Shown here one piece after another: positions 1 to 53,209 of a stretch of DNA of 53,209 nt (the stretch's first letter is position 1; every line of letters starts with the position of its first letter). A program made the position numbers and the translations under genes. The stretch covers positions 1-53,209 of the forward strand of contig JAQWTJ010000021.1 of NCBI GenBank assembly GCA_029242765.1, in the 5' to 3' direction. This DNA is from Flavobacteriales bacterium. Lineage in GTDB: Bacteria; Bacteroidota; Bacteroidia; Flavobacteriales_D; Sanyastnellaceae. The notes under the pieces were generated by a model. It was given only the letters and a program-made list of their open reading frames with translations. It searched no databases and had not been told where the DNA came from.

Positions 1-49
1 CTGCTACCAGGATGAAAACCTGGCGTCCTAACCCCTAGACGAACGGGCC
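1..49 (-). tRNA. tRNA-Glu (anticodon UUC), partial
   Basis: The minus strand reads as the 5' part of a tRNA: acceptor strand GGCCCGU, a D-arm with the AGGGGUUAGGA core, and an anticodon stem CCAGG / CCUGG closing the loop UUUUCAU, which places UUC at the anticodon and so specifies Glu. The variable loop begins at the window edge; the T-arm and 3' acceptor strand lie outside. It lies about 120 bases downstream of proS on the same strand. Confidence 0.9.
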
Positions 50-173
50 ATAGAGGGGCGCAAAGATAGGGTGCGTTGTGAGACTCACAAGAGCAGCAAT
101 GAAAATTTGAAAGGGCGCGAAAAATAGCCGGATACTCCGGTGAAAAGAAGCGGCGAGAAGCAGCTGAATCCGT

Positions 174-1658
174 TCAGTAAGCACGGGCAAAAAGCACCCT
201 GCGCTCAGAGGGCGCGCCCGTTTTAACGCAAGCGCCAGGGGCCACTGGAGAAGGTGTTCCGGGACCGTCGAAGGGAATGCAGCGGATGGTCGCTTTGGTT
301 TTTTGCTTGATCCATTCTTCGGTTTCGTCGGTGCCATCCCAATGCGCTGAGACGAAGCCGCCCCGATCAAGGGCCGCTGTAAACTCATCCCACGTGTCGA
401 CCTCCGTGATGTTGTCCGTGAGGCGCTGGCGAGAAGCCGAGAGCAGTTGAGACTGGATTTCCGACAGCAAGGCCGTGATGTGGGCCGCGATGCCCTCGAA
501 AGGGACGAGGGACTTTTCGCGCGTGTCGCGGCGGGCGAGTTCGACCGTGCCACCAGCGGCGTCGCGGGGGCCGATGGCCAAGCGCACCGGGACCCCTTGC
601 AACTCGTATTGGGCAAATTTCCATCCGGAGCGGCGCGTGTCATCGTCGTCGAGTTTGACACGGATGCCCGCAGCGCGCAGCTCGTCACACAGCGCATTGC
701 AGCGTTCCATAACCACCGCCTCGCCTTCGCCGCCCTTGTGGATGGGGACGATCACCGCTTGGATGGGTGCGAGCTCCGGTGGAAGGACCAATCCGAGGTC
801 GTCAGAATGCGTCATAATCAGCGCGCCCATCAAGCGTGTTGACACGCCCCAAGAAGTGGCCCACACATGCTCCTTGCCTCCGTCCTTGGTGGCGAAGGTG
901 ACGTCGAAGGCCCGCGCAAAGTTCTGCCCGAGAAAATGTGAAGTGCCCGCTTGCAGGGCCTTGCCGTCCTGCATAAGCGCCTCGATGCAATACGTGTTGA
1001 GTGCGCCGGCGAATCGTTCAGAGGCGGTCTTCACGCCCTGAATGACGGGCATGGCGAGCGTGCCTTCAGCGAACTCAGCGTACACCCGCAACATTTGCTC
1101 CGCTTCCGCCACTGCCTCGTCTTTTGTGGCGTGCGCCGTGTGGCCCTCCTGCCAAAGAAATTCCGTCGTGCGCAAAAAGAGGCGCGTACGCATTTCCCAG
1201 CGGACCACATTGGCCCATTGGTTCACCAGCAAAGGCAAATCACGGTAGGACTGAATCCAATTCTTGTACGTCTTCCAAATGATCGTCTCAGACGTAGGAC
1301 GGATGATGAGTTCCTCCTCAAGCTTGGCGTCGGGATCAACCACCACGCCCGCTCCGTCCGGGTCGTTCTTGAGGCGGTAGTGGGTGACCACCGCGCACTC
1401 CTTTGCAAAGCCCTCCACGTGCGCCGCCTCGCGGCTCAGATAGCTCTTGGGAATCAACAGGGGGAAGTAGGCGTTGACATGGCCCGTCTCCTTGAACTTC
1501 GCATCGAGCACCTCCTTCATACGCTCCCAAATGGCGAAGCCGTACGGCTTAATCACCATGCAGCCCTTGACATCAGAATGCTGAGCGAGGTCGGCATCAA
1601 CCACGAGTTCATTGTACCATTTGGAATAATCCTGGTCGCGGGAAGTAAGCTTGGCCAT
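174..1658 (-). CDS. proS: Proline--tRNA ligase, archaeal/eukaryotic type
   Basis: Cytoplasmic class II synthetase that charges tRNA-Pro with proline. The 494-residue length and content match the short form without an editing insertion domain. RPTSET lies at about residues 120-125, class II motif 2 (RWEMRTR...[17 protein letters not shown]) at 153-177, and the motif 3 region ([19 protein letters not shown]) before an anticodon-binding domain. The protein ends in FARAY, a C-terminal tyrosine usual in this type, and two cysteines of the C-terminal metal domain remain ([12 protein letters not shown]). The frame is open for 28 codons upstream, but the ATG at 1658 begins the family-typical [12 protein letters not shown]. 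It stands alone on the minus strand, divergent from the lipoprotein gene at 1795. Confidence 0.97.
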
Positions 1659-1794
1659 GGCGATTATTTCAGCATTCAAAATTTTTGGAACGGTGTTTGC
1701 AAAATGCAGGCCGCCTATGATTGCTGCCGCGAAAATAGGCAAGGCAGCTAGTCCGCGCCTTATATTGCCCTGCGGGCTGATAAATTAGATTCAA

Positions 1795-2742
1795 ATGACG
1801 CGAAAATTTACCCTTTTGCTGGCGGCTGGCCTCGCGCTGACCTGGTCCTCGTGCACCTCCCCTTCCGCCTTGTTTCAGTCCAATTCCACCGAAGTCGACG
1901 AATGGTACCTCGCTGATAACGAATCACATATAGGCGACGACGCCATGGATGCAGCCCGCCGAGATTTGCTGCTGGATGCTTTCTCTGAGGACGAATACGA
2001 CCGCGACGACCACTATGCAACGTCTGCAAGACAGAGCACGGGCTCCAGGCTTTGGAATCGATACACCGGCTGGGGATTTGGGGCCATGCCTATTGGCAAT
2101 AACTACGGGTGCGGCAACAATTACAGCTACGGCAACAATTACGGTTACGGCAACAATTACGGCTATGGCGGGCTGAACTGCTACGGTAACAATTACGGAT
2201 ACGGCGGCTTTGGCAGCTTCAACAACAACGGTTGGGGCTCCACTGGAGGCGTTACGACTGTGACGGTTTTGACTGGAGCGCCACGACCAAACTTCGGCAG
2301 CATTTCAAGCGGCAGTGGAACGGTGGACCACGGCGGATCAGGGGACGCAGGAGGTGCTGGAGAGCAGGACGAAAATGGGAGCGCCAGCGATGCTTCCGGC
2401 ACGGGCGTCTCACAAGCAAGCAGCAAACCGTCGGGAGAGCGTCAGCGTATGGATGTTGGGCACCCCGAGACGGATCGCCAGCAGCGCGATCAGCAGTTTA
2501 ATCAGCAGCGCGACTCAGATCGCCAACAGCAGCAGCAGCAGCAACGGCAGCAGCGCGACTCAGATCGCCAGCAGCGGCAGCAGCGGCAGCGCACGCAGAT
2601 CAGTTCTCCCACGCGCGGCTCAGGCGGCGGCGGCGGCGTCGGCGGCGGCGGAAACAATAGCGGCGGCGGCAACAGCGGCGGCACCAGAAGCAGCGGATCA
2701 CGCAACAGCCGAGGGGGCGGCAGCCCATCACCGCGCCACTGA
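1795..2742 (+). CDS. Gly/Asn/Tyr-rich lipoprotein with Gln/Arg-rich tail
   Basis: Unknown function; probably a surface lipoprotein. The N-terminus has a lysine/arginine start, a hydrophobic stretch and a lipobox-like SSC with Cys20. An acidic segment (about residues 33-70) is followed by tandem GNNYGYG-type repeats (about 100-140), a Gly/Ser/Thr linker, a run of Gln, Arg, Asp and Ser (about 220-265) and a Gly-rich end rich in Ser and Asn. No catalytic motif is visible. Low-complexity Tyr/Gly/Asn-rich lipoproteins are common in Flavobacteriales. The stop codon is six bases before the FadL-like barrel gene, so the two are probably co-transcribed and may act together at the outer membrane (inference). 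Confidence 0.75.
   Translation: MTRKFTLLLAAGLALTWSSCTSPSALFQSNSTEVDEWYLADNESHIGDDAMDAARRDLLLDAFSEDEYDRDDHYATSARQSTGSRLWNRYTGWGFGAMPIGNNYGCGNNYSYGNNYGYGNNYGYGGLNCYGNNYGYGGFGSFNNNGWGSTGGVTTVTVLTGAPRPNFGSISSGSGTVDHGGSGDAGGAGEQDENGSASDASGTGVSQASSKPSGERQRMDVGHPETDRQQRDQQFNQQRDSDRQQQQQQQRQQRDSDRQQRQQRQRTQISSPTRGSGGGGGVGGGGNNSGGGNSGGTRSSGSRNSRGGGSPSPRH
2094..2210 (+). repeat. 18-nt tandem repeats encoding GNNYGY units
   Basis: Several imperfect copies of GGCAACAATTACGGNTAC lie in frame inside the lipoprotein gene. They encode Gly-Asn-Asn-Tyr-Gly-Tyr units. The unit length keeps the frame open if copies are gained or lost. Confidence 0.8.
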
Positions 2743-2748
2743 TCAGCA

Positions 2749-4251
2749 ATGGCGAAAAGCAAGCGACTTTCTTTCAGGAGCAGAGCACACACTGCAGCGG
2801 CAACGCTTGCTCTGTTGTTGCTTGCACCCCTGGCCTCAGAATGTGGCGGGCTGTGGGCCCAGAACTACACGGACGTCTTGCGATACAGCCGGGTGGACCC
2901 CTTGGGCAGCAGCCGCAGCATCGGGCTGGGAGGCGCCATGACGGCGCTCGGGGCGGACCTGGGGACGATGTGGTCGAACCCCGCAGGGCTGGGCATGTAC
3001 CGCCAAAGTGACTTTTCACTCAGCCTGAGCTTGGGTGCAGGCGGTGCAAAGACGCAGGCCCTAGACGAATCGTCCATCGACGCTACGCCGCATGTGATTT
3101 TACCGCAATTCGGATTGGCCTTGACGTACCCCTTGACTTTGGCGGACTTTGAACACGCAACCTTGGCTGTGGGCTACACGAAACTCAACGATTTCCACGA
3201 GCGGGCCTTCTGGACGGCCGAGGCCGAAGGGGGCAGCATGACCGAAGAATTTGCCGGCGGAGCTCAAGGCACGGGTTGGCAATCGCTCTTCAATTTGGAC
3301 GCCTACTACATCGAACCCGCATGGAACGCCTACCTCATCGATTTGGTCGACCCCGATGTGGACGGCGTGTACGCCCCTGCGTACACCGATGGGCCGGTCA
3401 CCCACGCGCTCCGACGTGAAAGCAAAGGGCAGATGGGCGAGACGACCATCGCGCTGGGCACAACCTACCGCAAGCGACTGCATATGGGGCTTTCCATCGG
3501 GTTCACATCGGTGGATCTGGTGCGCGAAGAGCTTTACAAGGAGAACGGCTTCGCAGAGACGAGTGATTTGCAGGAGTGGACCATCAAGGATGAGCTGGAA
3601 GTGTCCGGTGCGGGCATGCATTGGGGCGCGGGGTTCATTTACCAATTCCAGGGCCTTCGAATCGGCGCCTCCTACCGAAGCGGCGAACGGCTCAAGATTG
3701 ACGACTACTATCAAGTGACGGTTCACTCCATGTTGACGAGTGTGCCGTCGGGCTACAATTCGGAGTCGCCTCTTTCCTATATCCAATACAAAGTGCGGAC
3801 GCCAAGGCGATACAGCTTGGGGGCGGCGTGGACACTGGGCAAGGTGGCCGTCGTGTCAATGGACTGGCAAGGCGTGAATTTTGCACGGGCAAGCTTCAGC
3901 ACCAACGATTTCGCCCAGAACTACGTCGACGGGATCAACAACGAGGTGCAGGAGATGCTACAGCATGCCAATATTCTTCGAGCGGGATTGGAGATTCGAG
4001 CCACGGAATTCTGGCGCGTGCGTGCCGGCGGGGGCTACGAATCGGCGCCGTCGATCAACGCGACCGATGAAGGCGAGCGGGCGTGGGCGTCGCTGGGCTG
4101 CGGGTACCGAAAGGACAATTGGTATGTGAGCGGAAATTACCGCCACCGCATGAGCTCCGAAGAAGGACGCATGTTTGCATCAGCCCCCTACGAGACTTCT
4201 GCGCAATTGGGGCTGGGGCTGCTGACCGTCACCGGAGGGGTGCGGTTTTAA
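2749..4251 (+). CDS. Outer-membrane beta-barrel, OmpP1/FadL-like
   Basis: A 500-residue protein with a long N-terminal signal (hydrophobic stretch about residues 16-30, cleavage probably after WAQ at 38). The mature start (VLRYSRVDPLGSSRSIGLGGAMTALG, then MWSNPAGLG) is the usual opening of the Bacteroidota FadL/TodX-like group, often named hemin receptor or long-chain fatty acid transporter. Alternating aromatic strands continue to the end (last strands YVSGNYRHRM, GLLTVTGGVRF). In this family the barrel carries hydrophobic compounds across the outer membrane; the actual substrate cannot be told. It is the second gene of a pair with the lipoprotein at 1795 and converges with the coiled-coil gene at 4281. 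Confidence 0.8.
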   Translation: MAKSKRLSFRSRAHTAAATLALLLLAPLASECGGLWAQNYTDVLRYSRVDPLGSSRSIGLGGAMTALGADLGTMWSNPAGLGMYRQSDFSLSLSLGAGGAKTQALDESSIDATPHVILPQFGLALTYPLTLADFEHATLAVGYTKLNDFHERAFWTAEAEGGSMTEEFAGGAQGTGWQSLFNLDAYYIEPAWNAYLIDLVDPDVDGVYAPAYTDGPVTHALRRESKGQMGETTIALGTTYRKRLHMGLSIGFTSVDLVREELYKENGFAETSDLQEWTIKDELEVSGAGMHWGAGFIYQFQGLRIGASYRSGERLKIDDYYQVTVHSMLTSVPSGYNSESPLSYIQYKVRTPRRYSLGAAWTLGKVAVVSMDWQGVNFARASFSTNDFAQNYVDGINNEVQEMLQHANILRAGLEIRATEFWRVRAGGGYESAPSINATDEGERAWASLGCGYRKDNWYVSGNYRHRMSSEEGRMFASAPYETSAQLGLGLLTVTGGVRF

Positions 4252-4280
4252 AAGTTGCGGGTTGCGCTAAAAACGCTGGC

Positions 4281-5081
4281 TTAAGCCTTTTTCTTGTTGA
4301 GCTTCTTAGCTACGAGCGTGGTCACCTTTACGGCTTCCTCCTCGGCGAACTCCTTGTCGACCAAGATGCGGCCGCTGTGCTCATCGATGATAATCTGCTT
4401 GCGCGCGCTCACATCGAGTTGGCGCTGGGGCGGGATTTTGATAAACGACCCGGCGCTGGCCTCACGCTCAATCGGCACCACGGCCATGCCGTTTTTGGCA
4501 CCGTTGCGGATGCGGCTGTACGCCAAGAGCAAGCGGTCGTCAATGCTCTTCTTCATGTCCGCGCTCATCTTCTCGAGGATGCCCTCCTCGGCGCGAGTCT
4601 CAGCCACAATTTCATCAAGTTCCTTGCGCTTGGTCTCCAAATCCACGGCACGTCCCTCGAGTTTTTCCTCCACGCCCTTGATGATTTCAGCTTTGCCATC
4701 AAACTCAGCCTCCGCTTCACGGATACGCTTCTCAGCAAGCTGAATCTCCAGATTCTGGTACTCGATCTCCTTGTTCAATGAATCAAATTCGCGGTTGTTG
4801 CGAACTTCATTCTGCTGCTCCTCAAAGCGCTTGATCATGGCTTGAGATTCCACAATGCCCGATTTGCGGTCAGCGCTGCGTTGAGCCACAGTGGCGGCTT
4901 CATCCTTAAGCTTCTCCAAACGAGAGGTGAGGCCTGCAACTTCATCAGCGAGGTCTTCTACTTCAAGGGGCAATTCACCCTGCACTACGCGGAGCCGGTC
5001 CACACGGGTGTCGATGAGTTGGAGGTCGTACAATGCGCGGAGTTTCTCCTCGGCTGTACTCGCGGTCTTCTTCTTGGCCAT
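4281..5081 (-). CDS. CT398-like coiled-coil protein, zinc ribbon cysteines lost
   Basis: A 266-residue protein made mostly of coiled coil (about residues 10-185, rich in Glu, Lys, Leu and Ala), followed by a degenerate C4-type zinc-ribbon region (about 205-245). The family usually has CGGC...IPPQ...CE.CGRIL. Here the matching positions read EASAGSF, IPPQRQ and IDEHSGRIL, so all four zinc ligands are Ser or Asp while the rest of the motif remains. The family has been linked to nucleic-acid or secretion roles without a settled function. The ATG at 5081 overlaps the Nif3 stop by one base (TGATG), which points to translational coupling; a TTG one codon upstream is less likely. Confidence 0.85.
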   Translation of the reverse strand: MAKKKTASTAEEKLRALYDLQLIDTRVDRLRVVQGELPLEVEDLADEVAGLTSRLEKLKDEAATVAQRSADRKSGIVESQAMIKRFEEQQNEVRNNREFDSLNKEIEYQNLEIQLAEKRIREAEAEFDGKAEIIKGVEEKLEGRAVDLETKRKELDEIVAETRAEEGILEKMSADMKKSIDDRLLLAYSRIRNGAKNGMAVVPIEREASAGSFIKIPPQRQLDVSARKQIIIDEHSGRILVDKEFAEEEAVKVTTLVAKKLNKKKA

Positions 5082-6187
5082 CAAGCGATATAAATAGGAT
5101 TCGTAGATCCGGTGGATAACGAGACTGCGAAATTAGGGAAATGATCGTTCAGTTCAACAAGTTGATCAACAAGCCAATTGCAAATTCCTCCCTCCGCCTC
5201 AGCGTGGCCAATGTCGACGATTGTGATTCGGTCTTCGGCGTCAAAGAATTCGTGGTATTTGAAGTCTGAGCTGAGGAATATATCGGCGCCAGCCGCGATG
5301 GCGTCGGGGAGCAGGAATGAGCCGGTGCCGCCGCAAAAGGCGATGGTCTGGACGGGGTGGTTGGCCGGAGCAGTGTGCCGAATGACGGGGGCCTCGAAGG
5401 CCGCTTTGACGTGGGCGGCGAAATCGGGCCAAGCCATCGGCTCGACCAAGCTCCCGATCATGCCGGAGCCTGCCGTGGGGTGCGCGTTTTCTAGGGTTGT
5501 GATGTCGTGGGGCACTTCTTCGTAGGGGTGCACCCTGAGGACGGTGGCCAGCACGGCCGGCATCTTCCACGACTCGACAACGAATTCGACGCGAGATTCT
5601 TCAGCGCGCTCTAGGCGGCCGGCCGATCCAGAGAAGGGTTTAGCGTCTTGACCGGGGCGGAAAGTGCCGAGGCCGGGGGCCCTGAAACTGCAGTGGTCGT
5701 AGTCCCCCATTTTTCCCGCGCCAGCAAGCCAAGCCGCCTGGCACACCGCCTCCACATGATCGGCCGGGACGTAGACGCCCAAACGCTTGAGATGCCCTTG
5801 CACCGGGCGCAGCACGCGCAGGCCTTCAAGCCTAAGTTTGCGGCCCATCATGGCGTTGACTCCGTGGGCCACGTTGTCCAAATTGGTATGAATAGCATAC
5901 AGGGCAATCCCGCCACGCAAGGCAGCCATCACGGTGCGCTCTACCGCCGTTTGACCCGTGAGGCGCTTGAGCGGTTTGAAAATGACAGGGTGATGAGCCA
6001 CAATCATCTGAGCGCCTGTAGCCACCGCCTCAGCCACCACCGCCTCGGTCATATCAAGCGCCACAAGCACCCGGTTCACTTCGGCGCCCGGCTCGCCCAC
6101 AAGCAGGCCGGAATTGTCATAACTCTCCTGCAGCTGGAGCGGGGCCTGCTGCTCTAAAAACAGCGCAATTTCACGGACTTGTGGCAT
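5081..6187 (-). CDS. Nif3-like dinuclear metal centre protein (DUF34)
   Basis: A 368-residue member of the Nif3/YbgI/YqfO family, cytoplasmic proteins that form hexamer rings with a two-metal site. Metal-ligand motifs are visible at both ends: AHHP at about residues 64-67, and the closing SSDFKYHE (305-312) plus GHAEAE with His327 and Glu331. The length fits the long form with a PII/CutA-like domain inserted in the middle (about 125-235). The enzymatic role is not settled; some members are annotated as GTP cyclohydrolase type 2. It is encoded one base into the CT398-like gene, an arrangement also common elsewhere in Bacteroidota. Confidence 0.9.
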   Translation of the reverse strand: MPQVREIALFLEQQAPLQLQESYDNSGLLVGEPGAEVNRVLVALDMTEAVVAEAVATGAQMIVAHHPVIFKPLKRLTGQTAVERTVMAALRGGIALYAIHTNLDNVAHGVNAMMGRKLRLEGLRVLRPVQGHLKRLGVYVPADHVEAVCQAAWLAGAGKMGDYDHCSFRAPGLGTFRPGQDAKPFSGSAGRLERAEESRVEFVVESWKMPAVLATVLRVHPYEEVPHDITTLENAHPTAGSGMIGSLVEPMAWPDFAAHVKAAFEAPVIRHTAPANHPVQTIAFCGGTGSFLLPDAIAAGADIFLSSDFKYHEFFDAEDRITIVDIGHAEAEGGICNWLVDQLVELNDHFPNFAVSLSTGSTNPIYIA

Positions 6188-6213
6188 AATTAAATGGGGT
6201 TGAAGAGGTGATC

Positions 6214-6224
6214 AGGAGGTGATC
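6214..6224 (+). promoter_or_regulatory. Extended Shine-Dalgarno-like sequence
   Basis: AGGAGGTGATC complements the 3' end of bacterial 16S rRNA over eleven bases. It lies seven bases (from the AGGAGG core) before a GTG at 6227 in the lpxK frame. A shorter copy (GAGGTGATC) sits directly upstream, making a direct repeat. Bacteroidota genes rarely use such sites, so the match may be chance or mark a real alternative start. Confidence 0.4.
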
Positions 6225-6319
6225 ATGTGATAGATCGACAGAACGTGGTTTCTCGTGAGCACGGAGTTGCGATAGGTGCGGCAGCCGTTGCATATTGCGC
6301 TTGCGTTGATTCGCTTGTG

Positions 6320-7486
6320 ATGTTCAAGAACCGTCCCATTCCTATTCTTGGCAGCCTGCCGCCCCCGCCCCCGCCAAAAGCTGGGGCCGGACGGAGCGGC
6401 TGGCGCGTATTATGGGCCGGGCTCCCGTCGATGCTGTTCAAACTCGTCGTGCTTACGCGGCACAAGCTATATGATTTCGGCCTTTTCAAGTCGGAAAAAG
6501 GAGCCCTGCCTTCCATCGTCATCGGAAATTTAACGGTTGGCGGCACCGGAAAGACCCCCCACGTAAGAGCCTTGATCGAAGCCCTGGAACTGACCGATGG
6601 TGATCAACCTCCTGCAAACCGCACCCGCTGGGCCATGCTTAGCCGGGGCTACCGTAGAAACACCAACGGTTTCAAGTGGGTCGAATCCACTTCACGCGCA
6701 AGCGAAGTGGGCGACGAGCCCCTAGAAGTCGCCTGGCGCTTCCCGACTTTGGCCGTGGCCGTCTGTGAAAACCGCCCGCAAGGCATCGCCACCATCGCAG
6801 CCGAGGACCGCGCTGATGCCGTTTTGCTCGACGACGCCTTCCAACACCGGGCCCTCCAACCGGACTTGTCCATCGTGCTGGTCGACGTTAAACAGCCCGT
6901 GGACATCGACCGCATGCTTCCGCTGGGGCGCCTGCGCGATGTCCCGAAACGACTTCAGGCCGCCGACGTCGTCATCCTCACCCGTTGCAATGAGCGCCTG
7001 ATCAAGGGCGACCTGCGGCTCTGGCGCGACCGCCTAGGCCTACGCACAGACCAAATCATGCTGCACACGGCCATGCGCCCGAAAGGCCTGCAGAATATGT
7101 ACACCAAAGACCTGGCTGCTTGGCCTAAAAAAGCAGCCGTCGTCTCTGGCATCGCCCGCCCCAAGCAATTCCTCGACTTCGTCGGGGCTGAATGCTCACA
7201 AGTCCAAGAGTTCGTCTACCCCGACCACCACCCTTTCACGGCGACAGACCTTGAAGCCTGGAGAAGGGCACTCAACCAGGGGTGCGAGGCGATTGTCACC
7301 ACTGAAAAAGACGCCGCTCGTATCCGCGAAGTGGACCTCGACAAATCCTTGCCCGTGTTCGTGTTGCCAATCGAAGTGCAATTTCTGGACGAGGGCGGCA
7401 TCGATTCACTTGTTGAGCAAATCCGTCGGGCAACCCAGCGAGCTGATGAGCCGAAAAGCAAAGCAAACGAATTGAACGTGCACTGA
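6320..7486 (+). CDS. lpxK: Tetraacyldisaccharide 4'-kinase
   Basis: Inner-membrane-associated kinase that adds the 4'-phosphate to the lipid A precursor. The Walker A region GNLTVGGTGKTPH, the motif LSRGYRR shortly after it, and DDAFQHR, LPLGRLRD and TTEKDAAR further on are all family hallmarks. The start is uncertain. The ATG at 6320 gives 388 residues with a six-proline run near the N-terminus and fits the family length best. A GTG at 6227 behind a strong Shine-Dalgarno match would add 31 residues, but their third codon positions are poorer in G and C than the body of the gene. It is upstream of the TlpA-like and lpxH genes on the same strand. Confidence 0.92.
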   Translation: MFKNRPIPILGSLPPPPPPKAGAGRSGWRVLWAGLPSMLFKLVVLTRHKLYDFGLFKSEKGALPSIVIGNLTVGGTGKTPHVRALIEALELTDGDQPPANRTRWAMLSRGYRRNTNGFKWVESTSRASEVGDEPLEVAWRFPTLAVAVCENRPQGIATIAAEDRADAVLLDDAFQHRALQPDLSIVLVDVKQPVDIDRMLPLGRLRDVPKRLQAADVVILTRCNERLIKGDLRLWRDRLGLRTDQIMLHTAMRPKGLQNMYTKDLAAWPKKAAVVSGIARPKQFLDFVGAECSQVQEFVYPDHHPFTATDLEAWRRALNQGCEAIVTTEKDAARIREVDLDKSLPVFVLPIEVQFLDEGGIDSLVEQIRRATQRADEPKSKANELNVH

Positions 7487-7523
7487 GGTGGAGAAATGCC
7501 CGTTGACCTTGATATTTGCACCA

Positions 7524-8669
7524 ATGAATGACTCGATGACGCGAAAATTCGCACTTCGCAATGCCGCCATCAACGCCGCCGCAATCGTGGGACTCGCACT
7601 TGGACTGGGCGCCTGCCAAAGCCCAACTTCAATTGGAATTGACGGACAGATCGAAGGCTTTGAAAACCTGGACGTCGTGCTACTCAAATCAGCCACAGGA
7701 CAATTCGTAGCCGTAGACACCACAGCCGCTAACGATCAGGGCCGCTTCGCCTTCGGCGCGGAGGCTTTGGCTGGCGAAGCCATGGACTTGTGCAAGGTGC
7801 AGGCCGGTAAACGGTTCTTTTATTTGTTTGCCGACAGCACTACAGCGGTGCAACTGACGGGATTTGTGGGAAGCAAAGAGAAGGGCAAACTGATCTCGGG
7901 ACTGCAGATACAGGGCGACGCATTGAACGCCCGGTTTTCAGCCTTTATGGACTCAACCCAGCAGTTCTCCAAAAGTCCGCGCCAAGATTTAGATGCCTAT
8001 GCAGCTGGCGTGGCAAAAGCTGAGAAGGACAACCCTCTGGGCTTGTTTGCCTTGGAGCACTTAGACATTCGCAACCACATCGCGCTTGCGAAAGAAGTTC
8101 TGGCCTCTACAAAAGAGCTGATGGGACACACCGTTTTTCACAAGACGATGCTGCGCAAAACCCAGGTGCCCACCAAGGCCCGCGCGCTGAACAATCCCAG
8201 TGACGGCCGCACGCCTAAGCCACAACCCAAACGCCAACGCAACGGGCTGATCGAGGTCGGAATGGAAATGCCCGATCTGCCCTTACCGGACCGAGACGGA
8301 GACCAGCGAAAGGTGAGCGATTTACGCGGCAAGGTGGTGCTGGTGGACTTTTGGGCCTCGTGGTGTGGGCCCTGCCGCCGTGAAAATCCAAACGTGGTGC
8401 GGGCTTGGAATGAATATAAAAACCAAGGCTTCGAGGTCTTTTCAATCTCACTGGACAAGGACAAAACGCGCTGGGAAAATGCGATTGCTCAAGACGAATT
8501 GGCCTGGGACGGTCACGTCAGCGATCTGAAAGGCTGGCAGAGCATTGCCGCCCAAACGTACGGCATCAACAGCGTGCCACACGCCATCTTGGTGGGGCGC
8601 GATGGCACGGTGCTCGCCACCCACCTGCGCGGCGCCCAGCTCGAAGAAAAACTGCTCGAATCGCTTTAA
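7524..8669 (+). CDS. TlpA-like thioredoxin-fold lipoprotein
   Basis: A 381-residue predicted lipoprotein (hydrophobic segment ending GLGAC, Cys31), so probably attached to a membrane on the periplasmic side. The N-terminal half (about 35-200) resembles the DUF4369 domain often found before thioredoxin domains in Bacteroidota. The C-terminal half is a TlpA/AhpC-type thioredoxin fold with the redox motif WCGPC (Cys281 and Cys284) and the cis-proline segment NSVPHAILV. A charged Pro/Lys/Arg linker (about 215-235) joins them. The expected role is thiol-disulfide exchange on exported proteins; partners are unknown. It lies between lpxK and lpxH. ATG 7524 was chosen because it puts a compact signal before Cys31; ATG 7536 is also possible. 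Confidence 0.88.
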   Translation: MNDSMTRKFALRNAAINAAAIVGLALGLGACQSPTSIGIDGQIEGFENLDVVLLKSATGQFVAVDTTAANDQGRFAFGAEALAGEAMDLCKVQAGKRFFYLFADSTTAVQLTGFVGSKEKGKLISGLQIQGDALNARFSAFMDSTQQFSKSPRQDLDAYAAGVAKAEKDNPLGLFALEHLDIRNHIALAKEVLASTKELMGHTVFHKTMLRKTQVPTKARALNNPSDGRTPKPQPKRQRNGLIEVGMEMPDLPLPDRDGDQRKVSDLRGKVVLVDFWASWCGPCRRENPNVVRAWNEYKNQGFEVFSISLDKDKTRWENAIAQDELAWDGHVSDLKGWQSIAAQTYGINSVPHAILVGRDGTVLATHLRGAQLEEKLLESL

Positions 8670-8700
8670 TACCAGCTCGAATTGCTCTGACCCCGACCAT

Positions 8701-9531
8701 TTGAACGACGCCACACACCCGCCCATATTTTTCGCGAGCGACCTCCATTTGGGCGCGCCATCGGCTGCCCTTTCTCGGGATCGCGAGCGTCTCTTTGTCC
8801 GCTGGCTCGAAGAAGTCGCCAGCCTGGGGCGGGAAATCCACTTGGTGGGCGACAGCCTCGACTTTTGGTTCGAGTGGAAACACGTGGTGCCGCGCGGTCA
8901 TGTGCGCTTGTTCGGTGCAATCGCAGCGCTTGTGGACAGCGGAACACCTGTGCATTGGCATTTGGGAAACCACGACTTGTGGTCGTTCGGCTACCTCGAA
9001 CAAGAACTGGGCGTAACGCTGCACCGTGAACCGGTCGAACTGGAACTTTTTGGCGAGCGATGGCTCGTGGGGCACGGCGACGGTTTGGGCCCACACGACC
9101 GCAGGTACAAACGCCTCAAGCGCGTCTTCACAAACCCCTTGGCGCAATGGTCTTTTGCACGCCTGCACCCCAATCTGGCCTGCGCCCTAGCCCAGCGATG
9201 GAGCCGCTCAAGCCGAATCCACAACGCAGCACAAGACGGCTCATTCAACGGGATTGAAAACGAGTGGCTGTTCCAATATGTGCAAGACCAATTTTCAACC
9301 GGCGCACACGACGGCTACATCTTCGGCCACCGCCACCTGCCTTTGGATGTAAAACTACATGCCGACGGCTCGCATACGTTGATTCACCCGCCGTCCGATT
9401 CGCACCCTGCGCCGAAAGCACCAACGGCAGCCGTACAAAGCACGCGCTACATCAACACCGGCGAGTGGCTCCACCGCCCCAGCTACGTGCGATTCGGCCC
9501 AGAAGGCCCCGCACTGCTTCAGTACTCTTAA
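8701..9531 (+). CDS. lpxH: UDP-2,3-diacylglucosamine diphosphatase-like phosphoesterase
   Basis: Calcineurin-type metallophosphoesterase of the LpxH group, which cleaves UDP-2,3-diacylglucosamine to lipid X in lipid A synthesis. All metal-site motifs are present: SDLHLG (about residues 13-18), GDSLDFWFEW, GNHD, VGHGDGLG and FGHRHLP, then YINTGEW near the end. The open frame extends back into the TlpA-like gene, but that part is a shadow; the TTG at 8701 begins shortly before the first motif and gives 276 residues. The nearby lpxK supports the lipid A role. Its stop codon directly abuts the stop of the convergent gene at 9532. Confidence 0.85.
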   Translation: MNDATHPPIFFASDLHLGAPSAALSRDRERLFVRWLEEVASLGREIHLVGDSLDFWFEWKHVVPRGHVRLFGAIAALVDSGTPVHWHLGNHDLWSFGYLEQELGVTLHREPVELELFGERWLVGHGDGLGPHDRRYKRLKRVFTNPLAQWSFARLHPNLACALAQRWSRSSRIHNAAQDGSFNGIENEWLFQYVQDQFSTGAHDGYIFGHRHLPLDVKLHADGSHTLIHPPSDSHPAPKAPTAAVQSTRYINTGEWLHRPSYVRFGPEGPALLQYS

Positions 9532-12500
9532 TTACTGGATCACCAAGCGCGTGGCCTCGCGGCGCTCGCCTTCGGTCACCACCACGAGGTAAGTACCAGT
9601 GGGCAAGCTGGCCGTGCCCAATTGCACACGCTCCACGCCCGGCACCACCTCTGCGAGGCGGAAAACTTCACGGCCTTGAATGTCGAAAGCCACCACAGAT
9701 GGCACATTCCAACCTTTCATCTCCAGCCATGCATCCTGTCCCGAAACGGGGTTCGGGTACACCGTCAACGTCTTGGGAGCCTGCACCGCTTGGGTGATTT
9801 CTTCCGTGCTGAGGTAATTGTCCGAGCGGAAGATGCCACGGCCATGCGTACCAGCGTAGATCGCTCCTCCATTTGAAGGCTCCGACCACGTGGTGGCCGT
9901 GCGCCACTGCTGCTCCATGCTCATCACGGGCGCAGCAAAGTCGCCAGACTCCGCCACCATGCCCAAATTCTCCATCGTCCAGTTTTCGCCGCCGTCGGTG
10001 GTCTGCCATACGCCGTACTCCGTGCCCACCAAGATGGTCTGGCCCGTTGCATCGCCTGCATCAATTATTGCGTCGTACACAGGCATCTTCGAAAGCTCGT
10101 TGCTCGATGAGAACCAGAGGTTGTCCCAATCCGGATCGTCAGACAGTGCATTGAAGGTCTCCTGGACCTTGCCGCCGCTCACCGTGCCATAACCTCCAAC
10201 CGTGGCCACCACATGGTTTGCATCGTTGGGATCCACCGCAACGCCCGTCACCACCGTGCCCGCAGTGAGAATCGTGGTGCGCGAGATTTCTTCGGCCACA
10301 TCGCACGAGGTCTCGCCGTACAAATTGTCCAAACCGCTGTAGCGGTACAGCTTGCCATCCCAGCCGGAAACGAAAATGTGATTGCCCGCCTCGGGCTCGG
10401 GGCCAACGGCAAATTCTATCGACTTCGCTCCGCTCCCACCCGGGGCGCTGCCCAGATTAAACCAGCGCGGCTGCGCGTTGAAATTCAAAGCTCCGCGCGT
10501 CATCCACAAGCCTTGCGATCCGCTGAAACCGATGACCGTCATCGTCGTGTACGGGTCGTTAACCAAAAGCTGCTCGTGCACATCCATAGTCGTGTCAGCA
10601 CTGTACACCCACGACGTGTCGCAGACCACGACAACGGTCGTGTCCATCTCCACAATCGAGGTGTCGTTGTAGCAATCAAAGACCAAGTTCTCTTCCTGCG
10701 GGTCCAGCCACCAGTACTCGTTTTCTGTAATTGCCTCATCCGAAACAATTTCGGGGCGAATCAGCTCGTCCCAGTAGTGCAAAGGCGCATCAATCGTGTA
10801 ATCAAAGGGGAAATTCAAATTGGCAGTTTCCATATGAAAGGTGCTGTCCTCCACCGTCTCATCGTAAGGGTTCACCAAAATCACATACTGATCGCTCTGC
10901 GGGTCCTGAAAATTCTCGTAGAGATTCATGCAGGTGTAAAAGCCTCCGATTTCACCGTCATCATTCAATGAATTGATAATGCAGCCGTCGTAAAACTGTT
11001 GAGCAAACGAAAATTCCGAGTCCTCAGAAAGCAACCCGCGTCCCAGCGAACCGTTTTGAGAGGTCGCGAAATAGGCCAATCCATCGGCAGCTGTATTCTG
11101 TGATATAGCGCAGTCAAACCCGTCGCCGCCTTTTACGTCAATGGCGTCAAGGTTGTTGATGAAGAACCCGTTGGCCGGGATCAACAACGACCCGTTGTCC
11201 TGCGTTCCACCCAAAACAGCGGTGTGAGGGCCGTGGGCCATGCCATAAAACTGAGTCACGCGGTAGCCGCGGTTGCACTCGGTGTATGCGTCGCCATCGT
11301 CTGAGCGGTAAATGCCGCCATCTGTGGCGATGTACATCATGCCCGCCGGGGTGAACATAATTTCGTGGATGTCTGCGTGGACGTCAAAGTCGCCGCCCAA
11401 GAAATCATAGGCCACAGCAGCAGGTTCCGCCTGATAGTCCGGACCGCAGCGCCAGAGCTCAATGCCACCCACATAAGCGATATTGTCCGGACCGACCCCT
11501 AGAGCGAGGTCGTAAACTCCTTGGTTGCGGGGCAGCGGCGTCACACCCTCCACACCCGAAGGCCAGATGTTCGTCCACGTCACACCACCATTGCTTGAGT
11601 TGTACAAGCCTCCGAATCCGCCTCCACTAGTAGAAAACAGAGCAAATGCTGAATTTGTATCATCCTGTGAAATGGCCACCCGCGCACGGCCGATGCCCGA
11701 CTGAGGGAGTAAACCGTTGGAGGTGTTGCCCGAAACAAGCTCGAGGTTTTGAAAGTCCGACGTGCGGTAAACGCGGCCATTGCCTGCGGCCACAAGCATG
11801 TAACTGCCGTCCACAGCCATGTTCAAATCGGCCACCCAGTAGCTCCCCGGGAGATCCTCAGTGAAGACATCCTCGAAAAGCACTCCGTTTTCAAAATATC
11901 CCACACCCGCATCAGAGCCCCACCAAACGCGGCTGTTGTTGTTTGGATCGCCCACTAGAGCGTCGCAAGACGACCAAGTTCCGCCGCTGAACATACCGGG
12001 GTCGGTGTCCTCAATGATGTTCCAGCTCTCGCCATCAGTTGACCAATACACGCCGCGTCCACGGAAGCCTGAGCCGCCCGTGCCGCTGCCGCCATCAAAG
12101 TGCGAACCTGTGCCGACGTACAGGTCGCCGTTTTCTGCTACGCCGATCGAAGCAACCATGGCGTTGGAAAAGGATGAAACGCGCGTCCAGTTGTCGCCGC
12201 CGTTTTGTGACTTGTACAACCCGCCGCTCACGCCGCCCGTGTACAACAGGTTTTCCGTCACGGCAACGATAGCGCGTGTGCGGCCGCCAATATTATCGGG
12301 GCCCATGGCATTCCAGTACAGTGCTGCACTGCTGCGGTTGGTCTCTTGGGCCTCAGCGTGCTGGCGCGCGCGTTGCTCCAAGATGATCAATCCCGCTTCG
12401 TTGTGCTCCCCCGTTTCAATGTCCCCACGTAAAGCGAGCATCACGTCCTGCATGCCTTCTGCCGAAGGGGCTGCGTCCTGGCGAGGCGCGTAATCAGCGC

Positions 12501-12588
12501 TTTGCGCAACAGGAGCGGGCGTTGAGGTGAAGTAAAAAATGGCGAAGGCGCCAGCGATTAAGGCGGAATAGAGAAGTGGCTGCTTCAT
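9532..12588 (-). CDS. Secreted BNR/sortilin-like repeat protein with T9SS type A domain
   Basis: A 1018-residue exported protein. It has an N-terminal hydrophobic signal (about residues 5-22), then a beta-propeller-like region with Asp-box repeats such as SQNGGDNW, STDGESW, SSNGGVTW, RSDDGDAY and TTDGGENW, as in sortilin/Vps10 and glycosyl hydrolase-like propellers. The last 80 or so residues (from TVYPNPVSG to ATRLVIQ) form a type IX secretion system type A sorting domain, so the protein should cross the outer membrane and be released or attached to the surface. No catalytic residues were identified. The ATG at 12588 was preferred over one 27 codons upstream because it starts directly before the signal. 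Confidence 0.88.
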   Translation of the reverse strand: MKQPLLYSALIAGAFAIFYFTSTPAPVAQSADYAPRQDAAPSAEGMQDVMLALRGDIETGEHNEAGLIILEQRARQHAEAQETNRSSAALYWNAMGPDNIGGRTRAIVAVTENLLYTGGVSGGLYKSQNGGDNWTRVSSFSNAMVASIGVAENGDLYVGTGSHFDGGSGTGGSGFRGRGVYWSTDGESWNIIEDTDPGMFSGGTWSSCDALVGDPNNNSRVWWGSDAGVGYFENGVLFEDVFTEDLPGSYWVADLNMAVDGSYMLVAAGNGRVYRTSDFQNLELVSGNTSNGLLPQSGIGRARVAISQDDTNSAFALFSTSGGGFGGLYNSSNGGVTWTNIWPSGVEGVTPLPRNQGVYDLALGVGPDNIAYVGGIELWRCGPDYQAEPAAVAYDFLGGDFDVHADIHEIMFTPAGMMYIATDGGIYRSDDGDAYTECNRGYRVTQFYGMAHGPHTAVLGGTQDNGSLLIPANGFFINNLDAIDVKGGDGFDCAISQNTAADGLAYFATSQNGSLGRGLLSEDSEFSFAQQFYDGCIINSLNDDGEIGGFYTCMNLYENFQDPQSDQYVILVNPYDETVEDSTFHMETANLNFPFDYTIDAPLHYWDELIRPEIVSDEAITENEYWWLDPQEENLVFDCYNDTSIVEMDTTVVVVCDTSWVYSADTTMDVHEQLLVNDPYTTMTVIGFSGSQGLWMTRGALNFNAQPRWFNLGSAPGGSGAKSIEFAVGPEPEAGNHIFVSGWDGKLYRYSGLDNLYGETSCDVAEEISRTTILTAGTVVTGVAVDPNDANHVVATVGGYGTVSGGKVQETFNALSDDPDWDNLWFSSSNELSKMPVYDAIIDAGDATGQTILVGTEYGVWQTTDGGENWTMENLGMVAESGDFAAPVMSMEQQWRTATTWSEPSNGGAIYAGTHGRGIFRSDNYLSTEEITQAVQAPKTLTVYPNPVSGQDAWLEMKGWNVPSVVAFDIQGREVFRLAEVVPGVERVQLGTASLPTGTYLVVVTEGERREATRLVIQ

Positions 12589-12703
12589 GTCGAATCGTTT
12601 TCCCGATACTTTAACGGGCCGGAAAAATAGTGCAGGATGACCTATTAATGGCCCTTCGAGCAGCTTCAAATCGCAAGATCAGCGCTCTGCGACGATCGCC
12701 CGC

Positions 12704-13579
12704 TTAATTTACGTGACGCTCAGCGTGGTATGAGGAACGCACCAAAGGCGAGCTCTCGACAAAAAGGAAGCCTTTTTCCTTTGCCGCTGCACCCAAAGAA
12801 TCGAAGGTGTCAGGGTGGACGAATTCTGCGACGGCCAGGTGCTCGGTGGTCGGCCGCAGATATTGGCCTAAAGTCAAAACATCACAGCCCACAGACCGCA
12901 AATCGTCCATCGCCTCGAGCACTTCTTCGTGGGTCTCTCCCAAGCCGAGCATGAGGCCGCTCTTGGTGCGCATACCGGCCTGCTTCAAGCGGCGCAACAC
13001 CTCCAAGCTGCGGTCGTAGCGCGCTTGGATGCGGACCGACTTGGTCAACCGCCGGACCGTCTCCAGGTTGTGGCTCACCACCTCGGGCGCCTCATCGATA
13101 ACGCGCTGCAAATTCTCCCAATTCCCAGCGAAGTCTGGGATCAGTGTTTCCATCGTGGTGCCAGGCGACTGGGCACGGATTGCACGGATGGTTTGGGCCC
13201 AGATTTCAGAGCCGCCGTCTTTAAGATCGTCGCGATCCACCGAAGTGATAACCGCGTGCTTCACCTTCATGACCTTGATGCTATGGGCCACCCGTCCCGG
13301 CTCATAGACGTCGACCTCTTCGGGGCGCCCCGTGCTCACGTTACAAAAACCGCAAGACCGCGTGCACACATTGCCCAAAATCATGAAAGTCGCCGTCCCT
13401 TCACCCCAGCATTCGCCCATGTTCGGGCAGTTGCCGCTCTCGCAGATCGTGTGGAGTTTGTGTTCACTGACCAATTCACGCACCTCGCGGTAGGCCTTGC
13501 CAGTGGGTAATTTTACGCGCAGCCAAGCCGGCTTAGGGACTCGCTTTTTTGCAGACGGGTTGGTGGTTTGAATTGGCAT
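12704..13579 (-). CDS. lipA: Lipoyl synthase
   Basis: Radical SAM enzyme that inserts two sulfur atoms into protein-bound octanoyl groups to make lipoyl cofactors for pyruvate and 2-oxoglutarate dehydrogenases and the glycine cleavage system. Both iron-sulfur cluster motifs are intact: Cys46, Cys51 and Cys57 for the auxiliary cluster, and Cys72, Cys76 and Cys79 (CTRSCGFC) for the radical SAM cluster. The C-terminal RSSYHAE supplies the serine ligand typical of LipA. The length of 291 residues is normal. The gene follows the barrel-like gene at 13599 by 19 bases on the same strand. Confidence 0.97.
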
Positions 13580-13598
13580 TCTTAATCGGAGGAAAATT

Positions 13599-14378
13599 TT
13601 ATCTCAGCTCACGCTGACGACCCATATTCCAGTTTGCAAATAACGTGAAGAAAATGTGAGAATTCTGATCAAATCGTTCCGCCATAATCGGGGCAGCGAC
13701 AGGGTAAAAATCCAGCGTGGCTCCAACCGACAACATCCGCACCACATCGCGCTCACTGCCGTACTCGAAGTCAATCGCACATCGGGCAAAAGCACCCGGA
13801 TTCACTGTCAACTCGAGCAGTCCATTGAGCGACGAGGAGCGGCCATAAATATCCTCAATCCCGTGCTCATCAGGATCGTATCGCTCGGTCACCACATAAT
13901 CGTACGGGATGCCCGGATAGCCAATTTCCAAATAGACCGGTTTGACCAAGCCGACCACAGGGCCCGCTGACCAATGCCAGCCCAGGGCCACGGCCCCGTT
14001 GCGAAACTTGCGCGTTGAAATGTGGCGCGTCCCCAATCCGATGCGCACCGCATAAAATGCGTTCACCTTCCCGTACACATAACTACGCCCCTGGTCATAC
14101 ACGGGGTTGTAGCTCCTGATTTCCTTCTCGTGCTTGACGCTGACCACATCGAGCAAAACGGTGCGGATTTTCCGCGCCCCTGAGTATTTCCCATATTGAA
14201 GATTGGCCCCCATCCCCCGTGTGTGCAGGGTCAATCCGCCTTCAATTCGATGCGAGAAGAGCATCTCCGGTGCCAATTCTTGCGCACTCAAGCCCAAGCC
14301 GCTTTCAAAGGCGCAAGCCAGAGGCATCAACAAGGCGATGAAGAATTGAGCTGAAAGAAATGTTGAGCGCTTGAACAT
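13599..14378 (-). CDS. Predicted outer-membrane beta-barrel protein
   Basis: I do not recognise a named family beyond a resemblance to conserved Bacteroidota proteins of unknown role. The 259 residues begin with a signal peptide ([23 protein letters not shown]), followed by alternating polar and hydrophobic strands (for example [44 protein letters not shown]) ending in an aromatic strand ([12 protein letters not shown]), all of which suggest a small barrel. The start at 14378 was preferred because the 23 codons upstream would put unlikely residues before the signal. It is divergent from the OsmC gene with only 18 bases between start codons and runs into lipA. Confidence 0.65.
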
Positions 14379-14396
14379 CCCTGCGAAATTAGCGCC

Positions 14397-14843
14397 ATGG
14401 AATACATCCTCGACTGGCCTGAGCCACTTCGTACACGGGCAGTGCACGGCGGCAACGGAATCGCACTATTGACGGACGCACCGGTTGACAATTGCGGACG
14501 GGGCGAGCACTACTCTCCCACTGATTTGACGGCCGTCTCCCTGGCGAGCTGCATCATGACGATTATCGGCCTTCGAGCGGCCGATCGCGGCATCGACATT
14601 GCGGGCATGCGCTGTCAATCAGAGAAGAAAATGAGCGCCCAACCCCGAAGGATTGGACGCATCAATGTTGATTTGAAAATCGACCTCGGTGCTGCTGGAG
14701 GCTCCGTGGCCGCAGAAGATCTTGATTTCCTTCGCGAAAAAGGCCGGGCATGCCCTGTGGCGCTCTCGCTCCACCAGGACATCGACCAACGCGTATCGAT
14801 CAAGTTTTACTCCGGCAAGTCTTCACTTGAATCGGAATCGTGA
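14397..14843 (+). CDS. OsmC family protein
   Basis: A 148-residue cytoplasmic protein of the OsmC/YhfA superfamily, whose members reduce organic hydroperoxides through two redox cysteines. Both are present: Cys52 in ASCIMTIIGLRA after the SPTDL motif, and Cys119 in RACPVALSL. The basic MSAQPRRIGRI segment lies between them, as in the family. The sequence is closest to the YhfA-like branch, whose substrates are less certain. The 3' end overlaps, on the opposite strand, the end of the small lipoprotein gene at 14807. Confidence 0.88.
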   Translation: MEYILDWPEPLRTRAVHGGNGIALLTDAPVDNCGRGEHYSPTDLTAVSLASCIMTIIGLRAADRGIDIAGMRCQSEKKMSAQPRRIGRINVDLKIDLGAAGGSVAAEDLDFLREKGRACPVALSLHQDIDQRVSIKFYSGKSSLESES

Positions 14844-14974
14844 GAAGGTTGAACTTCGCACTCAACCGCCACGTCGGCAGCATTGTACGCATCACAATAC
14901 GGGTATGAAACCGCACAAGAGGAAAGGCCCAGGGCCAGGATTACGGCAAAAGCCGCTTGAATTTGCTTGTTCAT
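14807..14974 (-). CDS. Small lipoprotein, 55 residues
   Basis: A short reading frame that translates to a convincing lipoprotein. MNKQIQAAF leads into a hydrophobic stretch (AVILALGL) and the lipobox LSSC with Cys20, followed by a Tyr/Pro-containing segment and an acidic end rich in Ser, Asp and Glu; two further cysteines lie at residues 27 and 39. Function unknown. Its last 37 bases overlap the 3' end of the OsmC gene on the other strand, and its ATG is three bases from the likely ATG of the divergent GWxTD gene. The lipoprotein signal is the main evidence that it is real. Confidence 0.65.
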   Translation of the reverse strand: MNKQIQAAFAVILALGLSSCAVSYPYCDAYNAADVAVECEVQPSHDSDSSEDLPE

Positions 14975-14977
14975 GAT

Positions 14978-16360
14978 ATGAGGATGATGGGTGAACAGGG
15001 TCTCTTTACGTGGCGACTTGAGAAAGGTTTCGTCTGGGCGGTTATGCTGGCGCTAACGGCTCTGGCCGGTTGCAGCGGAAGCATACGGGTTCTTGAACAG
15101 GCCGAGCGCCGGCCGTACGATTGGGAGAGCCATGCGATGCATCCGCAGGCGGTTTGGCATCAGTTTCAAAAAGACAGTTTGCGCCTTTTTGTGGAATTGC
15201 CTTTGGCCGAGTTGCTCTTTACACGGAACGATGCGACCGAGCCGTTTCGTTACTCCGCGCGGGTGGAAGTGGCGCTGCAACCGCGGCTGGCCGACGGCCG
15301 TTTTGCGGGGACGCCTCGGTATTCTTCGTGGGACTTGACGGACACGGCCGCGACAGATCAGTCGGAGGTGCGGGTGCATTTCGACGTGGCCTTGGACGGT
15401 GGGGATGATCCGGTCCATTTTTGGTCGGCCACTTGGGTTTTGACCGACCTGCACCGCGATGTGCAGACCGGCGGCGAAGAGATCGTGACAAGCGCCCCCG
15501 GATCGCGTTCGCACGCTGTGCTCGCCGTAAACCCCGAGACCGGCCAGCCTTTGTACGGCAAAAGTGCCGTGACGGGGTCCATTGTGCGGATGCTCGTGCC
15601 CGAGGGCGGCCGTTGGGAGCTGTCGTTTTTGGATCCCGAATTGAAATTGCCAGCTCCTCCCTATGTGCGTCGAAAAACGAACAGTCCAGTATTTTCTGAC
15701 TCGCTTGGGGTGGCCATTGAAATCACGCGAGCGGTTAGCGAGGCCGCTCCAGAGGCAGGTCCTGCATTTTTAATTTCAGGGGCGAACTACTCCGATTGGG
15801 CCTACTTGCAGTGGAACGTAGCGGCCGGACCGCAGCGCGCGATGGACAATACAAGTGGAATGCGCGAAGTGTTGGTGGGCCGGGCTGCGCATTTTCCAGA
15901 AGTGCGCGATGTGGACGAGATGATCGCCACGGCTCGCTACATCGCTACCCGAAAGGAATTCAACGTGTTGGACAAAGCGGCGCATCCGAAATTGGCCCTC
16001 GATGAATTTTGGCTCGCCTGCGACTCCGACCTCGACGACGCACGGGCGTTGATTCGCACCTACTACCGCCGTGTGCACGAAGCCAACGCCTATTTTTCCG
16101 GCCTGCGCGACGGATGGATGACTGACCGCGGCTTGGTTCACATCCTATTCGGTCCGCCGGGCCGCGTGCGCAGGAGCCGTGACATGGAAACGTGGATATA
16201 CGGGGATGAAACGAATGTGAATGCTATCATTTTTCAATTTCGGAGCCGCGATCGAGGCGACGCCTTCAATGTGTTTGAACTCGACCGAAGTGTAGCCTAT
16301 AGGGCGCCTTGGGATGCAAGGGTGAAGAATTGGCGCAATGGAAGAATTTCAACAGATTGA
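14978..16360 (+). CDS. GWxTD domain lipoprotein
   Basis: A 460-residue predicted lipoprotein (hydrophobic segment ending LAGC, about residue 32). It carries the GWxTD motif late in the protein (RDGWMTDRG, then VHILFGPPGRV), which names a domain found in Bacteroidota and Acidobacteriota with no proven function. The middle part looks like a series of beta strands, compatible with Ig-like domains. Several ATGs (14978, 14984, 14987) could start the protein; the first was used. It precedes the rRNA methyltransferase gene by 15 bases on the same strand. Confidence 0.82.
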   Translation: MRMMGEQGLFTWRLEKGFVWAVMLALTALAGCSGSIRVLEQAERRPYDWESHAMHPQAVWHQFQKDSLRLFVELPLAELLFTRNDATEPFRYSARVEVALQPRLADGRFAGTPRYSSWDLTDTAATDQSEVRVHFDVALDGGDDPVHFWSATWVLTDLHRDVQTGGEEIVTSAPGSRSHAVLAVNPETGQPLYGKSAVTGSIVRMLVPEGGRWELSFLDPELKLPAPPYVRRKTNSPVFSDSLGVAIEITRAVSEAAPEAGPAFLISGANYSDWAYLQWNVAAGPQRAMDNTSGMREVLVGRAAHFPEVRDVDEMIATARYIATRKEFNVLDKAAHPKLALDEFWLACDSDLDDARALIRTYYRRVHEANAYFSGLRDGWMTDRGLVHILFGPPGRVRRSRDMETWIYGDETNVNAIIFQFRSRDRGDAFNVFELDRSVAYRAPWDARVKNWRNGRISTD

Positions 16361-16375
16361 CTTGAGAAGAACGAC

Positions 16376-17158
16376 ATGAGAAGAAAGGACAACGACCTGA
16401 TTATCGGGTGGCACCCGGTGCAAGAAGCGCTCGATTCGGGCAAGGAATTGACGCGCGTTCTGGTGCTTCGGAGGGGACGTGATGGAGGACGCGATGGAGG
16501 ACGCGATGGTGGTCGTGATGGTGACGAACACCGCTCGTCAGAGCTGCTAAAGCAACTTCACGCCTTGAAAATCCCGGTACAGAAAGTGCCTCGGGAAAAA
16601 CTCGACCGCGTGACGGGACGCAACCACCAGGGCATCATCGCCTTCGCCTCCCCCATCGAGTATGTACCGTTGGAAGAGATGGTCGCCGGCACGTATGAAC
16701 GCGGGGAGTCGCCTGTACTGGTGGCGTTGGACGGCGTAACGGACGTGGGCAATCTAGGGGCCATCGCCCGCTCGGCTGAGTGCTTCGGCGCGACAGGACT
16801 GATTGTTCAAACTTCGGGTGGGGCGCCGGTCAATGCCGATGCGGTGCGTTCTTCATCGGGCGCCTTACTGCGCATACCTGTGGCCCGTGTACCTGACTTG
16901 AAGCGCGCCTTGAAATTCTTGGGCGAAAGCGGTCTGAATCTGGTGGCACTCACCGAAAAAAGTGAAAAGGACTTGGCTGATTGCCAGCTAAGCGCTCCTT
17001 GCTGCATTGTGGCGGGAAGCGAGCACACGGGAATCAGCCATGAAGTCTGGAACGTGTGCCATGTCCACGCCCGCATCCCCATGACGGGCCAAACCGGCTC
17101 GCTCAACGTGGGGGTGGCCACAGGTATCGCCCTGTACACGCGCCAGCTGAAAAGCTAA
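16376..17158 (+). CDS. rlmB: RlmB/TrmH-type 23S rRNA 2'-O-methyltransferase
   Basis: SPOUT-class methyltransferase expected to methylate the 2'-O of a guanosine (G2251 in E. coli 23S rRNA) using S-adenosylmethionine. The family motifs are clear: NHQGI at the end of the substrate-binding domain, DGVTDVGNLGAIARSAECFGA, the AGSEHTGIS loop, and IPMTGQTGSLNVGVATGIALY forming the knot. A tandem insert of Arg-Asp-Gly-Gly units (about residues 33-50) sits in the N-terminal RNA-binding domain, where relatives have a short loop. Other TrmH-family targets are possible, so the exact nucleotide is inferred. Confidence 0.88.
   Translation: MRRKDNDLIIGWHPVQEALDSGKELTRVLVLRRGRDGGRDGGRDGGRDGDEHRSSELLKQLHALKIPVQKVPREKLDRVTGRNHQGIIAFASPIEYVPLEEMVAGTYERGESPVLVALDGVTDVGNLGAIARSAECFGATGLIVQTSGGAPVNADAVRSSSGALLRIPVARVPDLKRALKFLGESGLNLVALTEKSEKDLADCQLSAPCCIVAGSEHTGISHEVWNVCHVHARIPMTGQTGSLNVGVATGIALYTRQLKS
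16469..16520 (+). repeat. 12-nt tandem repeat encoding GRDG units in rlmB
   Basis: About four copies of GGNCGNGATGGN lie in frame, encoding Gly-Arg-Asp-Gly. The unit is a multiple of three, so copy-number change would not break the frame. Confidence 0.85.
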
Positions 17159-17185
17159 GCGGAACCGAGGCCTGTGTGCTGAGGC

Positions 17186-17217
17186 TCGTCCGTATATGCC
17201 ATGCATATTACCGACGA
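17186..17217 (+). terminator. Hairpin downstream of rlmB
   Basis: Two arms of 14-15 bases (TCGTCCGTATATGC and its near-complement ending CCGACGA) pair around a CAT loop with one mismatch and one bulge. It begins 28 bases after the rlmB stop. The only T-run (TTTT) is about ten bases downstream, so it may be a weak terminator or an RNA-processing or protein-binding site. Confidence 0.35.
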
Positions 17218-17270
17218 ATGCCAGCATTTTCCCTCTGTATGTCGTCGAATCTTCGATAAAGTCAGATTTA

Positions 17271-17303
17271 TTGGTCGAATATTATAATAGTTTCGTATAT
17301 TCG
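17271..17303 (+). promoter_or_regulatory. Putative promoter within an inverted repeat
   Basis: TTGG at 17271 and TAGTTTCG at 17288 have the spacing of a Bacteroidota promoter (TTG about 17-20 bases before TAnnTTTG, one mismatch here). The arms CGAATAT (17276-17282) and ATATTCG (17297-17303) form a perfect 7-base inverted repeat flanking the -7-like box, as an operator for a dimeric regulator might. It is upstream of the type IX cargo operon. Confidence 0.35.
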
Positions 17304-17444
17304 TAGGAACTGTTCATGGGCGAATTCCGGCTATTGGGCAGCTAACTGACCGAAAAACGTTACATGACGATTGTTTGCTACGTTCGCTCACTGAACCATC
17401 CCACATCGGGAATGGGAAGACTTTGCCCCACACGAACCTGTGGA

Positions 17445-20400
17445 ATGCCCGTACGTTCCTTTCTCTTGGTGGCTCTCATGGCCGCCTCACTTTCCAGCTG
17501 GTCGCAGCAGTTTACAATTGACACATGCAACGTAGGCTGTGCGCCGACGCTCGACTATGCTCCGGCGGATGCCGACATTTCTTGCGATGCTGCGTTGCCG
17601 AATTTTGACGAAGTCACGGCAACCGCTTGCGTCGAATCGCCCGTGGAGGCTGAAATTGGATTGGAACTGACCAAAAGCAACGGGAGTGCGTGTGTTGCTG
17701 AGACAGCTTTCGGACAAGGGGATGACTGGGCGCTTTGGTTTGCCGGTTTTGAGGCCCAAGGCTACGGTGCGAGTGACAATTTTGTTCCCACAGGTGATGG
17801 ATTGGTCTTTGAACAATACGCCAATGGAACGGCACAACTTTCTGGAGAAGTGCGCAATGACGCAAATCCAGCGCAAGGTTTTGAGGTCCGGATCTTCTTG
17901 CAATTTGGCCAAGACTATGATGCTTGGACGGCTCAAGGGCGGTTACACAAGGACGACCTGGGGACGATGAACTACCCCGATTGGACGTACTACGAGATGG
18001 TCGATACCCTATCGCATTTGATCGGACTCGACGACATGGACGGGGACGTGTTGTATTTAGATCACATGCCGGTGCACCGCTTGTTTGGATTTCAAGTGGG
18101 TGAAGGCGCAAACAACCGCAACTGGAACAACGGCTTGAGCGGTTGGTTTTGGTACCGAGGCGTGATTGATGGGGAGACGGTCAACGGAACGGGTGACGTG
18201 AATGTGGACTTAACGGAATGTGCGCCTTTGGGCGTAGCGTGTCCGGTGACTGAACGGACGCAGCGCGTACGATTTGCACGTGGCTCTTGCGGTCACGACT
18301 ATCATATCCAGACGATCGACCGGGTCGACACCGAGGCGCCAAGCTTTGACGTGGTTCCCGAACTTCTGGTGACCAATTGTGCCACTTTGCCCGCTTTACA
18401 GGCTGCCGAAGATTTTCAAATCAGCGACGATTGCAGCGGACCGAACGATATCACATTGGAACACGTAAGCGACTCGGTGACGGGGCCTGCTTGCAATCAG
18501 ACTTTGCACCGCCGCTGGCGTGCAACAGATGCCTGTGGGCACGCAGCCGATACGGTGCAGGTGGCGGCCATCGTCGACACGGTAGGACCGGTATTTGATT
18601 CAGCGCCCACTCTAGATGAGGCCTCTTGCACAGACTTGCCACCGCTCAACGATCCCGATGAGTTTGAGGTCAGCGACGAATGCTCCGAAAGCGTTACCGT
18701 CGAATTCATTGAAGACTTGATCAGTGGTCCAGATTGCAATCAAATATTGAACCGCGTTTGGCGGGCGACCGACGGCTGTGGCAACACAACGGATTACATC
18801 CAAACGTCGGCTTTGGTCGACACGGTGGGGCCTGTATTTGCAAACCCAACGATGGACACGACCTTGATTTGTACGAATTGGGATGCCTTTGTTCCGGGTG
18901 AGCCCGAGGTGAGCGACGCGTGTTCTGAAGAGATTTCAGTGACCTGGAGTGAACCCACAATTGATGGGGATTTCCCGAGCCAATTCTCAGCTGAGTTCAC
19001 CGTGACCGCCACCGATGCCTGCGGCAATGCAACGGAAGCCCTGTTGACTGTTGCTGTATTGGACACAGCAGCCCCTGTGGTTACAAGTGCGCCGGATGAT
19101 GTTGTGCTGGCCTGCTCTATGTGGCCTGAATACGAAGTGGAATTCCCCGAGGTAGAGGACGATTGCGACCCGCTTGCAGGGCTTGCTCCCACGGCCATTG
19201 ATACTGTGATGCACGATGGTGACTGCGACGGTTCAGCTGAAGTGGAATTGATATTTACGTACACCGATGCCGCTGGGAACAGCGTGCAGTACACGGCGTG
19301 GGTCAGCCTTATCGATACGGTAGCCCCCGAATTTTCAAACGTTCCCGTCGACGCTACGCTCAACTGCGGGGATGACTTGCCTGAAGCGATGCCCGAGGCT
19401 GAGGACGCTTGTTCTGGCGTGGTTGAATTGGCCTTAACCATTGATACGATTGCGGGGGATTGCCAAGGCGAAATGACAGTCATCCGCACATTTACAGCGA
19501 CAGACGACTGCGGCAACGCGGCAACTGCGTCGCAAACATTGACTGTGGTGGACGTGACGCCGCCAACCTTCATTCAGACGCCAGCCGACTCCACTATTGC
19601 TTGCGGCGCCGACTTGCCCAGCGCCTTACCAATCGCCACGGACATTTGTTCGGAGGTGACCGTCACTGAAACGGTGGACTCATTGGCTGGAGATTGCGAC
19701 GGATCTTGGAATGTAACGCGGACCTTCACAGCGAGCGATGATTGTGGAAACACAGCTGTTGCGAGCCAAACGGTTTGGATCATCGACACAATCGCACCCG
19801 TTTTTGTAGACTTCGAAGCTGAAGTTTCCGTAGCCTGCGGGTCGGAAGACACCTTGATGGCTGCCGCTGCAGACGATTGCGGTCCAGTCGTCGACATCAG
19901 CTGGACAGACACTCCGGCCGACACGGGATGCGTACTGCCCATCGGTGCGTACTGGCGCACCTACGTGGCCACCGACGCCTGTGGCAACGCCGCTGAAGCC
20001 ACCCAACTCGTCCTGCTCACCGACGACATCAGCCCCACCTTCTTGTGGGTGCCAGCCGACACGGTCATCGCCTGCGGCCAATCCCTGCCCGAAGACTTTG
20101 CTACCGCTGAGGACAACTGCTCAGGCGCCAGCGTGTCTCTCGAAATTGTCAGCACGCCGGACTCCTGCGATGGCGCATTGATTGTCGAACGAATTTTCAC
20201 TGCTACAGACAACTGTGGCAACATGGCCATCGCCGTTCAAACCGTTCAAGTGACCGACACGGTCGCCCCGGAATTCACGTTCGTACCGGCCGACACGACC
20301 ATTGCTTGCACGGCCGACCTTCCGACCGACTTGGCCTTGGCCACCGACATCTGTTCGGACGTCTCGCTAACCGTTGCCGTCGACTCGACCCAGGGCGACT

Positions 20401-21551
20401 GCCCTTCGGAGTGGACTGTAACGCGCACCTTTACGGCCACCGACGCCTGTGGAAACGCTACTTCTGCCGTGCAAACAGTCTGGACTATCGACACGGTGGC
20501 GCCGGTATTTGACCTGGCAAGTTTGCCTGCAGACACAGCCTTGGATTGCGCTGCGGACATTCCCACATGCGAGGACTACGAGGTGCTGGCCACCGATGAT
20601 TGCGGCGAGGCAACCGTAAGCTGCGCCAGTGAAACAACGCCCGGAGCCTGCGCCGGCGACTACACCACATTGCTCACCTTCACAGCGACGGACGTCTGCG
20701 GCAACGCCTCCACCTACGGTATGACGATCACTGTAACGGACGTCACAGCCCCCGTTTGCACAGTTTGCCCGGCCGACACCGTGGTTTCTTGCGAATCCGT
20801 GCCCGACCCTGCCGATCCTGAGACCTTTACAGTTGAAGAGGATTGCGGAACGATTGAAATTGAACTCGTACAAGACGACACCACTGGAACGCCCTGTGAT
20901 TATTACGTCACGCGCGTTTGGACCTTTACAGATGACTGCGGAAATCAAAGCGAGCACACGCAGACTTTAACGGTGGAAGACCTCACGCCGCCCGAAATTC
21001 CCGCAGGCCTTCCCGCGCTTGACTTCGACTGCACTTTCGAAGTGCCACGTGACACATTGGCCATCGTCGACACCCTCATATATGAGGACAACTGCACAGC
21101 ATTTCTGGACATCTGGGTCGGCTATGAAGACCTGGTGATTAGCGGTGACTCGACCACCAATGAGTACACCCTCGAACGCATCTGGACCTACATCGACCTA
21201 TGTGGAAACGTTTCCATGACGACTCAAGAAATCGTGGTTGACGAGCCGGATGCCAGCCCCGAATTGCCGACCGGCCTCTCGCCCAACGGCGACGGCTTCA
21301 ACGACACGTACTACATCGCTGAAATCGGCCCGGACCCGATCCATCCGCCTTGCTATTGGGCTGAAAACGTATTCACGGTATTCAACCGCTGGGGAAGTTT
21401 GATCTTGGAGGAGCCTGCATATCGCAACAACTGGCAAGGCCGAACCGAGCTGGGCTCGGAAGGAGAAGCCCTGCCCGATGGAACATATTACGTGGTCTTC
21501 CGCGTGGGTCTACGAGAGTTCGCCACGTTTGTCGATTTGCGCACACAATAA
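17445..21551 (+). CDS. Giant HYR/Ig-repeat secreted protein with T9SS type B domain
   Basis: A 1368-residue surface or secreted protein. A signal peptide (MPVRSFLLVALMAASLSSWSQ) is followed by an N-terminal domain of about 250 residues with several cysteines, then about twelve repeats of roughly 75-85 residues. Each repeat opens like DTVAPVF, has a cysteine near its start, a central D-x-C, and closes with TATDxCGN, as in HYR/Ig-like repeats of adhesins. The last 90 residues (LPTGLSPNGDGFND, FNRWG, LPDGTYYVVF) are a gliding-motility-associated type B sorting domain. The repeats probably form a cysteine-stabilised rod. ATG 17445 was chosen because the signal peptide starts there; ATGs at 17364 and 17412 are in frame. 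The PorP/SprF gene follows by 15 bases. Confidence 0.88.
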   Translation: MPVRSFLLVALMAASLSSWSQQFTIDTCNVGCAPTLDYAPADADISCDAALPNFDEVTATACVESPVEAEIGLELTKSNGSACVAETAFGQGDDWALWFAGFEAQGYGASDNFVPTGDGLVFEQYANGTAQLSGEVRNDANPAQGFEVRIFLQFGQDYDAWTAQGRLHKDDLGTMNYPDWTYYEMVDTLSHLIGLDDMDGDVLYLDHMPVHRLFGFQVGEGANNRNWNNGLSGWFWYRGVIDGETVNGTGDVNVDLTECAPLGVACPVTERTQRVRFARGSCGHDYHIQTIDRVDTEAPSFDVVPELLVTNCATLPALQAAEDFQISDDCSGPNDITLEHVSDSVTGPACNQTLHRRWRATDACGHAADTVQVAAIVDTVGPVFDSAPTLDEASCTDLPPLNDPDEFEVSDECSESVTVEFIEDLISGPDCNQILNRVWRATDGCGNTTDYIQTSALVDTVGPVFANPTMDTTLICTNWDAFVPGEPEVSDACSEEISVTWSEPTIDGDFPSQFSAEFTVTATDACGNATEALLTVAVLDTAAPVVTSAPDDVVLACSMWPEYEVEFPEVEDDCDPLAGLAPTAIDTVMHDGDCDGSAEVELIFTYTDAAGNSVQYTAWVSLIDTVAPEFSNVPVDATLNCGDDLPEAMPEAEDACSGVVELALTIDTIAGDCQGEMTVIRTFTATDDCGNAATASQTLTVVDVTPPTFIQTPADSTIACGADLPSALPIATDICSEVTVTETVDSLAGDCDGSWNVTRTFTASDDCGNTAVASQTVWIIDTIAPVFVDFEAEVSVACGSEDTLMAAAADDCGPVVDISWTDTPADTGCVLPIGAYWRTYVATDACGNAAEATQLVLLTDDISPTFLWVPADTVIACGQSLPEDFATAEDNCSGASVSLEIVSTPDSCDGALIVERIFTATDNCGNMAIAVQTVQVTDTVAPEFTFVPADTTIACTADLPTDLALATDICSDVSLTVAVDSTQGDCPSEWTVTRTFTATDACGNATSAVQTVWTIDTVAPVFDLASLPADTALDCAADIPTCEDYEVLATDDCGEATVSCASETTPGACAGDYTTLLTFTATDVCGNASTYGMTITVTDVTAPVCTVCPADTVVSCESVPDPADPETFTVEEDCGTIEIELVQDDTTGTPCDYYVTRVWTFTDDCGNQSEHTQTLTVEDLTPPEIPAGLPALDFDCTFEVPRDTLAIVDTLIYEDNCTAFLDIWVGYEDLVISGDSTTNEYTLERIWTYIDLCGNVSMTTQEIVVDEPDASPELPTGLSPNGDGFNDTYYIAEIGPDPIHPPCYWAENVFTVFNRWGSLILEEPAYRNNWQGRTELGSEGEALPDGTYYVVFRVGLREFATFVDLRTQ

Positions 21552-21566
21552 TTGGCCTTTGTCACC

Positions 21567-22466
21567 ATGAAACTGCTGAAAAATACACTTCTTCTTCTTG
21601 CACTGATGGCCGGCTACACCGCCGCAGCCCAGCAAGATGTGATGATCAGCCAGTACCTATTCAATGGGTTGCTGATCAATCCCGCGTACGCCGGTTCGCA
21701 TCCGTACACCTCTTCGAGTGTGCTGCATCGGAGCCAATGGGCTCAATTTGACGGCGCGCCCACAACGAGCGTTCTCGCCGTGGACGGTGCCATGCGCAAC
21801 GGTTCATTCGGCATGGGACTGCTGGTGTTTCACGATCAACTCGGCATCACCGAACAAACCGAAGTGGCCCTGAACTTTGCCTACCGCTTCCGCTTGGGGG
21901 CCGGGCATATGGCTTTGGGCCTGCGGGGCGGCATGTCCTCGACATTGGCTGACTTGAACGGCGTGAGCATCTGGGACCCGGGCGACCCGGTCTATCAAGG
22001 CGGCACCCAAGTCTATCAAACCGTAAAATTTGGCGCAGGCGCATACTACCACTTGCAACGCATGTATATCGGTGTTTCCGTGCCCACACTGCTGCCCTTG
22101 GGGCCGTTTGCAGAAACCATGGTGCCCCACTATTTGGCCACGGCCGGTGGCATGGTGCGCATCAGCAATGGCGTGGAGCTTAAGCCTTCGATGCTGCTGA
22201 AGATGGTGAACAACACCCCCGCTCAACTCGACATCAACCTCCACGCACTGTTTCAGGAGAAAATCTGGCTCGGCGCCGGTTGGCGTACAGGAGACGCCAT
22301 CGTTTCGATGCTTGAATACCAAGTCACGCCTGAACTTCGGATCGGGTATGCACACGACTTCACAATCTCCGAAATCGGAAACTACTCCAACGGCTCCAAC
22401 GAGTTGTTGATCGGGTTTGACTTCGGTCAAGGCGCTCTTGCCAAACGTTCACCGCGCTATTTCTGA
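21567..22466 (+). CDS. PorP/SprF family type IX secretion membrane protein
   Basis: A 299-residue outer-membrane barrel with a signal peptide (MKLLKNTLLLLALMAGYTAAAQQ) and the family opening DVMISQYLFNGLLINPAYAGS. Typical internal segments follow: HRSQWAQFDGAP, GLLVFHDQLG and the closing IGYAHDFTISEIGNYSNGSNELLIGFDFG. In Flavobacterium, SprF is needed for export of the type B adhesin SprB, and genes of this family often lie beside type B cargo. Its position directly after the HYR-repeat gene makes that protein its probable partner. The start at ATG 21567 is the one directly before the signal; a TTG at 21552 abuts the upstream stop. Confidence 0.92.
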   Translation: MKLLKNTLLLLALMAGYTAAAQQDVMISQYLFNGLLINPAYAGSHPYTSSSVLHRSQWAQFDGAPTTSVLAVDGAMRNGSFGMGLLVFHDQLGITEQTEVALNFAYRFRLGAGHMALGLRGGMSSTLADLNGVSIWDPGDPVYQGGTQVYQTVKFGAGAYYHLQRMYIGVSVPTLLPLGPFAETMVPHYLATAGGMVRISNGVELKPSMLLKMVNNTPAQLDINLHALFQEKIWLGAGWRTGDAIVSMLEYQVTPELRIGYAHDFTISEIGNYSNGSNELLIGFDFGQGALAKRSPRYF

Positions 22467-22470
22467 CTTG

Positions 22471-24399
22471 ATGAACACCCACTTTCTTTCTTTTCGAACC
22501 TCTGCGCTGGTGCTTGGCGCCATTGTGCTGATCACAGGTTGTGCCACGCTCCACTTGGAGGAAGGGGCCGCATCATTTGATCAATTGCGCTACCAAGATG
22601 CCATTCACCACTTGAGCAAAGCGGTTGAGCGAGAAGCGTCGCCTGAGGCGTACCGCATGCTTGCGGAGTCCTATGCCAAGGTCAATGCGACAGACGAAGC
22701 GGCGATGGCCTACGGACTCTTGTGCGCTGGGCCTTTTGCCGAAGACACCGATCGCATTGCCTATGCACGAATCTTGATGAGCCAAGGCCGCTACGACCGC
22801 GCCACAGAAGTGCTCGATGCTGTCGCCGCACGAAACCCCAACGATATGATGGCCCGCTCACTCCAGATCAGTGCTATGAATGCCGAAGGCGTCAAACAAG
22901 ACAGCACGGCCTATGAACTGACGGCAATGCAGACACCCGGCGTGCTGGCCGCTTTCTCCCCAACCATTCACGGGGACCAAATGATTTTCACTGGTACCGT
23001 CGAAAAGTTCGGCGTGCGTGACCCGTACACCGACTTGAGCTACACCGACCTGTACAGTATGCCGCTTTCGGGAGGCAAGCCCACCCTGCTCAAAGGCGCA
23101 AACGGCCCGTACCACGATGGCGTATCCACGGTCTCACCCGACGGCAAGATGCTCATTTACACGCGCAGCTCGCACAAAGAAGAGCGCGCCCGTAAACTCA
23201 CCAGCGAAGGCGACGTCAACAACACCACGATCTACTACGCCCGACGCAATGCCGAAGACACAGGCTGGGAAAAGCCTCTAGAGTTGGGACTAACTGACGG
23301 CCGATTTATGTTCGCTCACCCCGCCTTTTCAAAAGATGGCGAGCGCCTGTACTTTGCCTCGGACTACCCCGGCGGCAGCGGAGGTATGGATATTTGGTAC
23401 ATCAAGCGCAACGGCAACACGTGGCAATTCCCTCCGGTCAATCTCGGACCCACGGTCAATTCGCCAGGCAATGAGGTCTTCCCTCAGCCAAAAGGCAACG
23501 ACACCCTGTACTACGCCTCAGACGCACATTTCACACTGGGCGGATTGGACGTGGTGTACAGCGTGGCGGGCGACTCGACTTGGTCGGAACCGCACCACTT
23601 AGGCTACCCGCTCAACTCGCGCTCAGACGATTTTGGTATTGTATTCAACGGCGACAACCGCAGCGGCTGGGTCAGCTCGGACCGCGCCGGCTACGACAGG
23701 ATTTACGCCTTTACAATCAACCCCACGCCATTGGACGTGCGCGGGCGGGTGGTCGAGGCCAATTCACGCCAGCCGATCCCCTTTGCAAAGATTCGACTAA
23801 TTGACGTTTCAGACGGCTCCGCCTTCACCATCACCGCCGACGAATCCGGCCATTTTGAAGTGCGTTTACCCCATGCCCACCGCTACGAGATCCAAGCCTC
23901 GATGGACTTGTTCTTCAGCAACGAACAGGCCTTCTTGACCCCTGTGGACCCCGTTACCCGAGAGATGGACTTGGTTATCGACCTGCTGCCTGTGGATGAC
24001 TTAACAATGAGCAAGTACGTTTCACAAATCAGTGCTGGAGACGTGTTCCAATTGCCCGAAATCAATTGGGACTTTGACAGCTTCTCCTTGCGGCAGGCGT
24101 CGATGCCCACATTGGAAATCGTTGCTGAATTCTTGAAGAACAACCCGGACATCGTCGTCGAGTTGCAATCCCATTGCGACAGCCGCGGCTACGACCGCTA
24201 CAATCAAAAGCTCTCAGACCGACGCGCACGCAGTGCCGCCAAGTTCCTCATATCGCACGGCGTGGAGGCTAAACAAGTGGTGCCCGTAGGAAAAGGAGAG
24301 ACTGAACTCAAGAACGAATGCGCCGATGGCGTGCCTTGTTCAGAGCCCAAGCACGAACAAAACCGCAGAACAGAGTTCGTAATCGTGCACGTGGATTGA
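22471..24399 (+). CDS. PorE-like lipoprotein (TPR, propeller, OmpA)
   Basis: A 642-residue lipoprotein (ALVLGAIVLITGC, Cys24). Domains in order: TPR-like helices (about residues 35-150), a PD40/WD40-type beta-propeller (about 165-425, with SPDGKMLIYT, FSKDGERLYFASDYPGGSGGMDIW and VSSDRAGYDRIYAF), a carboxypeptidase-regulatory-like domain (about 430-515), and an OmpA-type peptidoglycan-binding domain (about 535-642, DSRGYDRYNQKLSDRRA). This order matches PorE, which ties the type IX machinery to the cell wall. It begins four bases after the PorP/SprF gene stop, so it should anchor that complex to peptidoglycan. It may be a paralogue of the core PorE rather than the core protein. Confidence 0.88.
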   Translation: MNTHFLSFRTSALVLGAIVLITGCATLHLEEGAASFDQLRYQDAIHHLSKAVEREASPEAYRMLAESYAKVNATDEAAMAYGLLCAGPFAEDTDRIAYARILMSQGRYDRATEVLDAVAARNPNDMMARSLQISAMNAEGVKQDSTAYELTAMQTPGVLAAFSPTIHGDQMIFTGTVEKFGVRDPYTDLSYTDLYSMPLSGGKPTLLKGANGPYHDGVSTVSPDGKMLIYTRSSHKEERARKLTSEGDVNNTTIYYARRNAEDTGWEKPLELGLTDGRFMFAHPAFSKDGERLYFASDYPGGSGGMDIWYIKRNGNTWQFPPVNLGPTVNSPGNEVFPQPKGNDTLYYASDAHFTLGGLDVVYSVAGDSTWSEPHHLGYPLNSRSDDFGIVFNGDNRSGWVSSDRAGYDRIYAFTINPTPLDVRGRVVEANSRQPIPFAKIRLIDVSDGSAFTITADESGHFEVRLPHAHRYEIQASMDLFFSNEQAFLTPVDPVTREMDLVIDLLPVDDLTMSKYVSQISAGDVFQLPEINWDFDSFSLRQASMPTLEIVAEFLKNNPDIVVELQSHCDSRGYDRYNQKLSDRRARSAAKFLISHGVEAKQVVPVGKGETELKNECADGVPCSEPKHEQNRRTEFVIVHVD

Positions 24400-24417
24400 A
24401 GCAGCGCTCTACGAGCC

Positions 24418-26782
<2,365 letters not shown>

Positions 26783-26786
26783 GGGG

Positions 26787-26815
26787 CAAAGATAGTCGCA
26801 CACGTATGCGCGTTG
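26787..26815 (-). promoter_or_regulatory. Putative carA promoter close to the start codon
   Basis: On the minus strand TATCTTTG, a full match to TAnnTTTG, ends four bases before the carA ATG. The expected -33 position reads TTC rather than TTG. Between them lies a near-perfect 14-base palindrome (CGCATACGTGTGCG, one mismatched pair). The ribosomal terminator lies 48 bases before the start codon, so a promoter is needed here unless transcription reads through. Transcription would start at or near the ATG. Confidence 0.4.
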
Positions 26816-26829
26816 AATTTTTGAGCACT

Positions 26830-26857
26830 AAAAAGGGGAGCAAAGTGCTCCCCTTTT
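26830..26857 (-). terminator. Rho-independent terminator after rplQ
   Basis: A perfect 12-base-pair stem (GGGGAGCA with flanking A/T pairs) closes a three-base loop. On the minus strand it ends in a run of five T. It lies 22 bases after the rplQ stop and closes the ribosomal gene run before carA. Confidence 0.85.
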
Positions 26858-26879
26858 CAATGATGCAATTCGCATCCAA

Positions 26880-27584
26880 TCATTCGGCGGATTTCTCCTC
26901 ATCCCCCTCAGCTTCCCCCTCATCAGCTTTCGCTTCAGGAGCAGCTTCAGGAGCAGCTTCAGCAGCCGGTGCTTCTTCAGCTTTCGCTTCAGGTGCAGCT
27001 TCAGGCGCAGCTTCAGCAGCCGGTGCTTCTTCAGCTTTCGCTTCAGGCGCAGCTTCAGGCGCAGCTTCAGGCGCAGCTTCAGCAGCCGGTGCTTCTTCAG
27101 CTTTCGCTTCAGGCGCAGCTTCAGCAGCTTCAGCAGCGGCAGGGGCCACAGCAGGAGCCACAGCACCGCCACGACGCGAACGGCGTGAGCGTTTCTTCTT
27201 CGGCTTGCTCTCTGTACCGTACAACTCGTTGAAGTCGACCAGTTCGATTAAACACATATCTGCATTGTCACCCAGGCGCTTGCCCGTACGGACAATCCGA
27301 GTGTAACCGCCCTCACGAGATTCCACAGCAGGAGCAACCTGTGTGAACAGTTCTGATACGGCTTGCTTACTCTTCAAGTAACGAAAGCACACCCGGCGCG
27401 AGTGCGTCGAATCTTCCTTTGATCGGGTCACCAATGGTTCCACGTATTGACGCAAAGCTTTCGCCTTGGCCACCGTGGTGGTGATGCACTTGTGCTCAAT
27501 CAATGAGCAGGCCATATTGGAAAGCATCGCCTTGCGGTGTGCTTTCTTCCGACCCAAGTGGTTGAATTTTTTTCCGTGTCTCAT
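26880..27584 (-). CDS. rplQ: Ribosomal protein L17 with Ala/Glu-rich tail
   Basis: Large-subunit protein near the peptide exit tunnel. The core (about residues 1-125) starts [21 protein letters not shown] and includes [17 protein letters not shown] and CLIELVDF, as in all L17. A basic linker ([14 protein letters not shown], about 127-140) then leads to a tail of about 95 residues made of Ala, Pro, Glu and Lys, with repeated blocks such as [16 protein letters not shown]. The total of 234 residues is well above the 120-160 usual elsewhere. Last gene of the ribosomal run. Confidence 0.97.
26925..27140 (-). repeat. Tandem repeats in the rplQ 3' end
   Basis: A block encoding [13 protein letters not shown] recurs three times, with starts 54 and 66 bases apart on the genome, separated by short Ala-Pro-Glu repeats. 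All steps are multiples of three. The repeat makes the acidic L17 tail. Confidence 0.8.
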
Positions 27585-27604
27585 AACGTATGACTATAGA
27601 CGGA

Positions 27605-28597
27605 TTACTCCGATTCCAGCTTATACATGCTCACGTTCATTCCGAACTGTAAGCCTTTATTTTCGACCAAATCTTCCAATTCAGTCAAACTCTTCTTACC
27701 GAAGTTGCGGAACTTCAACAAGTCGTTCTTGTTGTAGGCCACCAGGTCCCCAAGCGTCTCGATATCTGCCGCTTTAAGACAGTTCAAGGCGCGAACGCTC
27801 AAGTCCATATCCACAAGCTTCGTCTTGAGCAAATGGCGCATGTGAAGTGAAGTTTCATCCAGCTCAGCTGTTTCACTCTTCTCCACAGCATCCAAAGTGA
27901 TGCGCTCCTCCGAGAACAACATGAAGTGCTCAATCAAGATGCGCGCAGCTTCCTGCAAAGCGTCCTTCGGTGTGATGCTGCCATCACAATTGAGTTCAAT
28001 GTTGAGCTTCTCGTAGTCCGTCTTCTGCTCCACACGGAAGTTCTCAACTGAGTACTTGACATTGCGGATTGGCGTGAAAATTGAGTCCATGAAAATCGTA
28101 CCCATGGCCGCGCCCTCTTTCGTGTTCTCATCTGCCGAAACGTATCCACGTCCCTTCTGGATTCGAAGCTCAATGTTGAGCGTCACGTCCTTGTTCATTG
28201 CACAGATTACGTGATCGGGATTCATCACCTGGAATGCAGATGTGAATTTGCCAATGTCACCTGCGGTGAATGCATCTTGACCGGAAATAGAGATGTTAAC
28301 CACCTCATTGTCCACGTCCTCAATTTGACGCTTGAAGCGCACTTCTTTGAGGTTGAGGATCATTTCGGTCACGTCTTCCACCACACCTTTGACGGTGCTG
28401 AACTCGTGCTCCACACCTTCGATGCGGATGTTGGTCACTGCATAGCCTTCCAATGAAGAAAGGAGGATGCGGCGTAAGGCGTTGCCTACCGTCACACCAA
28501 AGCCAGGCTCAAGTGGGCGGAATTCAAAGCGTCCGTTGAAGTCGTCAGACTCCAACATGACCACCTTGTCGGGCTGCTGAAAATCGAGAATTGCCAT
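27605..28597 (-). CDS. rpoA: RNA polymerase subunit alpha
   Basis: A 330-residue subunit that starts assembly of the polymerase core and contacts regulators and promoter DNA. The N-terminal dimer domain (about 1-235) shows [28 protein letters not shown]. The C-terminal domain (about 255-330) carries the helix-hairpin-helix segments [14 protein letters not shown] and [16 protein letters not shown]. The gene lies between rpsD and rplQ, its usual place in the alpha cluster. Confidence 0.98.
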
Positions 28598-28619
28598 ATT
28601 CGTTTAGCTTATAGGGTGA

Positions 28620-29225
28620 TTACTTAGAATAAAGCTCGACGATGAGCTGTTCCTTAATGTTTTCTGGGATCTGTTCGCGCGATGGAATTGAGATCACGGT
28701 GCCGCTTAAAGCCGACCCGTCCCAATCCAACCATTCCTGACGATCACCGCCGCCGGCAAGTGCCTCGGAGACCACGAGCAAGCTCTTGGACTTCTCACGA
28801 ACGGCAACCTGGTCACCGGGGCGAACACGGTACGATGGGATGTTGACCACCTTGCCGTTTACCGTGATGTGACGGTGACCGACCAATTGGCGGGCTCCCG
28901 AACGGGTGGGCGAGATGTTCAAGCGAAACACCACGTTGTCTAGGCGCAATTCACAAAACTGGAGAAGGATCTCACCGGTGATGCCGTCCTTCGACGTTGC
29001 ACGCTTAAACATATTCCGGAACTGACGCTCGAGAATACCGTAAGTGTATTTCGCTTTTTGCTTCTCAGCAAGCTGAATAGAATACTCAGATTCTTTTTTG
29101 CGACGACGGTTTGGGCCGTGCTGGCCGGGACCGTATTGTCGACGCTCCAACGCTTTGTCCGGGCCGAAGATCGGCTCACGGAAACGACGGGAGATTTTGG
29201 ATTTGGGACCGCGATAACGTGCCAT
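28620..29225 (-). CDS. rpsD: Ribosomal protein S4
   Basis: A 201-residue primary 16S rRNA-binding protein that helps nucleate the small subunit and guards decoding accuracy. It begins [14 protein letters not shown], has the segment [20 protein letters not shown], and holds an S4 RNA-binding domain in the middle ([25 protein letters not shown]). No zinc cysteines are present at the N-terminus. It is 22 bases before rpoA. Confidence 0.98.
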
Positions 29226-29265
29226 AATATGCTCTCTTCTTACTAATTAGTTCAGACGCTTGAAA

Positions 29266-29649
29266 TCAAACGCGACGGTGCTTGGGTGGACGACATCCGT
29301 TGTGGGGCAACGGTGTGACGTCCTGAATTTCGATGACTTCGATGCCCAAGTTGTGAAGCGTGCGAATCGCACTCTCACGACCTGAACCCGGCCCTTTCAC
29401 AAAGACTCTCACCTTCTTCAGCCCATGTTCCATGGCTTCCTTGGCGCAATCTTCAGCCGCACATTGTGCAGCGTAGGGGGTGTTCTTCTTAGAACCGCGG
29501 AATCCCATCTTGCCTGCGCTCGACCAGGAAATAACCTGTCCAGCCGCATTGGTCAGCGAGATGATGATATTGTTGAAAGACGCGTGGATGTGGGCCTGGC
29601 CCACCCCGTCTACGCGGACTTTCTTCTTGCTCTTATTAGTCTTAGCCAT
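29266..29649 (-). CDS. rpsK: Ribosomal protein S11
   Basis: A 127-residue platform protein of the small subunit that helps shape the exit-site mRNA path. Typical segments are [42 protein letters not shown] and the closing [15 protein letters not shown]. It lies between rpsM and rpsD. Confidence 0.98.
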
Positions 29650-29695
29650 AATAGGGGAGGTAATCGATTCAGTATCCTGGGTTCAGGACGACGAA

Positions 29696-30061
29696 TTAAA
29701 CTTTCTTGTTAGCAATGGTCTTGCGCTTGCCCTTGCGGGTGCGGGAGTTGTTTTTTGTGCGCTGCCCGCGAAGCGGAAGGCCCACACGATGGCGAATACC
29801 TCGGGTGCAACCGATGTCCATCAATCGCTTGATGTGCGTCTGCACTTCCGAACGGAGCTCACCTTCCGTTTTAATCTCTGTGATGATCGCACGAACTTTT
29901 GAAATTTCGTCGTCCGACCAATCTTGAACACGCGTGCTCTCATCCACCTCGGCTTGCTTCAATATTGATGCTGCGCGAGATGATCCAATGCCGTAGATAT
30001 ACGTGAGTGCAACTACACCACGTTTATCTCGGGGGATGTCTATACCTGCAATTCTGGCCAT
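29696..30061 (-). CDS. rpsM: Ribosomal protein S13
   Basis: A 121-residue head protein of the small subunit that touches the large subunit and P-site tRNA. It begins [19 protein letters not shown] and contains the helix-two-turn-helix part and the rRNA-binding stretch [23 protein letters not shown] with a basic end. It follows rpmJ in the alpha cluster. Confidence 0.98.
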
Positions 30062-30085
30062 AGCTATTTTTCAGTTACCCAAGGA

Positions 30086-30202
30086 TTAACCTTGGCGTTG
30101 CTTGAATCTGGGGTTCTTCTTGTTGATCACAAATAATCGCCCTTTGCGTCGGACAATTTTGCAGTCCGCTGAACGGACTTTGATGGAAGCTCGGGTCTTC
30201 AT
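30086..30202 (-). CDS. rpmJ: Ribosomal protein L36, cysteine-poor form
   Basis: A 38-residue protein ([19 protein letters not shown], closing [13 protein letters not shown]) that binds 23S rRNA in the large subunit. The zinc ligands of the classic form are mostly absent; only Cys14 remains, so this is the zinc-independent type. It fits between infA and rpsM exactly as expected for the spc-alpha junction. Confidence 0.95.
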
Positions 30203-30211
30203 GATACTTGC

Positions 30212-30433
30212 TTATTTCTTATAACGGAACGTGATGCGACCTTTGGTCAAATCGTAAGGCGACATGTCGACACGCACGCGATCACCAGGAAGAATCTTGA
30301 TATAGAACTTCCGCATTTTGCCCGAAATGTGGGCGGTGATGATGTGGCCGTTCTCCAATTCCACTCGGAACATTGCGTTCCCAAGAGCTTCATTGATCGT
30401 GCCATCCTGCGTTATCGAGGCTTGTTTTGCCAT
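30212..30433 (-). CDS. infA: Translation initiation factor IF-1
   Basis: A 73-residue OB-fold protein that binds the A site of the small subunit at initiation. It has the family sequence [38 protein letters not shown] and the end [11 protein letters not shown]. The order map, infA, rpmJ is kept. Confidence 0.97.
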
Positions 30434-30480
30434 ACTTATTGTTTCGTTTTCTCTTTTCTATAAATTTCTACCTCCTCTTG

Positions 30481-31275
30481 TCAGCTCGCCTTTGCAGCCA
30501 ACACCTCTTCGATGTACTCAAATGTTGAAAGGACTTCAACGTCATCTTCTCCGACCACTACGTCATGTTCAAAATGAGCACTGGGTAAACCATCTGCCGT
30601 AGCAATGGTCCATCCATCCTCCGATTGAACAATCTTCTTCGTACCGAGATTGATCATTGGCTCGATGGCCAACACCATTCCGGCTTGAATCTTGACGCCG
30701 TTTCCAGGGCGACCATAGTTGGGCACTTCCGGCGGTTCGTGCAAAGCACTTCCCAAACCGTGCCCGACCAGTTCACGCACCACACCGTAGCCATGGGCCT
30801 CGGCGTGGGATTGGCATGCATGCCCGATGTCACCTATGCGGTTGCCCGCAATGGCCACATCAATGGCGCGCTCCAAACACTCACGTGTCACATCCAACAA
30901 ACGCCTCACTTCAGGCGACACCTCCCCCACCTCAAAGGTGAAAGCACTGTCTCCGTAGAAGCCGTTCATCAAGACTCCACAGTCGATTGACACAATGTCA
31001 CCCGACTGCAGCGGCACCTCGTTGGGAATCCCGTGCACCACATGGTGGTTCACTGAGGTGCACAATGAATTGGGAAATCCGTTGTACCCCTTGAATCCCG
31101 GCTCGGCGCCGTGGTCGCGGATAAAAGCTTCAGCTACTGCGTCGAGTTCCAAGGTGGTGACCCCGGGGGCGACGTGTTCAGCAACTGCTGCCAATGTCCT
31201 TCCAACAAGCAAAGAACTTGCTCGAATCAGCTCAATCTCGGATGCGGTTCGCACCTGTACCCGTGGTCGTGCCAT
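30481..31275 (-). CDS. map: Type I methionine aminopeptidase
   Basis: Cytoplasmic metalloenzyme of 264 residues that removes the initiator methionine from new proteins. Visible motifs are HHVVHGIP, the metal ligands in SIDCGVLMNGFYGDSAFTF, the His in GHGLGSALHEPPEVPN, and Glu in VLAIEPMI. It starts MARPRVQVRTASEIELIRAS without the zinc-binding N-terminal extension. It follows secY, as in many bacteria that lack adk at this place. Confidence 0.96.
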   Translation of the reverse strand: MARPRVQVRTASEIELIRASSLLVGRTLAAVAEHVAPGVTTLELDAVAEAFIRDHGAEPGFKGYNGFPNSLCTSVNHHVVHGIPNEVPLQSGDIVSIDCGVLMNGFYGDSAFTFEVGEVSPEVRRLLDVTRECLERAIDVAIAGNRIGDIGHACQSHAEAHGYGVVRELVGHGLGSALHEPPEVPNYGRPGNGVKIQAGMVLAIEPMINLGTKKIVQSEDGWTIATADGLPSAHFEHDVVVGEDDVEVLSTFEYIEEVLAAKAS

Positions 31276-31288
31276 TTCGAATAATTGA

Positions 31289-32641
31289 TCAGCCGGCCAT
31301 GCCGCTGACAGACGTGCCTTGACGACCCCGGAGTTTTCCGGATTTCATCAAGCCATCATACTGTCGAGACAACAGGTAGCTTTCAATTTGCTGGAGGGTG
31401 TCAAGAATGACGCCCACCATAATCAACAGCGACGTTCCGCCGAAGAAAATGCTAAATGATTGAGAATGTGTCAAACCGAAGTTGAACACAATCGCTGGTA
31501 AAATCGCAATGAGTCCCAAGAACACTGAGCCTGGCAAAGTGATCTTCGAAATGACATTGTCTAAGAACTCCATCGTAGGACGTCCAGGCTTCACACCGGG
31601 AACGAAATTTCCCTGACGCTTCAAATCATCCGCCATTTGCTGGGGGTTGACCGTGATGGCGGTGTAAAAGTACGTGAACAGAACGATGGTGAAAAAGAAT
31701 AAAACGTTGTACCAAAGGCCATTGAAGTCGCCCAACGAACGCAACACGCTGCTCTCAGCGAGCGACTCGTTTTGCGTCAAGTACAGCGGGACAAACATGA
31801 TCGCCTGTGCGAAGATGATTGGCATCACACCGCTTGAGTTCACCTTCAAAGGGATGTACGAACGAGCGCCAGAACCCTGGGGCAAGTAACTCGAGCTGGC
31901 TTGTTGCAATCGGGCCATCTCCACCGGCACACGGCGAACACCTTGGACCAACGCCACAGATAAACCAATCACCACAAACATGGCGAACATCTCCACAAGG
32001 AAGAAGTACAGGTTCGTCTCCGGGTGAATGAATTCTTGGATGATAGCCTGCGGGAACGTAGCAATGATACCAATCATGATCAAAAGCGAGATGCCGTTTC
32101 CAACGCCGCGTTCGGTGATACGCTCACCGAGATACATGATAAGAAGCGTAGCCGAAGTCAAAATGATGACCGAGCTAAACCACCACAATGCACCGGGGTT
32201 CACTACTGCACCCGGAACGCTTGCAACTGTAGAAGCAAGGTATCCTGGAGCCTGCACCAAAGTGATGGCAATGGTCAAGAAACGCGTCCACTGATTGAGC
32301 TTCTTGCGTCCACTTTCACCATCCTGCTGCATCTTCTGCACCGAAGGGACGGCAATGCCCATCAGCTGCATGATGATGCTCGCCGAGATGTATGGCATAA
32401 TGCCCAATGCGAAAATCGAAGCACGTGTGAATGCACCACCCGTGAACAAAGCGAGGATGTCGCCCAAACCGCCACCTGTAGAAGTGGCCATCTGCTCAGC
32501 AAGAATATCACTGTTCACACCCGGCAATACGATAAACGATCCGATCCGGTAAATCAAAATGAATCCCAGCGTGATGCCTATGCGCTTGCGCAACTCTTCA
32601 TGCGCCCAGATGTCTCGAAGTTTTTGGAAGAAACTCTTCAT
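31289..32641 (-). CDS. secY: Protein translocase subunit SecY
   Basis: The channel subunit of the Sec translocon, 450 residues with about ten membrane spans. It begins FFQKLRDIWAHEELRKRIGIT and shows the plug and channel segments IYRIGSFIVLPGVN, TGGAFTRASIFALGIMPYISASII, the GERITERGVGNGISLLI loop and EVDNVISKI-like cytoplasmic region near KPGRPTMEFLD. ATG 32641 was chosen over an upstream one that would add 15 hydrophilic residues. It lies between rplO and map. Confidence 0.97.
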   Translation of the reverse strand: MKSFFQKLRDIWAHEELRKRIGITLGFILIYRIGSFIVLPGVNSDILAEQMATSTGGGLGDILALFTGGAFTRASIFALGIMPYISASIIMQLMGIAVPSVQKMQQDGESGRKKLNQWTRFLTIAITLVQAPGYLASTVASVPGAVVNPGALWWFSSVIILTSATLLIMYLGERITERGVGNGISLLIMIGIIATFPQAIIQEFIHPETNLYFFLVEMFAMFVVIGLSVALVQGVRRVPVEMARLQQASSSYLPQGSGARSYIPLKVNSSGVMPIIFAQAIMFVPLYLTQNESLAESSVLRSLGDFNGLWYNVLFFFTIVLFTYFYTAITVNPQQMADDLKRQGNFVPGVKPGRPTMEFLDNVISKITLPGSVFLGLIAILPAIVFNFGLTHSQSFSIFFGGTSLLIMVGVILDTLQQIESYLLSRQYDGLMKSGKLRGRQGTSVSGMAG

Positions 32642-32651
32642 ATTCCGGGGA

Positions 32652-33098
32652 TCAAAGTGCAGTTGCGGTTCCGCCCGACGCTTCAATAGCGCTGAGGGCT
32701 GTTGCCGAAAATTTATGAGCAGTGATCGTCAATTTTGACTTCAATTCACCACGTCCGAGGACTTTTACCAAGTCGCGTTTTTGGCACAAGCCATTCTCGA
32801 CCAACACTTCAGGGGTGATGGCATCGATTGACTTGCGTTCTGACAACTCTTGTAGAGCGTCCAGATTGACAGCCTTGTAGGCTACGCGGTTGCGGTTCTT
32901 AAAACCAAACTTGGGCACGCGACGTTGAAGGGGCATCTGGCCGCCTTCAAATCCGCTTTTGCGAGAGTATCCCGAGCGCGACTTTGCGCCTTTGTGTCCA
33001 CGTGTGGAAGTTCCACCGTGTCCGGATCCTTCTCCGCGACCAACTCGCTTTCGCTGCTTGGTAGATCCCTGGGCCGGTTTGAGGCTATGGAGATTCAT
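32652..33098 (-). CDS. rplO: Ribosomal protein L15
   Basis: A 148-residue large-subunit protein. The Gly/Arg/Lys-rich N-terminus (QRKRVGRGEGSGHGGTSTRGHKG) threads into 23S rRNA, and the globular half closes with ITAHKFSATALSAIEASGG. It lies just upstream of secY with 10 bases between them. Confidence 0.97.
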   Translation of the reverse strand: MNLHSLKPAQGSTKQRKRVGRGEGSGHGGTSTRGHKGAKSRSGYSRKSGFEGGQMPLQRRVPKFGFKNRNRVAYKAVNLDALQELSERKSIDAITPEVLVENGLCQKRDLVKVLGRGELKSKLTITAHKFSATALSAIEASGGTATAL

Positions 33099-33117
33099 TT
33101 TTTTGCTGGGTTACGGG

Positions 33118-33297
33118 TTATTTTTCCTGCACTTTGACCAAGTGGGACACTTTACGCACCATGCCGAGAATTTGCGGCGTGGCTTCGTGCTCCACGGGGT
33201 TGTGCAATTTTTTGATGCCCAAAGCTTGAATCGTCAACTTCTGACGCTTGGGGCGGTTGATGGCGCTGCGCACCTGAGTGATTACAATCTTAGCCAT
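33118..33297 (-). CDS. rpmD: Ribosomal protein L30
   Basis: A 59-residue protein starting MAKIVITQVRSAINRPKRQK and continuing TIQALGIKKLHNPVEHEATP, the usual L30 pattern. It is a small alpha/beta protein on the large subunit. It lies between rpsE and rplO, its normal place in the spc cluster. Confidence 0.96.
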   Translation of the reverse strand: MAKIVITQVRSAINRPKRQKLTIQALGIKKLHNPVEHEATPQILGMVRKVSHLVKVQEK

Positions 33298-33302
33298 CGT
33301 GA

Positions 33303-33830
33303 TTATCCATTAAATACGCGGTGCACTGAGATGCCGCGTACGTCCGCTACTTCGGCTGCATTGCGCATCTTGGTCAACGCGAGGAATGTCGCTTTCACCA
33401 CATTGTGAGTGTTTGAAGATCCAAGTGACTTGGCCAACACGTCCTTGATGCCGGCGCTCTCAAGCACGGCACGCATTGCGCCCCCTGCAATCACACCTGT
33501 ACCAGGTGATGCCGGCTTAATCAACACGCGTGCACCGGAGTACACTGCTTCTTGAGCGTGGGGTACCGTTCCGTTGACAATAGGGACCGAAACCATATGC
33601 TTCTTGCCGTCCTCAATGCCCTTCTGGATTGCGGTGACCACCTCACGGCTCTTGCCGCTTCCGTGGCCCACTTTTCCTTTCTCGTCACCGACGACCACCA
33701 CTGCGCTGAACGAGAACGTCCGGCCACCTTTTGTGGTTTTGGTCACGCGATTGATGGTCACCAAGCGATCCTTGATGTCGCTTTCAGGCTGCTGTTGGCG
33801 GTCCTGACGTTTATTGCGATTGTCTCTCAT
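33303..33830 (-). CDS. rpsE: Ribosomal protein S5
   Basis: A 175-residue small-subunit protein important for decoding accuracy and mRNA unwinding. It has the double-stranded RNA-binding part ([38 protein letters not shown]) and the C-terminal domain ([33 protein letters not shown]). The N-terminus is an extra hydrophilic stretch rich in Arg, Asn and Gln. Confidence 0.98.
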
Positions 33831-33837
33831 AGGTTCC

Positions 33838-34197
33838 TCAGAATTTCAAACCGCCTTTCCGGGCTGCTTCGGCGAGCGACTTGATGCGCCCGTGGTAGAG
33901 ATATCCGTTGCGGTCGAAGAGCACATTGCCAATTCCCGCCGCTTGGGCGCTTTCTGCAATGGCAGCTCCAACCATGCTGGCCTGCTCGATCTTGTTCACT
34001 GATTGCGACGCATCGATAGCGCGCGATGATGCACTGGCGAGCGTTACACCGGCCAAGTCGTCGATGACTTGAGCGTAAATCTGCTTGTTCGAGCGGTGCA
34101 CCGTCAAACGCGGCAGTGCCGCCGTTCCAGAGATTTTTCCCCGGATGCGCGCCTTGATTCGTGCGCGACGCTTGAGCTTGTCTTTTGCTGCTGACAT
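33838..34197 (-). CDS. rplR: Ribosomal protein L18
   Basis: A 119-residue 5S rRNA-binding protein ([39 protein letters not shown], and [20 protein letters not shown] at the end). ATG 34197 is used; another two codons upstream is possible. It lies between rplF and rpsE. Confidence 0.97.
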
Positions 34198-34208
34198 GAT
34201 CAATACAA

Positions 34209-34760
34209 TTATTTAGCTGCTGATTTACCTGCCTTACGACGGACGTACTCGTCCACGTAACGTATGCCCTTGCCTTTGTATGGCTCCGGCTTGCGCAGTG
34301 ATCTAATTTTCGCGGCCACCATTCCGATGAGTTGTTTGTCATGCGACTCGAGCATGATCATCGGGTTGGAACCTTTCTTCATTTCAGCTTTCAATTTCAC
34401 TTCCTCGGGAAGTTCAATGATGATAGGGTGGCTGAATCCCACGGACAATGTCAATTGCTGCCCCGAACTTGAAGCGCGGAAACCCACACCCACCAATTCG
34501 AGTTCTTTCTTGTATCCTTTGCTGACACCTTCCACCATATTGGCGGTCAATGAGCGATACAAGCCGTGCTTTGAACGGTGTATAGGTTGATTTGACTTGC
34601 GGCTGAACAGGACCTGGTTGTCCTCGATTTTCGCCTCAATAGCGTCGTCGTACGTCTGCGTGAGCTCGCCCTTCGGTCCTTTAACCGAAATCGTGCCGTC
34701 GGCAATCGCAACAGTCACCCCTTCAGGGATCGCTACGGGCGCATTTCCAATTCGTGACAT
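34209..34760 (-). CDS. rplF: Ribosomal protein L6
   Basis: A 183-residue protein with two related domains that sits near the factor-binding site of the large subunit. It begins [15 protein letters not shown], holds [21 protein letters not shown] and closes with the signature [21 protein letters not shown]. Confidence 0.98.
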
Positions 34761-34778
34761 GGTTTCCTTCTTAGTGAA

Positions 34779-35177
34779 TTAGTGGACGTAACAAAGAACT
34801 TCGCCGCCCACATTCAAGTGCTTGGCCTCCTTTTCCGTCATCACGCCTTGTGACGTCGACAGAATAGAAATGCCCAATCCGTTCAAGATACGAGGCAAGT
34901 CTCCAGCTCCGCGGTATGCGCGCAGTCCTGGCTTGCTCATCCGCTGCACCTCAGTGATGGCGGGACGTTTCGTCTTGGGATGGTATTTGAGGGCAATCTT
35001 AATCGACCCCTGCGGCCCGTCTTCGACGAACTTATAGCTGAGGATATAGCCCTTATCGAAGAGGATCTTCGTGATCTCCTTCTTAATGTTTGAAGCGGGG
35101 ATTTCCACCACCTTATGGGCGGCCAGTTGCGCGTTTCGAATACGCGTCAGGAAATCTGCGATAGGATCAGAATGCAT
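34779..35177 (-). CDS. rpsH: Ribosomal protein S8
   Basis: A 132-residue 16S rRNA-binding protein of the small subunit, also a translational repressor of the spc operon in E. coli. Typical segments are [14 protein letters not shown], the [21 protein letters not shown] stretch and the end [20 protein letters not shown]-like region with GEVLCYVH. Three bases separate it from rpsN. Confidence 0.98.
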
Positions 35178-35180
35178 GGC

Positions 35181-35450
35181 TTACCAACTTGCTTTTTTAA
35201 CTCCGGGGATTTTGCCCGAAAGGGCCATCTCACGGAACGTAACTCTAGAAATGCCGAACTGACGCATGTAGCCGCGCGGGCGACCGGTCAATTGACAACG
35301 ATTGTGGAGGCGCACAGGTGATGCGTCTTTGGGGAGCTTCTGCAGCCCTTCCCAATCTCCGGCCTCTTTTAGGGCCTTGCGCTTGGCGGCATACTTTGCC
35401 ACCGTTCTCTGGCGCTTGCGCTCACGCGCTTTCATGGATTCCTTAGCCAT
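35181..35450 (-). CDS. rpsN: Ribosomal protein S14, zinc-free form
   Basis: An 89-residue S14 of the longer type without CxxC zinc motifs ([17 protein letters not shown], then [21 protein letters not shown] and closing [10 protein letters not shown]). It sits in the small-subunit head. It lies between rplE and rpsH in its normal place. Confidence 0.97.
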
Positions 35451-35456
35451 AGTAAA

Positions 35457-36011
35457 TCAGTTCTTGGTGAAGGGGAAGTTGAAGGCACTCAGCAGTTTCT
35501 CTGCTTCTTCGTTCGTGTTGGCAGAGGTCACAATCGTGATGTGCATACCGTTGAGGTGCTTCACCGCGTCGAGGTCAATCTCTGGGAAAATAATCTGCTC
35601 TTCGATGCCGAAGCTGAAGTTCCCACGGCCGTCAAATCCAGAGGCTTTCACACCTTGGAAGTCACGCGTACGTGGCAATGAAACATTGATCAAGCGGTCG
35701 AGGAACTCATACATGCGCTCACGACGCAAGGTCACACGTGCGCCAATTGCCATGCCCTTGCGGAGCTTGAAGTTTGAAACGTCCTTGGTCGAGTAGGTCG
35801 TCACAGCGCACTGGCCTGAAATGCGTGACATCTCGTCCACTGCACCATCGATGATCTTTCGGTCCGTGATCGCCTTGCCCAGCCCTTGGTTCAAGCAAAC
35901 CTTGAGCACACGGGGTGCCTCCATGGCTGACTTGTACTCGAAATGCTCAATGAGTTTCGGAACAACCTCGTCTTGGTACTTCTTCAGAAGTCGGGGGGTG
36001 TACTTTTCCAT
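35457..36011 (-). CDS. rplE: Ribosomal protein L5
   Basis: A 184-residue 5S rRNA-binding protein that contacts P-site tRNA. It has PRVLKVCLNQGLG, ISGQCAVTTYSTKDVSNFKLRKG-like residues, GARVTLR and IDLDAVKHLNGMHITIVT. Its ATG shares one base with the rplX stop (TAATG), so coupling is likely. Confidence 0.98.
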   Translation of the reverse strand: MEKYTPRLLKKYQDEVVPKLIEHFEYKSAMEAPRVLKVCLNQGLGKAITDRKIIDGAVDEMSRISGQCAVTTYSTKDVSNFKLRKGMAIGARVTLRRERMYEFLDRLINVSLPRTRDFQGVKASGFDGRGNFSFGIEEQIIFPEIDLDAVKHLNGMHITIVTSANTNEEAEKLLSAFNFPFTKN

Positions 36012-36331
36012 TACTTCAACTCTTCTTTCGTTTTCACACTGACGCGAACGAGCTTCCCGTCATCTCCACGACGACGACCAACGCGCGTGGCGTTGCCCTT
36101 GTCGTCCACGTACATCACATTTGAAATGTGCACGGGTGCTTCTCTCTTTTCAATGCCACCCTGAGGGTTGGTCGCACTCGGCTTGATGTGCTTGGTGATG
36201 ATGTTCACACCCTCAACCAACACACGGTCTGTCCGGCGAACCACTTCGATCACTCGGCCTGACTTGCCCTTCTGGCCTCCAGAGATCACCTTGACGGTAT
36301 CTCCTTTCTTTATTTTGACGCGCTTATACAT
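36011..36331 (-). CDS. rplX: Ribosomal protein L24
   Basis: A 106-residue KOW-domain protein that starts large-subunit assembly ([52 protein letters not shown]). The stop codon overlaps the rplE start by one base. Confidence 0.98.
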
Positions 36332-36342
36332 GACTGTTTTTA

Positions 36343-36711
36343 TCAGAGCACCTCAGGTGCCAATGAAACGATTTTCATGAAATTCTTTTCACGTAGTTCA
36401 CGAGCCACAGGGCCGAAAATCCGTGTTCCTTGAATCTCACCCGTGGTTCCCAGCAGCACACAAGCGTTATCATCAAAGCTGATGTAAGACCCGTCTGGAC
36501 GACGAATCTGCTTCTTGGTTCTCACAATGACTGCCTGGGTGACAGTGCCCTGCTTGATGTTTCCGTTGGGGGTCGCGTCTTTGACGGTCACCACCACCTT
36601 GTCACCAATGCTTGCATAGCGACGGCGTGTTCCGCCCAATACACGGATGCAAAGCACCTCACGCGCACCGCTATTGTCTGCGACCTTCATCCGGGATTCC
36701 TGCTGAATCAT
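36343..36711 (-). CDS. rplN: Ribosomal protein L14
   Basis: A 122-residue interface protein of the large subunit ([58 protein letters not shown]). It lies between rpsQ and rplX. Confidence 0.98.
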
Positions 36712-36753
36712 GACTCGTTTTTCTTTCTTCTATTAAACTCGAAACGACGTGAA

Positions 36754-37041
36754 TTACTTCGCGCGCTCCGTTACTTCGACCAAGCGCCAACGCTTGCTCT
36801 TGCTCAATGGACGCGTCTCCATGATGCGGACGGTGTCGCCTACATTTGAAGTCTCCGTCTCATCGTGAGCGGTTAATTTCTTAGTGCGCTTGATGTACTT
36901 GCCATACTTCGCGTGACGCTCCTTCGTCTCCACAGAAACCGTGATGGTCTTCTGCATCGCGTTGGATGTCACCACACCTGTACGCTCCTTTCGCATCGAG
37001 CGCGCTGGGGTCGCCTGTTCGGCTTTTTGTTCGGTCGCCAT
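36754..37041 (-). CDS. rpsQ: Ribosomal protein S17
   Basis: A 95-residue OB-fold small-subunit protein with an N-terminal hydrophilic extension (about 15 residues) before the core [19 protein letters not shown], then [11 protein letters not shown] and [20 protein letters not shown]. The ATG at 37041 shares its A with the rpmC stop (TGATG). Confidence 0.97.
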
Positions 37042-37256
37042 CACTTCTCTTCTTGACTTGCTTTCGCAGCGTTTGCACGCGATGTAATCTCTGTGAGAAT
37101 GCGCGCGATATCGCGGCGCTTCTCGCGCAACTGGTATGGCTTCTCCAAACCAGCAATGCTATGGTTGAAACGCAGCTCCTGCAGCGCTTCACGCTCTGAG
37201 GCAACCATCTCCTTCAAATCGAGGTCGCTCAACTGTATGATCTCTTTAGACTTCAT
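37041..37256 (-). CDS. rpmC: Ribosomal protein L29
   Basis: A 71-residue helical hairpin protein near the exit tunnel ([42 protein letters not shown]). The frame is open upstream through rplP in a different frame; ATG 37256 is the family start. It overlaps rpsQ by one base. Confidence 0.97.
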
Positions 37257-37266
37257 GACTTCTAGT

Positions 37267-37686
37267 TCATTCAGCGTAATCGTGACGCACCACAAACTTG
37301 CAGCGCACTGATAGCTTCTGTGCACCCAGACGCAAAGCCTCCTTGGCCACGTCTTTGGGTACTCCATCCACTTCGAAAAGCACGCGGCCAGGACGCACCG
37401 GGGCAACCCAATGGCTCACCGCACCCTTTCCTTTACCCATCCGCACCTCTAGAGGCTTCGACGTAATAGGCTTCTCTGGGAAAATTCTAATCCACACACG
37501 CCCCTCACGCTTCATGTATCGGTTGATTGCAATACGGGCGGCTTCAATCTGACGGGCAGAAATGAATCCCATATCCATCGTCTTGATCGCAAAAGATCCG
37601 TAGGCGATGTTAGCTCCACGCTGCGCCATGCCACGGACGCGGCCCTTTTGCATTTTGCGGAATTTTGTTCTCTTCGGCTGTAACAT
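37267..37686 (-). CDS. rplP: Ribosomal protein L16
   Basis: A 139-residue protein near the A site of the large subunit ([38 protein letters not shown], the [20 protein letters not shown] loop and [10 protein letters not shown]). It lies between rpsC and rpmC. Confidence 0.98.
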
Positions 37687-37698
37687 GGTGTCCTCCGA

Positions 37699-38481
37699 TT
37701 ATTTGTTGTCACGTTGTGGGCGGCGACGATCACCACCACGACCTCCGTCACGACCTCCATCACGACCTCCGTCACGACCGCCACGCGGTCCGCGAGAGCC
37801 GCCACGTGGAGCGCGACGTTCTTCTTTGGCCGGGTTGACCGGCGACAAATCCTGCTTGCCATACAACTCACCTCGGAACACCCACACCTTCACTCCGATT
37901 CGGCCGTAAGTCGTGTGAGCTTCCACCAAAGCGTAGTCGATATCAGCACGGAAAGTGTGCAACGGCACGCGCCCCTCCATAAACATTTCCGAACGAGCAA
38001 TCTCAGCACCGTTCAAACGACCGGCAATGTTGATTTTAATACCCTCAGCACCCATGCGCATAGAACTGGCGATGGACATCTTGATTGCACGGCGGTAGCT
38101 GATGCGGGCCTCCAACTGACGGGCCACACTCTCAGCAACTAAACGAGCGTCAAGTTCTGGGCGCTTGATTTCATAAATGTTCACCTGAACATCCTTGCTT
38201 GTGAGCTTCTTGAGCTCCTCGCGCAACTTGTCCACCTCTGAGCCCCCCTTGCCGATGATAACACCGGGGCGAGCTGTATGGATCGTGATCGTCACGAGTT
38301 TCATCGTGCGCTCAATTACAATTCGAGCCACGCTGGCCTTGCGCAGGCGCGCCATCAAATAGGTGCGGATCTTGTGGTCTTCTACAATCTTGTCGACGTA
38401 GTTCTTACCTCCGTACCAATTGGAATCCCATCCCTTGATGAATCCCAGGCGATTGCCGATTGGATGCGTTTTCTGTCCCAT
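37699..38481 (-). CDS. rpsC: Ribosomal protein S3 with Arg-Gly-Asp repeat tail
   Basis: A 260-residue small-subunit protein at the mRNA entry. The core (about residues 1-215) starts [20 protein letters not shown], carries the KH domain ([20 protein letters not shown]) and the C-terminal domain ([31 protein letters not shown]). A basic Gly/Arg/Asp-rich tail of about 45 residues follows, with four GRDG-type units. Its ATG overlaps the rplV stop (TAATG). Confidence 0.98.
37736..37785 (-). repeat. 12-nt tandem repeat encoding GRDG units in rpsC
   Basis: Four copies of GGTCGTGAYGGA or close variants lie in frame near the 3' end of rpsC. They encode the same Gly-Arg-Asp-Gly unit as the insert in rlmB at 16469. 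Confidence 0.85.
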
Positions 38482-38879
38482 TACTTCTTCGTGCTGTCGA
38501 CGATGATTGTCACGTGATTTGAGCGCTTGCGAATGCGGTGCGCACGTCCTTGTGGAGCGGGCTGAATGCGCTTGAGCATCCTGCCTCCGTCCACTTTGAT
38601 TTCGCTGACGTACAAGCCAGCGTCCTCTGGACGAACCCCTTCATTCTTCGCTTCCCAGTTGGCGATGGCCGAGCGGAGAAGTTTCTCCAAACGAACCGTC
38701 GGCTCCTTTTCACCGAAGCGCAAAATGTTGATCGCTTCAACCACTTCCTTTCCGCGGATGGTATCCGCCACCAACCGCATTTTCCGCGGTGATGTTGGGC
38801 AATCGTTCAGACGGGCAATGGCAATTTTGCTCATTGTCTCCTTCCGTTCTGCCGCTGCATTTCTTTTCCGTGCACCCAT
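38481..38879 (-). CDS. rplV: Ribosomal protein L22
   Basis: A 132-residue protein lining the exit tunnel ([57 protein letters not shown]). The N-terminus [14 protein letters not shown] is the usual Bacteroidota form, which supports the start at 38879. Confidence 0.97.
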
Positions 38880-38900
38880 GACGCAATTTTTTTAACCGCC

Positions 38901-39182
38901 TTAACGACGACCCTTATCCTTCTTCTTGTCCGCGTGACCACGGAACGTCCGTGTTGGTGAGAACTCACCGAGTTTGTGTCCAACCATGTTCTCCGTAACA
39001 AATACGGGAATGAACTGACGGCCGTTGTGAACGGCGATGGTCAATCCAACGAAATCTGGTGTGATCATGCTGGAGCGGCTCCAAGTCTTGATAATAGACT
39101 TCTTGCCACTTTCCTGCATAGTGTCCACGCGCTTCAACAGCTTGTAGTGGACGAATGGGGGTTTCTTTAACGAGCGTGCCAT
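38901..39182 (-). CDS. rpsS: Ribosomal protein S19
   Basis: A 93-residue head protein of the small subunit ([58 protein letters not shown]). Two bases separate it from rplB. Confidence 0.98.
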
Positions 39183-39184
39183 GA

Positions 39185-40009
<825 letters not shown>

Positions 40010-40022
40010 TATTCCTTACCAA

Positions 40023-40316
40023 TTAAACGTTACCGTAAAAATCAATCGTTTCACTGCCTGCAAGGCGCACAATGGCCTTTTTGTAGCAAGTCGTGCGGCC
40101 ACGAAGCGTGCCCGTTTTTGTATGACGCTGACGCGTCTTGCCGTCGACCCGAAGTGTGCGGACAGCAGCTACGGTCACCCCGTATTGCTTCTCCACAGCC
40201 TTCTTGATCTCAATCTTATCGGCCTTGTCGTTCACTACAAAACCGTAGACGTTGACCTTCTCGCTTTCGGTGGTCATTTTCTCGGTGATGAGCGGCTTGA
40301 TGAGAATAGTCTTCAT
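40023..40316 (-). CDS. rplW: Ribosomal protein L23
   Basis: A 97-residue protein at the exit site that docks trigger factor and SRP (LIKPLITEKMT, YGFVVNDKADKIEIKKAVE, VRTLRVDGKTRQRHTKTG). It lies between rplD and rplB. Confidence 0.97.
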   Translation of the reverse strand: MKTILIKPLITEKMTTESEKVNVYGFVVNDKADKIEIKKAVEKQYGVTVAAVRTLRVDGKTRQRHTKTGTLRGRTTCYKKAIVRLAGSETIDFYGNV

Positions 40317-40324
40317 ACCAATCT

Positions 40325-40951
40325 TCAGCTTTTAAGGAGTCCTTCGACCACCTTGTGCGCATCGTCCAAAAAGAGGATCGACTTGCAGTTCATGATGTCA
40401 TACGTACTCAGATTCGCTGCGAGCATCACACGATGCTTGGGCAAGTTGCGAGCCGAGAGGTACATATTGTTGTTCTGCTCGGGCACCACGACCAAGGTCT
40501 TGGTGCTTCCCAGATTTAGGTTTTCGAACACGCCAAGCAGGTCCTGCGTCTTGGGAGCGTCCATCGCCAAGCCCTTGAGGATGGAAATGCCCTGTTCTTT
40601 AGCCTTGTAAGTCAAAGCGCTCTTGCGAGCAAGCTGCTTCACTTTCTTGTTCACCTTTTGATTGTACGAGCGCGGACGAGGGCCGAACACTGTACCACCT
40701 CCAGTGAAGAGTGGGTTCTTGATACTACCCGCACGTGCACCACCGGTGCCCTTCTGCTTCTTAATCTTCCGCGTAGAGCCCGTGACTTCAGCACGCTCCT
40801 TTGCTTTTGAAGTGCCCTGGCGTTGTGCAGCCAAGTAGCCCTTCACATCAAGGTAAATCGCGTGATCGTTCGGCTCGATGCCAAACACCTCGTCGCTAAG
40901 CGTAGCGCTAGAGGTCTTCTTCCCTTCGGGGTTGTAAACGTCAACTTTCAT
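40325..40951 (-). CDS. rplD: Ribosomal protein L4
   Basis: A 208-residue large-subunit protein with a tunnel-reaching loop (VTGSTRKIKKQKGTGGARAG, PLFTGGGTVFGPRPRSY) and a globular part (ALTYKAKEQGISIL, STYDIMNCKSILFLDDA). In E. coli L4 represses its own operon; no evidence for that can be read here. Confidence 0.98.
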   Translation of the reverse strand: MKVDVYNPEGKKTSSATLSDEVFGIEPNDHAIYLDVKGYLAAQRQGTSKAKERAEVTGSTRKIKKQKGTGGARAGSIKNPLFTGGGTVFGPRPRSYNQKVNKKVKQLARKSALTYKAKEQGISILKGLAMDAPKTQDLLGVFENLNLGSTKTLVVVPEQNNNMYLSARNLPKHRVMLAANLSTYDIMNCKSILFLDDAHKVVEGLLKS

Positions 40952-40955
40952 GGCT

Positions 40956-41585
40956 TCAAGCTTCTGGCTTACGGATAATTACTGTTGCGCCCTTGTGTCC
41001 GGGAACTGCGCCCTGCACAAGCAAGAGTCCCTCCTCAGAGAGCACCTTCACAATTCTCAAATTTTCAATGGTTGCGCGCACATTGCCCATCTGACCGGCC
41101 ATGCGCATACCCTTGTAAACCCTTGCTGGCGTCGATGCAGCACCGATCGATCCTGGAGCACGCATACGGTTGTGCTGACCGTGTGTGGCTTGACCTACAC
41201 CCGCGAAACCGTGACGGCGAACAACGCCCTGGAAACCGCGACCTTTTGTAGTCCCAATCACAGAAACGAACTCACCCTCAGCGAAGATGTCGTCCACTTT
41301 CACCTGGTCGCCCAAGTTCAACTCGTTCTCAAAACCCGAGAACTCCACCAATTTCTGGCGAGGCGTTACACCGGCTTTTTTGAAATGCCCAGCCATCGCC
41401 TGCGTCGTGCTCGAGTCCTTGCGGTCTCCGTAGCCCAACTGCACAGCCGCGTAGCCGTCCTTCTCTTCAGTGCGAAGCTGAGTCACCACATTGGGCTCCA
41501 CTTCAATCACTGTGCATGGGATGTTCTTTCCCGCGTCATTAAAAATGGCGGTCATCCCAATCTTACGTCCAATCAATCCAGGCAT
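40956..41585 (-). CDS. rplC: Ribosomal protein L3
   Basis: A 209-residue protein near the peptidyl-transferase centre ([65 protein letters not shown]). The Gln in the [12 protein letters not shown] region is the methylation neighbourhood known in E. coli. Confidence 0.97.
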
Positions 41586-41588
41586 AAC

Positions 41589-41894
41589 TCAGACTTTGAT
41601 TTCAACTTCTACTCCAGAGGGGAGCTCCAAACGCATCAGTGCATCGACAGTCTTCGAAGAAGAACTGTAGATATCGAGCAAACGCTTGTAGGCGTTTAAT
41701 TCGAACTGCTCGCGCGATTTCTTGTTTACGTGGGGCGAACGCAACACCGTGTAGATGCGTTGGTGCGTAGGCAGGGGAATGGGACCGCTTACCACGGCAC
41801 CGGTCGCCTTGACCGTCTTTACGATCTTTTCGGCGCTCTTGTCGACCAGGTTGTGGTCGTAGCTCTTCAGCTTGATGCGAATCTTCTGGGCCAT
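41589..41894 (-). CDS. rpsJ: Ribosomal protein S10
   Basis: A 101-residue small-subunit head protein that in E. coli also pairs with NusB in antitermination ([59 protein letters not shown]). It directly follows fusA; there is no tuf gene between them. Confidence 0.98.
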
Positions 41895-41902
41895 CGTTGA
41901 TC

Positions 41903-44005
41903 TTATTTTCCTTGTGCTTCAGCAATCACCTTTTCGGCGACGTTGTTTGGGGCCGCGGTGTAATGGCTGAACGTCATGCTAGAATCGGCACGACCAGAAG
42001 TCAATGTGCGCAAGTCCGTCACGTATCCAAACATCTCACTCAACGGAACTTTTGCGTTGATAACTGTCTTACCACCGCGCTCGTCGGTGCCTTCAACCAT
42101 GCCTCGGCGCTTATTCAAGTCACCGATGACGTCACCCATATTCTGCTCAGGCGTACGAACCTCCAAGGCCATAATCGGCTCGAGGATTTTCGGACTGCAC
42201 AATTTCACAGCATTGCGGTAGGCCATCTTGGCAGCAAGCTCAAACGAAAGTTGATCCGAGTCCACAGCGTGGAAACTACCGTCCTTCAATTCAACAGCCA
42301 TGCTATCCATAGGGTAGCCCGCAAGCACTCCTGTGGTCATCGACATCTTGAAGCCCTTCTCCACAGAAGGAACAAACTCTTTAGGTACGTTTCCACCTTT
42401 CACTGAGTTGGTGAAAACCAATCCCGTTTCTTCTGGTGTAGGCGAAGGACCGATCGTCAAAACGATGTCAGCGAATTTACCGCGACCACCGGACTGCTTC
42501 TTGTACACCTCGCGGTGATCCGTAGCGGCGAAGATGGCCTCTTTATACGCCACTTGAGGCTGGCCCTGGTTGCATTCAACCTTGAACTCACGACGCAAAC
42601 GGTCCACGAGCACGTCAAGGTGAAGCTCACCCATCCCAGAAATAATAGTCTGTCCGCTGTCTTCGTCCGTGCGAACTTGGAAGGTTGGATCCTCCTCTGA
42701 CAACTTGGCTAGACCGTTGGATAGTTTGTCCAAGTCAGCCTGCGACTTAGGCTCAACAGCAATTCCAATCACAGGGTCGGGGAACGTCATGCTCTCCATG
42801 GTGATGGGTGACTTCAGGTCGCACAAGGTGTCCCCCGTACGAATGTCCTTAAAGCCCACCGCTGCACCGATATCTCCTGCTTCGAGTTCATCGATAGGGT
42901 TTTGCTTGTTTGAGTGCATCTGGAAGATGCGCGAAATGCGCTCCTTCTTGCCTGAACGCGTGTTCAATACGTATGAACCAGCTGGCAATACGCCCGAGTA
43001 GGCGCGCACAAAACACAAGCGGCCCACAAATGGATCGGTTGCAATCTTAAATGCAAGGCCCGAAAACGGAGCAGCTGGGTCAGGAGCACGCGTCAATTCG
43101 ACCGTTTCATCATCTGGATCCATACCCACCGCATCACCTACGTCGTAGGGAGAAGGCAAATACTGCATCACAGCGTCAAGCATGGTCTGCACACCTTTAT
43201 TCTTAAAGGCAGAACCGCAGAGCATCGGCGTAATCTCCATCGCGATGGTCGCCTTGCGAATCGCAGCAATCACCTCGTCAGGAGAAATGCTGTCTGGATC
43301 CTCGAAGTACTTTTCCATCAACGAATCGTCCTGCTCAGCAGCAGCCTCGATCATCTTCTCGCGGTACTCAGCAACCTCGGCCTTCATATCCTCAGGAATC
43401 GGAATCTCCTCCCAGGTCATGCCCATATCCTCCTCGTTCCAGACCATCGCCTTGTTGGTGATGAGGTCCACAACACCTTTGAAGTCATCCTCAGCGCCAA
43501 TAGGCAACTGAAGCGGTACGGGGTTGGCACCGAGCATCTCGCGAATCTGGTCGATTACGTTCAAGAAGTTCGCACCCGAGCGGTCCATCTTATTGACGAA
43601 ACCAATGCGGGGTACATTGTACTTATCGGCCAGACCCCAGTTGGTCTCCGACTGCGGCTCCACGCCAGCAACGGCACAGAACAGTCCGACCGCCGCATCG
43701 AGTACGCGCAGTGAACGCTCCACCTCCACGGTGAAATCCACGTGTCCCGGCGTGTCAATGATGTTAATACGGTACTGCTGGTCTTCAAAGTCCCAGAAAC
43801 AAGTGGTGGCAGCTGAGGTGATCGTAATGCCACGCTCCTGCTCCTGCTCCATCCAGTCCATGGTCGCTGCACCATCGTGCACCTCTCCAATCTTGTGAGA
43901 AATACCCGTGTAGTACAATATACGCTCTGTCGTGGTGGTCTTGCCAGCATCGACGTGCGCCATAATACCAATGTTGCGCGTAAAATTGAGATCCCTTTTA
44001 GCCAT
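41903..44005 (-). CDS. fusA: Elongation factor G
   Basis: A 700-residue GTPase that drives translocation of tRNA and mRNA on the ribosome. Nucleotide-binding motifs are intact: [15 protein letters not shown] (about residues 16-30), the switch region [19 protein letters not shown] and NKMDRSGA. Domains II to V follow, with the domain IV and V segments [16 protein letters not shown] and [15 protein letters not shown]. Nothing is unusual in length or motif. It follows rpsG as in the str cluster. Confidence 0.98.
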
Positions 44006-44024
44006 AATTTCTATACTCTAGATA

Positions 44025-44492
44025 TCAAAAACGGAAATGAGAGAAGGCCTTGTTTGCCTCAGCCATGCGGTGGGTGTCCTCCTTCTTTTTGAAAGTGGCG
44101 CCCTCGCCCTTGTTTGCTGCAATAATTTCTGCGGCCAAACGGTCGGCCATGGTCTTCTCATTGCGCTTGCGCGAGTATGAGATGATCCACTTCACAGCCA
44201 TACTGCGCTTGCGGCTGTCACGAATGGGATGGGGAATCTGGAACGTTGCTCCACCAACACGGCGGCTGCGAACCTCCACATTCGGAGTGATGGCATCCAC
44301 AGCGGTTTTCCACTGTTCGAGCCCGTCCTCTCCAGTGCGGTCAGTCACCTTATCGATGGCCGAATAGAAAATCTTGAACGCGGTGCTCTTCTTTCCTTGG
44401 AGCATCAGATTGTTCACGAAATACGTGACGTCTGTGTCGTTGAACCGGGGATCCGGAATCAACGCGTGCTTTTTGGCTTGTCTACGACGCAT
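44025..44492 (-). CDS. rpsG: Ribosomal protein S7
   Basis: A 155-residue primary binding protein of the small-subunit head (MRRRQAKKHALIPDPRFND, FVNNLMLQGKKSTAFKIFY, GGATFQIPHPIRDSRKRSMAVKW-type region, and HRMAEANKAFSHFRF). It lies between rpsL and fusA. Confidence 0.98.
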   Translation of the reverse strand: MRRRQAKKHALIPDPRFNDTDVTYFVNNLMLQGKKSTAFKIFYSAIDKVTDRTGEDGLEQWKTAVDAITPNVEVRSRRVGGATFQIPHPIRDSRKRSMAVKWIISYSRKRNEKTMADRLAAEIIAANKGEGATFKKKEDTHRMAEANKAFSHFRF

Positions 44493-44499
44493 GACCTAC

Positions 44500-44880
44500 T
44501 TACTTCTTGGTTTTTGGACGCTTAGTTCCATACTTTGAACGGCGTTGATTGCGGCCTTCAACACCAGCGGTGTCAAGCGCTCCACGCACAATGTGATAAC
44601 GAACACCGGGAAGGTCTTTCACACGACCGCCACGAACCAACACAATGCTGTGTTCCTGAAGGTTATGCCCCTCACCGCCGATGTAGGCGTTGACCTCGTT
44701 TCCATTGGTCAAGCGTACACGCGCAACTTTGCGCATCGCCGAGTTCGGCTTCTTAGGCGTGGTCGTGTAAACACGAACGCACACTCCACGCCGCTGGGGG
44801 CATGAGTTGAGCGCTGCAGATTTACTGGTGTAAACCTTGTCCTGGCGCCCTTTTCGGATCAACTGCTGGATCGTTGGCAT
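44500..44880 (-). CDS. rpsL: Ribosomal protein S12
   Basis: A 126-residue decoding-centre protein, first gene of the ribosomal run. It shows [31 protein letters not shown], the streptomycin-relevant [15 protein letters not shown] and [19 protein letters not shown]. The lysines and the aspartate of the PKKPNSA and KDLPG loops are the common wild-type residues. Confidence 0.98.
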
Positions 44881-44950
44881 TTGCTTAACGGTCGGTTATT
44901 CGTTCATTTTTGGAAACAAGACGTTCCCTCCCCAATTTTCAAAGGGGCTG

Positions 44951-44980
44951 CAAAACTACGCGAAATCACGCGAAATCCAA
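44951..44980 (-). promoter_or_regulatory. Promoter of the rpsL ribosomal run
   Basis: On the minus strand TTG (44978-44980) is followed after 19 bases by TAGTTTTG (44951-44958). Both boxes and their spacing match the Bacteroidota consensus TTG-N17-23-TAnnTTTG. The predicted start leaves a leader of roughly 65 bases before the rpsL ATG. Confidence 0.6.
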
Positions 44981-45065
44981 CTTCGATTTTATCTATTCGC
45001 TCCACAAAATTTTTCCCACCTGAAAGCCCAGCTCGGGCAAGCGTTCTATAGGTTGAGATTGACGC

Positions 45066-45073
45066 TACTTTTG
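45066..45073 (+). promoter_or_regulatory. TAnnTTTG box four bases before the pcrA start
   Basis: TACTTTTG matches the -7 consensus fully and ends four bases before the GTG start of the helicase gene. No good -33 TTG lies at the usual distance. If used, the message would begin at or next to the start codon. Confidence 0.35.
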
Positions 45074-45077
45074 GAAG

Positions 45078-47570
45078 GTGAATCAACTGGATCATTTGAA
45101 CGAATCTCAGCGTGTAGCAGCCCTCCATTTAGACGGCCCGCTGATGGTAATTGCCGGTGCAGGATCGGGAAAAACGCGAGTTTTGACATATCGCATTGCG
45201 AATCTGATCGAAAAAGGGGTGAATCCTTACTCAATTTTGGCCCTCACTTTCACCAATAAAGCGGCGCGTGAAATGAAGGGTCGAATTGGCCTTCTCGTCG
45301 GTGAAGAAGCCGCAAGAAATTTGTGGATGAGGACTTTTCACTCCGTTTTTGCCCGCATTCTTCGCGTCGAAAGTCAACGCATCAATTACCCCTCCAATTT
45401 TACCATCTATGACACCCAGGATTCAAGGTCGGTAATCAAGGATGTGGTTAAGAAATTGGCCTTGGATGTAGCCGTGTACAAGCCCAATTCTATCCACGCT
45501 CGGATTTCCATGGCGAAGAACAACCTGATCGGGCCGGAACAGTATGCTGAAAACTCGGAAGCGCTCGCTGAAGACCATCAGGCGGGACGGCCTCGCACGG
45601 GGGAGATCTACGCGGCTTACCAGGCCCGCCTTTTACTCAGCGGTGCAATGGACTTTGACGACCTGCTCTTCAAGATGAATACGCTTCTGCGTGACTACCC
45701 CGATTTACTCGTCAAATACCAGAACAAGTTTCAGTACGTATTGGTCGACGAGTACCAAGACACAAACTTCTCCCAATACCTCATAATAAAGCAACTCACA
45801 GGGGCGCATCACAACGTGTGCGTTGTTGGGGACGACGCCCAGAGCATTTACAGCTTTCGGGGGGCCAATATTGAGAACATCCTCAACTTTAAGAAGGACT
45901 ACCCAGACTGCGTGATTTACAAGCTCGAGCAGAACTATCGGTCCACGCAGACCATTGTGGGGGCTGCAAACAGCGTAATCAAAAGAAACGAAGACCAGAT
46001 TACCAAAACGGTGTGGACGGAGAATCCACAAGGCGAAAAAATCCAGGTGCACCGCGCGCTCACCGACAAGGACGAGGGCTATTTCGTGAGCGATTCAATT
46101 TTCGACATCCACCATAAGCACCAAGCGGCGTACTCCGATTTCGCGATCCTCTATAGAACCAATTCGCAGAGCCGTTCGTTTGAGGAGCAGTTGCGCAAGC
46201 GAAACATCCCCTTCCGCATTTATGGAGGCCAATCCTTCTTCCAGCGAAAAGAAGTCAAAGACTTGCTCGCGTATTTCCGCTTGACGGCAAACCACGCCGA
46301 TGATGAAAGCCTCAAGCGCGTTATAAACTATCCGGTGCGTGGGATTGGGAAAACGACCATGGACAAGGTGGCTCTCGCTGCTGGGCAGCGCAATATGTCG
46401 CTGTGGGCCGTGCTAACCGATGAGCTCGCCGTCGTCGACGGCCTTTCGAAGTCAGCTTGGGGAAAATTGCAAGATTTCGTGGCCATGATTCGAAGTTTTG
46501 CAGCTTCGCTTGACAAGCAGAACGCCTACGATATAGGTCAACACATCGCCAAGAGCACGGGACTGATGGGCACGCTTCACAGGGACAAAACGCCGGAAGG
46601 TGTGGCGCGCTATGACAACGTACAAGAAGTGCTCGCAGGCCTGAAGGGCTTTGTGGAGGATTCCGGTGAAGACGAGGTCAACGAAGCGGGCGAAGTTGTC
46701 GGAGTTCAAACGCTCTCGGATTACTTGATTGACGTGGCGCTGCTAACGGATGCTGATCAAGACGACGACGATCCAAACAAGGTGACCGTGATGACGATTC
46801 ACGCGGCCAAAGGATTGGAGTTCCCCTACGTGTTTGTGGTGGGTATGGAGGAGACGCTCTTCCCCAACCAGATGGCCAGTGGAACCCGGCAAGAGCTCGA
46901 GGAAGAGCGCCGGCTGTTTTACGTCGCGCTGACCCGCGCCGAAAAGAAGGCCACACTGAGCTATGCGGTCACCCGCTTTAAATGGGGCCAACTTGTTCAG
47001 AACGATCCGAGCCGCTTCATCGAGGAGATTGACGAGAAGTTTGTTGTGCTGCCGGTTGCGACGGCGTCAGGGGCAGACCGCTGGGGTGAGCGGCGAGGGG
47101 CGGCGGCAAGCCGAGGCGGCCGAGCGAGCACAGGCACCCGAACGGGAGGCGCTGCTGGGCACTACTACAAAGGCGGGGCGACGGGAGGCCGAGGAGCAAA
47201 GGCCGGCAGCCAAACGGGTGTGGGCGGATCTAAGAAGTCGCAGGCCGGGGGGGCGGCGGCAGCGAGAAAGGCAGCCGAAAAGGCACTGGGCGGCGGCGGC
47301 GCTGTGCCGAAATTAAAAAAGGTCGGCACCCGCCCCGCCCCTGAGGGCAACGCGCCCAGCGCACCCCAAAGCTCAACCGCGTCAAAAAACCTGGCGTCGA
47401 TGGGCGACCTGCAACCCGGAACCGAGGTTGAACACGACCGCTTCGGCCGGGGCAAAGTCCTCAAAATTGAAGGCGACGCTCCTCATTTGAAAGCCACCGT
47501 GTTTTTCCCTAAAGCCGGTCAGAAACAATTGCTACTTCAGTATGCCAAGCTCCGAGTTCTCGCTAAATAG
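45078..47570 (+). CDS. pcrA: UvrD/PcrA-type ATP-dependent DNA helicase
   Basis: An 830-residue superfamily 1A helicase that unwinds DNA 3' to 5' in repair and fork clearing. Motifs: Q-motif LNESQRVAAL, Walker A AGAGSGKT (about residues 26-33), Walker B VDEYQDTN, GDDAQSIYSFRGA, QNYRST, TIHAAKGLEF and VALTRAEKKATLSYA. A linker of about 110 residues rich in Gly, Ala, Ser, Arg and Lys (about 663-774) leads to a small C-terminal domain (GTEVEHDRFGRGKVLKI), like the Tudor-like RNA-polymerase-binding domain of PcrA. The GTG at 45078 gives the family-standard distance to Walker A. Whether it is the uvrD or pcrA equivalent cannot be told. Confidence 0.93.
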   Translation: MNQLDHLNESQRVAALHLDGPLMVIAGAGSGKTRVLTYRIANLIEKGVNPYSILALTFTNKAAREMKGRIGLLVGEEAARNLWMRTFHSVFARILRVESQRINYPSNFTIYDTQDSRSVIKDVVKKLALDVAVYKPNSIHARISMAKNNLIGPEQYAENSEALAEDHQAGRPRTGEIYAAYQARLLLSGAMDFDDLLFKMNTLLRDYPDLLVKYQNKFQYVLVDEYQDTNFSQYLIIKQLTGAHHNVCVVGDDAQSIYSFRGANIENILNFKKDYPDCVIYKLEQNYRSTQTIVGAANSVIKRNEDQITKTVWTENPQGEKIQVHRALTDKDEGYFVSDSIFDIHHKHQAAYSDFAILYRTNSQSRSFEEQLRKRNIPFRIYGGQSFFQRKEVKDLLAYFRLTANHADDESLKRVINYPVRGIGKTTMDKVALAAGQRNMSLWAVLTDELAVVDGLSKSAWGKLQDFVAMIRSFAASLDKQNAYDIGQHIAKSTGLMGTLHRDKTPEGVARYDNVQEVLAGLKGFVEDSGEDEVNEAGEVVGVQTLSDYLIDVALLTDADQDDDDPNKVTVMTIHAAKGLEFPYVFVVGMEETLFPNQMASGTRQELEEERRLFYVALTRAEKKATLSYAVTRFKWGQLVQNDPSRFIEEIDEKFVVLPVATASGADRWGERRGAAASRGGRASTGTRTGGAAGHYYKGGATGGRGAKAGSQTGVGGSKKSQAGGAAAARKAAEKALGGGGAVPKLKKVGTRPAPEGNAPSAPQSSTASKNLASMGDLQPGTEVEHDRFGRGKVLKIEGDAPHLKATVFFPKAGQKQLLLQYAKLRVLAK

Positions 47571-48282
47571 TCAGGGTCGAACGACCGCAGGCGCAGCTCC
47601 ATCCCATTGGAGTCTTCCGTCCAGCCAGTTCACAGCGCGGCTTGCCTTTTCATTGGGGCTACTGATGTGCCTGACGGGCTGCGAAAGGGAGAGCCATATC
47701 AATTACGACGTGCATGGAACGCTCAGAGCACAGCACAACGGAGCGGGCATCGGTTCAGCACAGATTGACTGGTCTGAACAGATTATTGACGGAGGGATGT
47801 TGCAGGGGGCAGCCGAGCTAATCGCAGAGGCCTCCACCTCAGAAAGCGGTGAATTTCAACTCAGTTTCGAGCGCCGTCAGGCTTACATCTACCATCTGAA
47901 AGCGGTTAGTGACAGCCACTTTCCTTTGAACTTGAGCTTTCCACCTGACGATCTCAGGCCGGACCAAGTCTTTGAACTCGACTTGACCGCAGCGCCGGTC
48001 TGCTCCATCTCGGTTCGCCTGCACCACACGGGGCTGGCCACTGCGCAAGACGCCATCAGCTTTCGCTTTGGCGAAGACTTTGACTGCGTCTGTTGCCCGC
48101 CGGAAGAGCGAACTTGGACTGGTTCTGACTTGGACACAACCCTGACTTGCGCTATGCACGGGGACCGGTGGATGACGTATTGGGCTCGTGTCGAATTGCT
48201 TGCGCAGGATGTGGATTCGGTGTGGATTGATTCGACGTGGTGCCCGGCGTATGGGCAAGCCGAATTGGTTTTGAATTATTGA
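47542..48282 (+). CDS. Putative lipoprotein of unknown function
   Basis: I do not recognise a family. The 246-residue protein has a hydrophobic stretch (LAFSLGLLMCLTGC) with the lipobox LTGC at Cys47, an unusually long leader that suggests the true start may be downstream; the ATG at 47542 lies inside the 3' end of the helicase gene (29-base overlap). The mature part (about 50-150) looks like an Ig-like or carboxypeptidase-regulatory-like beta sandwich (GEFQLSFERRQAYIYHLKA). The C-terminal half has several cysteines, including CVCC and a late WCPAYG. Confidence 0.7.
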   Translation: MPSSEFSLNSQGRTTAGAAPSHWSLPSSQFTARLAFSLGLLMCLTGCERESHINYDVHGTLRAQHNGAGIGSAQIDWSEQIIDGGMLQGAAELIAEASTSESGEFQLSFERRQAYIYHLKAVSDSHFPLNLSFPPDDLRPDQVFELDLTAAPVCSISVRLHHTGLATAQDAISFRFGEDFDCVCCPPEERTWTGSDLDTTLTCAMHGDRWMTYWARVELLAQDVDSVWIDSTWCPAYGQAELVLNY

Positions 48283-48303
48283 CAACCCGTAATTTAGTCC
48301 CAC

Positions 48304-48990
48304 TTGAGCACCCTTCCGACCTCAACCCACCACATCAGCGTTCCGAAAACGGCCCGCTACAGCCTGTCAGGGCCGCCGCCCGGCCAAGGCAAAGGGCTGC
48401 TCTTTGCCTTGCACGGCTACGGCCAACTCGCGCCTTATTTCATCCAAAAATTGGCGGACGTGGCGGCCGAAGGCTGGTCGGTGGTCGCCCCCGAGGGAAA
48501 CCACCGCTTTTATCTCAAAGGCAACTCGGGACGAGTGGGCGCCTCATGGATGACTGCCGAGGATCGACTGAGCGATATCGACGACTTGGTCGGCATGCTC
48601 GACTTGGTCTACGATGAAATCTTGGCCTCCGCGCAGGAAACTGCGAAAACGAAACTACCTGTTGTGGTGCTAGGCTTTTCTCAAGGCGTACCAGCTGCAC
48701 TGCGCTGGGCGGCCATGGGGCAAGCGAACTTTGATCGCATCATCGCTCATTCGGGGTCGTTTCCAACCGATCTGCCTGAAGGCTCAGCTCCAGCTTCGGG
48801 CTGGCCACCGGTGGATATGCTGCTGGGCACTGAAGACCCCTACATACAAAGCATCGGGGCAAAAAAGGCCGCTGATATGGCCAATGAAAGCGCGGCAAGC
48901 CACGGCATCCCGTGCCAGGTGCACACCTTCACTGGCGCACACCATATTCATCCGCCGTCCGTACTTGGCCGGCTTGGACTATTGGCATAA
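48304..48990 (+). CDS. Alpha/beta hydrolase, phospholipase/carboxylesterase type
   Basis: A 228-residue serine hydrolase of the phospholipase/carboxylesterase group, without a signal peptide. The nucleophile elbow is GFSQG (Ser126), the acid is probably Asp178 (LLGTEDPY) and the base His213 or His214 (TGAHH). The oxyanion region is LHGYGQ. Substrates cannot be assigned. There is no usable ATG, so the TTG at 48304 is taken as the start because it precedes the first strand by about 30 residues, normal for the family. Confidence 0.82.
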   Translation: MSTLPTSTHHISVPKTARYSLSGPPPGQGKGLLFALHGYGQLAPYFIQKLADVAAEGWSVVAPEGNHRFYLKGNSGRVGASWMTAEDRLSDIDDLVGMLDLVYDEILASAQETAKTKLPVVVLGFSQGVPAALRWAAMGQANFDRIIAHSGSFPTDLPEGSAPASGWPPVDMLLGTEDPYIQSIGAKKAADMANESAASHGIPCQVHTFTGAHHIHPPSVLGRLGLLA

Positions 48991-49070
48991 TATTGAACCA
49001 AGCGACGAGCATTGGCACAAAGCCCCTTGATTTGAACTCCATTCTTTGAAACACTCCTTTTACCACGACC

Positions 49071-49478
49071 ATGAAAAACTCCTTCAACATCCTTGCCATA
49101 GCAAGCATCACCGCATTGGCCCTGGGGTCGTGTGGAATAGACTCAGCTGAATCAGAAGCCAGCGAACCGGTTGGAAATAACGTAATCAGTGCCGAATTCC
49201 CGGGTGGCACCAATGCCATTCTCGACTTTATCGGAGGTCATGTTTCCTACCCAGAAGATGCCATGGACTTGGGTATCACGGGCAGTGTGTATGTGGAATT
49301 CACCATCACAGAAAGCGGTTCGGTAGCCAATGCCACCGTACTCAAAAGCCTTCACCCGTCCCTAGACGCCGCCGCAATTGAAGCGGCTATGGCCCTGCCT
49401 GATTTTGCACCGGCCACCCGTGGCGGCAAAGCCATTGCTACGACGATGACATTGCCCGTCTCCTTCCGTCTGCAGTAG
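49071..49478 (+). CDS. Small lipoprotein with TonB C-terminal domain
   Basis: A 135-residue protein with a lipobox (ITALALGSC, Cys21) and a TonB-like C-terminal domain (about residues 50-135: VSYPEDAMDLGITGSVYVEFTI, SLDAAAIEAAMALP, TMTLPVSFRL). Unlike true TonB it lacks the transmembrane anchor and proline spacer, so energy transduction is doubtful. Similar short lipid-anchored domains occur in many Bacteroidota with no known role. Confidence 0.82.
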   Translation: MKNSFNILAIASITALALGSCGIDSAESEASEPVGNNVISAEFPGGTNAILDFIGGHVSYPEDAMDLGITGSVYVEFTITESGSVANATVLKSLHPSLDAAAIEAAMALPDFAPATRGGKAIATTMTLPVSFRLQ

Positions 49479-49557
49479 GCGGAACGCAGGAGCGTATCTT
49501 CACACCCGATAAATCCGCATTGAAATGCAAGCCATCAACTCCTTCCCCGCTCCAACA

Positions 49558-51393
49558 ATGAAGACTTACGCTGTGCACTCAATCATGCGCATCGCCTTGA
49601 TTGGCGCAGCTTTGTACGGCATGTCCGCCGTGATGCACGCCCAACACTTCAGCCATGATGTGCCGCTGCCCCACGACGTGAGCGAATTGGAAATTGTACA
49701 CGTTCACGAATTTGGAAGCGCCAGTGCGCCGACCCGTGGTTTCACCACACCGCCAGAATTCGAAGGCTTGCGCAACATGGCCGAATGGGAGGAAGTGGAG
49801 ATCCTGACCGTGGGTTGGGAAGGGTACAGCGCCATCGAAAAACAAATTGTGGCCCATGCCGTGCTCGAATGCCCCGTATTCATTCTTACGGAAGATCCGA
49901 GTTGGGTTGAAGATTACCTCACGAGCAGCAACTCAGGCGGACCGGCCATGGATTTGACAGACATTACCATCCTTGAGACGGATCTCAACACGGTTTGGAT
50001 TCGGGACTATGGACCGAACACGGTGTACGGCTCGGGCGTGGACGACCGCTTGATTGTGGATTGGATATACAACCGTCCCCGGCCCGATGATGACGTGGCA
50101 CCGCAACTGATTGCGGACGAAATGGGAATTGACCTGTACGAGACCACCGCCTCGCCCTATGACATGATGAACACGGGCGGAAACTTCATGTCAGATGGAT
50201 TTGGAACGGCCTTTGCCAGCAATTTGGTTCTCCTGGAAAACGAAGGCGGCAGCACTTGGTGGGGCCCGGCCTACCCCGACCACACCCCCGAGGAGATCGA
50301 CGCCATTTTTCAAGATTTCATGGGCATCGACACGTTCATCCGTATGGAGGTATTGCCCTACGACGGCATCCACCACATTGACATGCATATGAAGTTGATT
50401 GACGAGGAAACGCTCTTGGTTGCAGAATACCCCGAGGGCGTGGCCGACGGACCGCAAATCATTGCAAACATCGAATACGTGCTTTCCAACTACACCTCTA
50501 AATGGGGCACCCCCTTTGAAGTGGTTCACATTCCCAGTCCACCGGACAACGGCTGGGGCAGTTACTACCCTGACCAAGGCGGTGATTACATGACCTACAC
50601 AAATTCAGTGTTCGTCAACAACACCATCCTGCTGCCGACTTACTACGAGGAGTACGACACGACGGCCATTAAGATTTACGAGGAACACCTGCCCGGATAC
50701 AACGTGGTGGGAATCCCTTGCAATGACATTATTTCAGCCAGCGGAGCCATCCACTGCATCACCCACACCGTGGGCGTGGACGATCCTTTGCTGATCAGCC
50801 ACCAAGCGCTCAACGATACGGATGACACGGAAAATCCGTACGAAGTTGTGGCCCTGGCCCAGCACCGATTGGGCGTCGTTGAGGCGACGATGCACTGGCG
50901 CCTAGAGGGCGAATCCAGCTACACCGCTGTGGCCATGAACGCCTTGCCAGACGACCTCTGGACGGCTGATATCCCGGCCCAAGCCGAGGGGACGATCGTA
51001 GAGTATTACGTCGAAGCCTTAGCCGCTGACGGCAAGGTGCAACAGCGACCAATGCCCGCTCCAGCGGGCTATTGGACCTTCATTGTGGGCGAAGTTCAGG
51101 AGGTGGATGCCGTGTTGAACAAGCCCGCGTTGTATGCCAATTTTTCTACGCCCTACCCCAACCCTGCAGGGGCTATCACCTGCGTTCCGCTTGCCTTGCA
51201 AGGCAGTGCATCAGGACGGCTGCTGCTACGAGACGCAGCAGGCCGCGTGGTGCAGACAGTCCATGAAGGGGCGTTTGCAGCTGGAAAGCAAAAGCACTTT
51301 TTTGACGCCGCGCCGCTGAGCGCAGGAGCCTACGTGCTCACCTTGGAATTGGACGGGCACGGCACGTGGTCGCAGCGCCTGATGGTGCGTTAA
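49558..51393 (+). CDS. Secreted peptidyl-arginine deiminase with T9SS type A domain
   Basis: A 611-residue relative of the Porphyromonas peptidyl-arginine deiminase, which turns arginine into citrulline and prefers C-terminal arginine. After a signal peptide (MRIALIGAALYGMSAVMHAQ) the catalytic domain (about 40-410) keeps all expected residues: Asp150 (WIRDYGP), His273 and Asp275 (HHIDMH), Asn349 (YTNS) and Cys400 (GAIHC). It also keeps the Arg-Pro-Arg pair (YNRPRP) that binds the substrate carboxylate in the Porphyromonas enzyme. An Ig-like domain (about 420-505) and a type A sorting domain (from YPNPAGA to the end) complete the same layout. Starts at 49525 and 49585 are also possible. Confidence 0.88.
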   Translation: MKTYAVHSIMRIALIGAALYGMSAVMHAQHFSHDVPLPHDVSELEIVHVHEFGSASAPTRGFTTPPEFEGLRNMAEWEEVEILTVGWEGYSAIEKQIVAHAVLECPVFILTEDPSWVEDYLTSSNSGGPAMDLTDITILETDLNTVWIRDYGPNTVYGSGVDDRLIVDWIYNRPRPDDDVAPQLIADEMGIDLYETTASPYDMMNTGGNFMSDGFGTAFASNLVLLENEGGSTWWGPAYPDHTPEEIDAIFQDFMGIDTFIRMEVLPYDGIHHIDMHMKLIDEETLLVAEYPEGVADGPQIIANIEYVLSNYTSKWGTPFEVVHIPSPPDNGWGSYYPDQGGDYMTYTNSVFVNNTILLPTYYEEYDTTAIKIYEEHLPGYNVVGIPCNDIISASGAIHCITHTVGVDDPLLISHQALNDTDDTENPYEVVALAQHRLGVVEATMHWRLEGESSYTAVAMNALPDDLWTADIPAQAEGTIVEYYVEALAADGKVQQRPMPAPAGYWTFIVGEVQEVDAVLNKPALYANFSTPYPNPAGAITCVPLALQGSASGRLLLRDAAGRVVQTVHEGAFAAGKQKHFFDAAPLSAGAYVLTLELDGHGTWSQRLMVR

Positions 51394-51395
51394 AT

Positions 51396-53209
51396 TCAGC
51401 TGAACTTCGAATCGGCCACTGCTCGGGCCGCCTTGAGCGCCTCGGGGATGCCGGAGGCGTCCTTGCCCCCCGCTGTTGCGAAGAAGGGCTGACCGCCGCC
51501 ACCGCCTTTGATGTGGCGGGCGAGCTGCCCCACGAGCTGGCCCGCATGCAACTCTTGGCCTTTCACCAGTCCTTCCGTCACCAAGCAGGTGATCGTCGGC
51601 TTGCCCTTGCGGCTAGCAAGAACCGCAAAGAGCGGCGCGTGCTCGCCTTTCAATTGGAATGCAATGTCCTTGATCGCACCGACGTCCAGGTCAACTTCCT
51701 CGATTAGCACGCCCACTCCAGCAGAAGTCCGAATCTTCGCCACCAAGTCGGACTTCACAGAGCCGGCCTTGTCGCGATCAACCGCCTGAAGTTTCTTCTC
51801 CAGGCCTGCGGCGCTCTCCTTCAATTCTTCAACGGCTTTCAGTACGTCGCCCGAGCAACGTAAGACACCGGCAATCGACTCGACCAGATTTCGGTCCGCT
51901 CGAACCGCTGCCATCGCCTCACGGCCCGTCTGCGCCTCGATCCGCCGGATGCCCGCAGCAACACCGGATTCGCTCACCAGGCGGAACAAACCGATTTCAC
52001 CCGTGCCCCCCACATGCGTCCCTCCGCACAACTCCACCGACGATCCAAAACCAATGACGCGCACCGTGTCGCCGTACTTTTCCCCGAAGAGCATCAGCGC
52101 TCCAGCTTTGCTCGCCTCATCAAGTGGCACTCCGCGCTGTTCGTTCAAAGGGCGGTTCTCCAAAATGGCTGCATTGACTGCGTCTTCAATTGAGCGCAAT
52201 TGCTCATCGGTCACTTTTTCAAAATGACAGAAGTCGAAACGAAGCGACTTCTGCCGAACCAAGGAGCCCTTTTGCTCGACGTGTTCGCCAAGTTCGGCCC
52301 GCAAGGCCTCGTGCAGCAAGTGGGTTGCCGAGTGGTTTCGCGTGGTATCTACACGTGAGCTTGCATCAACACGGGCCGTAAAATCAGCCTTCACATCAGA
52401 AGGCAAGGCCTCGCACATATGAATAATCAACTGGTTCTCACGCTTGGTCGTCAGAATCTCAACGGTCTCACCCTTCTTTCCAGCGCTCTCAATCACACCA
52501 GAGTCCCCGATTTGGCCTCCGCCCTCAGGGTAGAATGGCGTGAGGTTGAACACGAGTTGAAAGCGCTTTTCCCCGCCCACCGACACTTCGCGGTGGCGCA
52601 TAATTTTAACCGGCACCTCCAGTCGGTCGTAGCCCACAAACTCCTCCACATCATCCTCGGCCAACACGACCCAGTCGCCGGCCTCAACCTTTCCAGCCGC
52701 TCTCGACCGTTCTTTTTGCTGCGTCAAGCAGGCCTCAAATCCTTCCGAGTCCACCTCCACACCCTTCTCACTGCAAATCAAGGCGGTCAAATCGATGGGG
52801 AACCCGAAGGTGTCAAACAACTCGAATGCGTCGGCTCCTTTCAAGACCGTGGCACCCGAAACCTTCTGCTCCAACAGGCCGATCCCCCGATCGAGCGTTC
52901 GCAAAAAACTCTCCTCCTCCTCGCAAATCACGCGGGCAATTAGCGCCTCTTGCGCCTTGAGTTCGGGGAAAAACTCCCCAAGTTGGCCAGATAGAATGGG
53001 CACCAGTTCGTGCATGCAGGGCGATTCAAAGCTGAGGAAACTGTATCCGTATCGCACGGCGCGGCGCAAAATCCGGCGGATTACGTAACCAGCGCCCGTA
53101 TTGCTGGGCAGCTGCCCATCGGCAATGGCAAAGGCCACGGCACGCACATGATCGCTCATCACGCGCATAGCCACATCCGGCTTCTTGTCACTGCCCGCAT
53201 ACTTCACAC
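51396..53209 (-). CDS. alaS: Alanine--tRNA ligase, 3' part
   Basis: The C-terminal 604 or so residues of AlaRS; the catalytic core is beyond the window edge. Visible parts are the end of the aminoacylation domain (SDHVRAVAFAIADG, RRILRRAVRYG, TFGFPIDL), the editing domain with HSATHLLH and CGGTH zinc ligands, and a C-terminal DHHA1-like domain with the Gly-rich GGGGGQPFFATAGG. The enzyme charges tRNA-Ala and clears Ser or Gly mischarges. The stop lies two bases from the convergent deiminase gene stop. Confidence 0.97.
   Translation of the reverse strand, partial: VKYAGSDKKPDVAMRVMSDHVRAVAFAIADGQLPSNTGAGYVIRRILRRAVRYGYSFLSFESPCMHELVPILSGQLGEFFPELKAQEALIARVICEEEESFLRTLDRGIGLLEQKVSGATVLKGADAFELFDTFGFPIDLTALICSEKGVEVDSEGFEACLTQQKERSRAAGKVEAGDWVVLAEDDVEEFVGYDRLEVPVKIMRHREVSVGGEKRFQLVFNLTPFYPEGGGQIGDSGVIESAGKKGETVEILTTKRENQLIIHMCEALPSDVKADFTARVDASSRVDTTRNHSATHLLHEALRAELGEHVEQKGSLVRQKSLRFDFCHFEKVTDEQLRSIEDAVNAAILENRPLNEQRGVPLDEASKAGALMLFGEKYGDTVRVIGFGSSVELCGGTHVGGTGEIGLFRLVSESGVAAGIRRIEAQTGREAMAAVRADRNLVESIAGVLRCSGDVLKAVEELKESAAGLEKKLQAVDRDKAGSVKSDLVAKIRTSAGVGVLIEEVDLDVGAIKDIAFQLKGEHAPLFAVLASRKGKPTITCLVTEGLVKGQELHAGQLVGQLARHIKGGGGGQPFFATAGGKDASGIPEALKAARAVADSKFS

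Follow-up and report, generated by a model that had tools for sequence, protein, structure and literature searches.

A type B cargo, barrel and PorE-like gene trio with a probable wall-anchoring role in a Flavobacteriales bacterium

The contig JAQWTJ010000021.1 of a Flavobacteriales bacterium, analysed here over 53,209 nucleotides (the window), encodes at positions 17,445-24,399 of the + strand a cargo protein, then a PorP/SprF barrel and then a PorE-like lipoprotein, as identified from open reading frames and profile matches. The locus raises the question of whether a cargo with its own barrel and its own PorE-like partner is exported, anchored or moved by this set of genes. We find that the trio most likely puts one adhesin-like protein on the cell surface, with its membrane holder tied to the cell wall, and that a conserved short tail code of the barrel may, judging from sequence comparisons, tell fixed holders from moving ones. 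Wall-anchored, cargo-specific stations are already published, among them the PorE-PorP-PG1035 complex of P. gingivalis (PMC9143113): Gorasia 2022 postulated such a station, and Paillat 2025 (PMC12618676) describes five such operons in F. johnsoniae, with a static cargo from one. The trio adds a member of this known type.

Layout and products of the three genes

A preliminary description of the locus had listed three ORFs on one strand, separated by 15 bases (cargo and barrel) and 4 bases (barrel and PorE-like gene), and our analysis reproduces this arrangement. It also bears out the products named there, namely a 1368-residue repeat cargo with a type B sorting domain, a PorP/SprF barrel and a PorE-like TPR-propeller-OmpA lipoprotein; the sorting domain scores above the Pfam cut-off, and the other two are matched by family or domain profiles (Table 1). 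A consensus scan detected no terminator-like sites between the three genes and a single + strand site overlapping the cargo start (17442-17459); the trio is presumably co-transcribed. The enolase gene is convergent to the trio and lies 18 bases downstream of the PorE-like gene, and the position of the trio between rlmB and enolase is kept within the genus. Chance arrangement is excluded, because a PorE-like ortholog is present in 13 of 16 congeners (51-57% identity) and barrel and PorE-like gene occur in the same order at 13 of 13 congener loci examined. Broken frames were seen at congener locus L053; at L050 the PorE-like gene has an internal stop and the cargo lies past the contig end.

The cargo gene has an ATG start and encodes 58 cysteines and five HYR_4C stretches; an alternative in-frame ATG upstream, at 17364, would give a cargo of 1395 residues. 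A genome-wide search placed the CHU_C domain at the same site, and the NCBIfam type B model TIGR04131 gave 27.3 bits, below its cut-off of 35. The barrel, likewise with an ATG start, scored 221 bits with PF11751 and 241 bits with TIGR03519 (cut-off 90.55). Its AlphaFold2 model (pLDDT 85.7, falling below 50 at residues 291-299) has Type 9 translocon chains in 6h3i and 8gl6 as top PDB matches, while a PDB sequence search with the barrel returned zero matches.

The PorE-like gene (ATG start) matches TPR, PD40, CarboxypepD_reg and OmpA domains. The OmpA domain of PorE binds peptidoglycan (6TOP), and its residues D576, N584 and R591 are conserved, with their spacing, as D570, N578 and R585 of the window protein. 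A PDB sequence search with the PorE-like protein matched the OmpA domain only, and such searches with this protein and the barrel found no structure of a PorP-PorE contact site. The window protein has a lipobox, whereas F. johnsoniae PorE homologues are reported as not predicted lipoproteins (PMC7192894).

Table 1. Features of the trio and its flanks in the window
Feature	Position	Strand	Basis
RlmB-type rRNA methyltransferase (flank, outside the unit)	16376..17158	+	domain matches; neighbour conserved in genus
Cargo, 1368 aa: secreted, HYR_4C repeats, type B (CHU_C) sorting domain	17445..21551	+	ORF and profiles
CHU_C sorting domain (type B) of the cargo, residues 1274-1354	21264..21506	+	PF13585, 55.5 bits (Pfam cut-off 27)
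PorP/SprF-family outer-membrane barrel, 299 aa, zero cysteines	21567..22466	+	PF11751, TIGR03519
Barrel C-terminal P-R-Y-F, putative docking tail	22452..22463	+	beyond last strand (277-286)
PorE-like lipoprotein, 642 aa: TPR, beta-propeller, CRD, OmpA	22471..24399	+	domain profiles; AlphaFold2 pLDDT 86.8
Lipobox cysteine C24 (LITGC)	22540..22542	+	unchanged across an alignment of 10 homologues
Last-blade propeller loop, residues 402-412	23674..23706	+	most PorE-like proteins paired with Cys-tail barrels have two Cys in the aligned loop
OmpA-type peptidoglycan-binding domain (predicted)	24070..24324	+	domain match; wall-binding residues; best PDB match 6TOP
Enolase (convergent flank, outside the unit)	24418..25695	-	domain match; neighbour conserved in genus

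A second PorE and joint divergence

The PorE-like gene of the trio is not the genome's only porE. A copy on another contig (C70) scores higher, at 437 bits versus 325, is likewise under the PorE model cut-off and has no adjoining barrel in the 15 kb examined. The outcome that the preliminary description named as refuting its proposal, a sole porE at this locus, is thus not what the genome shows. Among NCBIfam models the trio's protein best matches the CHU_0125-type NF053607 (334 bits, below the cut-off of 620) and PorE NF052230 (326 bits against a cut-off of 600, which places it outside core PorE).

We then compared pairwise distance correlations in 84 trios, a set that includes loci L041-L060 selected through PorE, with 2000 random re-pairings within genomes. 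The barrel-PorE correlation was 0.87 (re-pairing mean 0.741, maximum 0.836), that of barrel and CTD 0.693 versus 0.537, and that of PorE and CTD 0.698 versus 0.567; each was equalled by 0 of the 2000 shuffles. The preliminary description had asked whether barrel and cargo co-vary, and the cargo's sorting domain, the barrel and the PorE-like protein indeed diverge in step, more closely than under re-pairing. This mirror-tree signal shows that the cassette is inherited together and is not proof of contact. The data answer the question posed in the preliminary description: the trio holds a second porE copy, and its members move together as a cassette.

These observations bear on the possibility that the PorE-like protein is a general CHU_0125-type tether between outer membrane and wall, placed behind a cargo-barrel pair for merely historical reasons. 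NF053607 narrowly scores best for it, CHU_0125 of Cytophaga hutchinsonii shares the OmpA-type wall binding, and chu_0125 deletion is reported to make the outer membrane more sensitive and to increase vesicle numbers; that study describes CHU_0125 as an outer-membrane integrity protein, not as a type B cargo partner (PMC5891637). Stable linkage and divergence matched to its own barrel, relative to within-genome re-pairing, make a general tether unlikely. Furthermore, the two proteins scanned that are encoded after type B shuttles in F. johnsoniae also prefer NF053607 over PorE, and because they score likewise the CHU_0125 label fails to separate the two roles.

Fixed display compared with export and gliding

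We consider it probable that the trio forms one surface-display complex that the PorE-like protein anchors to the wall, and a surface-anchoring role is well supported. The general type IX translocon of the cell would carry the cargo across the outer membrane, and the cargo's own PorP/SprF carrier barrel would take it up via the type B sorting domain and keep it bound. On the periplasmic face of the barrel, the PorE-like lipoprotein would grip peptidoglycan with its OmpA domain, and the adhesin-like cargo would thereby be held static. As a further step, the SPRYF tail of the barrel could be the part recognised by the PorE-like propeller. Complex formation, static display and tail docking are proposed for this organism; the first two have published precedents in other species.

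The preliminary description had worded its proposal as a cargo-specific export or surface-anchoring station and a self-contained export unit. The anchoring part is well supported, by the second porE and the co-divergence, and the export part is not supported: the genes for the core PorP and gldKLMN are located on a different contig from the trio, and the P. gingivalis PorP-PG1035 cargo-barrel complex is reported to form without PorE (PMC9143113). A dedicated export station, in which the second PorE aids translocation of the cargo and not its retention, would match that earlier wording but is very unlikely given the same PorP-PG1035 result. In F. johnsoniae, moreover, co-production of the shuttle Fjoh_3951 is reported to be enough for visible secretion of its sfGFP-CTD fusion (PMC12618676), the chromosomal PorE-like gene presumably being present. 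The PorE-PorP-PG1035 complex known in P. gingivalis, as reported in PMC9143113, contains the same three kinds of protein. In P. gingivalis, however, PorP is the sole PorP-like protein and a core part, whereas the trio is additional to a gldKLMN-linked PorP and to a further PorE in its genome.

The closest arrangement is found in F. johnsoniae, where static Fjoh_3952 is reported beside the shuttle Fjoh_3951 and PorE-like Fjoh_3950; the order of cargo, PorP/SprF shuttle and PorE-like gene is shared with this locus and with the remaining type B operons that contain a PorE-like gene (PMC12618676), although the window cargo is another protein. Locus L361, which corresponds to Fjoh_3952-3950 by map position, has a barrel ending in TSPRFF and a PorE-like gene downstream. 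Fjoh numbers were given by map position, not annotation, in a genome assigned to F. johnsoniae because it matches the GldM fragment of 6ys8, which comes from that species, at 100% identity.

A cargo followed by its carrier barrel also recalls SprB-SprF of F. johnsoniae (PMC12635249), and the genome encodes gldKLMN and a GldJ-like gene (455.5 bits, just short of the cut-off of 458.2). It is nevertheless highly improbable that the cargo is, like SprB, a gliding adhesin that moves. The mobile SprF is bonded to GldK through its Cys-X-Cys tail, and it needs the twin cysteines to attach normally to the track and to keep up a continuous helical movement (PMC12635249), whereas the window barrel lacks this mark in its periplasmic C-tail and any other cysteine, ends in KRSPRYF and has a PorE-like partner in cis. 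The dynamic F. johnsoniae cargo reported in PMC12618676 is not encoded with a PorE-like gene.

Barrel tails and the propeller loop

Most barrels that precede a PorE-like gene have [ST]PR[FY]F as their last residues, while tail cysteines are borne by SprF and gldJ-linked barrels. In a first set (80 stretches hand-chosen from at least ~150 PF11751 places), 37 of 39 R-tail barrels among the matches listed had a PorE-like gene directly downstream, a count from the very set on which the rule was devised after viewing it, and one made without L006 and L053 (partial barrel matches) and with L041-L060 outside the main count but part of HMM building. Replication with the rule and HMMs unchanged bore out the PR tail, with 13 of 18 R-tail barrels among the matches listed (Fisher p 0.0005), at looser E-values (1e-5 for the barrel and 1e-8 for PorE, versus 1e-10 and 1e-15) and without L279 and L280, chosen for length; 7 of the 34 listed barrels with neither tail also had a PorE-like gene downstream. 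No barrel was found in replication locus L278.

PR tails occur in 6/6 PorE-linked F. johnsoniae barrels versus 0/4 others with a visible end, in 40 of the 47 barrels that stand before a PorE-like gene in named genomes, and within the last five residues of 46 of 47 barrels recruited through PorE and not through the tail. The expectation that all PorE partners have a strict PR tail fails in Bacteroidales core PorP (0/7, tails S[VI]R[IL]L), in a sample that excluded P. gingivalis itself (best PorM identity 68%) and in which an eighth genome had no PF11751 match. No PorE-like gene adjoins the KSPRYF barrel at L250:15859 or the PRFF barrels in L091 and L100.

We also considered whether a tail cysteine excludes PorE. 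Among the matches listed, 2 of 32 Cys-tail barrels in the first set had a PorE-like gene directly downstream and two more had one on the other side; the replication refuted the rule, with 10 of 33 (Fisher p 0.49). In one clade that breaks it, a Cys pair occupies one propeller loop in 12 of 13 PorE-like partners of Cys-tail barrels versus 0 of 110 of PR-tail barrels, counted from the alignment with L041-L060 among the 110, and this loop pair hints at the place where the tail may dock.

The tails may form an address code, a tentative reading to which we give a somewhat less than even chance: a [ST]PR[FY]F tail would dock on the loop in the last blade of a PorE-type propeller and fix the cargo to the wall, Cys-X-Cys or CPxF tails would bond to the GldJKN track, which moves, and in one divergent clade, CPRL/CPDYI, a disulfide would join a tail Cys to the Cys pair of that propeller loop. 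If this reading is true, a few C-terminal barrel residues predict fixed versus gliding-track type B adhesins from the genome, and the PorP-PorE contact site is indicated. The PR[FY]F tail could instead be a mere clade signature or a barrel-assembly signal with no docking site, which is plausible while falling a little short of probable. Changes on the tree are few: tail type and PorE linkage are confined to few deep clades, and tests of PR tail against PorE with 3 and 6 independent pairs (starred branches) were not significant. An aromatic last residue is common in barrel proteins, which also counts for an assembly signal. However, the motif lies past the last strand and is separated from it by a linker of low conservation, and F alone cannot explain PR because Cys-tail barrels also often end in F. 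The reciprocal cysteines likewise argue for docking, though their clade has a single origin on the tree.

A looser form of the PorE-docking tail under the address code is x-R-hydrophobic-[FL]. Natural fusions of a barrel with an OmpA domain occur at loci L168 and L280, in keeping with the proposed display complex.

A cargo, barrel and PorE-like cassette

The three same-strand genes named in the preliminary description hold up in coordinates, strand and spacing, with gaps of 15 bases (cargo to barrel) and 4 bases (barrel to PorE-like gene). The PorE-like protein contains a lipobox (LITGC24) and a D570, N578 and R585 triad whose spacing (8 and 7) is identical to that of the peptidoglycan-binding triad of P. 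gingivalis PorE (D576, N584 and R591). Its top PDB sequence match is the PorE wall-binding domain (6TOP), which is also found, along with TolB propellers, among the Foldseek matches of its model. The top two PDB matches of the barrel model are chains of 6h3i and 8gl6, both Type 9 translocon entries; the last strand of this model ends at residue 286 and pLDDT is <50 over residues 291-299.

Coordinates of the window trio and of features at other loci (L-numbers, fetched loci; L001 lies on contig C78 of the window's genome)
Feature	Location	Strand	Domains or remarks
Cargo	window 17445-21551	+	HYR_4C repeats, CHU_C domain (Pfam, NCBIfam)
Barrel	window 21567-22466	+	PorP_SprF (Pfam, NCBIfam)
PorE-like	window 22471-24399	+	TPR, PD40, CarboxypepD_reg, OmpA (Pfam, NCBIfam)
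Cys-tail barrel	L001:8116-9132	-	SCPSF
gldJ-like gene	L001:6298-8046	-	
186-aa ORF	L201:4966-5526	+	PorE-like start
186-aa ORF	L201:8279-8839	+	PorE-like start
Barrel-OmpA fusion	L168:5143-6945	+	PorP/SprF, TSP_3, C-terminal OmpA
Barrel-OmpA fusion	L280:3290-5401	-	PorP/SprF, C-terminal OmpA
Extended barrel	L162:5642-7858	+	PorP/SprF
Extended barrel	L169:5553-7169	+	PorP/SprF
Extended barrel	L267:4257-5675	+	PorP/SprF
PorE-like	L161:4041-5600	+	no OmpA match
PorE-like	L210:4788-6356	-	no OmpA match
PorE-like	L254:2489-4039	+	no OmpA match

The window trio is a further instance of an already published type of unit. A PorE-PorP-PG1035 complex has been isolated, six F. johnsoniae porP-like genes adjoin porE-like genes, unlike sprB-sprF, and PorP-PorE-like complexes have been postulated to tie non-mobile type B proteins to the wall (Gorasia 2022, PMC9143113). 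Operons combining a PorE homologue with a type B substrate and a shuttle have also been reported, five in number (Paillat 2025, PMC12618676).

An ortholog of the PorE-like gene is present in 13 of 16 congeners (51-57% identity, E <1e-150). The 13 fetched congener loci contain rlmB in 11 cases, enolase in 11 and at least one of the two in all 13, and the four missing flanks all fall at contig ends. The barrel is 67-70% identical to six aligned genus orthologs and the PorE-like protein 54-55% identical to four. At the conserved rlmB-enolase site of one genome (G016, locus L053), the frames of barrel and PorE-like gene are disrupted, by either genuine decay or an assembly error; in another (G004, locus L050), the PorE-like gene has one internal stop.

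Over a sample of 84 trios (46 genomes), the pairwise distances among barrels correlate with those among PorE-like proteins at 0.87, a value reached by none of 2000 re-pairings among same-genome trios (mean 0.741, maximum 0.836). Co-variation of barrel and cargo across genomes, about which the preliminary description asked, is likewise borne out for the C-terminal sorting domain (0.693 versus 0.537 re-paired, 0/2000), which also tracks the PorE-like protein (0.698 versus 0.567, 0/2000). The trio genes are thus inherited together as a cassette, though co-divergence of linked genes is no proof of protein contact.

The window's genome (2.22 Mb, 97% complete, 110 contigs) encodes 8 PF11751 barrels and has 27 CHU_C matches; the PorE model matches at 11 places, at several of them only partially. 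A gene on contig C70 scores highest (437 bits), ahead of the window gene (325 bits), which is thus a second copy, as had been asked, and not the sole porE. No barrel was found within the 15 kb fetched around the C70 gene; core PorP lies on contig C86, immediately 5' of gldK, gldL, gldM and gldN. As far as the contigs extend, the window barrel is the only one of the eight with a same-strand PorE-like gene no more than 3.5 kb away. On the point that would have refuted it, the preliminary description is thus upheld. On contig C78, a barrel with a cysteine tail lies directly before a gldJ-like gene.

Barrel tails and PorE linkage

Barrels were classed by tail as R (PR[FYWL][FYL] ≤2 residues from the end), C (a cysteine in the last 20 residues) or other, a rule drawn up after inspecting a first set of 88 full barrels on 80 stretches picked from the PF11751 matches listed for 148 genomes. 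In this set, 37/39 R, 2/32 C and 3/17 other barrels were directly followed by a PorE-like gene, and two further C barrels had one on the opposite side; for the 7 barrels counted in the window's genome, the figures were 1/2, 0/3 and 0/2. When rule and HMMs were applied unchanged to almost every barrel of six additional genomes (n=85), the figures were 13/18, 10/33 and 7/34, plus two C barrels with a PorE-like gene upstream and one other barrel with one further downstream. The association of R tails with PorE was upheld (Fisher p 0.0005). That a cysteine tail excludes PorE was not replicated (p 0.49) and is rejected. Tree-based tests of tail versus PorE linkage were not significant, and the tail classes are clade-structured.

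Three of the five R barrels lacking the gene in the replication (L208, L223 and L251) are gldK-linked core PorP genes, one (L201) is followed by a PorE-like start whose frame is broken, which leaves L250:15859 as the one true miss over the 3.2 kb covered. The broken frame is the first of two 186-aa ORFs with an identical PorE-like start behind the TPRFL barrel of L201, a pair that looks like a local duplication.

Recruitment by PorE in named genomes gave 80 loci with 84 PorE-like ORFs, 47 with a barrel directly upstream and 37 without. These 47 barrels comprise 40 strict R tails, five near-R tails (TPRNL twice, SPRNF, TPRVF twice), one CPRL and one without PR (L313). When PorE-coupled barrels are restricted to those whose PR tail ends in F, Y or L (n=43), the terminal residue is F in 41, and the linker preceding the motif is poorly conserved. 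Eight barrels before gldK end in NPRFL (three), HPRML, HPRWL, HPKWL, NVRFL and TPRYRH, and in seven Bacteroidales genomes the only PorP, linked to porK, ends in S[VI]R[IL]L, with R and terminal L kept and P lost. All nine barrels directly before gldJ have a tail cysteine.

In F. johnsoniae, an [ST]PRFF tail is shared by all six barrels that precede a PorE-like gene, and the motif is absent from the four visible ends among the other five, one of which (L371) runs off its stretch. With genes assigned by position, the tails are NCPCTQSPVHD for SprF, in which a Cys-X-Cys tail bonds to GldK (Liu 2025, PMC12635249), DCNCPAVN for Fjoh_1677 and KCFGCPNYSGN for the Fjoh_4750 partner. Tail type fits the published behaviour of three clear cases: SprB and Fjoh_4750 are mobile, and Fjoh_3952 was found to be static (Paillat 2025, PMC12618676). 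Fjoh_1677 is a mixed case: its clients are counted by the authors as directed to the gliding machinery, but with the Fjoh_1123 sorting domain most foci were static, with helical movement in 3% of cells.

Propeller-loop cysteines and a candidate contact site

An aligned loop in the last propeller blade (residues 400-416 of the window protein) contains two cysteines in 12 of 13 PorE-like partners of Cys-tail barrels (CC in ten, C-x4-C in two). The pair occurs in 0/110 R-tail partners, 1/16 other-tail partners (L247, of the same clade) and 0/38 barrel-less PorE genes, four of which have a single loop cysteine; three R-tail partners have CC outside the loop. Barrels associated with the pair fall into one clade (SH-aLRT 99) of 13 rows, 12 of which have a tail cysteine; the pair is therefore a single event kept across long divergence and not a case of repeated evolution.

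This pattern suggests that barrel tail and PorE-like propeller are linked by a disulfide in the cysteine clade, and by extension the same loop is a candidate docking site for the SPRYF end of the window barrel. Pfam scans of two clade partners gave an OmpA match for L246 but not for L276, and wall binding is therefore not extended to the whole clade. Four PorE-linked barrels outside the clade (L163, L167, L233 and L321) speak against such a link, having a cysteine in the last nine residues but a partner without the loop pair; the tails of the latter three are also class R.

Read from these sequences, the tail could serve as an address code, at somewhat below even odds, in which a PR tail would direct the barrel to a PorE propeller at the wall and a cysteine tail to the GldJKN track, with one clade using a disulfide. 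Alternatively, PR[FY]F may mark only a clade or a barrel-assembly signal with no docking site. The mixed behaviour of Fjoh_1677, the unseen end of L371 and the four non-clade barrels with a tail cysteine lower the probability of an address code and raise that of the alternative, which we regard as plausible while falling a little short of probable.

A term search of PMC12635249 returned no word starting with PorE, and in the parts of PMC12618676 covered, cysteine appears in the reference list only; in the text covered, these two 2025 papers leave the PorE operons and the SprF cysteine tail unconnected. Our searches of the open-access literature turned up neither a description of the PR tail nor one of a disulfide linking PorP to PorE.

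Barrel and partner variants

Three PorP/SprF barrels (L162, L169 and L267) have C-terminal extensions of ~170-430 aa without a match to another Pfam family. Two others (L168 and L280), both behind type B cargo, are fused in a single ORF to a C-terminal OmpA domain, a predicted built-in wall anchor. At L161, L210 and L254, a PorE-like gene without an OmpA match lies immediately 5' of a Cys-tail barrel (PCAKF or PCPKF), and a CHU_C cargo gene lies ~1.5 kb upstream of the barrel.
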